From: Marinifilum flexuosum
GTDB lineage: Bacteria > Bacteroidota > Bacteroidia > Bacteroidales > Marinifilaceae
Direction: 5' to 3'
NCBI RefSeq assembly: GCF_003610555.1
Contig: NZ_RAPQ01000008.1
Coordinates: 488,490 to 552,489 of the forward strand
Length of the DNA stretch: 64,000 nucleotides
Part shown: one piece after another, positions 1 to 64,000 of the stretch
Layout of the letters: each line of letters starts with the position of its first letter
Numbering within the stretch: position 1 is the stretch's first letter
The notes under the pieces: generated by a model
Told to the model about the DNA's origin: nothing
What the model saw: the letters and a program-made list of their open reading frames with translations, nothing else
The model's database searches: none
Made by a program: the position numbers and the translations under genes

Positions 1-134
1 TGAGTTCGTGAATAATTCAGAAGCTCTTCAAGCAAAATATAGGCAATACTTTCACTTTCTCGCGAACTATAAATGCTTTCAAGTTCTTTTTTTATGTAAT
101 TTATTGTAGATTGTATGTTGTTTAATTGGCTCAT
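1..134 (-). CDS. prmC: Peptide chain release factor N5-glutamine methyltransferase, N-terminal fragment (probable)
   Basis: The first 44 codons of a leftward gene run off the left edge; the ATG is at 134. The residues (start MSQLNNIQST, ending LLNYSRT) are helical and match the N-terminal helical domain of PrmC/HemK, where a LLE-x-LL-x-x-S-R-T pattern is typical. PrmC methylates the Gln of the GGQ motif in release factors. The catalytic NPPY part lies outside the window, so the identification rests on the N-terminus alone. It is divergent from cls. Confidence 0.6.
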   Translation of the reverse strand, partial: MSQLNNIQSTINYIKKELESIYSSRESESIAYILLEELLNYSRT

Positions 135-273
135 TGAATTTCAATAATAGATTAGGAATTTAGCTATTAGTAAATGGATTTTTATAGATTTCACTCAAAA
201 ATTTATCATCTCATATCTAATATCTCAAATCTGTTAAAGCACAAAGATACAAATCTTCTATTCTCTTAGATTT

Positions 274-1746
274 ATGTTACTATCAATTAATTGGTCGGAT
301 TTTTGGATACAGTTGTTTGCAGCGCTGAGTATTCTTTATGCTCTAACCATTATTACTACCATTATCATTGTTCTGCTTGAGAATAGAAGTCCTTTAAAAA
401 CCATATCATGGATTTTGGTTTTGATATTTCTCCCGGTTTTTGGTTTTGTGGTTTACCTGGTTTTTGGGCAAAGTTTCCGCAAGCGAAAAATGTTCAGCAT
501 GAAAGGTTTGGGGGATTTAAAATGGCTGCAGGTAATGAGTCAGGATCAGAAACTTCGTTTGGATAAAAGCCGTTTCTTAAAGGATGAGCGCATCCATGAG
601 AAGAAAAACATCATGACTTTGTTGTTGAATAATTCCAAGGCTTTACTGAGTGGTTACAACAAGGTGAATGTCTTGAATGACGGCAAGGAAACTTTTTCCG
701 AGATTTTTAAATCCTTGCGAAAAGCAAAAGACCACATTCATTTGGAATATTACATCATAGAAGATGGTGAGTTGGCTTCGGAATTGCTTGAAATATTGGT
801 GGAAAAAGCACAAAGTGGAGTAGAGGTACGGGTGATTTACGATGATGTTGGCAGCTGGAAACTGAGTAAACAGTTTGTGGAAACTTTGGAAGAGGCAGGT
901 GTAAAAATCCAGGCTTTTTTACCCGTTCGATTTCCTATATTAACCAGTAGGGTAAACTATCGAAATCACCGTAAAATTATTGTAATTGATGGAACTACAG
1001 CCTTTGTTGGAGGTTTGAATTTTGCCGACCGCTATCTCAATGGAATTCCTGATATTGGAATTTGGCGCGATACACATTTAAAGGTGACAGGTGAATCGGC
1101 CTCGAGTTTGCAAATTGTGTTTTTAATCGATTGGTATTTTGTTCGCCAGGAGGTTTTGATCAATGAGAAATATCTGCCTTATAAAAAAGCCAAAGAGAAA
1201 TGTCTGTTACAAATAACCGCCTCTGGTGCCGATTCCGATTGGGCTAGTATTATGCAGGCTTACTTTTCGGCAATTACTTCGGCTAAGCGAAATGTTTATA
1301 TATCATCGCCTTACTTCATGCCGAACGGAAGCATTTTAATGGCCTTAAAAACATCGGCCATGAGTGGGGTTGATGTTCGAATTTTGATTCCGAATAAATC
1401 CGATTCTTTCATGACCTATTGGGGAACATTGTCTTACATCGAAGAATTGCTGGAAGCTGGTGTGAGAATCTATTTTTACAAAGCAGGTTTTAATCACAGC
1501 AAAATCATGACAGTGGATGGAATCCTGTCAACAGTGGGAACCGCCAATATGGATGTGAGAAGTTTTGAGCAGAATTTTGAAGTAAATGCTTTGGTTTACG
1601 ATGAAAAAATAACCTTGGAATTGCGAGAACGATTTTTAGAAGACTTGCAGCAAAGCGAAGAGGTAATTCTTGAGAAATGGATTCACCGATCGAAGGTGCA
1701 AAAAATGCAGGAATCCATTGCTCGTTTGTTTACTCCTCTTTTGTAG
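274..1746 (+). CDS. cls: Cardiolipin synthase, phospholipase D family
   Basis: A 490-residue inner-membrane enzyme that condenses two phosphatidylglycerols (or PG and another donor) into cardiolipin. Two hydrophobic N-terminal segments (about 10-34 and 42-64) form the usual PLDNc membrane anchor. Two HxKxxxxD motifs are intact: H232/K234/D239 (HRKIIVID) followed by a GGLN, and H408/K410/D415 (HSKIMTVD) followed by GTANMD. Length is normal for bacterial Cls. The stop overlaps the 3' end of the convergent neighbour by 17 bp. The family is certain; the exact substrates are inferred. Confidence 0.93.
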   Translation: MLLSINWSDFWIQLFAALSILYALTIITTIIIVLLENRSPLKTISWILVLIFLPVFGFVVYLVFGQSFRKRKMFSMKGLGDLKWLQVMSQDQKLRLDKSRFLKDERIHEKKNIMTLLLNNSKALLSGYNKVNVLNDGKETFSEIFKSLRKAKDHIHLEYYIIEDGELASELLEILVEKAQSGVEVRVIYDDVGSWKLSKQFVETLEEAGVKIQAFLPVRFPILTSRVNYRNHRKIIVIDGTTAFVGGLNFADRYLNGIPDIGIWRDTHLKVTGESASSLQIVFLIDWYFVRQEVLINEKYLPYKKAKEKCLLQITASGADSDWASIMQAYFSAITSAKRNVYISSPYFMPNGSILMALKTSAMSGVDVRILIPNKSDSFMTYWGTLSYIEELLEAGVRIYFYKAGFNHSKIMTVDGILSTVGTANMDVRSFEQNFEVNALVYDEKITLELRERFLEDLQQSEEVILEKWIHRSKVQKMQESIARLFTPLL

Positions 1747-2551
1747 TGTATTCTTCGTATAAATCTAGAATTTGTTTCATCACATCATAATCACGAGAAT
1801 TCTCGGTCACATGAATTTTCTTTCCACAAAACTCCATAAATGAAACCAGTTCATCGCCTTTTAATCCTGTAGCATCCGATACAATTTGGGCATTGTATTT
1901 ATTACCAATTTTTTTGTTTTTTCCTTCTTCCTTAATTCTTTTAGAAAGTTTCTTTTTGATTTTTTCCTTTTTACTGAGCTTGTTGTGAAGAAAATCGGTA
2001 GGCCTGAAAATGGCATCAACGATACCCATCTTTTTATCTATTTTAGGTCTATATTGAGCAGGAACAGGATCAGGTTTTTTGGTATTGTATGGAGCCAATT
2101 GTTTACCAATGTCTTTATTAATAGGATTTTTCTCCTTCACTTTCGCTTTTACAAATTCATCTTTAAACTCGTCCCAGGTTCCCAATGCGTAGATATCAAC
2201 TTCTTTAAGCAGATAGGATATGTCTTGTAACTTTATCCGAAAAAATGGTGGAAAATCAGGATTTAGGATAATAGGAACAGGCCATTCTTTCAATTCATAG
2301 CCTAAGGCACTAATCACCAAAGTATCTCTTTCTTGAATCTGTAAATGAAAGACTCCGGTACTGTCACATATGACACCTTTTCTCGATCGTTTTATGGTTA
2401 CGGTAGCGTTAGGAATTGCTTCGTTGGTTTTCGAAGAGTAGATCAAACCAGATATACTAAGAGTTGAATCTTGCAGAAAAGATTGCGCATTGCTGTAAAA
2501 AGCATTTGCTGAGAGAAAAAGAATGAGTATGAATTTTAAAAAGATCTTCAT
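1730..2551 (-). CDS. Exported protein with CarboxypepD_reg-like domain (tandem copy 3)
   Basis: A 273-residue protein with a signal peptide (about 1-22, ending NAQS). A CarboxypepD_reg-like beta-sandwich follows (about 31-120; pattern SISGLI..., then GVICDSTGVFHL and DTLVISALGYE). After that comes a conserved ALGTWDEFKDEFVKAK segment, a Lys-rich linker and a short helical C-terminus. It is the last of three leftward paralogues with 7-16 bp gaps, so probably an operon. The domain is common in surface and TonB-linked proteins of Bacteroidetes, but here it is not attached to a receptor. The molecular function is unknown. Confidence 0.85.
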   Translation of the reverse strand: MKIFLKFILILFLSANAFYSNAQSFLQDSTLSISGLIYSSKTNEAIPNATVTIKRSRKGVICDSTGVFHLQIQERDTLVISALGYELKEWPVPIILNPDFPPFFRIKLQDISYLLKEVDIYALGTWDEFKDEFVKAKVKEKNPINKDIGKQLAPYNTKKPDPVPAQYRPKIDKKMGIVDAIFRPTDFLHNKLSKKEKIKKKLSKRIKEEGKNKKIGNKYNAQIVSDATGLKGDELVSFMEFCGKKIHVTENSRDYDVMKQILDLYEEYTTKEE

Positions 2552-2558
2552 TATAAAA

Positions 2559-3413
2559 TTATGGTCGCAGGTGATTTGGTATTTTATCTTTCTTTTTAAG
2601 TTGTAATAAGCTAGAATTTGCCTTTTCAGGATCTAGTTTATATTCTTTGTAAAGTTCTAAAATTTTTGTCTGTATATCTAATTCACAGTCTTGATAAGTA
2701 AAGTTTGAATTTTTGCATATGTATGCATAAACCTGTTCCAATGTATTTCCAGTTTCGCCAGTTAAGTTGGTAACAATTTCCCTGTTAAACTTTTCTTGAA
2801 GCATTTGTTGGTGTACAAAGTTTACTTCATTTGAAAATACAGGCTGAGGTTTCTTTTTCTTTTTGAATATTTTACTACCAAGTCCTATTAAACCAGCAAC
2901 AACATTAGGTGGAGTTCTTGCCTGTTCCTTTAGTTTAATCTCAAACATTTGTGCTTCGCTTAGTCTAAAGCCTTCTCCTTTCTTTTTCTTTGGAGGTAGT
3001 TTTTTCTTCACGAACTCTTCTTTAAAATCTTCATAAGTTCCAAGTGCATATACATTTACTTCCTTTAAAGGAACTGCCTGATTTTTTAAATAAATTTTGA
3101 AAAATGGCGGAAAGTTGGGATCTGCAATGGCAGGAACAGGCCATTGTATCATTTCAAAACCCATAGAACTAATTACCAAAGTATCTTTGGGCAGGATTTG
3201 CAAATGAAAAACGCCGGAACTGTCACTAATAACTCCTCTTCTTGTTCGCTTAATGGTAATAATGGCATCTTCAATAGGTTCTTTCTCTTTATCAGATAAA
3301 ATAAAACCGGAGATACTAATCGTTGAATCTTGAGAAAATTCTTGGGCTACACCATTTAGTGTTAGAAGAGTGAAGCAGATTAAAATAAGAGATTTAGGGT
3401 TTGGTTTCATCAT
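2559..3413 (-). CDS. Exported protein with CarboxypepD_reg-like domain (tandem copy 2)
   Basis: 284 residues; ATG at 3413 followed directly by a second ATG. Signal peptide about 1-23, then a CarboxypepD_reg-like domain with the same landmarks as its neighbours (SISGFI, GVISDSSGVFHL, DTLVISSMGFE) and the shared ALGTYEDFKEEFVKKK segment. A stretch very rich in Lys and Pro follows, then a C-terminal helical segment (QEKFNREIVTNLTGETG) also found in the other two copies. Seven bp separate it from the next copy. The function is not known. The common architecture says the three proteins arose by tandem duplication. Confidence 0.85.
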   Translation of the reverse strand: MMKPNPKSLILICFTLLTLNGVAQEFSQDSTISISGFILSDKEKEPIEDAIITIKRTRRGVISDSSGVFHLQILPKDTLVISSMGFEMIQWPVPAIADPNFPPFFKIYLKNQAVPLKEVNVYALGTYEDFKEEFVKKKLPPKKKKGEGFRLSEAQMFEIKLKEQARTPPNVVAGLIGLGSKIFKKKKKPQPVFSNEVNFVHQQMLQEKFNREIVTNLTGETGNTLEQVYAYICKNSNFTYQDCELDIQTKILELYKEYKLDPEKANSSLLQLKKKDKIPNHLRP

Positions 3414-3429
3414 TAGTGGGTTGGGATGC

Positions 3430-4290
3430 TTAAGGTCTTAGATGATTTTCGATCCTGCCAAGTGTATCTGTAAAGCTTAGGTTGTTCTGAAAATCGGTAT
3501 CTTCCTGAAGAAATTTCTTATGCAATTCTTTTACTCTTCTTACAATGTACATGTCGCTACTTTGATAAGAAAAGCTGGTTCTGGAGTTGATGTATTTCAT
3601 CAGAATATCCAGACGATTGCCATTTTCTTTTGTGATTTCAGCCACTAAATTTCGATTGAATTTCTCGGCAAAAAGAGTAGCTTGAATTTCCTCTAACTTG
3701 GTAGGGATTTTCATGCCTTTAAATTTCTTTTTCCTTTTGCCAAAACCCAAACTAACACCAGCACCTTGTCGTCTCATGGCTCTTCCAGTGTATTCGTCCA
3801 TGGTGAAATCTCCAAAGTTTATGGCTAAAGAAGCATCAGGATCGGCAGGTGCTTTTGCTTTTACGAATTGCTCTTTAAAGTCATTCCAGCTACCAAAAGA
3901 GTGCACCTGCACTTCTTGTAACATGTAGCTTTCTATATCCATAATAATTTCCTGGAATATTTCATTCTCCACACCAGGAGTTTGAACATCTACCAATTGT
4001 GCTTTATATCCCATGGCAGTAACTTTCAATTTCTGATCAGGATTCACTCGTATTCTAAAGAATCCCAAGCTATCACAGATAACGCCCCAGTAGGTGTCAT
4101 CCAAATTTACATGAGCATATGAAATTCCTTCCTTGGTTTCAGAGTTGATTACCTTACCCGAAACAACAAAAGTTTGGTCTTTATGTTCCTGCGAAAATGA
4201 ATTGCCAATAGTTAAAAGCAGTAGAAAAATGGTATTAATTGTAGTTTTCAAGATTCTTCGATTAAATAATGAATGATAAATATAGCTCAC
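3430..4290 (-). CDS. Exported protein with CarboxypepD_reg-like domain (tandem copy 1)
   Basis: 286 residues and first in the three-gene leftward cluster. The frame opens with GTG at 4290; no ATG lies near enough to replace it without cutting the signal peptide (hydrophobic core about 17-31, ending NSFSQ). A CarboxypepD_reg-like domain (FVVSGKVINSETKEG, GVICDSLGFFRI, LKVTAMGYK) is followed by SFGSWNDFKEQFVKAKAP, a Lys-rich stretch and the shared helical C-terminal region (AEKFNRNLVAEITKENG). It is the most diverged of the three. The function is unknown. Confidence 0.82.
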   Translation of the reverse strand: MSYIYHSLFNRRILKTTINTIFLLLLTIGNSFSQEHKDQTFVVSGKVINSETKEGISYAHVNLDDTYWGVICDSLGFFRIRVNPDQKLKVTAMGYKAQLVDVQTPGVENEIFQEIIMDIESYMLQEVQVHSFGSWNDFKEQFVKAKAPADPDASLAINFGDFTMDEYTGRAMRRQGAGVSLGFGKRKKKFKGMKIPTKLEEIQATLFAEKFNRNLVAEITKENGNRLDILMKYINSRTSFSYQSSDMYIVRRVKELHKKFLQEDTDFQNNLSFTDTLGRIENHLRP

Positions 4291-4354
4291 TCATTTATCT
4301 TAAAAACCGATTGTTACATTTTTTAACACACTTTAACCGAATTTAAGCGCAACC

Positions 4355-5104
4355 CTATTTGTTTAGACCTAACCAATCTACCTTATTTTTGGTTTCGGTA
4401 AACGGATTTGTTTTACCAAACAAAATGTCATTATCTCTTTGATAACACATCATTGGGTGCGAGGTTTCTATTTTATTTTCAATTTGAATGTCAATAACAA
4501 TTTTTTGAGCATTGTTGCCCCAAAGAAACCAAATGGCGTCTTTATTCTGATCGGCAATATGGCTCAACAATTTTTGAGTAAATTTTGACCAGATTTTGGT
4601 ATGAGAATTTGGATTACCAATTTCACAGGTAAACGCTGTATTTAATAGAAGTACATTTTCTTTTTCCCACCAATAACGGAACAATTGGTTTGGAGGTAGC
4701 ACCTTAAAATCACCTTCCATTGGTAATCGATCTCCCTCATTTAATTTTTTTAAGATCTCAGAATACTTCAACTCTTCGGTAGTATAAGCTTTGTAAATGC
4801 TTCTAAGAATATTTTTTAAGGATACATTTCTAAATTTATCGAACCATGAATTCAATCCATTCACCTCAAAAGATCGCCCCGTTGCCACGCCTTCCTGCGG
4901 ATAAGGATCTTGTCCTAAAATCACCACAGGAATAGCATGTAAATCCATCTCCAAAAATCTTAAAACCAATTCTTTTTTAGGTGTAGCACTTTCTATTAGA
5001 ATGGATGATTCGATACTCTTAATCAAATCAATAATTTCATCAGTAAGAAAGGAGTTCCACGATTCGTGAATATTTAAGCTCGATAGGAAGATTGAATTTT
5101 GCAT
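4355..5104 (-). CDS. ung: Uracil-DNA glycosylase, family 1 (divergent)
   Basis: A 249-residue base-excision repair enzyme that removes uracil from DNA. Family-1 landmarks in order: the water-activating motif GQDPY (64-68, catalytic D66), LLLNTAFTC (normally LLLNTxLT), WFLWGNNAQ, and a DNA-intercalation loop SHPM in place of the usual HPSP. Position 69, after GQDPY, is Pro instead of the almost universal His, and the downstream QAxGLxFSV is replaced by EGVATGRSFEV. The gene stands alone, facing dapD. The family call is solid; the loop changes suggest a diverged subgroup. Confidence 0.85.
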   Translation of the reverse strand: MQNSIFLSSLNIHESWNSFLTDEIIDLIKSIESSILIESATPKKELVLRFLEMDLHAIPVVILGQDPYPQEGVATGRSFEVNGLNSWFDKFRNVSLKNILRSIYKAYTTEELKYSEILKKLNEGDRLPMEGDFKVLPPNQLFRYWWEKENVLLLNTAFTCEIGNPNSHTKIWSKFTQKLLSHIADQNKDAIWFLWGNNAQKIVIDIQIENKIETSHPMMCYQRDNDILFGKTNPFTETKNKVDWLGLNK

Positions 5105-5124
5105 GTTCTGATAATTTGTTTGCC

Positions 5125-5155
5125 CAAAAGTAATACGGATTCATTTTTAATACAA
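5125..5155 (-). promoter_or_regulatory. Candidate Bacteroidetes-type promoter of ung
   Basis: Read on the minus strand, TACTTTTG (5132-5125) matches the -7 consensus TAnnTTTG. A TTG (5155-5153) lies 20 bp upstream as the -33 element. The implied start site is about 10-15 bp before the ATG. Motif match only. Confidence 0.35.
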
Positions 5156-5194
5156 CCATTTCATTTCTATTATCTGTCTGATGAAAAATAAGTC

Positions 5195-5252
5195 TGCAAC
5201 TTTTTGACTATTCGACATTTCTACATTTTGACTTTTCTACTTTTTGACTAGT
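5195..5252 (+). repeat. Low-complexity GAC-TTTTT tract
   Basis: The stretch is built of short units of the kind TTTTTGAC / ATTTCTAC / TTTTGAC / TTTCTAC with a pitch of about 8-10 bp. It covers the dapD promoter region. Such tracts occur between genes in Bacteroidetes genomes; no function is visible beyond supplying T-rich promoter sequence. Confidence 0.4.
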
Positions 5253-5256
5253 TTTG
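5227..5256 (+). promoter_or_regulatory. Promoter of dapD (-33 / -7)
   Basis: TTTG at 5227-5230 and TAGTTTTG at 5249-5256 are separated by 18 bp, matching the Bacteroidetes primary-sigma consensus TTTG-N19-TAnnTTTG. The start site would fall near 5262, about 30 bp before the dapD ATG. Confidence 0.5.
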
Positions 5257-5292
5257 TGAGCATTAACCAAAATTTTACAAGCAAATAAGAAT

Positions 5293-6111
5293 ATGTACGA
5301 AAATCTTAAACAAAGCATTGAGTCTGCCTGGGAGGATAGATCTTTATTGAGTTCACCCGAAGTGCAGAAAAATATAGAAGAAGTAATTGAACTTCTTGAC
5401 AAAGGAAAATTACGTACTGCAGAACCAATTGAAGGTGGTTGGCAGGTAAACGAGTGGGTGAAAAAGGCAGTGATTCTTTATTTCCCAATTCGTAAAATGG
5501 AAACCATAGAAGTGGGCCCATTCGAATTCCACGATAAAATGGCATTGAAAACCAACTATGCCGATTTGGGAGTTCGTGTTGTACCTCATGCAGTTTCTCG
5601 TTACGGAGCCTTCCTTGCAAAAGATGTAGTAATGATGCCATCATATGTAAACATTGGTGCATACGTTGATGAAGGAACTATGGTTGATACTTGGGCAACT
5701 GTTGGATCATGTGCTCAAATTGGAAAACATGTTCATTTGAGTGGAGGTGTTGGTATTGGCGGTGTATTGGAACCAATTCAGGCTTCTCCGGTAATTGTGG
5801 AAGACAACTGTTTTATTGGTTCTCGTTGTATCGTGGTAGAAGGAGTTCATCTTGAAAAAGAAGTTGTGCTTGGAGCAAATGTAGTGCTTACAAAATCGAC
5901 TAAAATTATTGATGTAACCGGAGAAGAGCCGGTAGAATATACAGGTTTTGTTCCAGCACGTTCGGTAGTTATTCCAGGAACCAGAACCAAAAAATTCCCA
6001 GCAGGAGAATATCAAGTCCCTTGTGCACTTATCATTGGTAAGCGTAAACCATCAACCGACTTGAAAACTTCTTTGAATGATGCACTGCGTGAATACAATG
6101 TAGCAGTATAG
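5293..6111 (+). CDS. dapD: 2,3,4,5-tetrahydropyridine-2,6-dicarboxylate N-succinyltransferase
   Basis: 272 residues, the normal length. The enzyme transfers succinyl from succinyl-CoA to tetrahydrodipicolinate in the succinylase branch of diaminopimelate/lysine synthesis, so it feeds peptidoglycan. An N-terminal helical domain (about 1-100) precedes a left-handed beta-helix of hexapeptide repeats (about 105-230; VNIGAYVDEGTMVDTWATVGS, GGVGIGGVLEPIQ, DNCFIGSRC). The C-terminus CALIIGKRKPSTDLKTSLN is typical of DapD. It is monocistronic, with a good promoter upstream and a strong palindrome downstream. Confidence 0.95.
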   Translation: MYENLKQSIESAWEDRSLLSSPEVQKNIEEVIELLDKGKLRTAEPIEGGWQVNEWVKKAVILYFPIRKMETIEVGPFEFHDKMALKTNYADLGVRVVPHAVSRYGAFLAKDVVMMPSYVNIGAYVDEGTMVDTWATVGSCAQIGKHVHLSGGVGIGGVLEPIQASPVIVEDNCFIGSRCIVVEGVHLEKEVVLGANVVLTKSTKIIDVTGEEPVEYTGFVPARSVVIPGTRTKKFPAGEYQVPCALIIGKRKPSTDLKTSLNDALREYNVAV

Positions 6112-6129
6112 TAAATTTATTGATGATAT

Positions 6130-6158
6130 GTAAAGGCGTAGCATTGCTACGCCTTTAC
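6130..6158. repeat. REP-like palindrome with core CGTAGCATTGCTACG
   Basis: A perfect 13-bp inverted repeat (GTAAAGGCGTAGC / GCTACGCCTTTAC) with a 3-nt ATT loop, 18 bp after the dapD stop. There is no T-tract, so it is a weak terminator at best. The same CGTAGC-ATT-GCTACG core recurs at 8036-8052, which argues for a dispersed palindromic repeat rather than a gene-specific terminator. Confidence 0.75.
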
Positions 6159-6172
6159 CACATACAAATAAT

Positions 6173-6736
6173 ATGAACAACGACATTAACAAAGCACTAG
6201 AGGTTTTAAAATCGGGAGGCGTGATTCTTTATCCTACCGATACCATTTGGGGAATTGGCTGCGATGCTACAAATGCCGATGCAGTAAAAAGGGTTTATGA
6301 AATTAAACAACGTGAGGATTGCAAGGCAATGTTGGTGTTGATGGAAAATCCTAACAGACTGAATTCATATGTTGATGAGGTTCCTGAGATTGCCTGGGAT
6401 TTGATTGAGGCCAACGACAAACCAATGACATTGATTTATCCGGGAGCAAAGAACCTGGCGCCTAACTTGATCAATTCGGATGGAACCATTGGTATTCGTA
6501 TCTCGAATGAGGAGTTTACTCAGAATTTGATTCAAAGATTTAAAAAGCCAATCGTTTCGACTTCGGCTAATATCAGTGGAGATCCATCACCTGCGAATTT
6601 TTCTGAAATCAATGAAGAATTGAAAGGGCTGGTTGATTATGTGGTGGAGTATAAACAAGATGATTTTGAAAAAGCGAGTGCTTCAAGTATCATAAAGATA
6701 GGAGTAGGAGGAGAGATTCAGATCCTTCGAAAGTAA
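6173..6736 (+). CDS. L-threonylcarbamoyladenylate synthase (Sua5/YciO/YrdC family)
   Basis: 187 residues. The enzyme makes threonylcarbamoyl-AMP from Thr, bicarbonate and ATP for the universal t6A modification at tRNA position 37. The YrdC fold is evident from GGVILYPTDTIWGIGCDA (15-32), the basic pocket KRVYEIKQRE, PIVSTSANISGDP and the terminal STII-like segment SSIIKI. It has no C-terminal Sua5 domain, so it is the short TsaC-type form. The function is inferred from the family; members of the YciO branch may act differently. Confidence 0.85.
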   Translation: MNNDINKALEVLKSGGVILYPTDTIWGIGCDATNADAVKRVYEIKQREDCKAMLVLMENPNRLNSYVDEVPEIAWDLIEANDKPMTLIYPGAKNLAPNLINSDGTIGIRISNEEFTQNLIQRFKKPIVSTSANISGDPSPANFSEINEELKGLVDYVVEYKQDDFEKASASSIIKIGVGGEIQILRK

Positions 6737-6741
6737 TTGGA

Positions 6742-7098
6742 TAGTTAACGCATAATTTTCCTATTCAGAGAGGGATGTATGCTATTTTTTTAGGGAAACG
6801 TCCTTGTTAAAATAGGGCTGGTTCTTGTTGATAAGGGAACATTGCCTGTTTGAGAGGGAATCTTCCCTATTTTTATTGCGATTATCCTTATTTAAGATGC
6901 AACCTTCCTTTGGAAAGAGGGAATGTTCCTTTACAAAGAAGCACGTTTCCTTGTTTTTATAGAATCATCCTTACTCAAAAAAGCAAGTTTTCTATACGGA
7001 AATGAAAGTTCGATACTAAAACTGGCAATTTTGTCTATCAGAGAAGAAATCTCCTTTTCAAGGAAAGAAATTTTCAATCTTGAAATGTAAGGTTTGAT
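6742..7098. repeat. Degenerate tandem array with 21-bp period, about 17 units
   Basis: From 6742 the sequence divides into successive 21-bp units. Examples start at 6763, 6784, 6805, 6826, 6847, 6868, 6889, 6910 and 6931; then one 20-bp and one 22-bp unit restore the phase. Units share a middle AGGGA(A) and an end TTCCT. The best pair forms a small palindrome, AGGGAA-TC-TTCCCT at 6855-6868. In one forward frame several units read as a heptapeptide of the type LxRGNxP, but units 3 and 4 contain stops, so I do not call a gene. The array fills the gap between the Sua5-type gene and the GIN-domain gene. Confidence 0.65.
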
Positions 7099-7164
7099 TA
7101 CTTTAGTAGCATGATTTCTTAGTGGTGTGGTAATCTAGAAATTCTTGTTAGGAGTATCGCTACG

Positions 7165-7214
7165 AAAAAAGAAAATATGTTACCGGAATAGGTGGATATT
7201 CCTTCCGGTAACAT
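7165..7214 (-). terminator. Terminator of the GIN-domain gene
   Basis: A perfect 12-bp inverted repeat, ATGTTACCGGAA (7177-7188) / TTCCGGTAACAT (7203-7214), begins 9 bp beyond the stop of the leftward gene. On the minus strand it is followed by a T-rich run at about 7176-7165. Confidence 0.65.
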
Positions 7215-7222
7215 TGTATTAT

Positions 7223-7945
7223 TTAATCACCAATCGATTTAATAGATCCTGATCCTACAGATTTACAGTTAACATCTTTAGGATTTCCTCGGTAATAAAT
7301 ATCACCGCTACCAGCAACTCGAGCAGTTATACTTTCCGAAGCATAAACTTTACAATCTCCAGATCCTGAAATATGTATGTCTGCAACTTTTGCTTCGAAA
7401 TTCCCAGCTTCAATATCACCCGATCCACTAATGTGAATCTCCAATTCTTCCTTACATTCTCCTTTTAAGCGGATATCACCTGAACCAGAAATGTGACACT
7501 CCACATTTTCAGCTTTCAATTTGTCGATAATAATGTTACCGCTTCCGCTAATTGCATAATCAACGCTACCAGATTCTATAGGAGTTTTTGCAATAATGTT
7601 TCCTGATCCTGAAATTCTGAGATCTTCAACATTAGGAGTTGAAATGTAAACTTCAACTTTTTTGAATGAGCGACTGTTCCAATTCCACCCTCTGTTCTTT
7701 TTGCGCTTGATCTTTAAAGTTGATCCGTCTACTTCAGTGATGATTTCATCCAAATCATCGGAATAAGCTTTAACTTTTACAGATGTTTTTTCGTTTTGAC
7801 TCACATAAACTTTGGCAGCAATTGAAAGGCTAATTGATTCGAAAGAGCTTACTTTTCGATCCTCTGTTTTTTGAGCAAAAGCAATTGTACTGCTTAATAT
7901 CAAAGCAAAAATTGCAATAAGGGAAGTAATACGTTTTGATTTCAT
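7223..7945 (-). CDS. Exported GIN-domain (DUF2807) protein
   Basis: 240 residues with a signal peptide (about 1-24, ending AFAQ). The rest is a putative auto-transporter adhesin head GIN domain: repeating beta-helix rungs with SGSGxI turns (DLRISGSGNI, YAISGSGNI, CHISGSGDI, IHISGSGDI twice, RVAGSGDI, KSVGSGSI). The domain is widespread in Bacteroidetes secreted proteins and its role is not established. It is transcribed alone and ends at its own terminator. Confidence 0.88.
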   Translation of the reverse strand: MKSKRITSLIAIFALILSSTIAFAQKTEDRKVSSFESISLSIAAKVYVSQNEKTSVKVKAYSDDLDEIITEVDGSTLKIKRKKNRGWNWNSRSFKKVEVYISTPNVEDLRISGSGNIIAKTPIESGSVDYAISGSGNIIIDKLKAENVECHISGSGDIRLKGECKEELEIHISGSGDIEAGNFEAKVADIHISGSGDCKVYASESITARVAGSGDIYYRGNPKDVNCKSVGSGSIKSIGD

Positions 7946-8030
7946 ATGTTATGGTTTTAGATTATAAATCGTTTCGTACTTTTTAAAGGACGAACAACTC
8001 AGCCAAAAGTTGCATCATGTATAATTTTTG

Positions 8031-8058
8031 TATGGACGTAGCATTGCTACGTTTCTAC
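8031..8058. repeat. Second copy of the CGTAGCATTGCTACG palindrome
   Basis: ACGTAGC (8036-8042), ATT, GCTACGT (8046-8052) form perfect 7-bp arms with the same core and loop as 6130-6158. The outer arms are degraded (GG opposite TT, then partial pairing). It lies between the GIN-domain gene and the thioesterase gene. Confidence 0.65.
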
Positions 8059-8113
8059 TCATTTTGTAGATATTAATTCAATATTTCTTAAATTCGTCCA
8101 AAATTTAATACAA

Positions 8114-8533
8114 ATGGAATTCAGGCACATCAAGAAAATACAAGTTCGTTTTGGAGATATCGATTTAATGGGGCATGCCAATAATGGCGTGCAGTTGAGT
8201 TATTTGGATTTGGCCAGGATGGATTATTTTCAACAAGTATATGGTCAGGTGATTGATTGGAATGACTCAGCTCTTATTGTGGCACATCTCGAAATTGATT
8301 ACTTGTCGTCAATTACTTTGCAGGATAAAATTGAAGTGCATACCCGAATTCATAAACTTGGCAATAAAAGTGTTGGTTTGTACCAAAATATTGTCGATTC
8401 TGTTACTGGCGAAATCAAAACCAAAACTTCACAGGTTATGGTTGGCTACAGTCAAAAGTTAGGCGAAAGTATTCCAGTACCCGAAACCTTAAAAATCAGA
8501 ATTCGCGAATTTGAAAAAGAAGTAGTGGGGTAG
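8114..8533 (+). CDS. Acyl-CoA thioesterase, hotdog fold (4HBT)
   Basis: 139 residues, the usual size. The YbgC/FadM-type signature VRFGDIDLMGHANNGVQLSYLDLARMDYF (12-40) carries the conserved Asp/Asn pair of 4-hydroxybenzoyl-CoA thioesterase-like enzymes. The rest alternates strands as expected for a hotdog dimer. It would hydrolyse acyl-CoA; the chain specificity cannot be read from sequence. It is a single gene with no operon partner. Confidence 0.85.
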   Translation: MEFRHIKKIQVRFGDIDLMGHANNGVQLSYLDLARMDYFQQVYGQVIDWNDSALIVAHLEIDYLSSITLQDKIEVHTRIHKLGNKSVGLYQNIVDSVTGEIKTKTSQVMVGYSQKLGESIPVPETLKIRIREFEKEVVG

Positions 8534-8618
8534 CAGTAAACAGAGATCAGTAAATAGTTACTAATTATCAGATAAAAAAGGAATTGAATAATTAACTCTA
8601 ATTGCTCAAGGCACTTAA

Positions 8619-9158
8619 CTAATCAAGGTATAAATCAAGCAAACCATCAGGTGTTTCCATTACAATGGTTTTGTTTTCTTCATCAAGGTCGATGAAGTTT
8701 TCGTCGGCAAAAGGAATCATCACTTCCTCGCCATTAATTTCTACTACCATAACAATATTGCCTGCAAAATCCTGAATGTCTACAATCTCACCCAATTCAC
8801 CTTTTTCTTCATCCTCGTAGGTGAATCCAATTAAAACATTAGGATCCAGTTCGTCTTGCTCTTCAATATAGTCCGGTACATCTTTCATTGGAACATAGAT
8901 ATCACAACCAATAAATCTTTTGGCTTTTTCTTCCGTGGCCATATCTTCCAATAAAATTCTTACACTCGAATGATTTCTCGAGTTCATCCCATTTTTAGGA
9001 ATGAAAAAAGGAACCAATCCTCCATCGATATCGATGAGGATTGATTCCAATTTATTTCTTTCAAGAAGATCACCGTTTGTTTTGGCAACCAATTCACCTT
9101 TAACTCCATGAGTTTTAGTAAAGGTTCCAGCTAAATAACAATCTTCTTTTCTAAGCAT
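8619..9158 (-). CDS. rimM: Ribosome maturation factor RimM
   Basis: 179 residues from the ATG at 9158. The frame extends three codons further to a TTG at 9167, but the ATG fits the family start (MLRKEDCYLAG). RimM helps 30S head assembly by binding S19 and 16S rRNA. The N-terminal domain shows YLAGTFTKTHGVKGEL; the C-terminal PRC-barrel shows LIGFTYED...GEIVDIQDFAGNIVMVV...MIPFADENFIDLDEE. It follows rpsP with about 10 bp between, the classic rpsP-rimM pairing. Confidence 0.92.
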   Translation of the reverse strand: MLRKEDCYLAGTFTKTHGVKGELVAKTNGDLLERNKLESILIDIDGGLVPFFIPKNGMNSRNHSSVRILLEDMATEEKAKRFIGCDIYVPMKDVPDYIEEQDELDPNVLIGFTYEDEEKGELGEIVDIQDFAGNIVMVVEINGEEVMIPFADENFIDLDEENKTIVMETPDGLLDLYLD

Positions 9159-9168
9159 GCAATTCAAA

Positions 9169-9705
9169 TTAAGCTTCAGTTTCTTCAGCTCCTTCTTCGT
9201 TTGCAGCTTCTTCGCCTGCTTCTTCAGCTTTAGCAGCAGCTTCAGCTTCAGCAGCTTTCTTAGCGATAGCTTCTGCTCTGTCAGCGCTAATTTTAGCTTC
9301 TGCTTCTAAACGAGCTTGAGCTTCATCAGCAGCAGCTTTCGAAAGACCATCTTTCTTAGCGTTGATTTTAGCTTCTTTCTCTTGTTTCCAAGCCTGGAAT
9401 TTTTCTTCAGCAGTTGCTTCATCAAAAGCACCTTTCTTAACACCATCTAACAAGTGCTTCTTCATCATTACACCTTCGTAAGATAAAATTGCTCTTGCAG
9501 TGTCGGTAGGCTGAGCACCATTACCAAGCCATGTTAAGGCTTTGTCAAAATTTAGGTCAATTGTAGCAGGATTGGTGTTTGGATTATAAGATCCAATACG
9601 CTCAATGTATCTACCATCACGTGGCGCTCTGCTATCTGCTACCACGATGTGGTAGAATGCACGTCTTTTACGACCGTGTCTTGCTAGTCTAATTTTTACT
9701 GGCAT
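9169..9705 (-). CDS. rpsP: 30S ribosomal protein S16 with long acidic tail
   Basis: 178 residues. The S16 fold occupies about 1-80 ([42 protein letters not shown]). After it a Lys/Ala/Glu-rich extension, probably helical, runs to the end (final 30 residues almost only A and E). Most bacterial S16 proteins stop near 80-90 residues; tails like this are usual in Bacteroidetes. It is first in the rpsP-rimM operon, with a -7-like box at 9780-9787. Confidence 0.95.
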
Positions 9706-9779
9706 AACTCTTTAATAATAAGATTAATAATTTGCCTACATTATAGTTGTGGTATACATACCACGGTTTATAAGCGCGA

Positions 9780-9809
9780 CAAAGATACAATTTTATTTTG
9801 TTTTCGAAA
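9780..9809 (-). promoter_or_regulatory. Candidate promoter of rpsP-rimM
   Basis: On the minus strand TATCTTTG (9787-9780) fits TAnnTTTG. A TTTC (9809-9806) about 18 bp upstream is a weak -33 match. The leader would be about 70 nt long. Motif evidence only. Confidence 0.4.
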
Positions 9810-9877
9810 CGGCTTGTTTAAGAATAATTTATAGCTTTTCACAAACTGAGATTCATATGCCCAATTAGTAAACATTT

Positions 9878-9963
9878 GGGCGTGCCCCTTCGGGTCGGGC
9901 TTTTTGTTTCAAGTCCTCGTTCGTACCTCACTCCGGGCTTTCCTCTTCAATCCCTCACGCTAG
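9878..9963. repeat. GC-rich intergenic element (GGGCGTGCCCC...CCCTCACGC)
   Basis: A locally GC-rich block in an otherwise AT-rich 494-bp gap. It opens with GGGCGTGCCCCTTCGGG and TCGGGC followed by TTTTT, and closes with CAATCCCTCACGC. I recall similar blocks in the intergenic regions of many Bacteroidetes genomes, so I read it as a dispersed repeat; I cannot verify the copy number. The rest of the gap (9964-10199) shows nothing I can name apart from short AGCTGTCAGCTGAAAGCT-type remnants near 10040. Confidence 0.45.
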
Positions 9964-10199
9964 CTAAATTCAACTGTGTAATCAAATAAACCATACATTT
10001 ATGGCTTCCTTTGCCCTATCAGCTTGTAGTCTGAAGTTAATAGCTGTCAGCTGAAAGCTTGCTAAAATAAAGTACTAACCCATCCGTTTGGTAAGGATAT
10101 CAAAGAACAGCAGAATCTTCCAATTCACACAAATTTATTCCTTATCTTCGCATTCCGCCTACTTTATAAAGGTGAAAATACTATAATTTTGATACTGAG

Positions 10200-13100
10200 A
10201 TGTTTTTAATATTTGATACCGAAACAACTGGCTTACCAAAAAAGTGGAAAGCACCTTTAGATGATTTTGACAACTGGCCAAGAATGGTACAGTTGGCATG
10301 GCAATGTCATGATATTGAAGGGAATTTTCTTTTTGCCAAAAATCATGTAATTACTCCTGATGGCTATACGATTCCTGAAGATGTAGTTGCAGTTCACGGT
10401 ATCTCTACAGAAATCGCTCAAGAAAAAGGAATTCCGCTTACCGAGGCTTTGCTTGATTTCATGGAGGATGTAAGAAATTCTACATTTATCATTGGGCACA
10501 ATGTTTCTTTTGATATTAACATTGTTGGTTGCGAGTTGCTGCGATGCGAAATGGAAGAGCAGGAGCTTGTAAAAGCACCAAGGATCGATACCATGACGGG
10601 TAGCAAGGAGTTTTGTGATTTAAAAAGACGAGGACAACTTAAAAATCCTACGCTTACCGAATTGCACACAAAACTGTTTGGCGTTCCATTTGCTGAAGCC
10701 CACAACGCGGCAGCCGATGTTGAGGCTACTTCCCGTTGTTTTCTGGAATTGATAAGAGTTGATGGATTAGGACAGGAAATTCATAGAATGTCTGCTCAGC
10801 AGATTCAGGCTTTTAAAATCAATAACCCTGATACCATTGAGTTGGTTGGAATCAAGTATGAATCCTTCAAGGTAAATACTGCTTTCGACGAAATCTCCAT
10901 TGATAAGGAAGATAGAAAAAGGAAAGAAGCTGCGAAGAATATCACAACACAGCAACCCTTTGTTCATCTGCATGTTCATTCGCAATATTCAATACTCGAC
11001 GGTGCTGCAAAAACAGCCGCAATTGCAAACAAAGCAAAGGAAGATGGAATGCCTGCTGTTGCTTTAACCGATCATGGCAGCATGTTTGGAATTAAAGAAT
11101 TTCATGTGGCTTGTGGTAAAGCAGGGATTAAGCCAATTATTGGAGTGGAAGCCTATGTGGCCAGACGTGGTCATTTGGTGAAAGAAAATAAAACCGATGC
11201 ATCTGGGAATCATCTTATTTTACTGGCTAAAAATTATAAAGGATATCAGAGTCTTCTCAAATTAACCTCTATTGCACATACCGACGGTATGTACTACAAA
11301 CCGCGTATCGATAAAGACTTACTGGAACAATATAGCGAAGGATTGATTGTAAGTAGTGCTTGTCTTGGTGGTGAAGTGTCACAGCATATTATGGCAGGTA
11401 GTATCGAAAAGGCAAAAGAAACAATACTTTGGTACAAAGATGTATTTGGAGAAGATTATTACCTGGAAATTCAGCGTCATCCAAATGACGATCCTCGATT
11501 GAAAGGAGATGTTTGGGAAAATCAGGTAAGGGTAAATAAAGTAATTCGAGAGTTGGCAGCTGAATTGGGTGTTAAAGTTATTGCAACAAATGATTCTCAT
11601 TTTATAAATGCAGAAGATGCAGCAGCTCATGACGTGTTGGTTTGTTTGAGTACAGGACGTGATTACGATGATCCGACTCGTATGCGTTACACCAAACAGG
11701 AGTGGTTCAAAACTACCGAAGAGATGAATGAGCTCTTTGCCGATGTACCAGAAGCACTTGCCAATACCTTGGAAATAGCAGAAAAAGTAGAAGCTTATGA
11801 GCTTGATGCTAATCCTATTATGCCTCCTTTTAATATTCCAGAGGAGTTTGGAACTTTTGAGGAATATAAGGAAAAATACAATGAGGCTGCTTTAATTGAG
11901 GAGTTTGAAGAAGAGCGATACGAGAAACTAGGTGGCTACGATAAAGTACTGCAGATAAAACTTGAGGCTGATTACCTGAAACATCTTGCATTCGAAGGTG
12001 CGAAAGTGAGGTATGGCGAAGAGTTGGAAGATAGTGTTGTTGAGCGATTGGAGTTTGAATTGAACACCATTAAAACCATGGGTTTTCCGGGATATTTCTT
12101 GATTACACAGGATTTTATCAACTGGGCAAAAGACAATGGTGTGATTGTAGGTCCAGGGCGTGGTTCTGCTGCAGGTTCTGCAGTAGCCTATTGTATTTCC
12201 ATCACCGATGTGGATCCAATTAAATATGATTTGCTGTTTGAGCGTTTCCTAAATCCTGATCGTATTTCAATGCCCGATGTAGATATCGACTTTGATGATG
12301 ACGGACGTCAGGAAGTATTAGACTATGTAACCGATAAATATGGACATGATAAAGTAGCGCACATTTGTACTTTTGGTACCATGGCTACCAAGAGTTCCAT
12401 TAAAGATGTGGCGCGTGTACTTCGATTGGATTTGGCGGAAGCCAATCGACTTGCCAAATTGGTTCCTGAAGCACCAAAAATGAATTTTAAGAAAGCTTAC
12501 GAGGAAGAACCTGCTCTTCTTGAAGAAAAAGATTCGCCAAATCCATTGATTGCAAGAACCATTAAGTTTGCGGAAGCATTGGAAGGTTCAGTAAGACAAA
12601 CTGGAGTGCATGCCTGTGGGGTTTTAATTGGAAAAAATCCGCTTGACGAGCACCTTCCAGTAATGCCAACAAAAGGAGAGGAACTGTTAACTACCCAATA
12701 TGATGGTCGTTTTGTTGAGGATATCGGCTTGCTTAAAATGGACTTTTTGGGGTTGAAAACCTTATCCATTATTAAGGAGGTACTTTCCAATGTAAAACTT
12801 TCCAAAGGAATTGATGTTGATATCAACAATGTTGACCTTGAAAATGAAAAGACTTTTCAGCTATTCAGTCGTGGAGAAACAACTGCCATATTCCAGTTTG
12901 AATCCCCTGGGATGAAGAAGCATTTACGAGCATTGAAACCAAACCGTTTTGAGGATTTGGTTGCCATGAATGCCTTGTATCGTCCGGGACCAATGGAATA
13001 CATCCCTTCTTTTATCCGAAGAAAAAATGGAGAAGAAGAGATTGAGTATGATCATCCAATCATGGAGGATTACCTGAAAGATACCTATGGGATTACAGTT

Positions 13101-14579
13101 TACCAGGAACAGGTGATGCTCCAGTCGAGAGCGCTGGGGCAATTTACACGTGGTATGTCCGATTCCTTACGTAAGGCTATGGGAAAGAAGATTATTGCCA
13201 TGATGGATAAACTGAAGGTTGAATTCATCAATGGATGTCACGATAATCCAAAATTTATGGATGGTGTTGGTGGAGATAATAATAAAGCCGACAAGCTAAT
13301 TGAAAAAATTTGGTCCGATTGGGAGGCCTTTGCCAAGTATGCTTTTAACAAATCTCACTCGGTTTGTTATGCATATATTGCTTATCAAACGGGTTTTCTT
13401 AAAGCTCATTATCCAGCCGAGTTTATGGCAGCGGTTCTGTCTCGTAACTTATCCGATATCACGAAAGTGACTATTTTTATGGATGAGTGTAAGCGCATGG
13501 GCTTGCCAGTACTTGGACCAGATGTAAATGAATCTTACTCAACTTTTACGGTAAATAAACATGGTGAGATTCGTTTTGGAATGGCTGGAGTGAAAGGAGT
13601 AGGAGAACAAGCTGTTGCTGATATCATTGAAGAACGTAAAAATGGGCCATTTAAGGATATTTTTGATTTTGTAGAGCGTGTAAACTTACGATCAGTAAAT
13701 AAACGAACGCTTGAAAATCTTGCCATGTCGGGAGGATTTGATAGTTTCGGATTGAAGCGAAGTCAATATTTTCAGATAGATGAAACCGATGTTACTTTTA
13801 TGGAGCACTTGGTGAAGTACGGAAATAAACTGCAGGCTGAAAAGTTAAATAATCAACAAACTTTGTTTGGCGGAGTAGAGGATTATGTGGTTACTCCTCC
13901 GAAAGCACCGGAATGTGCAGAGTGGGGAAAACTTGAACGCTTAAATAAAGAGAAAGAGTTAATTGGGATTTACTTGTCGGCACATCCATTAGATGATTAT
14001 AAGACAACCATAAATAATTTCTGTAATGCCAGCTTATCTGAATTATCATCAGAGTTTGAAAGCTTTGCCAATAAAGATGTTAATGTTGCGGGTATGATTA
14101 CTGCAATTAGAAGAGGAACTACCAAAAATGGAAATCCTTTTGCCATTGTTGGAATCGAAGATTTTTCAGATTCATATGAATTGGCATTCTTTGGTAAAGA
14201 TTTTATTGAGTTTGGTAATTATTTTGTTGAAGGTCTCTCTATTTACATTAGTGGTAGGGTTCAAACACGATCTTGGCCAAAAGATTCTACAGAGCTAGAA
14301 TTTAAGGTGAAAAATATAATGATGCTTTCCGAAGTTCTTGAAAAGAAAGCAAAGGAGTTTACTTTGGAAATTCCCATAACTGCATTGACAGATGAATTGG
14401 TTACGGAGATTGTGAACTGCATTGATGAGAACAAAGGAAGTATGAAACTTAACTTTGAGATTTTTGATAAGGGAAAGAAAGCATTGAAAATGTTTTCGAG
14501 GAGTTACCGAGTTGAGTTAACCAATGAATTAATAGAATATTTTGAAAATAATTCGGAAATTAAATTCAAAATTAATTAA
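10200..14579 (+). CDS. dnaE: DNA polymerase III alpha subunit with N-terminal DEDDh exonuclease domain
   Basis: 1459 residues, about 250-300 more than a usual DnaE. Residues 1-190 form a DnaQ-type 3'-5' exonuclease with all five catalytic residues: D6 and E8 (IFDTETTG), D105 (GHNVSFD), H168 and D173 (HNAAAD). A PHP domain starts at about 254 (HLHVHSQYSILDG, H256/H258/H260). The C-family polymerase core carries GPGRGSAAGS and the catalytic PDVDIDFDDD (D693, D695). Tandem HhH follows at about 1130-1190 and an OB domain at about 1300-1370. It replicates the chromosome; proofreading is probably in cis. The ATG at 10200 is needed for the exonuclease motif. Confidence 0.95.
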   Translation: MFLIFDTETTGLPKKWKAPLDDFDNWPRMVQLAWQCHDIEGNFLFAKNHVITPDGYTIPEDVVAVHGISTEIAQEKGIPLTEALLDFMEDVRNSTFIIGHNVSFDINIVGCELLRCEMEEQELVKAPRIDTMTGSKEFCDLKRRGQLKNPTLTELHTKLFGVPFAEAHNAAADVEATSRCFLELIRVDGLGQEIHRMSAQQIQAFKINNPDTIELVGIKYESFKVNTAFDEISIDKEDRKRKEAAKNITTQQPFVHLHVHSQYSILDGAAKTAAIANKAKEDGMPAVALTDHGSMFGIKEFHVACGKAGIKPIIGVEAYVARRGHLVKENKTDASGNHLILLAKNYKGYQSLLKLTSIAHTDGMYYKPRIDKDLLEQYSEGLIVSSACLGGEVSQHIMAGSIEKAKETILWYKDVFGEDYYLEIQRHPNDDPRLKGDVWENQVRVNKVIRELAAELGVKVIATNDSHFINAEDAAAHDVLVCLSTGRDYDDPTRMRYTKQEWFKTTEEMNELFADVPEALANTLEIAEKVEAYELDANPIMPPFNIPEEFGTFEEYKEKYNEAALIEEFEEERYEKLGGYDKVLQIKLEADYLKHLAFEGAKVRYGEELEDSVVERLEFELNTIKTMGFPGYFLITQDFINWAKDNGVIVGPGRGSAAGSAVAYCISITDVDPIKYDLLFERFLNPDRISMPDVDIDFDDDGRQEVLDYVTDKYGHDKVAHICTFGTMATKSSIKDVARVLRLDLAEANRLAKLVPEAPKMNFKKAYEEEPALLEEKDSPNPLIARTIKFAEALEGSVRQTGVHACGVLIGKNPLDEHLPVMPTKGEELLTTQYDGRFVEDIGLLKMDFLGLKTLSIIKEVLSNVKLSKGIDVDINNVDLENEKTFQLFSRGETTAIFQFESPGMKKHLRALKPNRFEDLVAMNALYRPGPMEYIPSFIRRKNGEEEIEYDHPIMEDYLKDTYGITVYQEQVMLQSRALGQFTRGMSDSLRKAMGKKIIAMMDKLKVEFINGCHDNPKFMDGVGGDNNKADKLIEKIWSDWEAFAKYAFNKSHSVCYAYIAYQTGFLKAHYPAEFMAAVLSRNLSDITKVTIFMDECKRMGLPVLGPDVNESYSTFTVNKHGEIRFGMAGVKGVGEQAVADIIEERKNGPFKDIFDFVERVNLRSVNKRTLENLAMSGGFDSFGLKRSQYFQIDETDVTFMEHLVKYGNKLQAEKLNNQQTLFGGVEDYVVTPPKAPECAEWGKLERLNKEKELIGIYLSAHPLDDYKTTINNFCNASLSELSSEFESFANKDVNVAGMITAIRRGTTKNGNPFAIVGIEDFSDSYELAFFGKDFIEFGNYFVEGLSIYISGRVQTRSWPKDSTELEFKVKNIMMLSEVLEKKAKEFTLEIPITALTDELVTEIVNCIDENKGSMKLNFEIFDKGKKALKMFSRSYRVELTNELIEYFENNSEIKFKIN

Positions 14580-14628
14580 ATTGCACTAGTTTTAAATAAA
14601 ATACATAAACGCTAAAAAATAGATTACC

Positions 14629-14946
14629 ATGACAATTGAAGTAAACGATTCTAATTTTGAAGAAGTTGTTTTGAAATCAGATAAGCCAGTATTGGTGGAC
14701 TTTTGGGCAGAATGGTGTGGTCCATGTAGAATGGTTGGTCCAATTGTAGACGAATTGGCAACTGATTACGATGGAAAAATCGTAGTAACCAAATTGGATG
14801 TTGACAGCAGCCCTGCAACTTCAGCTAAATTTGGAATCCGTAATATTCCTACTGTTCTTTTCTTTAAAGGAGGAGAAGTTGTTGATAAGCAAGTTGGAGC
14901 AGTTCCAAAATCAAGCTTGGCAGAAAAAATTGATGCTCTATTGTAA
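14629..14946 (+). CDS. trxA: Thioredoxin
   Basis: 105 residues with the catalytic W29-C30-G-P-C33, the cis-Pro in NIPTVLFF and the GGEVVDKQVGA segment of classical TrxA. It is a cytoplasmic dithiol reductant for ribonucleotide reductase, peroxiredoxins and others. It begins 49 bp after dnaE and ends at a strong intrinsic terminator, so it may be read both from dnaE and from its own promoter. Confidence 0.95.
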   Translation: MTIEVNDSNFEEVVLKSDKPVLVDFWAEWCGPCRMVGPIVDELATDYDGKIVVTKLDVDSSPATSAKFGIRNIPTVLFFKGGEVVDKQVGAVPKSSLAEKIDALL

Positions 14947-14966
14947 TAAGAGTATAAAAATATTCA

Positions 14967-14997
14967 GGGCATAGAGGTTTATCTATGCCCTTTTTTT
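14967..14997 (+). terminator. Intrinsic terminator of trxA
   Basis: A perfect 9-bp stem, GGGCATAGA (14967-14975) / TCTATGCCC (14982-14990), with a 6-nt loop, followed by seven T (14991-14997). Confidence 0.9.
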
Positions 14998-15012
14998 ATC
15001 TGAAAAATTAAA

Positions 15013-15936
15013 ATGGTAAAGCAATTATCTGACCTGATACAGTTTGAACAATTCGATAATTTGGAATTACTTGCGCATCAAATTGTGGAGGGGTTTCTTA
15101 TTGGTTTGCATCGTAGCCCATACCATGGTTTTTCGGTTGAATTTGCCGAGCATCGTCTTTACAATAAAGGAGAATCGACCAAGCATATTGATTGGAAACT
15201 GTATGCAAGGAGTGACAAGATGTTCGTAAAGCAATTTGAAGAAGAAACCAATCTTCGAGCTCATATTATTCTTGATACATCATCATCGATGCTGTTTCCA
15301 TACAAAAGCAAACATCAAACCAAATTGGGGTATTCTGTTTTGTGTGCTGCGGCTTTAATTCACTTGTTAAGAAAGCAGCGTGACGCTGTGGGGCTTTGTA
15401 CCTTTTCTGATAAAATAGATCTTTTAACTCCATCAAAACTATCTCTTACCCATGCTCAATTAATGTATTCTCACTTGCATAAGGTTTACAATGAAGAAGA
15501 GATAGGAAAGGATCGGGAAACCAAAATTGCAGATACCTTTCATCATTTGGCTGAAGGTTTACACAAACGATCGCTGGTGATTGTTTTTTCTGATTTTACA
15601 GGAACAGAAACGCCAAAGGAAATCATGGAGTCTTTGCAACATTTGAGGTTCAATAAACACGAGGTAATCCTATTCGCTGTGCGTGATCATAAATTGGAAT
15701 TGGATTTTAACTTTGAAAACCGCCCTAGCCAATTTGTGGATTTGGAAACAGGTGAAAGCCTAAAACTTAACCCAACGGATATTAAGGAAATGTATCAGAA
15801 AGAGCAGCAAAAGTTCTTTGCAGAATTGGATTTGTTGTGTAGTCAGTTTTCAATTGATTTAATTGAAGCCGATATCCGAAAGGATTTTGGTAATGTACTG
15901 CAATCATATCTTTTGAAAAGAAAGAAGTTAATGTAG
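15013..15936 (+). CDS. DUF58 domain protein (vWA-like)
   Basis: 307 residues. The DUF58 hallmark region HRLYNKGESTKHIDWKLYARSDKMFVKQFEEE (about 47-79) leads into a von Willebrand A-like fold with a metal-site-like DTSSSM (about 91-96) and SDFTGTETP. DUF58 proteins usually sit next to a MoxR AAA+ ATPase and Bat proteins in Bacteroidetes; here none of these partners is within the window. Role unproven, perhaps in protein-complex maturation or envelope stress. Confidence 0.85.
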   Translation: MVKQLSDLIQFEQFDNLELLAHQIVEGFLIGLHRSPYHGFSVEFAEHRLYNKGESTKHIDWKLYARSDKMFVKQFEEETNLRAHIILDTSSSMLFPYKSKHQTKLGYSVLCAAALIHLLRKQRDAVGLCTFSDKIDLLTPSKLSLTHAQLMYSHLHKVYNEEEIGKDRETKIADTFHHLAEGLHKRSLVIVFSDFTGTETPKEIMESLQHLRFNKHEVILFAVRDHKLELDFNFENRPSQFVDLETGESLKLNPTDIKEMYQKEQQKFFAELDLLCSQFSIDLIEADIRKDFGNVLQSYLLKRKKLM

Positions 15937-16037
15937 CTTATTTGTTACGGAATAATTTTTAAGTTTTCAATGTTTAATATACTTTTATTGGGAATAACTC
16001 ATATTCTTTATGGGTAGCACTAATTAAGAGTCTCCTG

Positions 16038-16757
16038 ATGAAATATAAATTTGTATTCCTTTTTACTTTAATTTTGTTTGCCTGCGAGCAAAAAACTGAT
16101 CGTAACTCAACGAAAGATCAGGATTTTGTGGAAAATGGGGTGGTCAAAAAGTATGATGAGCAAAACAGGTTGTCAGCAGAGATTACCTATCAAAATGGTG
16201 TTCGTAATGGAGTTACACGGTATTACTATTCTTCAGGTGTATTGAGCGATGAAATTATGTATGTCGATGATGAAAAGAGTGGTGTTGCAAAAAAATATCA
16301 CAAAAATGGGAACATCTACAGCTTAACGCCATACCTCAAAGATGAAAAAGATGGGATTCAGAAAAAGTATTATGCCAATGGTAAAATTTGGGCTGAAACA
16401 CCATATATGAAAGGTCAGCCTGGAATTGGACTCAAGGAATATAAACGTGATGGTAGTTTGCGTGAGAGGTTTCCTGAAATTGAAGTTCAAAAATTGGAAA
16501 AATCAGATCGAATCATTTTAAAATTATTTCTAAGTAATTATTCTAAAAATGTGGTGTTCTACATCACAGAGTTAATGAAGGATAAATATATTCCACCTGC
16601 TGCCAAACCATATTATGCAAAAGGAGGATCTGCCCGTTATGAATTCCTATTGGATTCGCAGGTAAAATTAGATACTACCTTGAATATTGTAGCTAAATAT
16701 CAAACCAAAGATTATAATATTCACGTTTCTACACGCGAATTGGTTTTAAAGAATTAA
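16038..16757 (+). CDS. Lipoprotein with MORN-type repeats (YwqK-like)
   Basis: 239 residues. A lipoprotein signal ends at LFACEQK (Cys16). Four or so MORN_2 repeats follow (about 34-135: GVVKKYDEQNRLSAEITYQNG, GVTRYYYSSGVLSDEIMYVDD, GVAKKYHKNGNIYSLTPYLKD, GIQKKYYANGKIWAETPYMKG). A C-terminal beta-rich domain of unknown type completes the protein. Databases label such proteins as YwqK antitoxins, but no toxin is adjacent and a surface lipoprotein is more likely. Confidence 0.8.
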   Translation: MKYKFVFLFTLILFACEQKTDRNSTKDQDFVENGVVKKYDEQNRLSAEITYQNGVRNGVTRYYYSSGVLSDEIMYVDDEKSGVAKKYHKNGNIYSLTPYLKDEKDGIQKKYYANGKIWAETPYMKGQPGIGLKEYKRDGSLRERFPEIEVQKLEKSDRIILKLFLSNYSKNVVFYITELMKDKYIPPAAKPYYAKGGSARYEFLLDSQVKLDTTLNIVAKYQTKDYNIHVSTRELVLKN

Positions 16758-16758
16758 T

Positions 16759-17832
16759 TTATTTCTCTACAAAATTAAGTTCTGTGATTATTGGAAAGTG
16801 ATCGGAATATTTCTTCTTGATTCGCTTGTAATTATAGCATATCATATTCTCATCATGCAAAACAAAATCAATTCTAAAAGAGGGAAAATCACCAGAATAA
16901 GTTGTTCCAATACCTAAGCCTTTTTCTCTAAAACAGTCGATTAATCCATCTTTAATTTTGTGATAGGTATAGGATTGCGCTGTATCATTAAAATCACCAC
17001 AAACAATTGTTGGATGAGGAGATTTAGCGATATGTCCCCTGATGATTTCTGCTTGCTTGGCTCTGCGAATAAAAGCATGTTGTAGGCGGAATGAAATATC
17101 TTTAATTTCTTTTAATTCTTCCTCGTCAGCTTTAAACTCTTTCTTGTTGATGAAAGCATAGTTTCTACCTCCCAATCGGTTCGATTCCAAATGAAGGTTA
17201 TATACTCTTACTATTTTTCCATTTTTTTTGATATCAGCATAAATGGCATTGCACCAATTGCCTTTTTCAAATTTAATTTCTCCTTTTCTCACAATTGGAT
17301 ACTTGGAGAAAATGGCTACTCCATTGGCCTTTTCACCTAAAAACAAATATTTACAAGCGGTATTTTTTTTAAGGTTATACAGACTAAGTAATCCGTTTCG
17401 TGTATAATGAAATTCCTGAAAACAATAAACATCAGCTTTGTTCTGCTTTAATAGCTCCACCATTTTATTTGGTGTTTTCTTGTCTTTGCTCCACTCGTAT
17501 TTATCGAAAGCTCTAACATTGTAAGTCATTATTTTAATGGATGGCGACTTGCTTTCTTCCGAATTTGATCTGTTGATTTGAATAAAATTTTGCAGATGAC
17601 CATAGCCTATTACTATCACAAGCAACGGGATTAGAAAGCTCCAACGCCTTCTTAGCATCCAATAAACAGCGAAAATTATATTTGCCAAAAGCAAATATGG
17701 ATATGCTAATCCCCAAAAGGCTGGTAACCAAAAATCCTCGGGACTAATATGTGGAGCGATGTAAGAAATAAGCAAGGAGCCTGAAAAAATCAGACTAAAT
17801 GCAACCAGGGCTTTATGGAGGAAATTTTTCAA
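16759..17832 (-). CDS. Membrane-anchored endonuclease/exonuclease/phosphatase family protein
   Basis: 357 residues from a TTG start; no ATG precedes the hydrophobic N-terminus. Three membrane segments lie at about 8-28, 32-60 and 66-84. An EEP (DNase I/sphingomyelinase-like) domain follows with MTYNVRAFD, CFQEF, the metal-binding VCGDFND and the terminal SDHFPI. The substrate could be nucleic acid, phospholipid or phosphoinositide-like; it cannot be told from sequence. It is the last gene of a leftward cluster that starts at 22127, and it is convergent with the MORN lipoprotein gene (1 bp between). Confidence 0.82.
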   Translation of the reverse strand: MKNFLHKALVAFSLIFSGSLLISYIAPHISPEDFWLPAFWGLAYPYLLLANIIFAVYWMLRRRWSFLIPLLVIVIGYGHLQNFIQINRSNSEESKSPSIKIMTYNVRAFDKYEWSKDKKTPNKMVELLKQNKADVYCFQEFHYTRNGLLSLYNLKKNTACKYLFLGEKANGVAIFSKYPIVRKGEIKFEKGNWCNAIYADIKKNGKIVRVYNLHLESNRLGGRNYAFINKKEFKADEEELKEIKDISFRLQHAFIRRAKQAEIIRGHIAKSPHPTIVCGDFNDTAQSYTYHKIKDGLIDCFREKGLGIGTTYSGDFPSFRIDFVLHDENMICYNYKRIKKKYSDHFPIITELNFVEK

Positions 17833-17840
17833 TGTAGGAT

Positions 17841-18773
17841 TTACTTTTGATTGCTTGATTTAAATAGAATTTCTTTCTCCTCTTTGCTTAAGCTATCATA
17901 TCCCGATTTAGCAATTTTATCTAAAATTCGGTTTAATTCTTCCTGATTTACTTTCTTAGATTTATTGTATTCTTCATCAGACATCTTGCGAGTGTTCTTA
18001 TAGCTCACTTTCATTTTCTTTTTTCTTCTAAATAAATTGAAGAAAGAATCTATCAAAGAATTAAAGCCACTTGAAATGTCTTTGCCTTTACGCAATTGAG
18101 ATATAAACAGCCAACCATAAAAAGCACCACCTAAATGGGCTATATGTCCACCAATATTCACACTTTCTGATAGGTATAGTAAATCCGTTACAATAAAGAA
18201 CAATGCAACGTATTTAATTTTCACAGGACCTATAAATATTAAATGAATGGTATGGTTTGGAGCATATACAACCACAGCAAATACAACTGCCATTACCGAT
18301 GCAGAAGCTCCTAGTGCATATGCAATAAACTTAGCATCTTGTAGTGCGGGAAATAGGTTGTAGGAGAAAATATAGATTGCTGCCCCTGTTAATCCACCAA
18401 TAAGGTAAACACTTAATAGTTTTTTTTGATCGAGATAGGTCAGGAATATTCTACCAAACCAGAAAAACCATAACATGTTCATTAAAATATGCAAAAACTC
18501 AGTATGTAGAAACATATAAGTAAATACTGACCAAGGTTGTCTGATTAATGTTTCAGGATAAGCAGGAACCATTAATTGGCGAACAATTACATCATCGATA
18601 GTAGAGCCTGTTAGCATGCCAACGATCTGCACAAGTTTTATAACAAGAAATAAGCCCAGGTTAATGTAAATTAACTTGGTAAGATTGCTTCCTTCTTTAA
18701 AGGAACTCTTTATTCCTTCCCAAATGTTTTGATGGGAATAGCTCTGATATGGATTGTTAAAGTTCATGTTCAT
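17841..18773 (-). CDS. Rhomboid intramembrane serine protease (copy B)
   Basis: 310 residues from the ATG at 18773 (the frame extends two codons to a TTG). A six-helix rhomboid core shows HILMNMLWFFWFGR, the Ser region LGASASVMAV (GASA where GxSG is usual) and the His helix HIAHLGGAFYGW. A soluble C-terminal tail (about 230-310) ends in a helical EELNRILDKIAKSGYDSLSKEEKE motif frequent in Bacteroidetes rhomboids. It probably cleaves membrane proteins in the plane of the inner membrane. It sits 49 bp downstream of copy A. Confidence 0.87.
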   Translation of the reverse strand: MNMNFNNPYQSYSHQNIWEGIKSSFKEGSNLTKLIYINLGLFLVIKLVQIVGMLTGSTIDDVIVRQLMVPAYPETLIRQPWSVFTYMFLHTEFLHILMNMLWFFWFGRIFLTYLDQKKLLSVYLIGGLTGAAIYIFSYNLFPALQDAKFIAYALGASASVMAVVFAVVVYAPNHTIHLIFIGPVKIKYVALFFIVTDLLYLSESVNIGGHIAHLGGAFYGWLFISQLRKGKDISSGFNSLIDSFFNLFRRKKKMKVSYKNTRKMSDEEYNKSKKVNQEELNRILDKIAKSGYDSLSKEEKEILFKSSNQK

Positions 18774-18828
18774 AATCAAACTTCATTATCGATATAAACT
18801 TCCTTACTTAATTTTTATTGTAAGCAAT

Positions 18829-19650
18829 TTAATAAAAACGCTTCGAATTTTTTTGCCAATATTTAATTAGAATAAAGCCAAATATCATACCTCCCAAGTG
18901 TGCAAAATGTGCAATATTATCGGTCGGGTTATTTTGAATAGCCATGTACAATTCAATAGCTCCATAGCCAATTACAAAATATTTTGCTTTAATCGGAATA
19001 GGAGGGAATATTAACATCAATTCTGTATTTGGGAATAACATACCAAAGGCCAAAAGAATTCCAAAAACAGCACCTGAAGCTCCAACAGTAGGAACATTTA
19101 TGCTTCCTTCTAACATTCTTTTTGCAAGGTCGATTGCTTGACTTGTAGTATTTGCATCGTTTGGATATTCTGCCCATTGATTGATGAAGTCATGCACCCA
19201 AGGTCTTACTGGTCCAACATGTTCACGTACAAATTGAGACAGTAAATCAGGAGATGGTGTATTTACAAATGCATCTAATGCATTCTTCATCGACATGTAA
19301 TCAAACCAATTTACCAAGGTGTGGAGTAATGCAGCTCCAATTCCTGTAATTAGGTAGTAAGTTAAAAATCTTTTTGGTCCCCATACACTCTCCAATACAC
19401 GTCCGAACATGAATAAAGCAAACATGTTAAAAAAGATATGACCAATTCCTCCATGCATAAACATGTGGGTGATGAATTGATGCGGCCTGAAGTATTCTGA
19501 CTTGAAGAAGTGTAAGGCCAAAATACGATCTATGTCAAAGCCAAATTTGCTACCAACTACAGAAGCGCCAAGAAATACGATCACATTTATGATCAAAAGA
19601 TTTTTAACCACTGGAGGTAAATTTAACAGTGGAGGTCTATAGTTTGTCAT
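18829..19650 (-). CDS. Rhomboid intramembrane serine protease (copy A)
   Basis: 273 residues. It has a canonical GASGAVFG catalytic Ser motif, HIFFNMFALFMFGR in helix 2 and HFAHLGGMIFGF for the catalytic His. An unusually long loop of about 70 residues (from about 115, DYMSMKNALDAFVNTPSPD...) separates helix 3 from the Ser helix. It is paired with copy B downstream and lies 125 bp from mutL. Confidence 0.9.
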   Translation of the reverse strand: MTNYRPPLLNLPPVVKNLLIINVIVFLGASVVGSKFGFDIDRILALHFFKSEYFRPHQFITHMFMHGGIGHIFFNMFALFMFGRVLESVWGPKRFLTYYLITGIGAALLHTLVNWFDYMSMKNALDAFVNTPSPDLLSQFVREHVGPVRPWVHDFINQWAEYPNDANTTSQAIDLAKRMLEGSINVPTVGASGAVFGILLAFGMLFPNTELMLIFPPIPIKAKYFVIGYGAIELYMAIQNNPTDNIAHFAHLGGMIFGFILIKYWQKNSKRFY

Positions 19651-19775
19651 TCGATATGCTTTTAAAATTCAGTTGAAGTCTAACAATAGTCAGACCAATT
19701 TAAAATTACAGGCTTAGGCTCATAATTGCAAGACAGTTTGTCAGGCTAAAAGCCTTGTTTGTAGAATTTCTACTC

Positions 19776-21755
19776 TTATTTAAAGCGATTTTCCAATTCT
19801 TGTGTTTCCAAAACTGAAATTACTGGCTTTCCATCGGGTGTAAAGTTGGGAACATTACAAGCAAAAAGCTGATCGATAATCGAGCTCATCTCTTCGTTGG
19901 TAAGCGATTTTCCATAATTTACAGCTGAAGCTTTAGCCAATGATTTTGCCAAATTCTCTCTCACTTTCAGTTTTACATCGAGCTGATTGGTTTTATAGTT
20001 CGCCAACAGGTTTTCCAATAATTCTTTTGGATCACAATTCTGAATATCGGCTGGAGTTCCATTAATCACGAAAGTTTTCTTTCCAAATTCTCTAATGTCA
20101 AATCCCAAAGCTTTTACATCTTCTAAAATCACTTGTAAAAGAGTGTAATCAGAAGCATTTAGCTCTATGGTTTGAGGAAACAAGGTTTGTTGTGCAATAC
20201 CCTGTTGATTTTCCAGGGAACTTATGAACTTTTCAAATAAAATTCTTTCATGCGCCTTTCTCTGGTCGATAATCATTAAACCAGATCGGATAGGTGTTAA
20301 GATATATTTGTTTTTCAGTTGGAAAAAATTCTTTGTCTTCTGAGGTTGATCTACAGCCTGAAGTTTTGGTTGTTGAGGCATTGGTTTTTCAGGGGCCTGG
20401 AAATAGTCAGGAATATTTTCCCTGTCGATTACTGGCTGCTTTTCAACAACTTCTTCTTTAGGGGTTTGATCTTCGTATAATTTTTCCCAATCGTCAGGAA
20501 TTTGCTTTTTGGGAGCTCTGCTTACAGAAGGCTCAGGACTTTTAGCTTTGAATTCCTGGAAAAATGGATTTGACTCGATGGAACTTGCCGATTGTTCGAA
20601 AGGATTGTAACTCTTTTCTGAATCAAAAGGATTGTAGTTCGATTCTGCTTCAAAAGGATTAAACTCAGGATTAACCTTAATCAATGGAGCTTCCACTTCG
20701 GTGCTTTCATCAGCAACAGGAATTTCCAGACTTGTATCCTCATCAAAATCGATAGAAGGAACAATATTGAATTTTCCCAATGCTTCACGAATTGAAGCTT
20801 GAATAATTTGATATATGGCTCTTTCATCCTCAAACTTTATTTCCGTTTTGGTAGGATGAATGTTGATATCGATAATTTTAGGATCTACCTCGAAAAAGAT
20901 AAAATACGGAGGAATGGTTTCAGGAGGCAAAATTTTATCGTAAGCCTGAATAACAGCCTTGTAGAAATAAGGATGTCGCATGAAACGATTGTTTACGAAA
21001 AAGAATTGTTCTCCGGTATTTTTCTTTGCATTTTTGGGTTTCCCAATAAATCCGGTAAGGTTTACAATACTTGTATCGGTATTAATGCTGATTAAGCGGG
21101 AATTCATGCTTTTCCCAAAAACATTAATAATTCGTTGACGAATATGCGATGCAGGAAGATTGTAAACTTCACTTTCGTTGTGAATTAATGTAAATGCAAT
21201 ATCAGGATGTGATAGAACGATCCTGTGAAATTCCGTAATAATATTTCGAAGTTCCGTTGAATTCGCTTTCAGGAATTTACGACGAGCAGGAACATTGAAA
21301 AACAGGTTTTTTACGATGAAATTACTTCCGTCGCTGCATGCTGAGGCCTCTTGAGAAACCAATTCGGAACCATCAATTACAATATGAGTACCAAGTTCAT
21401 CTTCGGTTCGTTTGGTTTTTAGTTCTACATTGGCAATAGCCGCAATGGAAGCCAGAGCTTCACCGCGAAACCCCATGGTACGAATACCAAACAAATCACC
21501 AGCTTTGCGTATTTTCGAAGTTGCATGTCTTTCAAATGCCAAACGTGCATCCGTAACCGACATACCGCACCCATTATCAATAACCTGAATTAGGGTTTTA
21601 CCTGCGTCTTTTAAATTAATTTTAATGGAACTAGCACCGGCATCTATCGCATTTTCAACAAGCTCTTTTACCACCGAAGCCGGCCTTTGTACCACCTCAC
21701 CCGCTGCAATTTGATTGGCAACGTTGTCTGGTAGTATCTGTATCAAATCTGACAT
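19776..21755 (-). CDS. mutL: DNA mismatch repair protein MutL
   Basis: 659 residues. The N-terminal GHKL ATPase shows ELVENAIDAG, DNGCGM and RGEAL. The transducer domain (about 215-330) shows VNNRFMRH and DINIHPTKTEIKF. A Pro/Glu-rich linker follows, with three NPFxxE-type repeats (about 375-405), then the C-terminal dimerisation domain. The endonuclease motif DQHAxxExxxxE appears as DQRKAHERILFE (D497-E508): the acidic residues are kept but His-Ala is Arg-Lys. It couples mismatch recognition by MutS to downstream excision. Confidence 0.95.
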   Translation of the reverse strand: MSDLIQILPDNVANQIAAGEVVQRPASVVKELVENAIDAGASSIKINLKDAGKTLIQVIDNGCGMSVTDARLAFERHATSKIRKAGDLFGIRTMGFRGEALASIAAIANVELKTKRTEDELGTHIVIDGSELVSQEASACSDGSNFIVKNLFFNVPARRKFLKANSTELRNIITEFHRIVLSHPDIAFTLIHNESEVYNLPASHIRQRIINVFGKSMNSRLISINTDTSIVNLTGFIGKPKNAKKNTGEQFFFVNNRFMRHPYFYKAVIQAYDKILPPETIPPYFIFFEVDPKIIDINIHPTKTEIKFEDERAIYQIIQASIREALGKFNIVPSIDFDEDTSLEIPVADESTEVEAPLIKVNPEFNPFEAESNYNPFDSEKSYNPFEQSASSIESNPFFQEFKAKSPEPSVSRAPKKQIPDDWEKLYEDQTPKEEVVEKQPVIDRENIPDYFQAPEKPMPQQPKLQAVDQPQKTKNFFQLKNKYILTPIRSGLMIIDQRKAHERILFEKFISSLENQQGIAQQTLFPQTIELNASDYTLLQVILEDVKALGFDIREFGKKTFVINGTPADIQNCDPKELLENLLANYKTNQLDVKLKVRENLAKSLAKASAVNYGKSLTNEEMSSIIDQLFACNVPNFTPDGKPVISVLETQELENRFK

Positions 21756-21776
21756 ATATTAGTTTGAAATTTGACG

Positions 21777-22127
21777 TTAGCGATTAGATTTTAAACTCTC
21801 CATACCACCAATAATCCTTTCTATCAACTCATCCCAACCAAAAACATATACATAGGCTGCAACGGCAAGAATCACAAAGATGATTATTAATCGAACATTT
21901 GATTTTTGTCTTGTACCTCTTGCATCAGAATATTTATGGCGCAATTCACTTTTCATTCTCCCCTTTATATTGGGAATGTACTGTCCATTTTCATCCTTAA
22001 TTCCAAGTTCCGATTTAACTCTTCGTTCACGCTCTTCTCTTTCTTCCTTGGCAGGGTCCCAATAACGAGGCTGTAAATTAAATCTCTTATGTTGAGGTTT
22101 TTTAAAGAAACCGCTAGTAAATCCCAT
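21777..22127 (-). CDS. Small protein with C-terminal membrane helix, unknown function
   Basis: 116 residues. A basic and acidic soluble part (FNLQPRYWDPAKEEREERERRVKSELGI) ends in one membrane helix (about 79-98) and a short tail. It lies 21 bp upstream of mutL and is probably the first gene of the leftward cluster. Similar small proteins precede mutL in other Bacteroidetes as far as I recall, but no role is known. Confidence 0.75.
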   Translation of the reverse strand: MGFTSGFFKKPQHKRFNLQPRYWDPAKEEREERERRVKSELGIKDENGQYIPNIKGRMKSELRHKYSDARGTRQKSNVRLIIIFVILAVAAYVYVFGWDELIERIIGGMESLKSNR

Positions 22128-22312
22128 AATAAGTTGTTTTATACCTTTTTGTTAATAAGTGGTATAGGTGATTGTTATTCTTCTCTCAACAAAATAAATT
22201 TCCTTATTCATTGTTGTTTAAAGAGACCTACAAATATACCTATAAAATCTGAATTTGCTCTGATAATTCACAAGGATCAATAGGTTAAAAAATGTAAAAT
22301 ATCGGTTCTGAA

Positions 22313-23116
22313 TTAGTTGAGTTTTGCTCCGCACTCGCTGCAATATTTTGCATCATGATTATGTCCTTCCGACAAACACTCTGGGCAAACCTGAGTTGAG
22401 GTTTCTTTGGTATTGTGCTTGGTAAGTTCAGCGGTTACAATCCCTGTTGGAACTGCAATAATTGCGTAACCAATAATCATTACCATACTTGCTAAAAACT
22501 GTCCCAGCGAGGTAACAGGCGAGATATCACCGTAGCCAACCGTGGTTAGAGTAACTACGGCCCAATAAATGCCACGGGGAATGCTGGTAAAACCATGTTC
22601 GGCTCCCTCTACCAAATACATTACCGTACCAATAATGATCACTAGTGTCAATACACCAAATAAGAAAACGGATATTTTATAGCGACTTTCTCTTAAAGCT
22701 CGAATGATAATTGCACTTTCTTTCAAATATCGATTTAGTTTTAAAATTCTGAAAATCCTAAGCAGTCGAAGAGCACGAATTACCATTAAACCTTGTGTGC
22801 CAGCAAAGAACAGTGCCAAATAACTTGGTAATACCGACAATAGATCAATAACACCATAAAAGCTAAAAATATATTTTCGCGGGTGTCTTACAATCCAGAT
22901 TCTGATAATGTATTCCAAACTAAAAATAATGGTAATGATCCATTCTGCGATTTTTAAAAAATCATGATACTTGTTTTCGATAGATGGAACACTCTCCAAC
23001 ATTACAAACAGAATACTAAGCAGAATAACGATTAGTAAGGCAAGATCGAAAAACTTTCCTATTCTGGTATCGGCCTCAAAAATTACTTCGTAAAGTCTCT
23101 GTTTTATTGGTAGCAT
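22313..23116 (-). CDS. Voltage-sensor-type potassium channel with C-terminal zinc ribbon
   Basis: 267 residues. Six membrane segments, an Arg-rich S4 (112-132, RALRLLRIFRILKLNRYLK) and the selectivity filter TVGYGD (192-197) define an ion_trans/Kv-like K+ channel. After S6 the tail carries CPEC (244-247) and CSEC (259-262), a predicted zinc-ribbon knuckle not usual in Kv channels of this length. It is a single gene, divergent from gmhA. Confidence 0.9.
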   Translation of the reverse strand: MLPIKQRLYEVIFEADTRIGKFFDLALLIVILLSILFVMLESVPSIENKYHDFLKIAEWIITIIFSLEYIIRIWIVRHPRKYIFSFYGVIDLLSVLPSYLALFFAGTQGLMVIRALRLLRIFRILKLNRYLKESAIIIRALRESRYKISVFLFGVLTLVIIIGTVMYLVEGAEHGFTSIPRGIYWAVVTLTTVGYGDISPVTSLGQFLASMVMIIGYAIIAVPTGIVTAELTKHNTKETSTQVCPECLSEGHNHDAKYCSECGAKLN

Positions 23117-23239
23117 GTATTAAACTTTGGATTTATTAGTAAACTTAGAAATAAAACTTGAAAAGTCCATTTTTAATTTATAACTCATTATTCTTAATTA
23201 CTCGCTGCGTTTCGTATTTTTGGTAAAAATTTAAAAAAC

Positions 23240-23815
23240 ATGATCATAAACGATATAAAGCAAAGTTTTCTTGATTCTCAGACAGTTTTAAATGAGTTTT
23301 TGGCAAAGGAAGAGAACTTTACAGCCATAGAAAAAGCAGGGGAAGCCATGGCAGAAACCATTCAAAATGGAGGCAAAGTAATTTCTTGTGGCAATGGTGG
23401 ATCAATGTGTGATGCCATGCATTTTGCTGAAGAATTAACAGGTCGATTTCGCGATGAACGCCCAGGGATGGCAGCTGTTTCGATTTCTGATCCTAGTCAT
23501 ATTACCTGTGTTGGCAATGATTATGGTTTCGATTATATTTTTTCCAGATATGTAGAAGCCATGGGACAAAAAGGAGATGTTTTACTTGGAATAAGTACTT
23601 CAGGAAACTCTGCTAATGTGATAAACGCGATTAAATCTGCCAAAGAAAAAGGAATGACTGTTGTTGGATTAACCGGTAAAACAGGTGGTAAAATGGCCGA
23701 AATGTGTGATGTAGAAATTAGAGTGCCTTGGAATGAATACTCTGATAGGGTTCAGGAAATTCACATTAAAGCAATTCATTGCTTGATTCAGTATATTGAA
23801 GCGAAGATGAAATAA
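23240..23815 (+). CDS. gmhA: D-sedoheptulose 7-phosphate isomerase
   Basis: 191 residues, the normal length. The SIS-domain landmarks are [22 protein letters not shown] (49-70), [11 protein letters not shown] and the C-terminal helix with [11 protein letters not shown]. It converts sedoheptulose-7-P to D-glycero-manno-heptose-7-P, the first step of the ADP-heptose pathway for LPS core. It stands alone with its own terminator, away from other heptose genes in this window. Confidence 0.93.
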
Positions 23816-23836
23816 GAGAAAAATTAAAAATATTTG

Positions 23837-23868
23837 AAGCTGTAGCAGATTTCTGTTGCAGCTTTTTT
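23837..23868 (+). terminator. Intrinsic terminator of gmhA
   Basis: A 13-bp stem with two G-U pairs (AAGCTGTAGCAGA / TCTGTTGCAGCTT) is followed by a run of six T ending at about 23867, starting 22 bp after the stop codon. Confidence 0.85.
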
Positions 23869-24068
23869 AATTTATACAATCTTCGTACTAGAATAAGCAG
23901 TTTTAGTCAGGAAGATCAAGGGTGTCTTTACTTATTGTATTGATTTTAAACTTATGAATTCATTAATATTCAATGCTATTTTAAATATTTCATTTTGAAT
24001 TATGTTTTGATGGATTGTGGATTATTGTTATATTCATAGAATCATTCTATATATAAGATAATCAAACT

Positions 24069-25607
24069 ATGCTTGTTAAGACTTATGGAAGTGCCGTATA
24101 CGGCATTCATGCCACCACAATTACCATTGAGGTAAATGTTTTTCCGGGTGTGCGCTTCTCTCTTGTAGGATTACCGGATAATGCTGTGAAGGAAAGTCAG
24201 CAACGAATCGATTCTGCTTTGCGCGAAGTAGGCTATAAAATTCCAGGGAAGAAAATCATAATCAATATGGCTCCTGCCGATATTCGAAAAGAAGGTTCGG
24301 CTTATGATTTGCCACTTGCCATTGGAATTTTGACTGCGACGGAACAAATCTCCTGCGATAAACTGGAGAAGTTTGTGATTATGGGCGAATTGTCGCTTGA
24401 TGGTAGTTTGGTGCCCATAAAAGGAGTGTTGCCCATGGCTATTCAGGCGAGAGAGGAAGGCTTCGAAGGCTTGATTCTCCCAAAAGCCAATGCTCGCGAA
24501 GCTGCCGTTGTAAACAAGTTGAAAATATATGGAGCCGATAATATAAGCGAGGTAATTGGCTTTTTGAAAGGGGATGCAGAAATAAAACCTACCGAGGTTG
24601 ATACAAGAGCAGAGTTTTATGCCCATCTGAATAAGTTTCCTCACGATTTTGCCGATGTAAAAGGGCAGGAGAATGTGAAAAGAGCTTTGGAGATTGCTGC
24701 AGCCGGAGGTCACAACATTATCATGATTGGCCCACCAGGTGCAGGAAAAACCATGTTGGCAAAACGTATTCCAGGCATTCTGCCACCGCTTAGTTTGCAG
24801 GAGGCATTGGAAACAACCAAAATACATTCCGTAGCAGGAACTTTAGAGAAGGACAGTTCGTTAATTACTCAGCGTCCGTTTCGTTCTCCGCACCATACCA
24901 TATCGGATGTTGCATTAGTTGGTGGAGGAACTTATCCGCAGCCCGGAGAAATTTCTCTTTCGCACAATGGTGTGTTGTTTTTAGATGAGTTGCCCGAGTT
25001 CAAGCGAACCGTTTTAGAGGTAATGCGTCAACCTTTAGAGGACCGAAGCATTACCATATCGCGAGCCAAGTTCACGGTAGATTACCCGGCAAGTACCATG
25101 CTGATATCTTCCATGAACCCATGCCCTTGTGGATATTACAATCATCCCGAGAAAGATTGTTTGTGTGCACCGGGAATGGTACAAAAATACCTGAGTAAAA
25201 TTAGTGGTCCGTTATTGGACCGAATAGACATTCATATTGAAGTGGTTCCCGTTACTTTCGACAAGATATCGGATACCCAGTTGTCGGAAAAAAGTGAAGA
25301 GATAAGAGCAAGGGTAGAACATGCCCGACAAATTCAGGAAGAGCGATTTAAAGAGGAGGAGGGCATGCATTGCAATGCGCAAATGAGCTCCAAACTGTTG
25401 CGAAAGTATTGCCAGCCTGATGAAGCTGGTAATGCTTTGTTGAAAACCGCCATGGAGAAAGTGGGATTATCGGCTCGTGCTTACGACAGAATCTTGAAAG
25501 TTTCGAGAACCATAGCTGACCTGGCTGGTTCGGAAAACATAGAAAGCGATCATTTGGCCGAAGCCATTCAGTACAGAAGCCTGGACCGTGATGGATGGGG
25601 AGGGTGA
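24069..25607 (+). CDS. YifB/ComM family Mg-chelatase-like AAA+ ATPase
   Basis: 512 residues. An N-terminal ChlI-like domain ([18 protein letters not shown]) precedes the AAA+ module: Walker A GPPGAGKT (221-228), [17 protein letters not shown], Walker [11 protein letters not shown], and a Cys cluster in [17 protein letters not shown]. The C-terminal Mg-chelatase domain is helical. The Haemophilus/Vibrio homologue ComM is a branch-migration helicase in natural transformation; the same role here is inferred. Confidence 0.9.
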
Positions 25608-25625
25608 CAATTGGTAATGAATAAT

Positions 25626-25652
25626 GAGGGTTTCACTTGGAGTGAGGCTCTC
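25626..25652. repeat. Hairpin repeat GAGGGTYTCACT, copy 1
   Basis: GAGGGTTTCACT / AGTGAGGCTCTC forms an almost perfect stem with a short TGG loop, 18 bp after the yifB stop. It shares 24 of 27 bases with the hairpin at 26508-26534. No T-tract follows, so a dispersed palindrome is more likely than a terminator. Confidence 0.6.
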
Positions 25653-25789
25653 AATAATTGACAGCAGAAAATTCACTAAGTATTTTTATGCGGCTAAGCG
25701 AGTAATCAACTAAATGTATTGTGTTGAGATTTTTATCAAAACCCTAATGAGTAATTAAAAAGATACTAGAGTGGATGAACTAGGCAATA

Positions 25790-25945
25790 CTATCTTCGTA
25801 GTTTACCAATAAATAATATAATTGCTATCAGAAATAAAAAACCTAGATCACCTATTTTACTATGCAACCAAATAGTAATGAAAATTAGCAATGGTATCAA
25901 AATAATTGCAATTTTAATATCATTATCAATTTTCTTTTTTTTCAT
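25790..25945 (-). CDS. Small hydrophobic protein (doubtful)
   Basis: 51 residues from the ATG at 25945 (the open frame continues upstream to a TTG at 26044, giving 84). It has a basic start MKKKKIDNDIK and two membrane helices (about 12-28 and 33-47), ending GKLRR. There is no family I recognise, and no clear promoter. It may be real because it opens divergently from the Trypco2-like gene, but hydrophobic AT-rich frames of this size can arise by chance. Confidence 0.35.
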   Translation of the reverse strand: MKKKKIDNDIKIAIILIPLLIFITIWLHSKIGDLGFLFLIAIILFIGKLRR

Positions 25946-26085
25946 ACTAATTAAGGTTTTAAGATTTGTAATGTATTTAAAGGTAATGATAAATGAAATG
26001 ACAAACCATAAATAATTAGTATGATTAAGATCCAGTAATGACAAATATACTTTAGTTATTTTTGTGATAAATCAAAAATATAATT

Positions 26086-26406
26086 ATGGAATTAAAAGAT
26101 TTTATAAAGAACTCTTTAGTCGAAATTGTGAATGGAGTTAGAGAAGCTCAAGAAGCAACAAAAGAACTTGGCGCAACTGTTAGCCCTGAAATTAATAGGC
26201 GAGCGACAACTGTGTCATCTGAGAATATAAGAACTGTTGAATTTAATGTTGCAGTAACAACAACTGATGAGGCAAAAGCTGGAGCAGGGATAAAAGTTGC
26301 TAGTATTTTAAAAGTTGGTGGAGATGTTAAAGAGATCAATTCATCTGTAAGTACAATTCGTTTTGAGATACCAATAGTACTTCCTTTATGTCAAGAATTG
26401 AATTAA
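26086..26406 (+). CDS. Trypco2-like small protein
   Basis: 106 residues. The layout matches the trypsin-co-occurring domain 2: an N-terminal helix (LKDFIKNSLVEIVNGVREAQEATKEL), then a beta strand FNVAVTTT, a Gly-rich turn AGAGIKVASILKVGG and a final strand STIRFEIPIVLP. Trypco2 modules are known as small adaptor-like domains in predicted bacterial conflict systems with trypsin-like proteases. No protease or effector is beside it here. The call is by pattern recall, so moderate. Confidence 0.55.
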   Translation: MELKDFIKNSLVEIVNGVREAQEATKELGATVSPEINRRATTVSSENIRTVEFNVAVTTTDEAKAGAGIKVASILKVGGDVKEINSSVSTIRFEIPIVLPLCQELN

Positions 26407-26462
26407 CCATGATAAACTACTCCAGACATTTATAATTAAAAACAAAGCAAATATTTTCAATT

Positions 26463-26535
26463 GAGACCTCCACTTAAAGTAGAAGCCTCAAAACCACGAT
26501 TTATTCTGAGGGTCTCACTTTGAGTGAGACTCTCA
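26463..26535. repeat. Hairpin repeat GAGGGTYTCACT, copies 2 (degraded) and 3
   Basis: 26507-26535 is a long hairpin (TGAGGGTCTCACT, TTG loop, AGTGAGACTCTCA). 26463-26490 is a worn copy (GAGACCTCCACT / AGTAGAAGCCTC). With 25626-25652 there are three copies within 1 kb flanking the Trypco2-like gene. The remaining gap up to 26795 holds no supportable gene; one stop-bounded frame near 26650-26720 has no start codon. Confidence 0.55.
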
Positions 26536-26795
26536 GTTTTGTATCAGGCAATTCGCCAACTTAACCCCATAATTCTTTCATAAAACATGATATTTATCAT
26601 TAGTTTGGTATTACTGTTTTGTTTAATTTTAATATACCGATCATGAAAAGAGACAGTTGAGGAGTGTTGGGTCAAGAAAAAGTGATGTTGAAATGATGGA
26701 AGTGATTAAAGAAGGCGTGTAGAGATCGGGCATCTGTATCTGCAAGAACAATTCATAAGGATAAGTTATTAATTAATCATTTAAACCATCTAGTT

Positions 26796-27482
26796 ATGGC
26801 AACATTATTGAAAAATAGCATGTCATCGGAAACTCAAATCACTTATGCCGAAAGACATGTTCGTTTGTGTCAGCAAACCAATGGTGCTGAAAGTTTGGTA
26901 AGCAACATTCAGCCCAAAATCGAGAATCTTGAAATTCAAATCAAAAATCGAGTACAGAAAGTAAAGGCACGTTATGCGGCCTACGATGCAATTGTTCTAA
27001 AAGATAGTCTTTTAGATGATTGTATTAAAAACTTGGTGGGTAGTGTAAAGCAGTTCGATAGAAGTAATCCTGGTCGATCGGTGTTCAATCAACTTTTTCC
27101 TGATGGAAAACCATCAAACATTACCAATGCTTCCTATTCCAAAGAGGTTGAAATTGCTGAACAATTGTTATTTCGTTTACAATCTTTGGGCGAAGGGCAT
27201 GTTCTGCTATCGCATGTTGAATTGTTGAAGAATGCCATTGCTGCATCGCGAGAAGCAATTGCATTTCACAATGAGAAAAAAACCGAAGAAAAAGTGGCTG
27301 TTGCCAATGAGGAACTGGCTCAGTATGAATTGCAAAAGCAATACGAATTCAACAGTTTAGATGCAACCAAGTTGTTTGGAAAGAATTATGCCAACCGTCT
27401 GTTTCCGAAATTAACAAACGGAAAGAAAAAGGTGGCAGAGGAAGTTGTAGAAGAAGTAGAAAGTCCTGCCAATGAAGAATAG
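26796..27482 (+). CDS. Unrecognised helical protein linked to a palindromic array
   Basis: 228 residues, predicted mostly alpha-helical with heptad-like stretches (IQPKIENLEIQIKNRVQKVKARY, about 45-67; EEKVAVANEELAQYELQKQYEF, about 167-188). It has a Lys-rich region after RLFPKLTNGKKK and an acidic tail EEVVEEVESPANEE. There is no signal peptide, membrane segment or enzyme motif. I do not recognise the family. A degraded copy of its last 60 codons or so plus 3' flank lies at 29900-30070, and its stop is followed 40 bp later by a palindromic array. The gene and its 3' palindrome therefore travelled together at least once. Confidence 0.75.
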   Translation: MATLLKNSMSSETQITYAERHVRLCQQTNGAESLVSNIQPKIENLEIQIKNRVQKVKARYAAYDAIVLKDSLLDDCIKNLVGSVKQFDRSNPGRSVFNQLFPDGKPSNITNASYSKEVEIAEQLLFRLQSLGEGHVLLSHVELLKNAIAASREAIAFHNEKKTEEKVAVANEELAQYELQKQYEFNSLDATKLFGKNYANRLFPKLTNGKKKVAEEVVEEVESPANEE

Positions 27483-27520
27483 TTATTTTATGCCTAAAAA
27501 TGAGTTGTTTATATATGTTA

Positions 27521-27807
27521 ATGCACTTCAGACCGTCTGAAGTGCATTTTCTTTTATGGCAGTGTGCATCAGACGTTCTGAACAAGGCTGCCACAAATGG
27601 GAGAGCAGTTCAGACGCTCTGAACTGTATTGCCACAACAGGACAGAGTACCTCAGACGGTCTGAAGTGTATTTCCACAAATGGCAGAGTAGTTCAGACGC
27701 TCTGAACAAGACTGCCACAAATGGCAGAGCACATCAGATGCTCTGAACTGCATTGCCACGAAAGTTAAAGCACTTCAAATGATCTGAACTGCTCTATCTC
27801 AAATAGA
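27521..27807. repeat. Alternating palindrome array, 41-42 bp period (two half-units)
   Basis: Seven A-type palindromes (core TCAGA-NNN-TCTGA) are centred at about 27534, 27575, 27616, 27658, 27699, 27740 and 27781. Between them lie B-type palindromes (best CTGCCA-CAAA-TGGCAG at 27712-27727; last CTAT-5-ATAG at 27794-27806). Centres are about 20.5 bp apart. The first A unit has 13-bp arms (ATGCACTTCAGAC / GTCTGAAGTGCAT). Arms change in step: C-G in unit 1 is G-C in unit 3 (CAGTTCAGA / TCTGAACTG). There is no T-tract and no cas gene. Confidence 0.8.
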
Positions 27808-27955
27808 AAGCAGCTTCCAACAAAAAACGCTGAAATTCATTAATAAGTAGAAAAAAATGATGTATTTTCGGGAAATTTTTAGTCCCAATTATCACGCACT
27901 TATAAATGGGCTAAGAATTGCAAAATTGTCGGCGATAGAAAACAAGAAAAACGAG

Positions 27956-28666
27956 ATGAAGAATTTATCCATAATTACACCAGTAAAAGATTCCTTACAT
28001 ACTACCAAGGATACCATTAAAGCTGTTGCAAAATCAACAGTTTCATTTCCTTACAAAATTTATAACGATTTTAGTACAAAGGAAACTACAAAGTATCTTG
28101 ACAAGCACCAAGAAAGCTTGAACTATACTTTGGTAAATCTGGAGGATATTACCAATACGCCATCCCCAAATTATAAATTGGTTCTTCAGATAGCACAGCA
28201 AGAGGCCATAAAAAATGAGTCGGGGCTATTGATTATTGAATCGGATGTGATGGTAAAACCAGATACGATTGAACAATTGTTTAAGCACAGCAAGGAGCTT
28301 GATTCTTGTGGAATGGTAGCTTCTGTAACGGTTGACCGCGATGAGAAATACAATTTCCCGTACAACTTTGTAAAAGAATCAGATCCGGAGATTATGGAAA
28401 CCAGTAAAAGATTGAGCTTTTGCTGTACATTAATTACTTTGGATTATTTGAAAGCATTTGATTTTAGAGAGCTGTCGGATGGAAAGGATTGGTTTGATGT
28501 GTACATTTCGAAAATGTCGCGAAAGCTAGGCTTTAAAAATTACATTCTTCGCAAACATACGGTTTTACACTTGCCACACAGTAGCCGACCATGGAAACAA
28601 TTGAAGTATGATAATCCGTTGAAGTATTATTTCTTGAAGTTTATTAAGGGAAGAGATAAGATTTAA
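27956..28666 (+). CDS. Glycosyltransferase family 2-like protein
   Basis: 236 residues from the ATG at 27956, which places the nucleotide-sugar-binding strand LSIITPVKDS at residues 3-12 as in GT2 enzymes. An in-frame ATG at 27857 would add 33 residues that do not look like part of the fold. Further marks: LLIIESDVMVKPDTIEQL (an ESD in place of the usual DxD) and, near the end, LRKHTVLHLPHSSRPWKQLKY. It probably adds a sugar to LPS or another glycan. A strong terminator follows. A Kdo/WaaP-type kinase is the next gene, convergent. Confidence 0.75.
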   Translation: MKNLSIITPVKDSLHTTKDTIKAVAKSTVSFPYKIYNDFSTKETTKYLDKHQESLNYTLVNLEDITNTPSPNYKLVLQIAQQEAIKNESGLLIIESDVMVKPDTIEQLFKHSKELDSCGMVASVTVDRDEKYNFPYNFVKESDPEIMETSKRLSFCCTLITLDYLKAFDFRELSDGKDWFDVYISKMSRKLGFKNYILRKHTVLHLPHSSRPWKQLKYDNPLKYYFLKFIKGRDKI

Positions 28667-28675
28667 AAATATTCT

Positions 28676-28712
28676 AAGAGCTGTTTCAAATGAATGAAAC
28701 AGCTTTTTTTTT
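28676..28712 (+). terminator. Intrinsic terminator of the glycosyltransferase gene
   Basis: A perfect 10-bp stem AGCTGTTTCA (28679-28688) / TGAAACAGCT (28695-28704) with a 6-nt loop is followed by nine T. Confidence 0.9.
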
Positions 28713-28785
28713 GCTCTGTTTGAAATAATCCAGTGGATAATTAAATCAGTTGTCAAATTAATCATCCAATAAATCTATTATTTGT

Positions 28786-28990
28786 CTTTGCTCAAGCCGC
28801 GTGGCTCTTACTTTTTGCATTGATCAAAAAGTAAGCAAAAAATCTAGGGCGTGGAAACCCAAACTATCTATACTTGAAAAATTTAAGTGCGGCGGGGTGA
28901 TCTTCGAACAAGTTCTCAGCTTCCCCGTCTTTCTAAAAATTTTTCTACGTCTAATTAGTTTGTCCTTCCAATGCCCATAAATCCAGCTCG
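28786..28990. repeat. Intergenic element with CTTACTTTTTG / CAAAAAGTAAG hairpin
   Basis: Within the 405-bp gap, 28807-28817 and 28825-28835 form a perfect 11-bp inverted repeat with a 7-nt loop. It is embedded in a block beginning CTCAAGCCGCGTGGCTC and continuing through AATCTAGGGCGTGGAAACC. From memory, blocks of this type recur between genes in Bacteroidetes genomes. I see no reading frame in it and no second copy in this window. Confidence 0.5.
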
Positions 28991-29071
28991 AACAATCTAG
29001 ATTTCATTAATATGTCATCTTAGGAATTATCGAAGGTTTTATGGAATACCCACTTCGTCTTTGTGTTTAGA

Positions 29072-29824
29072 TTATTTATTCTTTTTAAAAATTCTTTTAA
29101 ATCGGCCTCGGCGCGCTCTGTATTCCTGGTATTTTTTATCCATATCTACCAAATTTTCAGCGCACTCTTCAGGATCAATTCCCACCAACTCACCATACCT
29201 TCTTCCTATAATTTTATAGTTCTCAGCTGTGGTATGAAGTTGCTTTAAATTCTCCATTCCTTTTTCAGTATCAATAGGGAAGAATTTCATTCTGTTCAGG
29301 TCAATTACACTGTAAGAGTATCCATCTTTTTCTTTTCGGATAAGGATATTCCCTGGAGAATAATCCAAGTGAAAAACTCCATTTTTGTGCAATTTGTTTA
29401 CCGTATAATCTACAAAACCGTTTAAAATTTCCGTTTTGTTCTCTACTTTATCTTCGAGCACATCGCGTAAGTTAAAATCGTGTTTGTGTTGGATGCTCAC
29501 AAAATAACTCTCTTTTAGTACGCCACCATTATGGCATTCAACCCAAGCTACCGGAGCTGGAGTTTCAATTCCTTTACTCAATAAAAATTCGGCATATTCA
29601 TACGATCGTTTGGCTTTCGATCCACGAAGGTAACGGTATGCAATTTTATTGAATAGGTTGGGAACTTTATAGCTCTTTACATTTAAAAGATACCCTTCTA
29701 CTTCGAAAATCTTTACTTCGTTTCGAACTTTATAAATTGACTGACCTTCTTTGGGAAAGCGAATAGGCAGTTCTTCAACAAAGGATTTTAAGGCTAAATA
29801 GTTGCTGTTTATTTGATATGGCAT
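29072..29824 (-). CDS. Lipopolysaccharide (Kdo/WaaP) kinase family protein
   Basis: 250 residues. A eukaryotic-kinase-like fold with a catalytic loop HLDYSPGN (152-159, D154 and N159) and a metal-binding IDLNR (D175) is typical of the Kdo/WaaP family. Members phosphorylate heptose or Kdo of the LPS inner core on the cytoplasmic side. The C-terminus is very basic (RARRGRFKRIFKKNK). It converges with the glycosyltransferase gene, consistent with a small LPS-modification locus. Confidence 0.82.
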   Translation of the reverse strand: MPYQINSNYLALKSFVEELPIRFPKEGQSIYKVRNEVKIFEVEGYLLNVKSYKVPNLFNKIAYRYLRGSKAKRSYEYAEFLLSKGIETPAPVAWVECHNGGVLKESYFVSIQHKHDFNLRDVLEDKVENKTEILNGFVDYTVNKLHKNGVFHLDYSPGNILIRKEKDGYSYSVIDLNRMKFFPIDTEKGMENLKQLHTTAENYKIIGRRYGELVGIDPEECAENLVDMDKKYQEYRARRGRFKRIFKKNK

Positions 29825-29899
29825 AATATTCTTAAAGTATGGCGTAAAACTAATAAGAATTTGCTGAATTATTTAGGATGTTAACCTGGATTTATTCTA

Positions 29900-30070
29900 T
29901 CAAACTGTTTGAAAGAGCTATGCCAACCCCCTGTTTCCGAAGTTTACTAACAGAAAGAAATGGTAGATAAAGAAGTTGTAGAGGGACCGAAGTAGCAATC
30001 GGAGCAAGAGTTGTTTACATGTATTAATGCACCTCAGAGCCCCTGAGGTGCATTGCTGTATGCAATATGA
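29900..30070 (+). pseudogene. Degraded 3' end of a paralogue of the 26796-27482 gene plus its palindrome
   Basis: 29900-29990 aligns with the C-terminal coding region of the helical protein: TATGCCAACC...CTGTTTCCGAA, ACAGAAAGAAA for ACGGAAAGAAA, and AGAAGTTGTAGA for GGAAGTTGTAGA. It has early stops and no upstream part. The 3' flank is also shared: GAGTTGTTTA...TTAATGCAC runs into a 27-bp palindrome at 30027-30053 (ATGCACCTCAG / CTGAGGTGCAT). A second small palindrome TTGC-TGTA-TGCAA follows at about 30053-30065. Only the end of the gene and one or two repeat units remain. Confidence 0.7.
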
Positions 30071-30111
30071 GTTTTTTTAATGGGAGCTCAGAATATGAAA
30101 TGGGCAATGAT

Positions 30112-30909
30112 TTATGCTCCTGTTACCATCTTAACAACTATAGAAATAAGTATGTAAATCAAAAACATTAGTAGCCCAAATTGCAAAGGCATTCTTATTT
30201 TTCCCAAAACCTGTAGTTTTAATGAACGGTGTTTTGGCGGGCATACATCCTGATCCAGACAATTGAAACAATTCAAACAGTCGTTTCCTTTAATGTATTC
30301 TTTTTGCGATATGCGTATTTGCATTGGGCAAACCTTATCGCATTTTTTACAACTGATGCATGTTGAGGCATCTCGAATAATGTTGCTACCAGGAAAAAAA
30401 TAATTCATCATGTTATAAGCCCCTTTCTGAAAACACAGGTATTTGCAGAAAAATCGGGGTAAGAACAGGGGAATGAAAAGCACAGCTACATGCTTAAATT
30501 TGATATACATTGATGTGAACCAATTGCTTTGATACATGATCATGTGATCGCCAAAATAATTGATTCCTTTAATGACGAATAAGCTTAGAAAATAAATCAG
30601 AAGTAAATATTTACTGTATTTTAAAATGTTGTGAATATTTGGGTTGATTTGAAACTGAAGAGAAGGAAAAAGCTTGGCTCCTAGTCTTGTCATAAAATAG
30701 GATGCATTGCCAAAAGGGCAGGCCCAGCCGCAAAACCAAGGACCAAGTAATAGAATGGATCCCAATACAATGTATTCCGATTCATATTCGAATCCTTCAT
30801 ATCCTAAAATATGAGGAATAAGTACAAGAGCATAGAAAGAAAGTGCTGCAATAGCACGAACAAAATCTCTCTTAAATGTAAAGTTTGTGTTTTTTTTGAT
30901 TCGTTTCAT
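30112..30909 (-). CDS. NapH/CcoG-like membrane ferredoxin protein
   Basis: 265 residues. Four or five membrane helices; CGWACPFG (C60, C64) and a second CKYLC (C155, C159) as in polyferredoxins of the NapH/NosR/RdxA group; then two 4Fe-4S motifs C184-x2-C-x2-C-x3-C194-P and C211-x2-C-x2-C-x5-C223-P. A C-terminal helix follows. Members pass electrons across or along the inner membrane. Here it is the last gene after two PAP2 genes (26 bp gap); the redox partner is not visible. Confidence 0.8.
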   Translation of the reverse strand: MKRIKKNTNFTFKRDFVRAIAALSFYALVLIPHILGYEGFEYESEYIVLGSILLLGPWFCGWACPFGNASYFMTRLGAKLFPSLQFQINPNIHNILKYSKYLLLIYFLSLFVIKGINYFGDHMIMYQSNWFTSMYIKFKHVAVLFIPLFLPRFFCKYLCFQKGAYNMMNYFFPGSNIIRDASTCISCKKCDKVCPMQIRISQKEYIKGNDCLNCFNCLDQDVCPPKHRSLKLQVLGKIRMPLQFGLLMFLIYILISIVVKMVTGA

Positions 30910-30935
30910 GTGTTTGATTGAGTTTTTGCTTGAGA

Positions 30936-31685
30936 TTAAAATTTATAGACGATATTTAAACCATAGGTTTTATTCCCAACCATAGGTGTAATTTGTAAGT
31001 TTTTGTTTTTCTCCCATCTATCGAAAAGGCGATAACTTAAATCAACTGATAGGTAACCAATACCTGCTCCCAGAACCACATCGCTTGCCCAGTGCCTGTT
31101 TTTTAATATTCTGCATACTCCGGTGGTTGTAGCCATTCCATATCCGAGCCAACGGAGCCATGGATATTGTTTTCCATATTCTCGATCGAGAAAAGCTGCA
31201 GCACAAAATGCCTGTGCTGTATGGCCCGAAGGAAAAGAGTTCATTGCTGATCCATCAGGTCGTTTGTGTTTGGTTTGTGACTTAATGGTAAAAACAGTGG
31301 CATTACAGATGGCTTCGGCAAAAGCCAGTCTTTTTAATTGGTGTGTAAACTTATGCTCACCTCTAACACCAAATGCATTTAAACCCAGACCTATTGCAAT
31401 AGGAGTGTATTGAAAGTAATCGTCGATACTGGTTTTTACATTTGGAAATTGACGTAGTACATCATCTTGAAACTCTTTCTTATCGAAGATGCCTGAATAT
31501 TCAAGTAAAAGTCCCGTTGCAATTACTCCTCCTGCAATGTGAAGGGCTAACTTGTTATTGTTTTTATTGTAAGGATGGTTTTCGTTTGGAATCGGAAGGT
31601 TTTTAACAAATTGAGAAAATGAAAAGTGCGAGAATAGTAGAAGGATAGTGGTAAGAAGAGGAATGATTTTTTTTGTTTGAGTCAT
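30936..31685 (-). CDS. PAP2-family phosphatase (copy 2)
   Basis: 249 residues with a signal-anchor N-terminus. The three acid-phosphatase motifs are present: K...HKRP (KSQTKHKRP), FPSGHTAQAF and CRILKNRHWASD. It likely dephosphorylates lipid phosphates such as undecaprenyl-PP, phosphatidic acid or lipid A phosphates on the periplasmic face. It is about 50 percent similar by eye to the gene just upstream, so a tandem duplication. Confidence 0.87.
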   Translation of the reverse strand: MTQTKKIIPLLTTILLLFSHFSFSQFVKNLPIPNENHPYNKNNNKLALHIAGGVIATGLLLEYSGIFDKKEFQDDVLRQFPNVKTSIDDYFQYTPIAIGLGLNAFGVRGEHKFTHQLKRLAFAEAICNATVFTIKSQTKHKRPDGSAMNSFPSGHTAQAFCAAAFLDREYGKQYPWLRWLGYGMATTTGVCRILKNRHWASDVVLGAGIGYLSVDLSYRLFDRWEKNKNLQITPMVGNKTYGLNIVYKF

Positions 31686-31742
31686 TGTTACTTAAAATTT
31701 AATTACCATTGGATTTATTGTAGGATGGTTTTGATATAAGTA

Positions 31743-32489
31743 TTAGAACCTGTAGACAAGATTGATCCCGTACATATCTTTTCCTGCTATTGGCGCAATC
31801 ATTAGTTTTTTGTTATCCAGTTTGTCAAATATCCAATAGGAGAGATCAACGGAAAGTATTCCAATACCTGCACCAACCAAAACATCAGAAAGCCAATGTG
31901 CGTTGTTAAGAACTCTACAAGCGCCGGTAGTTGCTGCCATTCCATAACCTAACCAACGAACCCAATGGTGTTCTTTTCCAAACTCCTTGTCTAGAAATCG
32001 GGCCGACAGAAAGGCTTGCGCTGTATGTGCTGAAGGAAATGAGGTATAGCTATGACCGTTAGGACGTAGGTGTTTAAATTTTTTCTTCATTTGGTTAACC
32101 GTTGCATCCATTATTATTTGGGCGCTAATCAATCGAGCCAATTGACCAATAATTCTATGCTCAGCCTTATTCTTACTAATGTTCATTCCTACGGCTAATG
32201 CTATTGGAGCGTATCGAAGGTAATCGTCGGATCGGGTAGAGAATCCTGGGAAATTTTCTCTCACTTTATTTTGGAAACTGTATTTGTTTTGCCACCAATG
32301 TTTATCGGAATTTGAATATTCCAGAGCCAGACCCAAACCAACAATACCAGCCGCAATTGGTAGAGCTTTATTCTTAAATAGGAAATCTTGTTTGTGGTTT
32401 GGAATTGTACTATTAATAGTATCTGTTTTTTGAGCTACAGAATACAATGAACCGAAACTAAAAATCAGGATTAAACATTTTTTCTTCAT
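31743..32489 (-). CDS. PAP2-family phosphatase (copy 1)
   Basis: 248 residues with a signal peptide (about 1-19). Motifs: KKKFKHLRP, FPSAHTAQAF (Ala where copy 2 has Gly) and CRVLNNAHWLSD. The C-terminus GKDMYGINLVYRF parallels GNKTYGLNIVYKF of copy 2 and looks like a closing beta strand, an unusual end for PAP2 proteins. It is first gene of the leftward PAP2-PAP2-ferredoxin set, with an AraC gene upstream. Confidence 0.87.
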   Translation of the reverse strand: MKKKCLILIFSFGSLYSVAQKTDTINSTIPNHKQDFLFKNKALPIAAGIVGLGLALEYSNSDKHWWQNKYSFQNKVRENFPGFSTRSDDYLRYAPIALAVGMNISKNKAEHRIIGQLARLISAQIIMDATVNQMKKKFKHLRPNGHSYTSFPSAHTAQAFLSARFLDKEFGKEHHWVRWLGYGMAATTGACRVLNNAHWLSDVLVGAGIGILSVDLSYWIFDKLDNKKLMIAPIAGKDMYGINLVYRF

Positions 32490-32544
32490 TTGACTTACTT
32501 TTTGGGAGGCAAAGCAAGTCGATACCTGAACGGGAAGCGCTTTG

Positions 32545-32596
32545 AATGCGCAAATCGAACATTTTATGAAGAAATTGAAGGTTCAGCTTGCGCATT
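32545..32596. promoter_or_regulatory. Inverted repeat upstream of the PAP2 genes
   Basis: AATGCGCAA (32545-32553) and TTGCGCATT (32588-32596) are perfect 9-bp inverted copies, 34 bp apart, inside the 221-bp gap between the PAP2 set and the AraC gene. They could be an operator or a long stem; this is the only GC-rich dyad in the gap. Confidence 0.35.
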
Positions 32597-32710
32597 TTGA
32601 ACCCCAATAAATCAGGTACTTGACTGATTAATAGGTGTCTGATTGAAAAAGGAAAGTGATTTGTTTATAAAGGAGATAGATGGAACAGTACTGATTCAAT
32701 TACTGAATTT

Positions 32711-33799
32711 TTATTCATCTTCCTTTATGCTTTGTCGATATTGTGAGGGAGTTATCCCTGTATGTTTTTTGAAAATGGTATTGAAAGATGTTTTGGAATT
32801 AAATCCAGATTCCAGAGCCAAAGCAAGAAGTGTATAGTTTTTAAAGTTGGGATTTTTAGCTTTTGTTTTGAACTCTTCAACTCGAAAAAGATTGATATAA
32901 TCGTTAAAATTACATTTCTTTTTTTCGTTGATTACCTGGGTAAGGTATTGTCTTGAAACTTTGAGGGTGTTGGCCAATTCCTGAATGTTTAAATCGCCTT
33001 TCAGGTATGGTTTTTCATTTTGTATTAGATCTTCCAATCTTTTTTGGATATCATCTAACTGATCGCTGCTTAAGTTTGATTTAGCATATTTTGCTACTGG
33101 CTCAGGTTTAGGTAAAAGTTTCTTTACATCTTGAAACATCTGAGGTTGACTGAAGGCTTTAAAGCTAATGAAGTATATCATTCCCAGAAAAAGTAAATCA
33201 ATTACATCAAAAAAATCAAGACTTGTAATAAAGTGAAGATGATCATTGAAATCATCAAGTACTTCCAAAAGAAGTGTGAATGAGATCAAAATCAATAATA
33301 TTTTCAATAAAGATAAATACTGAGTTGTGATACTTTTTTCTTTTTTCGCAATAAGCAAATTTCGATAACTAAGTGGTAAGTACAGTAGCCATAAAAAAAT
33401 ATTAATTACCGATACAATAATCCCGTAGGTAGAATTAATGAATACTTCAAAGCTTTTTATCGTTACATTAAAAAAGCACCAAAAGCTAAATGCAATACCT
33501 AAAATTAAGGGTGTTGGTAAATGTTTGCTAATATTCACTTTCTTGTTTTTAACAAATGTTGAGATATAGCAATACAATAGGATTGGGGCTAAAAACTTAC
33601 TACTAACAAATAGAAATATCCAATATCCATTGCTAAATCCCCAATATGTTTTTTCCAGTAACTCTACAGAAGAAAAAATTACAACCAAAAGTACAAAAGC
33701 ACCTAAAAAACGATTTTGAGTATGGTTAAATTTTCTGGTTAGAAGCAGTAAAGAAAGTATGCTTCCCTGAATTAAAAGTAAAGTTAATAATGTATTCAT
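32711..33799 (-). CDS. AraC-family regulator with N-terminal membrane domain
   Basis: 362 residues from the ATG at 33799; the open frame continues 11 codons to a TTG at 33832. Residues 1-215 form about seven membrane helices. A short linker leads to a C-terminal AraC HTH pair (about 270-360; LNIQELANTLKVSRQYLTQVINEKK and LALESGFNSKTSFNTIFKKHTGITPSQYR). This architecture is common in Bacteroidetes and suggests that the membrane part senses a signal. It reads toward the PAP2 set and may regulate it; that is inference. Confidence 0.85.
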   Translation of the reverse strand: MNTLLTLLLIQGSILSLLLLTRKFNHTQNRFLGAFVLLVVIFSSVELLEKTYWGFSNGYWIFLFVSSKFLAPILLYCYISTFVKNKKVNISKHLPTPLILGIAFSFWCFFNVTIKSFEVFINSTYGIIVSVINIFLWLLYLPLSYRNLLIAKKEKSITTQYLSLLKILLILISFTLLLEVLDDFNDHLHFITSLDFFDVIDLLFLGMIYFISFKAFSQPQMFQDVKKLLPKPEPVAKYAKSNLSSDQLDDIQKRLEDLIQNEKPYLKGDLNIQELANTLKVSRQYLTQVINEKKKCNFNDYINLFRVEEFKTKAKNPNFKNYTLLALALESGFNSKTSFNTIFKKHTGITPSQYRQSIKEDE

Positions 33800-34064
33800 A
33801 CTGTATTTTGAGTATCTGCAAAAATAGAACAACGAATATAGTAAACAAGTTGAATGATTGTAGTACTTATACAGGATAGTCCTTATTAATGTTTGAAAAT
33901 TGATAGAATAATGTATTTCAATGTCGGTTAATACCCATTCTCACCAAATAAGTGCAAAAGAAAAAGACTTCTGGGTAGATATTTATATTGTTTTACTACA
34001 TTTGTTTATACCAAATGAATTAAGATCGTTGTGCCAAAACGATACTTTTAAAGAAACACTTACT

Positions 34065-34736
34065 ATGGGAAACAAACTAAATGATCCGATAGCAAGACTA
34101 ATGGGCTTGCGATACAAATCACATCCATGGCATGGATTGGATATCGGAGATAATGCGCCAGAATCGGTAATGGCATTTATCGAGATGGTTCCAACAGATA
34201 CCGTTAAATACGAGGTGGATAAGATAAGCGGATATCTTAAAATTGATCGTCCGCAGAAGTACTCGAATGTAGTTCCTGCCTTATACGGATTTTTACCACA
34301 AACTTATTGTGGCGATTCTGTTGGAGAATACTGTAGCGAGCAGTCGGGAAAGCCTGGGATTAAAGGTGATGCTGATCCTTTGGATATTTGTATCCTTACT
34401 GAAAAATCGATCTCTCATGGAGATATTATTGCAGAGGTTCGTCCGATTGGAGGTTTTAGAATGATTGATGGGAACGAAGCGGATGATAAAATTATTGCGG
34501 TTTTGATTAACGATGCCACTTACGGCCAGTTTACTGATATCAAGTGTATGCCAGATGTAATTGTAGACCGTTTGAAGCATTATTTCCTAACCTATAAGGA
34601 TATGCCAGGTTTAGATCGTCAGGCAGAAATTACACATACTTATGGTGTTGAAGAAGCACATGAGGTAATTAGCCGATCGATGAATGACTACAAAACCAGA
34701 TTCGAGAATTTGGAAGACATTTTGAAACATGTTTAA
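34065..34736 (+). CDS. ppa: Inorganic pyrophosphatase, family I
   Basis: 223 residues from the ATG at 34065, which gives the usual Bacteroidetes start (MGNKLNDPIARLMGLRYKSHPWHG). An in-frame ATG at 33921 would add 48 residues with no family match, though it cannot be excluded. Catalytic landmarks: VKYEVDKISGYLKIDRP, YGFLPQTYC, the Asp-rich GDADPLDICIL, and DDKIIAV. It hydrolyses PPi to drive biosynthesis. The terminator follows 50 bp later. Confidence 0.9.
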   Translation: MGNKLNDPIARLMGLRYKSHPWHGLDIGDNAPESVMAFIEMVPTDTVKYEVDKISGYLKIDRPQKYSNVVPALYGFLPQTYCGDSVGEYCSEQSGKPGIKGDADPLDICILTEKSISHGDIIAEVRPIGGFRMIDGNEADDKIIAVLINDATYGQFTDIKCMPDVIVDRLKHYFLTYKDMPGLDRQAEITHTYGVEEAHEVISRSMNDYKTRFENLEDILKHV

Positions 34737-34786
34737 GCAGTGATCAGTTAGCAGGAAACAGTTAACAATGATCAGTTCATGATATT

Positions 34787-34816
34787 AAGCGATGGCCTTT
34801 GGGTTGTCGCTTTTTT
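34787..34816 (+). terminator. Intrinsic terminator of ppa
   Basis: AGCGATGGCC pairs with GGGTTGTCGCT (ten pairs including G-U) and is followed by six T at 34811-34816. Confidence 0.75.
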
Positions 34817-34932
34817 GCTGTGTAAAGTCCACTACTTAGGAATCAGGTATATCATGCAGGTTATTAATAATTATCACAGTTTCTCTTAAAGCACACCCAA
34901 TAACAATCGGGACTGAAATTTAAATGGGATAA

Positions 34933-34972
34933 TAAAAATCCCGAACCTCCAATTGATCAGGAAGTCCGGGAT
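34933..34972 (-). terminator. Intrinsic terminator of the amylase gene
   Basis: On the minus strand a 13-bp stem with two G-U pairs (ATCCCGGACTTCC / GGAGGTTCGGGAT, 9-nt loop) is followed by a T-run, 20 bp beyond the stop codon at 34993. Confidence 0.85.
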
Positions 34973-34992
34973 AAACTTGATGTATTGATATT

Positions 34993-37900
34993 TTAAATTT
35001 TCAGTATTCGAATGCTTTTTCCTCCTACAACTTTAAACAAGTACATGCCAGGTTTACAATCGGAAAGGTCAAATACCTCCTTATTGTTTTGTACATCTTT
35101 AATAAGAATCATTTTTCCCAGCTGATTGTATAATGCTATTTTATCTCCCCTTTGCAGGCCATCGATGGTTACTTTGCGTTGTACTGGGTTAGGATAGGCT
35201 TTTAGCTCAATTGATTTATTGATTCCATCATCAATACCCGTAACAACTTCAATGGTAATGATTTTGCTTACTTCTACAGGATTATAATTTTGATTTCCTT
35301 CCTGTGTAGCTGTAATTGTAAGTTCTCCAGCTTCCAGAATTGTGAGTAAATCACCTTCGATAAGAGCAATGTCTTCGTCAGAAATACTGTAGCTTACAGG
35401 CAAAGCAGTTTCAGCAATAGCAGTTAGCTGTACCTGGTCATCAACCATCAAAGAGCTTAAATCCTGATCCCAAACAATGTTCTGGTCAGCCTTATCTATA
35501 CTAATGCTGATAAGCTTACTTACCGAATTGTAGTTATCCGAATTGTTTGGCGTAAAGATCACCTCCACAGATTGCGCTCCCGCACCAGGAGTTGCCGATG
35601 GATTTGCAAAAGCAAAACTTCCATCAACATTAGCAGTACCACCAGATAAGGTAGATTCGCTCAAAGTCTGTCCGTAGGTGATTGCATCAGCTATTGGCCA
35701 AACACTCACTGTTGGAGTTGCCTTGCTTACGCTGATACCGATGGTTTCAGAAACAGTATTGTAGTTATCAGTATCACTTGGCGTGAAGATCACCTCCACA
35801 GATTGCGTTCCCGCATCAGGAGTTGCTGATGGATTGGTAAAAGTAAAGTTTCCCTCCACATTGGCTGTGCCACCTGATAGTGTAGATTCACTTAAGGACT
35901 GTCCGTAAGAAATTGCACTTGCAGTAGGCCAGTTAGTAACAACTGTCGATTCTTTGGTAACGCTAATGCTGATATTTCCCCTAACTGAATTGTAGTTGTC
36001 CGCATCCGAGGGAGTGAAGATCACCTCCACAGATTGTATCCCTGCATCAGGAGTAGCCGATGGATTTGCAAAAGCAAAGCTTCCATCCACATTGGCTGTA
36101 CCTCCTGTAAGGATTGATTCACTCAATGCCTGTCCGTAAGTAATTGTACCAGCCATTGGCCAAGCGCTTACAGTAACATTAGCTTTATCCACAGTAATGT
36201 TGATATTTCCGCTCACTGTATTGTGATTGCTGTTATCAGTTGGTGTAAAGATAATCTCTACAGATTGTGTTCCTGCGTTCAGAGTTGCTGATGGATTGGT
36301 AAAAGTAAAGTTTCCCTCCACATTGGCTGTGCCACCTGATAGTGTAGATTCACTTAAGGACTGTCCGTAAGAAATTGCACTTGCAGTAGGCCAGTTAGTA
36401 ACAACTGTCGATTCTTTGGTAACGCTAATGCTGATATTTCCCCTAACTGAATTGTAGTTGTCCGCATCCGAGGGAGTGAAGATCACCTCCACAGATTGTA
36501 TCCCTGCATCAGGAGTAGCCGATGGATTTGCAAAAGCAAAGCTTCCGTCCACATTGGCTGTACCTCCTGTAAGGATTGACTCGTTTAATGCCTGTCCGCA
36601 AGTAATTGCACCAGCCGTTGGCCAAGCGCTTACAGTCGCATCAGCTTTATCCACAGTGATGTTGATGTTTCCACTCACTGTATTGTAATTTCTGTTATCA
36701 GTTGGTGTGAATGTTACCTCTACAGATTGAGTTCCTGCGTTCGGAGTAGCAGAAGGATTTGCAAAAGCAAAGCTTCCGTCCACATTGGCTGTACCTCCCG
36801 TAAGAGTTGACTCGCTTAATGCTTGTCCGTAGGTGATTGTACTTGCAGCTGGCCAAGCGCTTACAGTCACATCCGCTTTATCCACAGTGATGTTGATATT
36901 TCCGCTCACTGTATTGTGATTGCTGTTATCGGTTGGCGTGAAAATTACCTCCACAGATTGCGTTCCCGCATCAGGAGTTGCTGATGGATTTGCAAAAGCA
37001 AAGCTTCCGTCCACACTGGCAGTACCTCCCGTAAGGATTGATTCACTCAATGCTTGTCCGTAAGTAATTGCACCAGCTGTTGGCCAAGCGCTTACAGTCG
37101 CATCAGCTTTATCCACAGTGATGTTGATGTTTCCACTCACTGTATTGTAATTTCTGTTATCAGTTGGTGTGAATGTTACCTCTACAGATTGAGTTCCTGC
37201 GTTCGGAGTAGCAGAAGGATTTGCAAAAGCAAAGCTTCCGTCCACATTGGCAGTTCCTCCTGTAAGGATTGATTCACTCAATGCCTGTCCGTAGGTGATT
37301 GTACCAGCCGCTGGCCAAGCGTTTACAGTCGCATCAGCTTTATCAACAGTGATATTGATATTTCCACTCACTGTATTGTAATTACTGTTATCGGTTGATG
37401 TAAAGATAATCTCTACAGATTGTGTTCCTGCGTTCGGCGTTGCAGAAGGATTTGCAAAAGCAAAGCTTCCGTCCACATTGGCAATTCCTCCTGTAAGGAT
37501 TGATTCACTCAATGCTTGTCCGTAAGTAATTGTACCAGCCTCTGGCCAAGCGCTTACAGTCGCATCCGCTTTATCCACAGTGATGTTAATATTTCCGCTC
37601 ACTGTATTGTAATTGCTGTTATCAGTTGGTGTAAAGATAATCTCTACAGATTGTGTTCCTGCGTTCGGAGTAGCAGAAGGATTTGCAAAAGCAAAGCTAC
37701 CGTCCACATTGGCTGTACCTCCTGTAAGGATTGATTCACTCAATGTCTGCCCGTAAGTAATTGTACTTGCCGTTGGCCACACGCTCACAGTAGCATCCGC
37801 TTTATCAACAATGATGTTGATGTTTCCACTCACTGTATTGTAATTGCTGTTATCTGTTGGCGTGAATGTTACCTCTACAGATTGTGTTCCCGCATCGGGA

Positions 37901-40900
37901 GTAGAAGAAGGATTTGCAAAAGCAAAGCTTCCATCCACATTGGCAGTTCCTCCCTTATGGATCGACTCGCTCAAAGTTTGTCCATAGGTAATTGTACTTG
38001 CGGTTGGCCATGTGCTTACAGTCGCATCAGCTTTATCCACAGTGATGTTGATATTTCCGCTCACCGTATTGTAATTGCTGTCATCAGTAGGTGTAAAGAT
38101 GATCTCTACAGATTGTGTTCCTGCGTTCGGCGTTGCAGAAGGATTTGCAAAAGCAAAGCTACCGTCCACATTGGCTGTACCTCCTGTAAGGATTGATTCA
38201 CTCAATGTCTGCCCGTAAGTAATTGTACTTGCCGTTGGCCACACGCTCACAGTAGCATCCGCTTTATCAACAATGATGTTGATGTTTCCACTCACCGTAT
38301 TGTAATTGCTGTTATCAGTTGGTGTGAATGTTACCTCTACAGATTGAGTTCCTGCGTTCAGAGTAGCAGAAGGATTTGCAAAAGCAAAGCTTCCGTCCAC
38401 ACTGGCTGTTCCTTCTGTAAGGATCGACTCGCTCAATGCTTGTCCGTAAGTAATTGTACTTGCAGCTGGCCAAGCGCTTACAGTCACATCCGCTTTATCC
38501 ACAGTGATGTTGATATTTCCGCTCACTGTATTGTAATTGCTGTTATCGGTTGGCGTGAAAATTACCTCCACAGATTGCGTTCCCGCATCAGGAGTTGCTG
38601 ATGGATTTGCAAAAGCAAAGCTTCCGTCCACACTGGCAGTACCTCCCGTAAGGATTGATTCACTCAATGCTTGTCCGTAAGTAATTGCACCAGCTGTTGG
38701 CCATACGCTTACAATAATATCCGCTTTATCAACAATGATGTTGATGTTTCCACTCATATTGTAATTACTAGCATCAGTAGGTGTAAAGATGATCTCTACA
38801 GATTGAGTTCCTGCGTTCGGAGTAGCAGAAGGATTTGCAAAAGCAAAGCTTCCGTCCACATTGGCTGTACCTCCCGTAAGAGTTGACTCGCTTAATGCTT
38901 GTCCGTAGGTGATTGTACTTGCAGCTGGCCAAGCGCTTACAGTCACATCCGCTTTATCCACAGTGATGTTGATATTTCCGCTCACTGTATTGTGATTGCT
39001 GTTATCAGTTGGTGTAAAGATGATCTCTACAGATTGTGTTCCTGCGTTCGGAGTAGCCGATGGATTTGCAAAAGCAAAGCTTCCGTCCACACTGGCAGTA
39101 CCTCCCGTAAGGATCGACTCGCTCAATGCTTGTCCGTAAGTAATTGTACCAGCCATTGGCCAAGCGCTTACAGTAACATCAGCTTTATCCACAGTGATGT
39201 TGATATTTCCACTCACTGTATTGTAATTGCTGTTATCTGTTGGCGTGAATGTTACCTCTACAGATTGTGTTCCCGCATCGGGAGTAGAAGAAGGATTTGC
39301 AAAAGCAAAGCTTCCGTCCACATTGGCTGTTCCTCCTGTAAGGATTGATTCACTCAATGTCTGCCCGTAAGCAATCGTACTTGCCAATGGCCAAGCGCTT
39401 ACAGTGGCATCAGCTTTATCCACAGTAATGTTGATATTTCCGCTCACCGTATTGTAATTGCTGTTATCAGTTGGTGTGAATGTTACCTCTACAGATTGTG
39501 TTCCTGCGTTCGGAGTTGCAGAAGGATTTGCAAAAGCAAAGCTTCCATCCACACTGGCAGTTCCTCCTGATAAGGTAGATTCACTCAATACCTGTCCGAA
39601 GGTAATTGTACCAGCTGTTGGCCATACGCTTACAGTAACATCAGCTTTATCCACAGTGATGTTGATATTTCCACTCACTGTATTGTAATTGCTGTTATCT
39701 GTTGGCGTGAATGTTACCTCTACAGATTGTGTTCCCGCATCGGGAGTAGAAGAAGGATTTGCAAAAGCAAAGCTTCCGTCCACATTGGCTGTTCCTCCTG
39801 TAAGGATTGATTCACTCAATGTCTGCCCGTAAGCAATCGTACTTGCCAATGGCCAAGCGCTTACAGTGGCATCAGCTTTATCCACAGTGATGTTGATATT
39901 TCCGCTCACTGTATTGTAATTGCTGTTATCTGTTGGCGTGAAAATTACCTCTACAGATTGTGTTCCTGCGTTTGGCGTTGCAGAAGGATTTGCAAAAGCA
40001 AAGCTTCCGTCCACATTGGCAGTTCCTCCTGTAAGGATTGATTCACTCAATGCTTGTCCGTAAGTAATTGTACCAGCCTCTGGCCAAGCGCTTACAGTCG
40101 CATCCGCTTTATCAACAGTAATGTTGATATTTCCACTTACAGTATTGTAATTGCTGTTATCAGTTGGTGTAAAGATAATCTCTACAGCTTGAGTTCCAGC
40201 ATCAGGAGTAGCCGATGGATTTGCAAAAGCAAAGCTTCCGTCCACATTAGCTGTTCCTCCTGTCAGGATCGACTCGCTCAATGTTTGTCCGTAAGTAATT
40301 GTGCTAGCTGTTGGCCAAGTGCTTACCGTTGGTGTTGCTTTGTTGACAGTTAGTTTTCCCGGGACATAAGTTATGTCGTAATGCGTAGAACTTAATCCTG
40401 AGGGAACAATATCATCGCCTTCTACATTAAAGCTTAAAGTTCCTTCCAAATCATCAGAAGTATGATCATGAACAAAGCCCTCATAAGTTACGGTGAAGTC
40501 AGGCAGAGGATCTCCATAGGTCATGCTGGCATCCTGTGCTGTGATTGTTAATGGATGCTGGATTGGATTTACACTAAGCGTGAACGAAAATTCTTCACTG
40601 GTATATTTTCCATCCGAGACTTGTGCTTTCACCTGTAAATCTCCAAAGAAATAGGGAGCAGGAGTGAGTGTAGAATTGCTGACCGTATAATTGTCGCCTC
40701 CCAGGTAAGTAAAAGTATAGACTGCTGCCGGATCATTATCATCATCCTTCACGGTAAACCACTCAGGAAGAAAAGTCAAACTGCTATTCTCATCAACAGA
40801 AATAGCCTGAACGCTTTCTATTGATGGTTGATGAAAGTTGGCTCTTGACAATTGGCGAGAGCAAAGAATTTTGTATTCGCCTCTTTTCAGGTAGTATTGC

Positions 40901-43900
40901 TGACTGGTGCTTGATACATTTATGTTGCTGCCATCTTCAAAGTTGTACCAGGTTCCTGTGGAGCCAAAGTGAGGGGTGATGTTGCCATCGCTTTCTCCAA
41001 AGTTTCCAATCACGATAAGTTGAAAGCCTTCATCCGATTTTGTTTTGCCATTTAAGGTGATGCGTTTCATTGCACCGGAAATGTCAAAATCCTGGGTCTG
41101 ATCATTATTATAAAGATTGTATGTATTTCGAAGATGAAACAGATCAGCATAGAATTCATACAGGCCTTTACGGTGTGCATTCTCGAAATAATCCCAGCGC
41201 ACTGGTTTCTTTCCGGTTCTTCCATTGTAATCAATACTGTAATCATAGCCCAGTTCTCCAAACTGCCAAACCATTCTTGCTCCCGGTAGGAGTAGGTTGA
41301 ATGCCGCCGCCGCTTTTAGTCTGGGAACGATAATTTGCAGTTGATCATCGGTAGGTTCCTGATATTTGTCAAACGATCCGGCATTGATATCCCTGCCATA
41401 TTTCATAGCTTTAAAAGCCAAGCGTTCTTCGTCGTGGCTTTCCATATAACTCATCAGGTTGGCGTATTGATAGGATATGTTTCGGTAGTAGGCTTGCGAA
41501 AGGTCGATATTACCACTCCATCCCATGGCAAGCTCTTCGTATTTTTCCGAGATTCCTTTTCCACCCCACATCAGGATTCCTTCGTTGGCCAATTCACTAT
41601 CTTCACTTGCATCAGCAAGGTGCTCAAAAACGGCAATTGTTCCAGGGTGCTTGCTTCTCATGCTACCAACCATTCTTTTGAGGATTCCAATGCGTTGAGC
41701 ATCGTATGTACTTCCCCAACTATCTTCAGGATAGCTTGTATTGCTGAATCCTTTCGTGAAATCAAATCGGAATCCATCAAAATGGTATTCGTCAATCCAG
41801 AAATTCAAAATAGAATCTACCAGGTTTTGAGTGTGTTCGCTGGTATGATTAAAGTCGGCTCCCCAATGTGCTCCCGGATTTTGAAAGTTGTGATTTTCAT
41901 TATACCATGGGTTATGCACCGCCGGACGGTTGTCTGTACTGTTCCAATACATTTTTGCCAACGGACTGGAATAAAAAGAGTGATTCAAGACCATGTCGTT
42001 AATTACCGCAATGCCTTTCTCGTGGGCCTGATCAATAAAACTTTTCAGATCATTCTTGGTGCCATAAGCTTTATCTGGCGCAAAGTAAAAGTTAGGATTG
42101 TAACCCCAGCTGTCGTTTCCTTCGAATTCACTTACCGGCATTAAATGAATGCAGTTGATCCCCATATCTTTAAGATAATCCAACTTTTCTGCGGCAGCTT
42201 TGTAGTTTCCTTCAGTCGTAAAATCGCGGATGTGAAGTTCATAAACATTTAAATCATTATGAGACGGAACAGTAAAATTACTAACCTGCCACTGGTAAGC
42301 AGACTGTCCGGTTTGCAAAACAGATGCACGATCGCTGGCGTTTCCGCTTGGATAGCTGATTAGCCCTGGATAGGTGCTTGATGAAATGTATTGATCATCC
42401 GGATCGCTCACCTTTTCGGTATAAGGATCGGCAAGCTTCAGGTAACCATCAATTAAATACTGGAAAACATATTCTTGTCCGGCAGTTAATCCTTCCAAAG
42501 TAATCCACCAGTAATTTCCATCCGTTGTTTTCTTCATTTTGCTGCTCTCGCTCGCACTCCAGTTGTTGAAATCACCCAATACGTGAACTACCGATTTGGC
42601 AGGAACAGATTGGCTGCCATATACATTTCCGTAACCATCTTTATAAGTGATGGAGGTAGGTGTATGCAGAATTAATGTTGCCTTGGTGTCGTCATCGGTC
42701 AGGCCTTCAATATCCTTATGGTAGATGATTCCTTTCTGTCCTGTTTTTACCCACGATGGCAGGTCTTCCACAGTAACAGACGAATAGGCTTCTATCGCAA
42801 TGGTTTTTTCCTTGACAGTACTGCCATTGTTTGCACGGATAAGAATCGTATGTGATCCTGCAGTTGTAAAACTATGGTTTACCGAGTTTGTTGTTACCGA
42901 CGAAGCTGTATGTATGGATTGGTTATCAGCGAATACTTCAACGCTTGCACTTTCGGAAGTGGTGAAATTGATCTCGAAAGAGGTTTCGGTTTCTACCGTC
43001 TTTTCCTGATCATTGGGATGGACGATGCTAATGTAAAATTCAGGGTCGGTTTCCAGGTAATAGTCCTTGTCCTCTTCATTTTTCTGGACAACTGATCCAT
43101 CTTGATTTCTGAAGAGTAAACCAATGCGAAACAGGTTTTCATTCTGGTCGCTGATTCCAAAATAAGTAGATGGAGTAAGTGTAATCTGCCATACTCCAGA
43201 TGATATTTCTGTTAGTTGTCCTTTGGTGTTGTCTCCCCATTGTGCCTGACCTACGTAATCGGCAGTAGTTTTTCCCGGTCCCGAGGTAACGGCCCAACTG
43301 TGCATGTAAATACTGCTTGCAGCTTGCAATTTCTTTTCCGGGGCAATGCCTGGTCTGAAGGTGATGGTAATTTCATCCGATATTTTCGGAAGAGCCGGAC
43401 TGATCTCAATCCAATCGGGGATGCTGGCAGCTTGCAGAGACAGGCTGTAGTTGGATCCGCTGTTGTCCTCTTTTAAAGTGCCGTCGGCCGAACGGAAAAG
43501 AAATTCTAAACCGGTTACCTCTTCCCCCGGAAGCAGGTTGGCAAAATCAGAGGTGGGCGTAAAACTAAAGGTCCACTGGTTGGCAGAACTTCCCTGAGTC
43601 ATGATGCCCACATTATCATCTTCCCCCCAGTTTCCTATCCATTCTTTTTCCCCGGATGTCGTGCTTACGCCATAATGCAGATACACTTTTGATGCATTTT
43701 CAAGAGCAGTTCCTTTTGCATTAAAAGTAATGCTCACTTGTTGGTCTGCAGATGGATTTTCCGGAGAAGTTACCACCACCGGAGGATCGGCAATTGTAAT
43801 GCTTACCGTATAGTCTTTGGTTGAATTGTTTTCTGCCGTAAGTGTGTAGGTTTGTGGATTTGTAAAATCTCTTGCTACACCTGAAAGGGGAGAGATAGAA

Positions 43901-44721
43901 GCCTTTGGCGAAATTTCAATGGTGGGAGTCACCTGACTTATATCTACACTTGTATTGTAAGGCAATTCCAGGTTAATGATATTCTCACCAATGGTGGCAT
44001 CAATTCCATCAACAGTAAATCTGGTAATATCTTTGGCTATGCTTAACTGCGAAATCGTAACGGTATATACCTGTTGATTGCCATCTTCAGCAGTTACGGT
44101 ATATTGAACTGGTGAAGAAAAATCCTGTGCTACACCCGAAGCAGGTGACACACTGGCATGTTCTGAAACTACAATTACCGGACTTAAACTTGTTATATCT
44201 GTACCTGCATCTATTTGCAAGGCGATTTGGTCTCCTGATATTTGGGCAGCATCACCGTTGATGCTGAAGGAGGTAATTGCTTTGCCGCTATGATTTACAT
44301 GTGCTTCGGTCAGTGATATTTCAAAGTTTCCCGTTTCATTGTTTCCACCGCCGCCGTATTGATTTCTAAACTTCAAATCGATGCTGTACACGGTAGTCCC
44401 TTCGCTTAAGGAGAAATACTCCTTGGGTGTGATGGTTTTCTTCCACACTTTTGTTCCTTCATGAGCAGTCATCTCCTGGCTGTCGTTTAGGTTAGAGAAA
44501 GCATCGTTTACATTTTGCCAGTGACCTGCATTGGTGTTTACCCCCGCATGCATATAAATTCTGGCTTCTCCATCGGTCCAGAAGGAAGAAGTCTCCTTGT
44601 CAAAGTAGATGGTAATCTCATCGTTGATCGTTGCATTGCTTGGTTCAACCCATACTCTTTGGGCCATTCCATTCAGGAGATATCCTGTAAGTAAAATAAA
44701 AAGAAGTAAAGTTTTTCTCAT
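34993..44721 (-). CDS. Giant secreted GH13 alpha-amylase-family protein with 21 tandem repeats and T9SS sorting domain
   Basis: 3242 residues. Signal peptide 1-20 (GMAQ). About 21-680: three copies of an Ig-like starch-associated module (WVEPSNATINDEITIYF type) alternating with DUF5018-like modules. About 690-790: an E-set/CBM48-like module (HVLGDFNNWS). About 830-1290: a GH13 barrel with DMVLNHSF, GFRFD (nucleophile D987), VFEH (acid E1033) and ESHDEE (D1097). Then a cadherin-like and an MBG-type module. Residues 1462-3077: 21 repeats of 77 aa, starting like ATPTVSTWP and ending in NINITVDK. An Ig-like domain (about 3078-3160) and a T9SS type-A C-terminal sorting domain (YPNPVQRKVTI) finish it. 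It probably degrades starch or glycogen at the cell surface. Monocistronic. Confidence 0.93.
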   Translation of the reverse strand: MRKTLLLFILLTGYLLNGMAQRVWVEPSNATINDEITIYFDKETSSFWTDGEARIYMHAGVNTNAGHWQNVNDAFSNLNDSQEMTAHEGTKVWKKTITPKEYFSLSEGTTVYSIDLKFRNQYGGGGNNETGNFEISLTEAHVNHSGKAITSFSINGDAAQISGDQIALQIDAGTDITSLSPVIVVSEHASVSPASGVAQDFSSPVQYTVTAEDGNQQVYTVTISQLSIAKDITRFTVDGIDATIGENIINLELPYNTSVDISQVTPTIEISPKASISPLSGVARDFTNPQTYTLTAENNSTKDYTVSITIADPPVVVTSPENPSADQQVSITFNAKGTALENASKVYLHYGVSTTSGEKEWIGNWGEDDNVGIMTQGSSANQWTFSFTPTSDFANLLPGEEVTGLEFLFRSADGTLKEDNSGSNYSLSLQAASIPDWIEISPALPKISDEITITFRPGIAPEKKLQAASSIYMHSWAVTSGPGKTTADYVGQAQWGDNTKGQLTEISSGVWQITLTPSTYFGISDQNENLFRIGLLFRNQDGSVVQKNEEDKDYYLETDPEFYISIVHPNDQEKTVETETSFEINFTTSESASVEVFADNQSIHTASSVTTNSVNHSFTTAGSHTILIRANNGSTVKEKTIAIEAYSSVTVEDLPSWVKTGQKGIIYHKDIEGLTDDDTKATLILHTPTSITYKDGYGNVYGSQSVPAKSVVHVLGDFNNWSASESSKMKKTTDGNYWWITLEGLTAGQEYVFQYLIDGYLKLADPYTEKVSDPDDQYISSSTYPGLISYPSGNASDRASVLQTGQSAYQWQVSNFTVPSHNDLNVYELHIRDFTTEGNYKAAAEKLDYLKDMGINCIHLMPVSEFEGNDSWGYNPNFYFAPDKAYGTKNDLKSFIDQAHEKGIAVINDMVLNHSFYSSPLAKMYWNSTDNRPAVHNPWYNENHNFQNPGAHWGADFNHTSEHTQNLVDSILNFWIDEYHFDGFRFDFTKGFSNTSYPEDSWGSTYDAQRIGILKRMVGSMRSKHPGTIAVFEHLADASEDSELANEGILMWGGKGISEKYEELAMGWSGNIDLSQAYYRNISYQYANLMSYMESHDEERLAFKAMKYGRDINAGSFDKYQEPTDDQLQIIVPRLKAAAAFNLLLPGARMVWQFGELGYDYSIDYNGRTGKKPVRWDYFENAHRKGLYEFYADLFHLRNTYNLYNNDQTQDFDISGAMKRITLNGKTKSDEGFQLIVIGNFGESDGNITPHFGSTGTWYNFEDGSNINVSSTSQQYYLKRGEYKILCSRQLSRANFHQPSIESVQAISVDENSSLTFLPEWFTVKDDDNDPAAVYTFTYLGGDNYTVSNSTLTPAPYFFGDLQVKAQVSDGKYTSEEFSFTLSVNPIQHPLTITAQDASMTYGDPLPDFTVTYEGFVHDHTSDDLEGTLSFNVEGDDIVPSGLSSTHYDITYVPGKLTVNKATPTVSTWPTASTITYGQTLSESILTGGTANVDGSFAFANPSATPDAGTQAVEIIFTPTDNSNYNTVSGNINITVDKADATVSAWPEAGTITYGQALSESILTGGTANVDGSFAFANPSATPNAGTQSVEVIFTPTDNSNYNTVSGNINITVDKADATVSAWPLASTIAYGQTLSESILTGGTANVDGSFAFANPSSTPDAGTQSVEVTFTPTDNSNYNTVSGNINITVDKADVTVSVWPTAGTITFGQVLSESTLSGGTASVDGSFAFANPSATPNAGTQSVEVTFTPTDNSNYNTVSGNINITVDKADATVSAWPLASTIAYGQTLSESILTGGTANVDGSFAFANPSSTPDAGTQSVEVTFTPTDNSNYNTVSGNINITVDKADVTVSAWPMAGTITYGQALSESILTGGTASVDGSFAFANPSATPNAGTQSVEIIFTPTDNSNHNTVSGNINITVDKADVTVSAWPAASTITYGQALSESTLTGGTANVDGSFAFANPSATPNAGTQSVEIIFTPTDASNYNMSGNINIIVDKADIIVSVWPTAGAITYGQALSESILTGGTASVDGSFAFANPSATPDAGTQSVEVIFTPTDNSNYNTVSGNINITVDKADVTVSAWPAASTITYGQALSESILTEGTASVDGSFAFANPSATLNAGTQSVEVTFTPTDNSNYNTVSGNINIIVDKADATVSVWPTASTITYGQTLSESILTGGTANVDGSFAFANPSATPNAGTQSVEIIFTPTDDSNYNTVSGNINITVDKADATVSTWPTASTITYGQTLSESIHKGGTANVDGSFAFANPSSTPDAGTQSVEVTFTPTDNSNYNTVSGNINIIVDKADATVSVWPTASTITYGQTLSESILTGGTANVDGSFAFANPSATPNAGTQSVEIIFTPTDNSNYNTVSGNINITVDKADATVSAWPEAGTITYGQALSESILTGGIANVDGSFAFANPSATPNAGTQSVEIIFTSTDNSNYNTVSGNINITVDKADATVNAWPAAGTITYGQALSESILTGGTANVDGSFAFANPSATPNAGTQSVEVTFTPTDNRNYNTVSGNINITVDKADATVSAWPTAGAITYGQALSESILTGGTASVDGSFAFANPSATPDAGTQSVEVIFTPTDNSNHNTVSGNINITVDKADVTVSAWPAASTITYGQALSESTLTGGTANVDGSFAFANPSATPNAGTQSVEVTFTPTDNRNYNTVSGNINITVDKADATVSAWPTAGAITCGQALNESILTGGTANVDGSFAFANPSATPDAGIQSVEVIFTPSDADNYNSVRGNISISVTKESTVVTNWPTASAISYGQSLSESTLSGGTANVEGNFTFTNPSATLNAGTQSVEIIFTPTDNSNHNTVSGNINITVDKANVTVSAWPMAGTITYGQALSESILTGGTANVDGSFAFANPSATPDAGIQSVEVIFTPSDADNYNSVRGNISISVTKESTVVTNWPTASAISYGQSLSESTLSGGTANVEGNFTFTNPSATPDAGTQSVEVIFTPSDTDNYNTVSETIGISVSKATPTVSVWPIADAITYGQTLSESTLSGGTANVDGSFAFANPSATPGAGAQSVEVIFTPNNSDNYNSVSKLISISIDKADQNIVWDQDLSSLMVDDQVQLTAIAETALPVSYSISDEDIALIEGDLLTILEAGELTITATQEGNQNYNPVEVSKIITIEVVTGIDDGINKSIELKAYPNPVQRKVTIDGLQRGDKIALYNQLGKMILIKDVQNNKEVFDLSDCKPGMYLFKVVGGKSIRILKI
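35491..40338 (-). repeat. 21 tandem copies of a 231-bp coding repeat
   Basis: The block is 4848 bp, exactly 21 x 231 minus 3. One copy (near 38700-38930) lacks a codon (YNMSGN instead of YNTVSGN). Most differences are single substitutions. Groups of copies share the same variants: copies 3 and 5 share WPLASTIAYGQ, 10 and 12 share VWPTASTITYGQ, and pairs 17-18 and 19-20 repeat as a 462-bp block. This pattern indicates recent expansion by unequal exchange. Confidence 0.95.
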
Positions 44722-44750
44722 ATGTTGTAATTCTAGGATTAGATGGGAGT

Positions 44751-44758
44751 CAAAAATA
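44751..44758 (-). promoter_or_regulatory. Candidate -7 box of the amylase gene
   Basis: On the minus strand TATTTTTG fits TAnnTTTG, 30 bp before the start codon. No convincing -33 TTTG is found at the expected distance, which would suit an activator-dependent promoter. Confidence 0.3.
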
Positions 44759-44788
44759 AGATTATGAGTGGTTTAAGTTTTTTCTATC

Positions 44789-44837
44789 GTTTGCGTTATG
44801 ACGATTTACTTCTGCAAACGATCCCGCAAACGTTTGT
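44789..44837. promoter_or_regulatory. Cluster of GCAAACG operator-like sites upstream of the amylase
   Basis: CGTTTGC at 44789-44795, GCAAACG at 44814-44820 and GCAAACGTTTGT at 44826-44837 (containing the 10-bp palindrome CAAACGTTTG) lie 68-116 bp before the amylase start. The palindrome resembles LacI-family operators used for sugar genes. The rest of the 303-bp gap up to 45024 is AT-rich with no gene. Confidence 0.5.
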
Positions 44838-45024
44838 TGAAAACATTATTTTTGATGAATTTTTTGAAGTCCTTGTTATGTAGTTATAATACAATCCAGA
44901 TAACCTATTTAAGAGTACTTCTTTTTGTTCTAAATTAGAATCATTTTAAAGAAAAACTTGCACAATTCGCAGATTTGTACGAGATTAAATCATTCAGTTA
45001 AATCTTAAAAATAAAATATCAGGA

Positions 45025-45546
45025 ATGAATATTATACTTGAAACCGACCGATTATACCTACGAGAAATACTGCCTAGCGATGATGAAAAAATGTTTGAAA
45101 TGGATTCCGATCCTGAAGTGTACAAGTTTTTAGGACGAAAGCCCATTCGTGACATTGATCAAAGTCGAAAGATGATTGAAAATATCATTAGCCAATACAA
45201 GGAAAATGAAATTGGTCGTTGGGCCATTATCGATAAGGAAACCCACAATTTTATGGGCTGGACAGGTTTCAAGCTCGAAAAAGAGGAATTGAACGGATAC
45301 TGCAATTATTACGATTTGCGATTTCGTTTACTTCGCAAATACTGGGGCAAAGGCTACATTACCGAAGCAAGCAAGGCTGCAATTGAATATGCTTTCGAAA
45401 AGTTGGATATCACAGAGATTTGCAGTATGACTCTGGTTAGTAACGAAAAATCTCAAAAGGTACTCGATAAATTAGGGTTAAAATTGGTAGATAAGTTCAT
45501 GTATCAAGGCGATGAGATTACTTGGTACAAACGCACTAGACAGTGA
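45025..45546 (+). CDS. GNAT family N-acetyltransferase
   Basis: 173 residues, RimJ/RimL-like (LETDRLYLREILPSDDEKMFEM start). The acetyl-CoA loop appears as LLRKYWGKGYITEASKAAIEYAF (about 109-131). The C-terminal SNEKSQKVLDKLGLKL also fits the family. The acceptor is unknown. No partner gene is evident; the next gene is 37 bp downstream. Confidence 0.85.
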   Translation: MNIILETDRLYLREILPSDDEKMFEMDSDPEVYKFLGRKPIRDIDQSRKMIENIISQYKENEIGRWAIIDKETHNFMGWTGFKLEKEELNGYCNYYDLRFRLLRKYWGKGYITEASKAAIEYAFEKLDITEICSMTLVSNEKSQKVLDKLGLKLVDKFMYQGDEITWYKRTRQ

Positions 45547-45569
45547 ACAATTAACAATGATCAATGTAT

Positions 45570-45970
45570 AATTAAGAATTAGAATGACTCAAAAGAAGTA
45601 TCGGAATATTGTTGTTGAGAAATCGTATCAATTTGCCATTAGAATTGTTAAGCTTTGTCAGTATCTAAATAAAGAGAAAAAGGAATATGTGCTTTCCAAG
45701 CAGTTACTTCGCAGTGGTACTTCAGTTGGAGCTAATGTTGAAGAAGCGATTGGTGGTATCTCTAAAAAAGATTTTACAGCTAAGATGTCGATTGCTTATA
45801 AGGAAGCCAGGGAAACTAACTATTGGATAAGATTGTTAAAAGATACTGATTTTATAGATGAAAAACTTTTTAAATCATTGGATAACGATAATCAGGAGCT
45901 ATTAAAGATATTGTATTCCATCATTAATAGCTCCAGACTTATTGGTTCAACTAATTGATAATTCTTAATT
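45570..45970. repeat. 12-bp inverted repeat flanking the four-helix-bundle gene
   Basis: AATTAAGAATTA at 45570-45581 and TAATTCTTAATT at 45959-45970 are perfect inverted copies. They lie 2 bp before the ATG and directly after the stop of the gene they enclose. They resemble the stem that bounds 23S rRNA intervening sequences, but the sequence is AT-rich, so chance is possible. Confidence 0.4.
45584..45958 (+). CDS. Four helix bundle protein (23S rRNA intervening-sequence-protein type)
   Basis: 124 residues. The family signature is complete: VVEKSYQFAIRIVKLCQYL, SKQLLRSGTSVGANVEEAIGGISKKDFTAKMSIAYKEARETNYWIRLL, then a last helix. Relatives are encoded in 23S rRNA intervening sequences and as free genes, often pentameric; function not settled. 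No rRNA is present here. It starts 37 bp after the GNAT gene. Confidence 0.88.
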   Translation: MTQKKYRNIVVEKSYQFAIRIVKLCQYLNKEKKEYVLSKQLLRSGTSVGANVEEAIGGISKKDFTAKMSIAYKEARETNYWIRLLKDTDFIDEKLFKSLDNDNQELLKILYSIINSSRLIGSTN

Positions 45971-45978
45971 GAATAGGT

Positions 45979-48357
45979 TTATTCATAGCGAAGCGATTCC
46001 ACTGGATTTCTTTTTGCAGTTCTCCACGATTGCCATGAAACGGTTATTATTGCAATACCAATGGCAATGATTCCCGACAGTGCAAAAACCCACCAGTTTA
46101 ATTCGGTTTTGTAGGCAAAATTCTGAAGCCAAATGTTCATCACATACCAAGCAATCGGACAAGCCAAAATAAAGGCAACAATTACCCATTTTAGGAATTT
46201 GAGATTGAGCATTTGTATGATTTCATAGGTTTTGGCTCCATTTGTTTTTCTAATTCCAATTTCCTTCGTTTTTTGTCTTACCACAAATCCTGCAATACCA
46301 AGCATACCAAGTATACTAATGATAATACTAAGGATTGTGAAGGCCTTTGTCGTATTTTTCAAATGGTTCTCATTGCGATATTCAGCTTTCAATAAATCAT
46401 CGAAAAATTGAAAAGAAAATTCTCTGTCTTCCCTGTGCTTTTTGTAGGTATCACGAATAAAGGCAATACTTTCCTTACGTTTGTGCTTGGAAACCCTGAT
46501 GTTCATTGTCATAATATTTTCAGGAGAATTCATTAACACCAAAGGTTCAATTCTGTGATGCAATGATTTAAAATGAAAATCTTTAACCACACCAACAATT
46601 TCGTTGTCTCCAATTCGTTGTCCTATAGGATCCTCAAAACCCAATAGTTTTTCGGCACTTTCATTTATTACCACAGGAAATGAAAAAGTGTGATCATCCG
46701 ATTTTTTTTTCATTTCTTCCCAATAGGTAGAATAGTTCATGTTTAGGAACTTACCTTTTGTAAGTTTCAATTCGTAATTTTTTGCAAATTCATCGTCAAC
46801 ATGAAGAATAACTGCTTGAATACTATCTTTTGCTCCATTGTTGTCGATAACAAAATTTGAGCGAAAACCTCCATACATTGGAGCATAAGTACTTGCAGAT
46901 GCAGAAAGTATATTCGGGTTCTGCAAAAGTTCATTTTTGAAGGAATTGCTATCGTACCATAAGCCTGTAGGAACAACTAGCATATTGCTATGGTTGATTC
47001 CCAAATCTTTTGTGGTAATGAAATGAAATTGCTTCATGAACACTCCTGAAACTGAAATGGAAAAAATTGCAATTGCAAATTGGATTACAATGAGCAAATT
47101 CATCAGCCCAATATTTCCACCATTGTAGTTTTTGGCTTTTAAAATTTGAACAGGATTCAATTTCGATAGGTAAATGGAAGGGTATAAACCTGCTGTTATT
47201 GCTGTAAATACAATTAGCAGAAACAAGTAAGTAATTAACTGCATCGATAGATTGATTTGTAATTGCTGTCCTGTTAGCTGATTGAATTTTGGCAGCAATA
47301 CGAATGCCAAAGCAATGGCAAAAAATGCAGCTACAAAAGTCTGCAGAAAAGAATTCATCATGAATTGTAGCAGTAAACTGTGTCGTTTTGCACCATTTAC
47401 TTTTTGAATTCCAATTTCTTTGGCTTGTTCAGAATAACTTACCGTTGAAAGAATGGTAAAGTTTAAAATCACCATAATAAGGATTAGTAAAGCCAAGGCC
47501 GAAAAAATTACAACATACTTGTAATTGCTGATCTTATTATCAAGCATATTGGTGGTGTAATCAGAATGAAGATGAATTTCAGATAATGGCTGAAACATCA
47601 ACTTATCCGTTCTATTCGAGTATCTGCTAACATGATTGCTGATTCGGTTCAGAAACAAGCTGTCGATTTCAGCATTAGCTGAAAGCTTAATATATGTTCT
47701 AATCCAGTAGGAATCTCTCCATGAGTTTGTAGAGTGATGAAGGCTAAGATTGTCCTCAGACAATAAGTAACCAAAGTCAATATGAGTATTCCTTGGAATT
47801 TTTAAAACTGCACTAACGGTATAAATGTTTTCACTGTATTTGTCACTAACTATTTTTTTGCCTAAAGCTGGTGAGTTGCCAAAAAGTTTACGTGCAACTT
47901 TTTCGGAAAGCACAATGTTTGATTTGTGTTTGAATGCATTTTCAGCATTGCCTTCCAGAAATTCAAAACCATCAAAGATTCTAAAGAAATCTGTGTTCGT
48001 ATAGAATTTTCTCGCTTCAATCTTTTTTCCATTCTCGAATTGTAGTGGGGAATCTTCTGATGATCCATACAGGTATGTGGCAGCCTCAATTTGTGGATAA
48101 TCCTTTTTCATGGTTTCCGCAATTGGTTGGTACGAAGCTGCCGATTTAATAATATCCTCCCCTTGCTTTGAGAGTGTTAAAACCCGATAAATTCTGTTGT
48201 AATCAGAATGAAATTTCTCAAAAGTGCTTTGATCGTAAACCCATAAATAAATTAGCAATGACGCTAAAATTCCTATGGTAAAACCTGTGAAGTTAATGAT
48301 GCTTAAAACAGGCTTTTTTAAAATTAATCGGAGTATGATTTTGAAACTGTAATGCAT
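45979..48357 (-). CDS. FtsX/MacB-type ABC transporter permease E
   Basis: 792 residues with two MacB_PCD-FtsX halves in one chain. A membrane helix at about 20-40 and a periplasmic domain precede the first FtsX block (EIGIQKVNGAKR at about 315). A second helix near 425 and periplasmic domain precede the second block (EIGIRKTNGAKTYEII). The C-terminus is VSWQSWRTAKRNPVESLRYE. It is last in the transporter locus, 106 bp after the propeller gene. It needs the ATPase encoded at 61235-61927. The substrate is unknown. Confidence 0.88.
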   Translation of the reverse strand: MHYSFKIILRLILKKPVLSIINFTGFTIGILASLLIYLWVYDQSTFEKFHSDYNRIYRVLTLSKQGEDIIKSAASYQPIAETMKKDYPQIEAATYLYGSSEDSPLQFENGKKIEARKFYTNTDFFRIFDGFEFLEGNAENAFKHKSNIVLSEKVARKLFGNSPALGKKIVSDKYSENIYTVSAVLKIPRNTHIDFGYLLSEDNLSLHHSTNSWRDSYWIRTYIKLSANAEIDSLFLNRISNHVSRYSNRTDKLMFQPLSEIHLHSDYTTNMLDNKISNYKYVVIFSALALLILIMVILNFTILSTVSYSEQAKEIGIQKVNGAKRHSLLLQFMMNSFLQTFVAAFFAIALAFVLLPKFNQLTGQQLQINLSMQLITYLFLLIVFTAITAGLYPSIYLSKLNPVQILKAKNYNGGNIGLMNLLIVIQFAIAIFSISVSGVFMKQFHFITTKDLGINHSNMLVVPTGLWYDSNSFKNELLQNPNILSASASTYAPMYGGFRSNFVIDNNGAKDSIQAVILHVDDEFAKNYELKLTKGKFLNMNYSTYWEEMKKKSDDHTFSFPVVINESAEKLLGFEDPIGQRIGDNEIVGVVKDFHFKSLHHRIEPLVLMNSPENIMTMNIRVSKHKRKESIAFIRDTYKKHREDREFSFQFFDDLLKAEYRNENHLKNTTKAFTILSIIISILGMLGIAGFVVRQKTKEIGIRKTNGAKTYEIIQMLNLKFLKWVIVAFILACPIAWYVMNIWLQNFAYKTELNWWVFALSGIIAIGIAIITVSWQSWRTAKRNPVESLRYE

Positions 48358-48463
48358 ATGTCTGAATTTGCTTTTTAATTGCTATGATACTCGCCAGTAT
48401 TGTCATTCCTTTTTATGAGGATTTTTTCTCTCGGCTCGTTTCATTTGAGTGTTGTTGATGAAA

Positions 48464-50002
48464 CTATTTAACCAGCATTAGCACTTGGTCGGTATCAGAG
48501 CAGGTTTTTGCTAACTGTATCAGCTTTTCTTTGTTGGCAGCAGGAGCAGTTGAATTTTTAAATTCATCCGAATTTACTTTTTCCTTGATATCTCTTCCCA
48601 GCAATGAAACCATTATATTATTCTCTCGATTTACCATGTAAGAGCTAGGCCAAACAGCAAATCCACCATCAATATCATTTTCCAGTAAATCCATCTCATA
48701 ATTGTATGGATCATATTTAACGAAATTGAGTTTTTGATTCTTTTTGGAGTAGATGGCATATAGCATTCGAACACTTTTCTTTTTTCTAGAATTTGGACAA
48801 TAATTGTCATCTGCTGTTAATTCAATAAAGATAAAATCTTTACCATCTGCCCATTCCTGAGGAACAATTTTTCCTTTTAAATCGAATTTAGGATGAGAAG
48901 CATCTTGTTTACTAACTTTATGCTTACCCAGCTTAATTACATATTCAGGTTTTATAATGTTTGGAGGTATCACTCTGAAAATGGTATCATTATAATCCGA
49001 TCTGAAATAATAATTCCCATCTTTTTCATATTGGGTTCCATAATCAAAACCTCGAATAGCACGGGCTTTAAAATTAACCAGACGTTCAAATTTGGTAAAT
49101 TCGGCTAAGGTATCTCCTTTGGTATTGAAAATTTCCAACATGTTCCCCTTTCTGCTTCTCCTCGAAAAATAGGTGTTTCGGTCAGGAGTGAAAATTCCAA
49201 TATACTGATATGTATTTTGGGGAGAAAATGATGACATGCCATTTGGATAGGGTGCCTTGAATGGTTTGTTCTGTCCTCTGTTTAGATCAACCAAAACTTT
49301 ACCAGCACCTGAAACTGCTAATGGGTTTTCAGGGTCGAACTGATACTGAGTATTGATTAAATCTTTGGAGCAATCTACCTCCATAATGTAATTTTGCCCA
49401 GTATTAGTATTTCTGTAGTTATAGTACAATTGACCTCCTCTTGACCAAACATTAGGACTTCCACCTATTTTTGCATATTCGGAATAGTACACTAAAACTT
49501 GATTTTGATCCTCTTTGTACTTTACACCACTTAGTTGGTTTTTTACAATTGTATTTTTGAACTCCCCATTTTTTGTAAATAGATGAATGCCATAAAGATT
49601 AGAGGCTACGATGTGCTTATCTGTCATGTAGTATTTGTAATTGATGTTATTTGCAATACTTGAGTCTGGCAGATTTTGCATTTTAATGTATTCAATACTT
49701 TGGGCAACATCCGAAAGTTTGAATTCTTTGATGCTATCCATTCGGTTTGCAATGTCGATCACAATTGGAGGATTAGAAGCGTCCGTTTTTCTAACCGATT
49801 CGAAGCGAAATCCTTTAGGCAATTTGGCCAAAGAGTCTGCCAATTCCTGTTCTTTTTTTAAACGCAGTTCTTCTTTCTGAGCTAAGATTTCTTCTTCACT
49901 TAAAATTTTTTGAGCCAAATCATTTTCATTTAGCTTCATACTTTTGTTTTTACAAGACGAAAGGATAAGCAAAGGAATGATAATTAAAAAAAAGTATCTC
50001 AT
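48464..50002 (-). CDS. 6-bladed beta-propeller lipoprotein 2
   Basis: 512 residues. Lipoprotein signal with Cys17 (LILSSCKNK). A helical charged segment of about 50 residues, identical to its neighbour (SMKLNENDLAQ, ILAQKEELRLKKEQELADS), precedes repeated beta-propeller blades (GIHLFTKNGEFKNTI, YIMEVDC, DTIFRVIPPNI, NDIDGGFAVWPSSY). It ends DQVLMLVK. The family (PF17170-like) is common in Bacteroidetes but has no settled role. It is placed inside the ABC transporter locus, so it may bind the substrate or act as a periplasmic accessory. Confidence 0.82.
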   Translation of the reverse strand: MRYFFLIIIPLLILSSCKNKSMKLNENDLAQKILSEEEILAQKEELRLKKEQELADSLAKLPKGFRFESVRKTDASNPPIVIDIANRMDSIKEFKLSDVAQSIEYIKMQNLPDSSIANNINYKYYMTDKHIVASNLYGIHLFTKNGEFKNTIVKNQLSGVKYKEDQNQVLVYYSEYAKIGGSPNVWSRGGQLYYNYRNTNTGQNYIMEVDCSKDLINTQYQFDPENPLAVSGAGKVLVDLNRGQNKPFKAPYPNGMSSFSPQNTYQYIGIFTPDRNTYFSRRSRKGNMLEIFNTKGDTLAEFTKFERLVNFKARAIRGFDYGTQYEKDGNYYFRSDYNDTIFRVIPPNIIKPEYVIKLGKHKVSKQDASHPKFDLKGKIVPQEWADGKDFIFIELTADDNYCPNSRKKKSVRMLYAIYSKKNQKLNFVKYDPYNYEMDLLENDIDGGFAVWPSSYMVNRENNIMVSLLGRDIKEKVNSDEFKNSTAPAANKEKLIQLAKTCSDTDQVLMLVK

Positions 50003-50085
50003 AATTTAATTCTTGTGTTGTTACTAAAATCATAAATTTTCAATTGGTTCATGTACGATAATTACCCATGAATCAATAGTTGGTT

Positions 50086-51624
50086 TTATTTTACTAGCAT
50101 TAAAACTTGGTCATCATTTTTGCAATTAGCTGCCAATTCAGTTAACTTTTGTTTGTTGACAGCAGGAGCAGTTGAATTTTTAAATTCATCCGATGAAACT
50201 TTTTTCTTAATATCTTCACCACTAAGAGCAATCATGATTTCCCCTTTTCGATTAATCATGTAGGATTTTGGCCAGACAGAAAAACCTCCATCAATATCGT
50301 TTTGTAGTACGTTTACAGTATAGTCAGTAGGGTTGTACTTTATAAACTGTAAGCTTTCGTTTTGCTTATCGTAGATTGCATAATGTAATTTTACACTTTT
50401 ATCTTGTTTGGAATTTGGGCATAAGTTATTGTCTTTTATAAAACTCATGAAGATATAATATTTAGCATCTGCCCATTCATAGGGAGTTATTTTACCCGTA
50501 AGATCAAATGATGAATTCATAGCATTTTGTATACTTACTTTATGATTTCCTAGGTGGAATACATATTTTGGTTGAATGATGTTGGGAGGAATTACTTTAA
50601 AAATGGTGTCGTTGTAATTTGTTCTGAAAAAGTAATTTCCATTCAATTCGTATGAATTTCCTCTATCGAACATTCGAAAACCTCTTTGTTTAAAGTTTTT
50701 TAATTGTTCCAATTTTTTAAAACTCGATAAAGTTTCACCCCTTGTATTAAAAATTTGAAGCATATCTTTCCCATAATTAAATTGAGATAGGTAGGTGTTT
50801 TTATCAGGAGAGAAAATATTGATTTTGTCGTAGTAGTTTTCTCTTTTAAATGTATTCATCCCATTGGGATGTCGAGCTTTGAATGGTCTGTCGTGCCCAT
50901 GATTTAAATCAACTGAAAGTTTTCCCATTCCCATTATCTTTCTTTGATTTTCGGGTTCAAAAGTGGTATTCAAAGCAACCAATTCTTTTGAGCAATCTAC
51001 CTCCATAATATAGTTTTGACCTGTATAGGTGTTTTGGTAACTATAATACAGGTTATCACCTTGAGACCATACAGTTATGCCAGCTGCGATTGCTCCAAAA
51101 TTTGAAAAGTAAAAATTAATCCAATCTTTCTTTTTTTCATATTTCATTCCGCTCCAGCTGTTCTTAATAATGGTATTCTGGTATTTGCCATTTTTGGTAA
51201 ATAAATGAATGCCATAAATGTTTGAAGCAACTATATACTTGTCAGTCATGTGGTATTTGTAAAGCATATTGTTAGAAATACTAGTGTCTGGCAAATTTTG
51301 CATTTTAATGTATTGAATGCTTTGGGCTACATCCGATAATTTGAAATATTTAATACTATCTAGCCTGTTGGCAACATCGATAATAATCGGAGGATTTTTT
51401 TCATCAATCTTACGTTTGGCATCAAAACGAAATCCTTTTGGCAACTTTGCCAAAGAGTCAGCCAATTCTTGCTCTTTTTTTAAACGCAGTTCTTCTTTTT
51501 GAGCTAAAATTTCTTCTTCACTTAAAATTTTTTGAGCCAAATCATTTTCATTTAACTTCATGCTTTTGTTCTTGCATGAAAAAAAAATGATTAACAAGAT
51601 TGATAGTAAGAGGTTAAGTTTCAT
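50086..51624 (-). CDS. 6-bladed beta-propeller lipoprotein 1
   Basis: 512 residues, the same length as its paralogue downstream. Lipoprotein Cys17 (IFFSCKNK). It has the same N-terminal helical segment and same blade markers (GIHLFTKNGKYQNTI, YIMEVDC, DTIFKVIPPNI, NDIDGGFSVWPKSY), ending DQVLMLVK. The middle blades diverge far more than the first 70 codons, pointing to recent sequence exchange at the 5' end. It starts 19 bp after permease D. Confidence 0.82.
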   Translation of the reverse strand: MKLNLLLSILLIIFFSCKNKSMKLNENDLAQKILSEEEILAQKEELRLKKEQELADSLAKLPKGFRFDAKRKIDEKNPPIIIDVANRLDSIKYFKLSDVAQSIQYIKMQNLPDTSISNNMLYKYHMTDKYIVASNIYGIHLFTKNGKYQNTIIKNSWSGMKYEKKKDWINFYFSNFGAIAAGITVWSQGDNLYYSYQNTYTGQNYIMEVDCSKELVALNTTFEPENQRKIMGMGKLSVDLNHGHDRPFKARHPNGMNTFKRENYYDKINIFSPDKNTYLSQFNYGKDMLQIFNTRGETLSSFKKLEQLKNFKQRGFRMFDRGNSYELNGNYFFRTNYNDTIFKVIPPNIIQPKYVFHLGNHKVSIQNAMNSSFDLTGKITPYEWADAKYYIFMSFIKDNNLCPNSKQDKSVKLHYAIYDKQNESLQFIKYNPTDYTVNVLQNDIDGGFSVWPKSYMINRKGEIMIALSGEDIKKKVSSDEFKNSTAPAVNKQKLTELAANCKNDDQVLMLVK

Positions 51625-51643
51625 AATATATTGCTGTTTTGTT

Positions 51644-54028
51644 TTATTCGTAACGTAAGCTCTCCACCGGATTTCTCCTTGCTGCTCTCCACGATTGCCA
51701 GGAAACGGTTAACAAGGCAATTCCCATGGCAATGATTCCTGCCAATGCAAATATCCACCAACTGAGCTCGGTTTTATAGGCAAAGTTTTCAAGCCATATG
51801 TTCATGGCGTACCATGCAATTGGAGATGCCAAAACAAATGCTATAATTACCCACCTTAGGAAATCCTTGTTTAGCATTTTGATAATTTCATGAGTTTTGG
51901 CTCCATTGGTTTTGCGAATCCCAATCTCTTTGGTACGTTGTTCCGATGAAAAGTAGGAGAGGGCACTTATACCCATGATTCCGATGATGATACCAAGAAG
52001 AGAAAAACTCAAGAGAATTTTTCTAAGTATGTTTTCTGATTTGTATTGTTGACCAACTTTTTCATCCATAAAGAAATAATCCATTTCTTGGTTTGGATAG
52101 TGTTTCTGCCATTCTTCCTGAATGTAATCCATTGCCGGTCTGATATTTCCGGAAGCAATTTTGATATGAGTAAATCTGGACCTACTTCGTGACTCTCCAA
52201 TTAGGAAAACATAGTCTCCGATCTGTTCATGGGCCGAATTGTAATTGAAATCTTCAACAACTCCTATAATATCATACCTTCTCTGATCTGGCTCTAAAGG
52301 AATTCCTGATCTAAAGGCATTCAGATTTTCAATGCTTTGGTGTTTTTCCATCAACCTTTCATACAAATGATTGTTGATGATCATTCCTTCAATGGTATCT
52401 TTCGATCTGTTGATGTAATCGTGAACCAACTGAATATCCATTGTTTGTAGAAAATCAAAGTTTGGGAACGACATTTCCGCAGTACCTTCAATTCCCAATC
52501 CATCCAAAGGAAGGGTTTGAGTGGGATGTCCAAAGTATTGCCTGGTAAAACCAACGGAAACAATTTGAGAATTCTTTTTTAACTCGTTGGCAAACACTTT
52601 TGGGTCTTTAGAATAGTCCTTTTGATGGATGACTACAATATTGTCTTTTGTAAAGCCAAGGGGTTTGTCTAATATGAAATTGATCTGTTTGTTTACAAGA
52701 ATGGTTGATGCAATCAGGATGATTACAATTAGCATTTGAAATATCATTAAAGGTTGCAACAATTGCTTTCCCGATAAGGGGTGTAAACCTTTAATAATTT
52801 CGCTGGTAGAATTATTTTTAAGAATAAAGAACCGAACAAATAAAACAGAAATGATTCCACCAAGTGAAATGATCATTAAAATGGACAAATAGATTGTAGG
52901 TTCGTTATAGAAAATATCAAACTGAATTTCGTAAAACTGGCTGATAATAGGTTTTATCAACTCTATTACAAATAAGGAAATAAAAATAGCAAGCGAACAA
53001 AGCAACAATACCTCAATTAGGATCTGGTACAACAAATGCTTTTTGTGGGCTCCAATGGAGGATTTCAAACCAAACTCTTTTGTTCTTTTGAAAAGATTAA
53101 CTGTGATTAAGCTGATAAAGTTTACAAGAGATACAAATAGGATCACGAAAGAAACAATAGTAAATAAGCCAATGTTAATTTTGGTATTGCTCTCTTTTAA
53201 TTCAAACCTGCAATTCGATCTTAAATGAATGTCTGTCAGTCTTTGAAGACTAAATTTGTAATCTTTAGGCCCCCTTGTTTGTCTGAAAGCAGACTTGTTA
53301 AAATGGGTAAGTGTTTTTTCGGCAATGAAAGTAGGTGAGGTTCCTTCTTTCAATTTTATATAGTTGTAGACCCATTGTATTTTTCTTGTTGCTAAGGAGG
53401 CATAACGTTGTTCAAGTACTCCTTTTTGCGAAAGAAGTATTTCACAGTTGAAATGAGTTTTTATAGGCGTATTTTTTATAATCCCAACGATTTCAAATTT
53501 TCCGGGTGCTTCTCTTGATCGTAATGTTTCAGTCTCTATGTATTGACCGATTGGATTTTCATTCTTAAAATATTTTTTTGCAAACCGCTCAGAGATAAAA
53601 GCTACATTAGGCTTCGAAATATCCTTTAAATTTCCAATCAGGCTTTCAATTCCAAACATGCTCATAAAGTTTGTGTCAACCGACAAAACATCTTTTTGAG
53701 CAACCGATTCCTCGTGTATTTTGATATTTTCCAGCTTCGCATGCGAAAACCGTGTTGCATTTTCAACTTCAGGGAATTGACTTGCAGCTTCTTGAATAAA
53801 ACCTAAACTTCTGGCCCAGGAGCTGTTAATGTGTGATGGTGTAGAAATTACCCTGTAGATATTCTGATAATCTTTAATGTGTTTGTCGTAGCTTTTTTCA
53901 TTTTGCACATGAATAAACAGTACAAAAAATGAGGCGATCCCAAAGCTGAGGCCAAATATATTGGTCAATGAAAAAGCTTTGTTTTTAAGCAAGCGTAAAA
54001 CGGATAATTTCAAATGATACCAAAGCAT
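51644..54028 (-). CDS. FtsX/MacB-type ABC transporter permease D
   Basis: 794 residues with the double MacB_PCD-FtsX architecture. The first coupling region is KEFGLKSSIGAHKKHLL (about 317); the second is KEIGIRKTNGAKTHEIIKML. The C-terminus TVSWQSWRAARRNPVESLRYE matches the other permeases almost exactly. It lies 17 bp after permease C and 19 bp before propeller 1, so co-transcribed. Confidence 0.88.
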   Translation of the reverse strand: MLWYHLKLSVLRLLKNKAFSLTNIFGLSFGIASFFVLFIHVQNEKSYDKHIKDYQNIYRVISTPSHINSSWARSLGFIQEAASQFPEVENATRFSHAKLENIKIHEESVAQKDVLSVDTNFMSMFGIESLIGNLKDISKPNVAFISERFAKKYFKNENPIGQYIETETLRSREAPGKFEIVGIIKNTPIKTHFNCEILLSQKGVLEQRYASLATRKIQWVYNYIKLKEGTSPTFIAEKTLTHFNKSAFRQTRGPKDYKFSLQRLTDIHLRSNCRFELKESNTKINIGLFTIVSFVILFVSLVNFISLITVNLFKRTKEFGLKSSIGAHKKHLLYQILIEVLLLCSLAIFISLFVIELIKPIISQFYEIQFDIFYNEPTIYLSILMIISLGGIISVLFVRFFILKNNSTSEIIKGLHPLSGKQLLQPLMIFQMLIVIILIASTILVNKQINFILDKPLGFTKDNIVVIHQKDYSKDPKVFANELKKNSQIVSVGFTRQYFGHPTQTLPLDGLGIEGTAEMSFPNFDFLQTMDIQLVHDYINRSKDTIEGMIINNHLYERLMEKHQSIENLNAFRSGIPLEPDQRRYDIIGVVEDFNYNSAHEQIGDYVFLIGESRSRSRFTHIKIASGNIRPAMDYIQEEWQKHYPNQEMDYFFMDEKVGQQYKSENILRKILLSFSLLGIIIGIMGISALSYFSSEQRTKEIGIRKTNGAKTHEIIKMLNKDFLRWVIIAFVLASPIAWYAMNIWLENFAYKTELSWWIFALAGIIAMGIALLTVSWQSWRAARRNPVESLRYE

Positions 54029-54045
54029 AATTTTAGTTTTTAGGA

Positions 54046-56412
54046 TTATTCATATCTTAAACTTTCCACAGGATTAATTTTAGCAGCCCTCCACGATTGC
54101 CACGAAACGGTTATTAAGGAGATACCTAAGGCTATGATTCCAGCTAATGCGAATATCCACCAACTGAGTTCAGTTTTATAGGCAAAACGACTAAGCCATG
54201 TGTGCAAAGCATACCAGGCAATAGGGCAGGCAATGATGCATGCAATAAACACCCACTTTACCAAATCAGTATTTAGCATTTTTACAATCTCGAAAGTTTT
54301 AGCCCCATTGGTTTTTCTTATTCCAATCTCTTTGGTGTGCGTTTCAACAATAAAATAGGTTAAGCTGATTAATCCCAGGCAGGATAGAAGTATAGAAATT
54401 ATGGTGGCATAATTCAGAATGCGCTGAAATTGTTTTTCCTTCTTGTACAAGGCTTCCCAGCTTGCATCAAGGTATTTGATCTCCAAAGTGAAATTAGGAG
54501 ATATATTTTCCCAAACCTTGTTGATGGAACGAATACACCTTTGAGTACTGGCAACACTGTTGGTGTTGATTTTAAAATAAATATACTCATCGGTTTCGCC
54601 ACAACTTCTAAAGCCTATTGGTCTGATAGTTGAATGCATGGATTCATGGTTGAAGTCTTCTACTTCGGCAATTACTTTACCTACCTTTCCATTGCGCGGA
54701 ATGCTTGCATCTTCCGGCTTTCCAATATTGAATTGTTTAAAAGCTGTGGCATTAAAGATCCAGTCTGAATTTTCCTCTGAATAAAGATTGAATTGTTTAC
54801 CCTGCACCAATTTAATTCCAAAAAAATCGAAGAAATTTGGGCTAACGAAAAGATTGGCAAAGCCAATTTCTTGTTCTTCCCCCTTATTAATCATTGGTAG
54901 CCCCCAATTGGATTGATTATAACCTAATGGAGCAGATGTGTATGTATAATCGGAAATTTCAGGTATTCTTTTAATTTCAGAATTGAAAGCGCTACTGCTT
55001 TTCTCGATTTGCGGATTGGTGGCAGCATAAAGAATTTGCTCTCGATTAAAACCTGGATCTAATTCTGTTAGGAATTGATTTTGTTTGTTAATTAGTAAGA
55101 TTCCACAAAGCAAAATGATTGTGATGGTAAATTGGAAAATCAATAAAGCATTTCTCATGTGGTTTTTAGAACGGGTATTTACCGTGTTTTTTAATAATGC
55201 TGTAGTTTTTGTTTTACTAAATCTTATTCCGGGAATAATTCCGGTTAGTACAAAAGTAAAGGCAAGCAGAGAAATAAAGATTATCAGGTTTGAACCTGAA
55301 AAAATCTCTATTAATGTGAATTCTGAATTGGTAATCTGATTTAATCCAATCAATAAGAAATTGCTTAACACAATTACCAATATGCTAGTAAGGAAAAGCA
55401 CTAAAGCGGACTCAACGGCAATTAACTCAACTACTTTGGTCTTTTTACTTCCCATTACCTTAAGAATACCAATGTTTTTAAGGCGCTTAATTTTTTGTGC
55501 AGTTACTAGGTTTATGTAATTGATACATGCAAGCAATAGAATTAAAAAACCTATGATTTGTATAACGTTTAAGGTAAGTTGATTTCCATGTTTTAAAATT
55601 TCAATTCCTGGCAATTCATTGTAAGCTTCGGAAAATGGCTGGATTTCAAAATTTGTATGATCCTTATATCTTTCAGGAATGTGATCAACGGAAATTTTGG
55701 CGAGTTTCTGATTGATTACACTGGCATCAATATTAGATGGTATTTTTGCAAATGCACTGTAGTTTTGAGTGCCCCAATATTCTTGGTTGTTTTTAAACCA
55801 AGGAATTTTATAATTGGTTTCAAGCGATAGTACCGCATCAAATTCCCAAGAGCAATGATGAGAAAGATCTTGAATAACAGCTCCTACCTCAACAATTACA
55901 TTTTGCAAGCTTGTGGCATTGTATACCAATTCTTTCCCGATAGGATTGTCATCACCAAATATCTTTCTAGCCACCGATTGAGTCAATACAATTTTATCAG
56001 CTGTATTTAATGCTTTTTTAGGATCACCACAAATCGTTTCAAACTGAAAAACCTTGAAAAAGCATGAATCAGCAAGTAATAGATTATTCAACTTGTAAGC
56101 AGTGTTCTCTTTTTTTAGAAAATCCTGTGGCGACCAAGTATATCTTACCAATGTGATTGCCTCTATTTCCGGAATTTCAGACCTAATATGTCTAACCATA
56201 CAGTTAGAAATATCAGGATATTTGTTATTTAAAAGTGTATAGGTTTGTTCAATTTCAGGAATTTCCTGATCCATATTTTTCTCCTTATTTACATAGGCGA
56301 AAACAAGTAGACTAACTGTAATTCCTATAACTAAGCCACTAATATTTATTGATGATACCAACTTATTCTTCAATAAGTTTTTGAATGATATTTTAATGTT
56401 GTAGAAATTCAT
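54046..56412 (-). CDS. FtsX/MacB-type ABC transporter permease C
   Basis: 788 residues, the closest relative of permease B: both begin MNFYNIKIS and share VSSINISGLVIGIT and KEKNMDQEIPEIE. Coupling regions are KNIGILKVMGSKKTKVV and KEIGIRKTNGAKTFEIVKML. Periplasmic domains differ most in loops (residues about 470-620), where substrate contacts would be expected. The gap to permease B contains a sequence repeated before permease A. Confidence 0.88.
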   Translation of the reverse strand: MNFYNIKISFKNLLKNKLVSSINISGLVIGITVSLLVFAYVNKEKNMDQEIPEIEQTYTLLNNKYPDISNCMVRHIRSEIPEIEAITLVRYTWSPQDFLKKENTAYKLNNLLLADSCFFKVFQFETICGDPKKALNTADKIVLTQSVARKIFGDDNPIGKELVYNATSLQNVIVEVGAVIQDLSHHCSWEFDAVLSLETNYKIPWFKNNQEYWGTQNYSAFAKIPSNIDASVINQKLAKISVDHIPERYKDHTNFEIQPFSEAYNELPGIEILKHGNQLTLNVIQIIGFLILLLACINYINLVTAQKIKRLKNIGILKVMGSKKTKVVELIAVESALVLFLTSILVIVLSNFLLIGLNQITNSEFTLIEIFSGSNLIIFISLLAFTFVLTGIIPGIRFSKTKTTALLKNTVNTRSKNHMRNALLIFQFTITIILLCGILLINKQNQFLTELDPGFNREQILYAATNPQIEKSSSAFNSEIKRIPEISDYTYTSAPLGYNQSNWGLPMINKGEEQEIGFANLFVSPNFFDFFGIKLVQGKQFNLYSEENSDWIFNATAFKQFNIGKPEDASIPRNGKVGKVIAEVEDFNHESMHSTIRPIGFRSCGETDEYIYFKINTNSVASTQRCIRSINKVWENISPNFTLEIKYLDASWEALYKKEKQFQRILNYATIISILLSCLGLISLTYFIVETHTKEIGIRKTNGAKTFEIVKMLNTDLVKWVFIACIIACPIAWYALHTWLSRFAYKTELSWWIFALAGIIALGISLITVSWQSWRAAKINPVESLRYE

Positions 56413-56459
56413 TATTTGTTTAAAAAATTAAATAATTAGAGATTAGTTGGTGATCAATA

Positions 56460-58823
56460 CTACTCGTATCTTAAACTTTCCACAGGATTAATTTTAGCTG
56501 CCCTCCACGATTGCCACGAAACGGTTAGCAAGGCAATTCCCATAGCGATGATTCCAGCTAATGCAAATATCCACCAGCTGAGTTCAGTTTTGTAGGCAAA
56601 ACTACTAAGCCATGTGTGCAAGGAATACCAAGCAATAGGGCAGGCAATGATACAGGCAATAAACACCCACTTTACCAAATCAGTATTTAGCATTTTAACA
56701 ATCTCGAAAGTTTTAGCCCCATTGGTTTTTCGTATTCCAATCTCCTTGGTGTGCGTTTCAACAATAAAATAGGTTAAGCTGATTAAGCCCAGGCAGGATA
56801 TGAGAATCGAGATTATGGTAGCGTAATTTAGAATTCGCTGAAATTGTTTTTCCTTCTTGTACAAGGCTTCCCAGCTTGCATCAAGGTATTTGATTTCCAG
56901 AGGGAAATTTGGTGAGATATTTTCCCAAATCTTGCTGATGGAATGAATACATCTTTGAGTACTGGCAACACTAGATTGATTAGTCTTAAAATAAATGAAG
57001 TTAGAAGTTTCACAACTTCTAAAGGCAATTGGTCTAATGGCCGAATGTAAGGACTCATGATTGAAATCCTCAACTTCAGCAATTATTTTGGTTGTTTTTC
57101 CATTTCGTCGAATTGTTGCATCTTCAAGTTTATCGATATTGAATTGTTTAAAAGCTGTCGAGTTAAAAATCCAGTCAGAATTTGCTTCAGAGAATTGATC
57201 AAACTGTTCTCCACGCACCATATCGATTCCAAAAAAATCGAAAAAATTAGGGCTTACATATAAATTGGCAAAACCAATTTCCTGTTCTTCTCCTTTGTTA
57301 ATCATTGTCAATCCCCAATTAGATCCATTTTCTCCCAATTGTGATGAGGCATATACAATGTCGTTTATTTCTGGTATTCTTTTGATTTCTGCATTGAAAG
57401 CTTTGCAACTTTTTTGTATCTGAGGATTCGTTGTAGCATAAAGTATTTGTTCTTTTTCAAAACCGGGATCCAATTCACTCATATAATCAATTTGTTTGTT
57501 GATCAACAGGATTCCGCACAGCAAAACGATTGTAATACTAAACTGAAAAATGAGTAAAGCATTTCTCAAATGATTTTTCGAACGATTATTGGTTGTATTT
57601 TTTAGTAAAGAAGTGGTTTTCTTCCTTCCTAAAGTGAGCCCAGGAATAATACCTGTTAGTAAAAAAGTGAAAGCAATTAAGGAAGCAAATATGATTAAGT
57701 TTGAACCTGAAAAAATCTCAAGTAAGGTAAATTCAGAATTGGTAATTTGATTTAAGCCAACCAATAAAAAGTTACTTAATACGATTACCAATATGCTGGT
57801 AATAAAGAGAATTAAGGCTGATTCTGTCGCAAGTAATTCAATTACTTTTCCTTTCTTTCCACCCACAACTTTTAAAATGCCAATATTTTTAAGGCGTTTA
57901 ATTTTTTGAGCAACTACCAGGTTAATGTAATTGATACATGCCAATAGCAATATGAATAAACCAATAATTTGGATGACTCTAAGAGTACGTGGATTACCAT
58001 GCTTTAAGATTGAGATTCCTGTTAACTCATTATATGCTCTTGTGAACTTCTGAATTTCATAATGGGTTTCTTCTTTGTAATCTTCGGGAACATTTTGGGT
58101 AGATATGTTACTAAGTTTTTCGTTTAGCGCATCAACATTAACATTGGATGGAATTTTTACAAAAGCCCCATAATTTTGCGCTCCCCACAAGGATTCTAAC
58201 TCTTCGAACCATGAAATTCTCTTGTTTGTTTCAAGTGATATAATGGCATCGAACTCCCATGAACAATAATGAGAAAGATCTTTAATTACTGCACCAACTT
58301 CTACAATGACATTTTGTAATTGTGTAGAATTATATAGTAATTCTTCCCCAATAGGATTTTTGTTTCCGAATATTTTCTTTGCAACGGAATGAGTTAGAAC
58401 AATTTTATCTGCTGAATTTAATGCCGCCTCAGGATTACCGTAAACTGCTTCAAATTTAAATACCCTAAAAAAGCTGGAGTCAGAAATTAAAAGGTTGTCC
58501 AATGTAAAGTTGTCATTATTCCGCTTTAGCATATTTTGAGTTGACCAAACATGCCTTACATAGGTAATGGCTTCTATTTCGGGAATTTCTTTTATAACAT
58601 GTCTAACCATCTCACTTGAGATATCTGGATCCTGATTGTTTATAAGAGTATATGTATTTTCAATTTCAGGAATTTCCTGATCCATATTTTTCTCTTTGTT
58701 CACATAGGCAAATACGAGCAAGCTGATGGTAATACCTATTACCAAACCACTAATATTAATCGATGATACCAACTTATTCTTCAATAAGTTTTTGTATGAT
58801 ATTTTGATGTTATAAAAGTTCAT
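56460..58823 (-). CDS. FtsX/MacB-type ABC transporter permease B
   Basis: 787 residues, a tandem duplicate of permease C. Coupling regions are KNIGILKVVGGKKGKVIEL and KEIGIRKTNGAKTFEIVKML. The last 200 residues are nearly identical to C. Its 3' junction (56435-56465) is 31 bp identical to that of permease A (58845-58875), marking the duplicated block. Confidence 0.88.
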   Translation of the reverse strand: MNFYNIKISYKNLLKNKLVSSINISGLVIGITISLLVFAYVNKEKNMDQEIPEIENTYTLINNQDPDISSEMVRHVIKEIPEIEAITYVRHVWSTQNMLKRNNDNFTLDNLLISDSSFFRVFKFEAVYGNPEAALNSADKIVLTHSVAKKIFGNKNPIGEELLYNSTQLQNVIVEVGAVIKDLSHYCSWEFDAIISLETNKRISWFEELESLWGAQNYGAFVKIPSNVNVDALNEKLSNISTQNVPEDYKEETHYEIQKFTRAYNELTGISILKHGNPRTLRVIQIIGLFILLLACINYINLVVAQKIKRLKNIGILKVVGGKKGKVIELLATESALILFITSILVIVLSNFLLVGLNQITNSEFTLLEIFSGSNLIIFASLIAFTFLLTGIIPGLTLGRKKTTSLLKNTTNNRSKNHLRNALLIFQFSITIVLLCGILLINKQIDYMSELDPGFEKEQILYATTNPQIQKSCKAFNAEIKRIPEINDIVYASSQLGENGSNWGLTMINKGEEQEIGFANLYVSPNFFDFFGIDMVRGEQFDQFSEANSDWIFNSTAFKQFNIDKLEDATIRRNGKTTKIIAEVEDFNHESLHSAIRPIAFRSCETSNFIYFKTNQSSVASTQRCIHSISKIWENISPNFPLEIKYLDASWEALYKKEKQFQRILNYATIISILISCLGLISLTYFIVETHTKEIGIRKTNGAKTFEIVKMLNTDLVKWVFIACIIACPIAWYSLHTWLSSFAYKTELSWWIFALAGIIAMGIALLTVSWQSWRAAKINPVESLRYE

Positions 58824-58869
58824 ATTTTGTTGAATAAATTAATTATTAGAGATTAGTTGGTGATCAATA

Positions 58870-61185
58870 CTACTCATATCTTAAGCTTTCCACCGGATTC
58901 CTTTTTGCTGCTCTCCATGATTGCCACGAAACAGTAAGAAAAGCAATTCCGAAGGCTAGTATTCCAGCCAAGGCAAAAACCCACCAGCTTAATTCAGTTT
59001 TGTAGGCAAAGTTTTCTAACCATTTGTGCATGCAGTAATATGAAATCGGACAGGCAATTGCAAAAGCAATCAAAACCCAAATCGAGAAATCATGGTTTAG
59101 CATTTGCATGATTTCATGTGTTTTGGCACCATTTACCTTTCTAACACCAATTTCTTTCTGCTTTTGCTGCACATAGTAAAGCGACATGGCAAACAATCCC
59201 ATCACAGAAATGATTACAGTGAGAATGGCAAAGTACTTTACAATTTTTCCTGTTCTCTCTTCCTTTTCGTACCAGCTTTGCACAGCTTGATTAAAGAAGT
59301 TTATTTTAACAGGAGTACCATCGGTGAAATCATTATGAGCTTTATGGATTCTTTGTAGTGTTTCCTGATTATTTACACCATTCATTTTTACGACAAAGCT
59401 CCATGCATATTCATCCTTTGGTAAGATTTTAAAATAGGCCGGACCCAATCTGCTTTTTAAATTTCTAAAATGGAAGTTTTTCACAACACCATATATAGGC
59501 CAAACATCAAACAATTCGTATTCACCAGGATTCTCTTCAATGTTTAGAATTTTTGCAGCAGCTTCATTAATCAGAATGGCTTCTTTGTCATAAGCAGTTC
59601 CTGTTTTATTCACTGGAATATCAAGAATGTCGAAAAAGTTCGTATCTACCCTGAAAACCTGGAAGCTATATTGTTTCCCTTTTTCAGTAAAACAATTGTT
59701 ATTTCCTCCATCCAATGGTGTTCCGCAGGTAAGGGATACATCTTCAACACCAGGAATATTCCTTAAAATCTCCTCAAAAGATCTTTGCTTTTCTTTGGGA
59801 AGTTCATTTTCAAAAGTGATTAAGTTTTCTTGTTCGAATCCCATTTTATAATTCTGCATGAAAGTGGTTTGCTTGTTGATAAAAAATGCAGAAATAATTA
59901 AGGTAATGATGATGAGGTATTGGAAGCAAATCATGATTTTGGAGTACACATTTTTCTCCTTCATCCTGAATTTGCCTTTAACCACATCAATGGGATTAAA
60001 ATTGGAAATCTTAATGGCAGGAATAATCCCTGATAAAACACCAATTAGCACAATAAAACCAATGGCAATTAAAAGGTTCGATAGATTTAGCTCATTGATG
60101 ATCTGAATATTTGTTTCCAGCAGATGATTAAAGATAGGTTCAACTTGAAAACTCAGTACAATGGCAATAATTGAAGAGATTAGGCTAAGCAAAATGGATT
60201 CCATTAAACTAGCCGCAAGCAATCCGGGTTTTTTACCACCTATCAATTTGCGAATTGCAACTTCTCTACTTCGAAAAGAAGATTGTGCAATGGTAAGATT
60301 TACGTAATTGATAACCGATAATGTTAGAATCAGAAAAATGATCCCAGTTAAAACCTGAACGAAGCGTTTGCTCTTGTTTTTAACTTCGTAGGCATGCGAA
60401 GTGCTAAAATAAGATTCAGTAATGGGTTCCAATTCTACTGATTTGGCATAACCACCTTTAAACATCCAATTTACCCCCTTATACAACTCAAATATTTCAT
60501 TTGCTTTTGAAGGAAGATTGGTTTTAGGTTTGGTAAGTACATACAATCCATAGGAGTTGTGGCTGTACTTGTTCAGAAAAGTATCATCGTTAAATACTTT
60601 GGCCATGGTAGGAAAATTGATAATCATTCCGAACTTCTTAAAGTGCGTGTTGCTAGGAATATCTTCCATTACACCCGTTACTTCCAGACTTGTCTCGTCG
60701 TTCATCTTTATTTTGCTACCCAATTCAGGCAACTCTCCAAAAAGTTTTAATGCTAATGATTTGGAGAGAACAGTACTACCAATGGTTTTTAAAGCCGTTC
60801 TTGGATTTCCCTCTATCATTCCAAAAGAAAAGATGTTGAAAAAGGAAGAATCGGCAAAAAGTATGTTATCAGCAACTTTGGAAGAGCCATTCGCTTGCAG
60901 GTAAGCTTCGAAGTATTTGGTTCTGGTAAAATTTTCAACTTCAGGAAATGTTTCCATCAATAAAGCTCCCGAGGGAGGAGCAAATCCAGCTTCTTCACCA
61001 TGAGTCAATCTGAAAATTCTATCTTTTTTCTCATGAAATTCATCTACTCCGTATTCATTTTTGATATAAACACTTAGCAGAAGTATAAACATTAATGAGA
61101 TTGCAAATCCCAATATGGTAATTGCGCTATACAATTTGTTATTCCACAAATGAATAAGAAAAGATTTTAGATGTTTAGATATCAT
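58870..61185 (-). CDS. FtsX/MacB-type ABC transporter permease A
   Basis: 771 residues, double MacB_PCD-FtsX. It has coupling regions REVAIRKLIGGKKPGLL (about 305) and KEIGVRKVNGAKTHEIMQML. It is the first permease after the ATPase gene (49 bp). The N-terminal half is the most distant from the other four, while the final 40 residues are shared with all of them. Confidence 0.88.
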   Translation of the reverse strand: MISKHLKSFLIHLWNNKLYSAITILGFAISLMFILLLSVYIKNEYGVDEFHEKKDRIFRLTHGEEAGFAPPSGALLMETFPEVENFTRTKYFEAYLQANGSSKVADNILFADSSFFNIFSFGMIEGNPRTALKTIGSTVLSKSLALKLFGELPELGSKIKMNDETSLEVTGVMEDIPSNTHFKKFGMIINFPTMAKVFNDDTFLNKYSHNSYGLYVLTKPKTNLPSKANEIFELYKGVNWMFKGGYAKSVELEPITESYFSTSHAYEVKNKSKRFVQVLTGIIFLILTLSVINYVNLTIAQSSFRSREVAIRKLIGGKKPGLLAASLMESILLSLISSIIAIVLSFQVEPIFNHLLETNIQIINELNLSNLLIAIGFIVLIGVLSGIIPAIKISNFNPIDVVKGKFRMKEKNVYSKIMICFQYLIIITLIISAFFINKQTTFMQNYKMGFEQENLITFENELPKEKQRSFEEILRNIPGVEDVSLTCGTPLDGGNNNCFTEKGKQYSFQVFRVDTNFFDILDIPVNKTGTAYDKEAILINEAAAKILNIEENPGEYELFDVWPIYGVVKNFHFRNLKSRLGPAYFKILPKDEYAWSFVVKMNGVNNQETLQRIHKAHNDFTDGTPVKINFFNQAVQSWYEKEERTGKIVKYFAILTVIISVMGLFAMSLYYVQQKQKEIGVRKVNGAKTHEIMQMLNHDFSIWVLIAFAIACPISYYCMHKWLENFAYKTELSWWVFALAGILAFGIAFLTVSWQSWRAAKRNPVESLRYE

Positions 61186-61234
61186 GGTTTAGTGGTTATG
61201 GATTGAAAAATAAAATCTTACACTGGTTTTTTGT

Positions 61235-61927
61235 TTAAAATACCTGCTCTGCTACCAAACTTTCTTCAGTTACGACTTTACCATCAAACAGGTTGATAAT
61301 TCGGTGAGCATATCCTGCATCTTTCATAGAGTGAGTCACCATGATAATGGTAGTTCCTTCGCGGTTCAATTCGGTAAGCAGTTCCATAACTTCCTGACCA
61401 TTTTTTGAATCCAGGTTACCAGTAGGCTCATCGGCAAGAATTAGTCCCGGGTTTGAAACTACCGCACGAGCAATGGCAACACGTTGTTGCTGACCACCCG
61501 ATAATTGCTGAGGGTAATGTTTTGCACGATGACTCATATTCATTCTATCCAAAACCTGACTTACCATTTCCTTGCGTTTTTTAGAGCTGATGCGCTGATA
61601 AACCAAAGGCATTTCAACATTTTCGAATACATTTAATTCATCAATCAAGTTGAACGACTGAAATACGAAACCAATATTACCTTTTCTCAAATCGGTGCGT
61701 TGTCCTTCTTTCAAATTGGCAACTTCGGTCTTGTTAAAATTGTATTCACCTTCCGATGGATTATCCAATAAACCCAGGATGTTTAAGAGGGTAGATTTAC
61801 CACAACCGGAAGGTCCCATAATGGCTACAAATTCACCTTCTCTAATGTTTAAGTTTACATCGTTCAAGGCTAAAGTTTCAATTTCATCTGTTCTGAAAAC
61901 TTTCGATAAATTTTTAATAGAAATCAT
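61235..61927 (-). CDS. ABC transporter ATP-binding protein, MacB/LolD type
   Basis: 230 residues from the ATG at 61927; the frame extends eight codons to a GTG at 61951, which would leave almost no leader if the promoter below is right. Walker [10 protein letters not shown]-loop [18 protein letters not shown], signature [14 protein letters not shown], Walker [13 protein letters not shown] and the H-loop VTHS are all intact. It is the only ATPase in a locus with five permeases, so it probably energises all of them. Class-VII (MacB-like) systems use mechanotransmission rather than classical transport. Confidence 0.92.
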
Positions 61928-61973
61928 ATTCTTTGTTTTTAAATAGTACACATGTAAAATTATTGCTTCCTGT

Positions 61974-61989
61974 TGCCAACTTTGTGCCG
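61974..61989 (-). promoter_or_regulatory. Candidate sigma-54 (-24/-12) promoter of the transporter locus
   Basis: On the minus strand the sequence reads CGGCAC-AAAGT-TGGCA. It matches TGGCAC-N5-TTGCA at 9 of 11 informative positions with the correct spacing of the GG and GC doublets. Transcription would start near 61963, giving a leader of about 36 nt to the ATG at 61927. The divergent NtrC-type regulator supports it. Confidence 0.55.
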
Positions 61990-62115
61990 AAATTTGTAAG
62001 TATCAAAAGATCAATATGAAAAGAAGGGTGGGGCTTTGAGGTGTGTAAAATATTTGGACAGTGCATGTCTAATATTTTGAAAAGCTGATTAAATTAGTGG
62101 TGGATGTTTACATTT

Positions 62116-62179
62116 AACCACGAATTACACAGGTTTGCACGATTTGCCATCTTATTCATAATCGGTATAATTCGTGGTT
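62116..62179. repeat. Inverted repeat AACCACGAATTA / TAATTCGTGGTT
   Basis: Perfect 12-bp arms at 62116-62127 and 62168-62179, 40 bp apart, between the ATPase and response-regulator genes. The AACCACGAATTACAC wording resembles a palindromic repeat often seen between Bacteroidetes genes. It could also form an upstream site for the regulator. Confidence 0.5.
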
Positions 62180-62222
62180 TTATAATTAAATCTTAAGCAT
62201 ATACACACTCATTCGCCCAAAC

Positions 62223-63584
62223 ATGAAAAAATCAAACATTCTAATTGTCGACGACAACCGAAGCGTTTTAAGTGCATTGGATCTGTTGTTATCGCCATAC
62301 TGTGCAAAACTGAAATGTTTATCCTCGCCCAAAACCTTATTTGCCGAGCTGCAAAGCGAGGACTACGATGTTGTTTTGCTGGATATGAACTTTACAGCAG
62401 GCATAAACAATGGCAATGAAGGGATTTATTGGTTAAACCAGATATTGGAACAATATCCTAGGGTGAGTGTTGTAATGATTACTGCCTATGGCGATGTTGA
62501 ACTGGCTGTGAAAGCCGTTCGTTCCGGGGCTACCGATTTTGTTCTGAAGCCTTGGGACAATGAAAAAATGATTGCTACCGTTGATACAGCCTGCAAGCTA
62601 AGTCAGTCGAAGAGAGAACTGAAAAAGATGCAAATGAAAGAGAAGCAGTTTATCGAAGAGATCAACGGATCGAACAAAGATTTAATTGGTTCATCGGCTA
62701 CCTGGGAACGTGCCATGAATATGGTTCGCAAAGTAGCCGATACCAATGCCAATGTGCTGATCACCGGTGAAAATGGAACAGGGAAGGAGTTGATTGCAAG
62801 GGAGATTCATCGACTTTCGAAACGATCGAACAAAGTAATGGTGAGTGTTGACATGGGAGCCATTGCTGAAAATCTGTTCGAAAGCGAATTGTTTGGACAC
62901 AAGAAAGGTGCTTTTACTGATGCACATTCCGATAGAATGGGGAAGATAGAAGCGGCCAATAAAGGAACGCTCTTTCTCGACGAAATTGGAAACCTTACCA
63001 TGCCCATGCAGGCCAAATTGTTGTCGGTGCTTCAGAATAGGGTGCTTACCAAGGTGGGAGACAACTCCGCAACAAAGGTTGATTTGCGCCTGATATGTGC
63101 TACCAATGGAAACCTGCAGCAAATGGTATCCGATGGCAATTTTAGAGAGGATCTTTTGTACCGAATCAATACCATACACATCGAAGTGCCGCCTTTGCGC
63201 GACCGTAAAGATGATATCCCCGAACTGGCAGAATTCTTTGTGAACAAGTATGCCGATAAGTATGGAAAGAATTTAAAAATAAGCAGTCAGGCCATTTCCA
63301 AGTTGAGCGATTACGCCTGGCCGGGAAATGTTAGAGAGTTGCAGCATTCGGTTGAGAAAGCGGTAATTCTTTCGGATTCCCAGCAGCTAACCGCAGTCGA
63401 TTTTGTATTCAAGAACGATGATATGAACAATGTATCCAACTTTGGCGGAACCCTGGAAGATATGGAGGCGCAGTTGATTGCTTCGGCCATCGAAAAACAT
63501 GCCGGAAACCTTTCAGCCGTATCAACACAGTTGGGCATTTCTCGTCAAACCCTCTACAATAAAATCAAGAAATATGGGCTATAA
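62223..63584 (+). CDS. Sigma-54-dependent response regulator (NtrC/AtoC type)
   Basis: 453 residues. Receiver domain 1-125 with phospho-acceptor D54 (VVLLDMN) and acidic pair D10/D11. AAA+ domain with Walker A GENGTGKE (182-189), the sigma-54 contact loop GAFTDA (229-234, where GAFTGA is the textbook form), and GTLFLDEIGN. C-terminal Fis-type HTH (LSAVSTQLGISRQTLYNKIKKYG). Its stop overlaps the start of the kinase gene by 11 bp. It likely activates the divergent transporter locus. Confidence 0.93.
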   Translation: MKKSNILIVDDNRSVLSALDLLLSPYCAKLKCLSSPKTLFAELQSEDYDVVLLDMNFTAGINNGNEGIYWLNQILEQYPRVSVVMITAYGDVELAVKAVRSGATDFVLKPWDNEKMIATVDTACKLSQSKRELKKMQMKEKQFIEEINGSNKDLIGSSATWERAMNMVRKVADTNANVLITGENGTGKELIAREIHRLSKRSNKVMVSVDMGAIAENLFESELFGHKKGAFTDAHSDRMGKIEAANKGTLFLDEIGNLTMPMQAKLLSVLQNRVLTKVGDNSATKVDLRLICATNGNLQQMVSDGNFREDLLYRINTIHIEVPPLRDRKDDIPELAEFFVNKYADKYGKNLKISSQAISKLSDYAWPGNVRELQHSVEKAVILSDSQQLTAVDFVFKNDDMNNVSNFGGTLEDMEAQLIASAIEKHAGNLSAVSTQLGISRQTLYNKIKKYGL

Positions 63585-64000
63585 GAATTACAACCTGGCA
63601 CTTTGGATTAGAATGCTAATCCTGTTGACTACCGCCATTTCGTGCGGTTATACCATTGCCACAGCATCCTATATGTCCCTTTCATTTTTGGGTTTGATGA
63701 TGTTGCTGGAAGTTTGGGAGCTCATTCGATTTCTGAACAAAACCCACAAACAGATCGACTTTTTTATCAAAGCCATTAAGAACGAGGATACCACACTTCG
63801 CTTTCCCGAAAAATCAGGCAGTAGAATTATTAACGAATTGCACCATAGTTTAAACGAGCTGAATGGCATATTGCAGCAAGTGCAAACCAAATCCAGAATC
63901 AGGGAAAAGTACTTTGGCGAAATCTTACAGAACATATCCACCGGAGTGATTGTACTTTCGGAAAACACGCACATTACCGATGTAAATTCAGCCGCACTCG
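63574..64000 (+). CDS. Sensor histidine kinase, N-terminal part (cut by window end)
   Basis: 142 codons are visible. The ATG at 63574 overlaps the regulator gene. Two membrane helices (about 8-30 and 34-50) with almost no periplasmic loop are followed by a helical linker (LHHSLNELNGILQQVQTKSRIREKYFGEIL). The start of a PAS-like domain follows (NISTGVIVLSENTHITDVNSAAL). The kinase core lies beyond the window. The short loop suggests that it senses within the membrane or cytoplasm. It is the partner of the upstream regulator. Confidence 0.8.
   Translation, partial: MGYKNYNLALWIRMLILLTTAISCGYTIATASYMSLSFLGLMMLLEVWELIRFLNKTHKQIDFFIKAIKNEDTTLRFPEKSGSRIINELHHSLNELNGILQQVQTKSRIREKYFGEILQNISTGVIVLSENTHITDVNSAAL

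Follow-up and report, generated by a model that had tools for sequence, protein, structure and literature searches.

In the centromere and iteron arrays of ParB-parS, ParR-parC and plasmid iterons, a gene stands beside phased repeats, the letters of which vary from system to system. In REP-RAYT systems the partner gene likewise has similar palindromes alongside. The arrays that we describe here resemble REP-RAYT in logic and the centromere and iteron arrays in geometry. With the latter they share a gene next to a phased-repeat array and letters private to each system; they differ in being chromosomal, in having several paralogs per genome and in that no known binding domain was found. With REP/BIME elements, as presented in PMC3733652, they share intergenic palindromes with dispersed copies; REP stems carry, according to the same paper, a GTAG or CGTC tag at their base.

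We analysed a 64,000-nucleotide stretch of the Marinifilum flexuosum genome (the window), for which an array of alternating palindromes had been predicted. Arrays of this kind, their common period, their linkage to two gene families (on the 3′ side of one and the 5′ side of the other), their division into letter groups and their remote matches were all observed directly. In the open-licence literature (subscription papers and preprints lay outside this scope) neither arrays of this sort nor a function for DUF6261, one of the two linked families, turned up; the name DUF6261 does occur in one paper (PMC10376253). The array architecture and its proteins may represent a hitherto undescribed type of protein-DNA system.

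Results

The window array contains seven palindromes of the form TCAGA-N3-TCTGA, or close to it (A palindromes), centred at 27534, 27575, 27616, 27658, 27699, 27740 and 27781, that is, at spacings of 41, 41, 42, 41, 41 and 41 bp (Table 1). Scored with a detector that links successive palindrome centres lying 19.5-22.5 or 40-44 bp apart, the array reached 22.5, as compared with a mean of 3.6 and a maximum of 9.0 in 500 dinucleotide shuffles. None of 2000 shuffles in a second run reached this score, bearing out the seven A palindromes of the original prediction. It is the sole array detected in the 64 kb (637 windows), the best place without overlap with it scoring 8.5. About seven B palindromes had also been predicted, but they are clear in only three of the seven units (2, 4 and 5), where the arms TGCCA/TGGCA form at least four of five Watson-Crick pairs. 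The predicted 20.5-bp pitch does equal half of 41 bp; however, since any sequence repeating with period P that is dyad-symmetric about one centre must also be so about another at P/2, the geometry forces a half-period pitch, which is thus not independent evidence. The feature to be explained is the 41-42 bp period, which is common to arrays with unrelated letters. Above the tandem units there is a higher-order repeat of 124 bp. CRISPR, which has short palindromic repeats and regular spacing in common with the array, was ruled out, as unique spacers are absent and each of the seven units aligns along its whole length as a repeat copy.

Table 1. Coordinates of the array, its linked gene and related features in the window
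Feature	Position	Strand	Basis
Orphan gene, 228 aa, predicted all-helical; family 3′ flanks bear arrays	26796..27482	+	ORF, AlphaFold, profile searches
Palindrome 1, inverted repeat then TTTTCTTTT, intrinsic-terminator-like	27520..27555	+	sequence, RNA fold
Unit 1	27524..27564	no strand	sequence
Unit 2	27565..27605	no strand	sequence
Unit 3 (42 bp)	27606..27647	no strand	sequence
Unit 4	27648..27688	no strand	sequence
Unit 5	27689..27729	no strand	sequence
Unit 6	27730..27770	no strand	sequence
Unit 7, B half decayed	27771..27811	no strand	related unit at equivalent place in G001:C40
Relic, degenerate duplicate of the 3′ end of the orphan gene, including the hairpin	29836..30069	+	local alignment score 145, without a null run

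The array begins 38 nt past the stop codon of the orphan gene and stops short of a glycosyltransferase-like gene (27857-28666, + strand; the Pfam match is weak and below the cut-off). The orphan gene is 98% identical to a Marinifilum breve gene (L081). Its product matched no Pfam family at the cut-off, and the best NCBIfam and PHROG matches had E values of 0.011 and 0.047. Foldseek returned generic helical bundles only (best E 0.05, none at or below 0.001), and a profile search of the PDB with the family gave nothing useful, the best match being a designed knot protein (E 0.0073). Neither Pfam nor Foldseek revealed a recognisable DNA-binding domain. In the AlphaFold model (mean pLDDT 82.9), two 59-residue helices are each preceded by a short helix, a predicted layout that hints at internal duplication. 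The neighbouring genes are comM-like, weakly Trypco2-like, glycosyltransferase-like, kinase-like and ferredoxin-like; within 3 kb, no neighbour recurs in more than 7 of 26 loci of the family. A small ORF upstream of the orphan gene (26086-26406) shows weak similarity, below the cut-off, to Trypsin-co-occurring domain 2 (E 0.0017). A known anti-phage defence system was rejected, as PADLOC gave no match for five proteins.

A scan of the genome collection found the orphan family at 27 loci. One scan of viral contigs gave no relatives among 257 pattern stretches; as far as that scan tells, the family is not virus-borne. To measure periodicity without a preset spacing, we used a palindrome track over the 400 nt past the stop codon and lags from 25 to 65, at 26 loci (L081-L106; L107, a C-terminal fragment, was excluded from the flank counts). 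In the 3′ flanks the best lag was 40.5-43 in 22 of 26 cases, and exactly 42.0 in 19, as against 3 of 26 for the 5′ flanks. The mean autocorrelation of the 3′ flanks at lag 42.0 was 0.18, with an SD over lags of 0.024. The detector, set at 21/42 bp, was significant (p<=0.01) in 16 of 27 3′ flanks and at seven shifted spacings in 0-1 of 27; none of the 27 5′ flanks was significant. A score of at least 12 was reached by 12 of 27 3′ flanks versus 1 of 257 control genes, and among 11 earlier whole-genome loci, mostly overlapping the 27, eight beat all of 200 shuffles. The three that did not were L021 (the second family member of the M. flexuosum genome, where no array was detectable), L030 and L031. 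This linkage of array and gene makes the neighbouring protein the first candidate for binding. At two places, L034 (genome G015) and L107 (Labilibaculum manganireducens), only C-terminal fragments of about 50 codons are present, the rest of the gene being absent; behind the L107 fragment palindromes recur at 21 bp without reaching significance, an arrangement that recalls the window relic.

A second family, DUF6261 (PF19775), has arrays of the same kind. Unlike the orphan family it is a known Pfam family, and its arrays lie on the 5′ side. It is present in 16 of 57 relatives searched, with 96 matches overall, up to 12 copies in a single genome and 12 in that of M. flexuosum. We used 30 of the 96 matches and inspected ten further copies from that genome separately; L173, with its short 5′ flank, was excluded from the 5′ counts. 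The best lag was 40.5-43 in 18 of 29 5′ flanks versus 0 of 29 3′ flanks, and the detector was significant (p<=0.01) in 13 of 29 5′ flanks versus 2 of 30 3′ flanks. In a separate run, 15 of 29 5′ flanks had arrays at the proper spacing versus 0-5 of 29 at shifted spacings. Among the 12 copies of the M. flexuosum genome, three have strong 5′ arrays (L162, 24.0; L197, 26.0; L199, 25.5), three have weak ones (L175, L202 and L203; p 0.020-0.027) and for six no array was seen.

Similar arrays are in fact found at many other places, although their absence elsewhere would have spoken against the original prediction. A 600-kb sample of the M. flexuosum genome contains L138 (24.5), L128 (21.0), L143 (13.5) and L115 (12.0); 10 of its 4740 windows score at least 12, and these include L112, which is AT-rich and was not counted as an array. 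A 200-kb sample of G015 contains L120 (20.0) and L118 (13.0), the latter on the 5′ side of a DUF6261 gene (E 6e-24) at a distance of about 400 nt. L143 lies on the 3′ side of a third orphan protein (p 0.004); L116, at the second member of that family, gave no significant array (p 0.55). A fourth orphan ORF has the L194 array (24.0) on its 5′ side, at about 150 nt. Profile comparison with hhalign showed the L143 protein, the window family and DUF6261 to be unrelated (probability 1% for DUF6261 versus the window family). A search for relics of the orphan family near the unlinked arrays L108-L127 gave nothing of weight. By eye, L128 and L194 apparently have three alternating palindrome types instead of two, and a higher-order period near 126-128 bp.

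Despite the common period, the letters of the arrays differ. Grouping by blastn divided 37 arrays (31 taken by a detector score of at least 9, and six others) into 20 letter groups, with a best lag of 41.0-42.5 in 31 of the 37, most of these arrays having been chosen by the detector. The 15 orphan-family arrays with a score of at least 9 form six letter groups, nine falling into one (GCAAGC and TGTAAG types). The letters TCAGACGCTCTGA of Marinifilum are replaced by TTCCCAAATTTGGGAA in a Labilibaculum relative (L082), the protein of which is 69% identical; this relative has the 512-aa upstream neighbour as well, but unrelated array letters, so a cognate reading would need a fast change of specificity. 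At a relative that is 33% identical (L105), the GCAAGC type is found again. We correlated proteins with letters for 23 arrays per family, collapsed at 75% protein identity to 14 and 17 arrays (L107 excluded). For the window family the letters tracked protein identity weakly (Mantel r 0.31, p 0.038, 14 arrays), and no correlation with protein similarity was found for DUF6261 (r 0.01, p 0.45, 17 arrays). Since letters track the protein weakly or not at all, we put binding forward as a hypothesis.

In four cases a remote place shares its letters with a gene-linked array, so that the same protein might serve several loci. The first is the place between hemH and trmO that carries the window letters (see below). 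In the second, the remote place is L138, which lies behind an RNase H gene; its match stands on the 5′ side of a DUF6261 gene, some 320 nt away (G000:C1:957k; 69% over 140 nt, E 1e-5), where the detector finds no array in M. flexuosum (G000; p 0.99) and the equivalent place in G002 scores 17.5. In the third, L128 matches the L194 array, and also G000:C6:3.2k, without an array by the detector (best 6.0). The fourth was predicted beforehand: L120 recurs at three other places in its genome, at one of which a short DUF6261 ORF follows some 450 nt downstream; neither of the remaining two has a DUF6261 match within 10 kb.

The core search suggested with the original prediction, for TCAGA-N3-TCTGA in the 5.17-Mb M. 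flexuosum genome, gave 13 forward sites, six in the window array, one in a second array (L013) and the rest elsewhere. A unit model (E <= 0.001; 150 of 2714 candidates scored) placed the letters at two loci, with seven units in the window array and six in the second, plus one reverse-strand match overlapping the window array. The second array is flanked by genes that we take to be trmO-like and hemH-like. At this place the TCAGA array is present in four genomes, and relatives have 7, 7, 6 and 2 units. The hemH array and the window array both have seven units and a 42-bp step in third place; a unit-by-unit copy is nevertheless unsupported, the identity order being reached or beaten by 1126 of 5040 permutations. 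In G003 the hemH array is kept and a search found no orphan-family gene; in G004 it is kept beside orphan-family genes of other letters. At the same place L063 (G002) and L067 (G011) have another repeat (CTCAAACAACTTGAG, CCCAAACATCTTGGG), of CTCAA or CCCAA type and about 22-23 bp by eye, which is not significant with the detector and was excluded from all counts; hemH of G002 is 97% identical.

Such dispersal would suit selfish or mobile palindromes, copied by or with the helical proteins by REP-RAYT logic and without function for the cell. Besides the same letters at remote places, this alternative, which we consider unlikely, would account for intergenic arrays between convergent genes or behind genes, and for the C-terminal gene remnants beside a hairpin or palindromes (those of L107 being not significant). 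However, the high copy number of REP elements is replaced here by a very low one, with the window letters at only two loci at E <= 0.001. No Y1 transposase lies beside the window array: Y1_Tnp matched none of the six proteins around it and seven places elsewhere in the genome, the nearest about 37.7 kb off. The helical proteins match no transposase model. GACG or CGTC does occur in five of the seven units, at the loop and not as an unpaired tag at the stem foot. The window system is set apart from REP-RAYT because the defining features examined, copy number and a Y1 partner, fail. Moreover, copying needs no common 41-42 bp period; REP-like copying explains the remote matches, not the period. 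The Y1 transposase gene some 37.7 kb away (L035, G000:C1:552541-555882) has short palindromes on both sides, of CCTCGGG..CCCGAGG and CCTCCAGATAAATCTGGAGG types by eye, which look like ordinary REP elements and are distinct from the arrays.

The original prediction read paired changes between the arms as selection on the hairpin or dyad and not on the sequence. We aligned 25 of 31 units with these letters (set A1): seven from the window, six from L013 and 12 from the hemH-trmO place of G003, G004 and G001, leaving out the last units of L013, L014, L017 and L015, the single L016 unit and the hairpin at 30026. In these 25 units from four genomes, 73.1% of cells were paired versus 73.5% in shuffles, and 9 cells had double changes versus 10.1. 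Because covariation does not rise above shuffles in the window array and its close relatives, compensatory change is rejected as proof here, and selection on the hairpin is unsupported. The C-G pair of unit 1 does face G-C in unit 3, but this is not evidential, as the pair is kept in 7 of 25 units; the same arm position in units 2, 6 and 7 has C opposite C. A C-G pair at 30027 for T-A in unit 1 is equally true to the letter. The hairpin concerned (30026-30054) is homologous to palindrome 1, without the T tract, and, since it sits inside the relic, the change is a difference between homologous hairpins, one from each copy of a gene end that was duplicated. The relic also has a weak C-terminal match to the orphan family (29913-29963, E 0.44). 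Throughout A1 the variation falls on the left arm, the right arm TCTGAA hardly changing.

Two further alignments were analysed in the same way. In the TGTAAGCTTACA set (A5; eight sequences, seven palindromes), 75.8% of cells were paired versus 76.6% in shuffles. Its core is Watson-Crick at G-C in 56 of 56 and at T-A in 53 of 56 cases, the exceptions being the seventh palindrome; four outer positions are Watson-Crick in 13, 24, 28 and 19 of 56, often unpaired and without covariation. A kept dyad core with failing outer pairs is as expected of protein-DNA sites. The GCAAGC set (A4, five sequences) was the only one of the three with excess pairing, for its A palindromes: 84.4% versus 81.6% (0 of 500 shuffles), with 7 double-change cells versus 2.9 (1 of 500). 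For the B palindromes we looked for convincing covariation and saw none. We read most palindromes as probable dyad cores of sequence type, with one or a few true hairpins among them.

This bears on whether the arrays act as RNA, that is, as a chain of hairpins in the UTR of the linked gene that would terminate, stabilise or regulate its transcript, perhaps bound by protein. The pairing excess in A4 and a preference for G-U over A-C mismatches (56 to 36 in 16 pooled arrays, p 0.047) leave room for RNA. Palindrome 1 of the window array also looks, by its sequence, like the intrinsic terminator of the orphan gene: a hairpin (27520-27548) followed by TTTTCTTTT. The + strand of the array folds strongly (z -9.6), pairing in the first A5 palindrome reaches 95.8% and includes compensatory changes, and the inner mismatches of the hemH arrays on this strand, 18 A-C versus 3 G-T, would be pairable in hemH-strand RNA, although the units share ancestry. 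On the other hand, folding of the minus strand is nearly as strong (z -8.3), covariation is absent from A1 and from A5 overall, units 2-7 lie beyond the terminator-like hairpin and single-stranded RNA needs no strict period. A terminator within the array is not general by a strict check (palindrome then TTTTT), which seven of 26 orphan-family loci passed (L107 excluded) and which misses the TTTTCTTTT tract of the window type. A known Rfam family was rejected for the window array, the best match, BTnc201, scoring 30.2 bits against a gathering score of 105. BTnc201 is a Bacteroides sRNA, and the sub-threshold likeness falls on the terminator region (27482-27557). RNA stems thus explain the first palindrome and perhaps A4, not the rest, and as a general account we find them distinctly unlikely. 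Of the two explanations offered by the original prediction, a row of dimeric sites remains the better, the chain of RNA stems being supported mainly at unit 1 and in one related set.

Ordinary tandem duplication with hairpin-templated correction, intergenic and functionless, would fit tandem units with a 124-bp higher-order repeat and the varying numbers of units at the equivalent place in relatives, but is improbable given one period over 20 letter groups, arrays on one side of two gene families and not the other, and their rarity at shifted spacings.

Discussion

A common period over unrelated letters, dyads, cores of sequence type and remote matches fit phased protein sites. We tentatively favour, at somewhat less than an even chance, reading the window array as a row of phased dyad sites, most likely the cognate binding platform of the adjoining helical protein. 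The period of 41-42 bp is approximately four helical turns, so that the dyad sites lie on one DNA face. As we picture it, dyad-symmetric DNA sites, phased at 41-42 bp, would be bound by the helical protein encoded alongside, which may bind as a dimer or as a pseudo-symmetric monomer. Binding could serve to regulate the protein's own gene, to anchor distant loci or to copy the array. Counting against this reading are the failure to recognise a DNA-binding domain, the unrelated letters of L082, the DUF6261 letters that do not track the protein, the gene copies for which no array was seen (L021 and six DUF6261 copies) and the hemH arrays of G003 and G004; the pairing excess of A4 and the G-U preference also tell on this side.

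Extended to Marinifilaceae and related Bacteroidota, this would mean that small-protein families, two at the least and perhaps four, each have dyad arrays of their own with a 41-42-bp period and private letters, shared with arrays elsewhere in the chromosome, and so form parallel, mutually insulated addressing systems; we give this, too, somewhat less than an even chance. The same geometry despite different letters suggests that something may measure 41-42 bp of DNA whatever the sequence. Two unrelated families that flank arrays on opposite sides provide a first handle on DUF6261 and on the window orphan family. The remote letter matches allow a sharp test: each protein is expected to bind the letters of its own array, both there and at the remote array, and not those of its paralogs.

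The window contains one other prominent repeat. At 35492-40326 there is a tandem repeat of 231/462 bp, with about 21 copies of 231 bp, and along the minus strand of the region around it (34701-41500) runs an open reading frame of 2168 codons; together they probably encode a large repeat protein.
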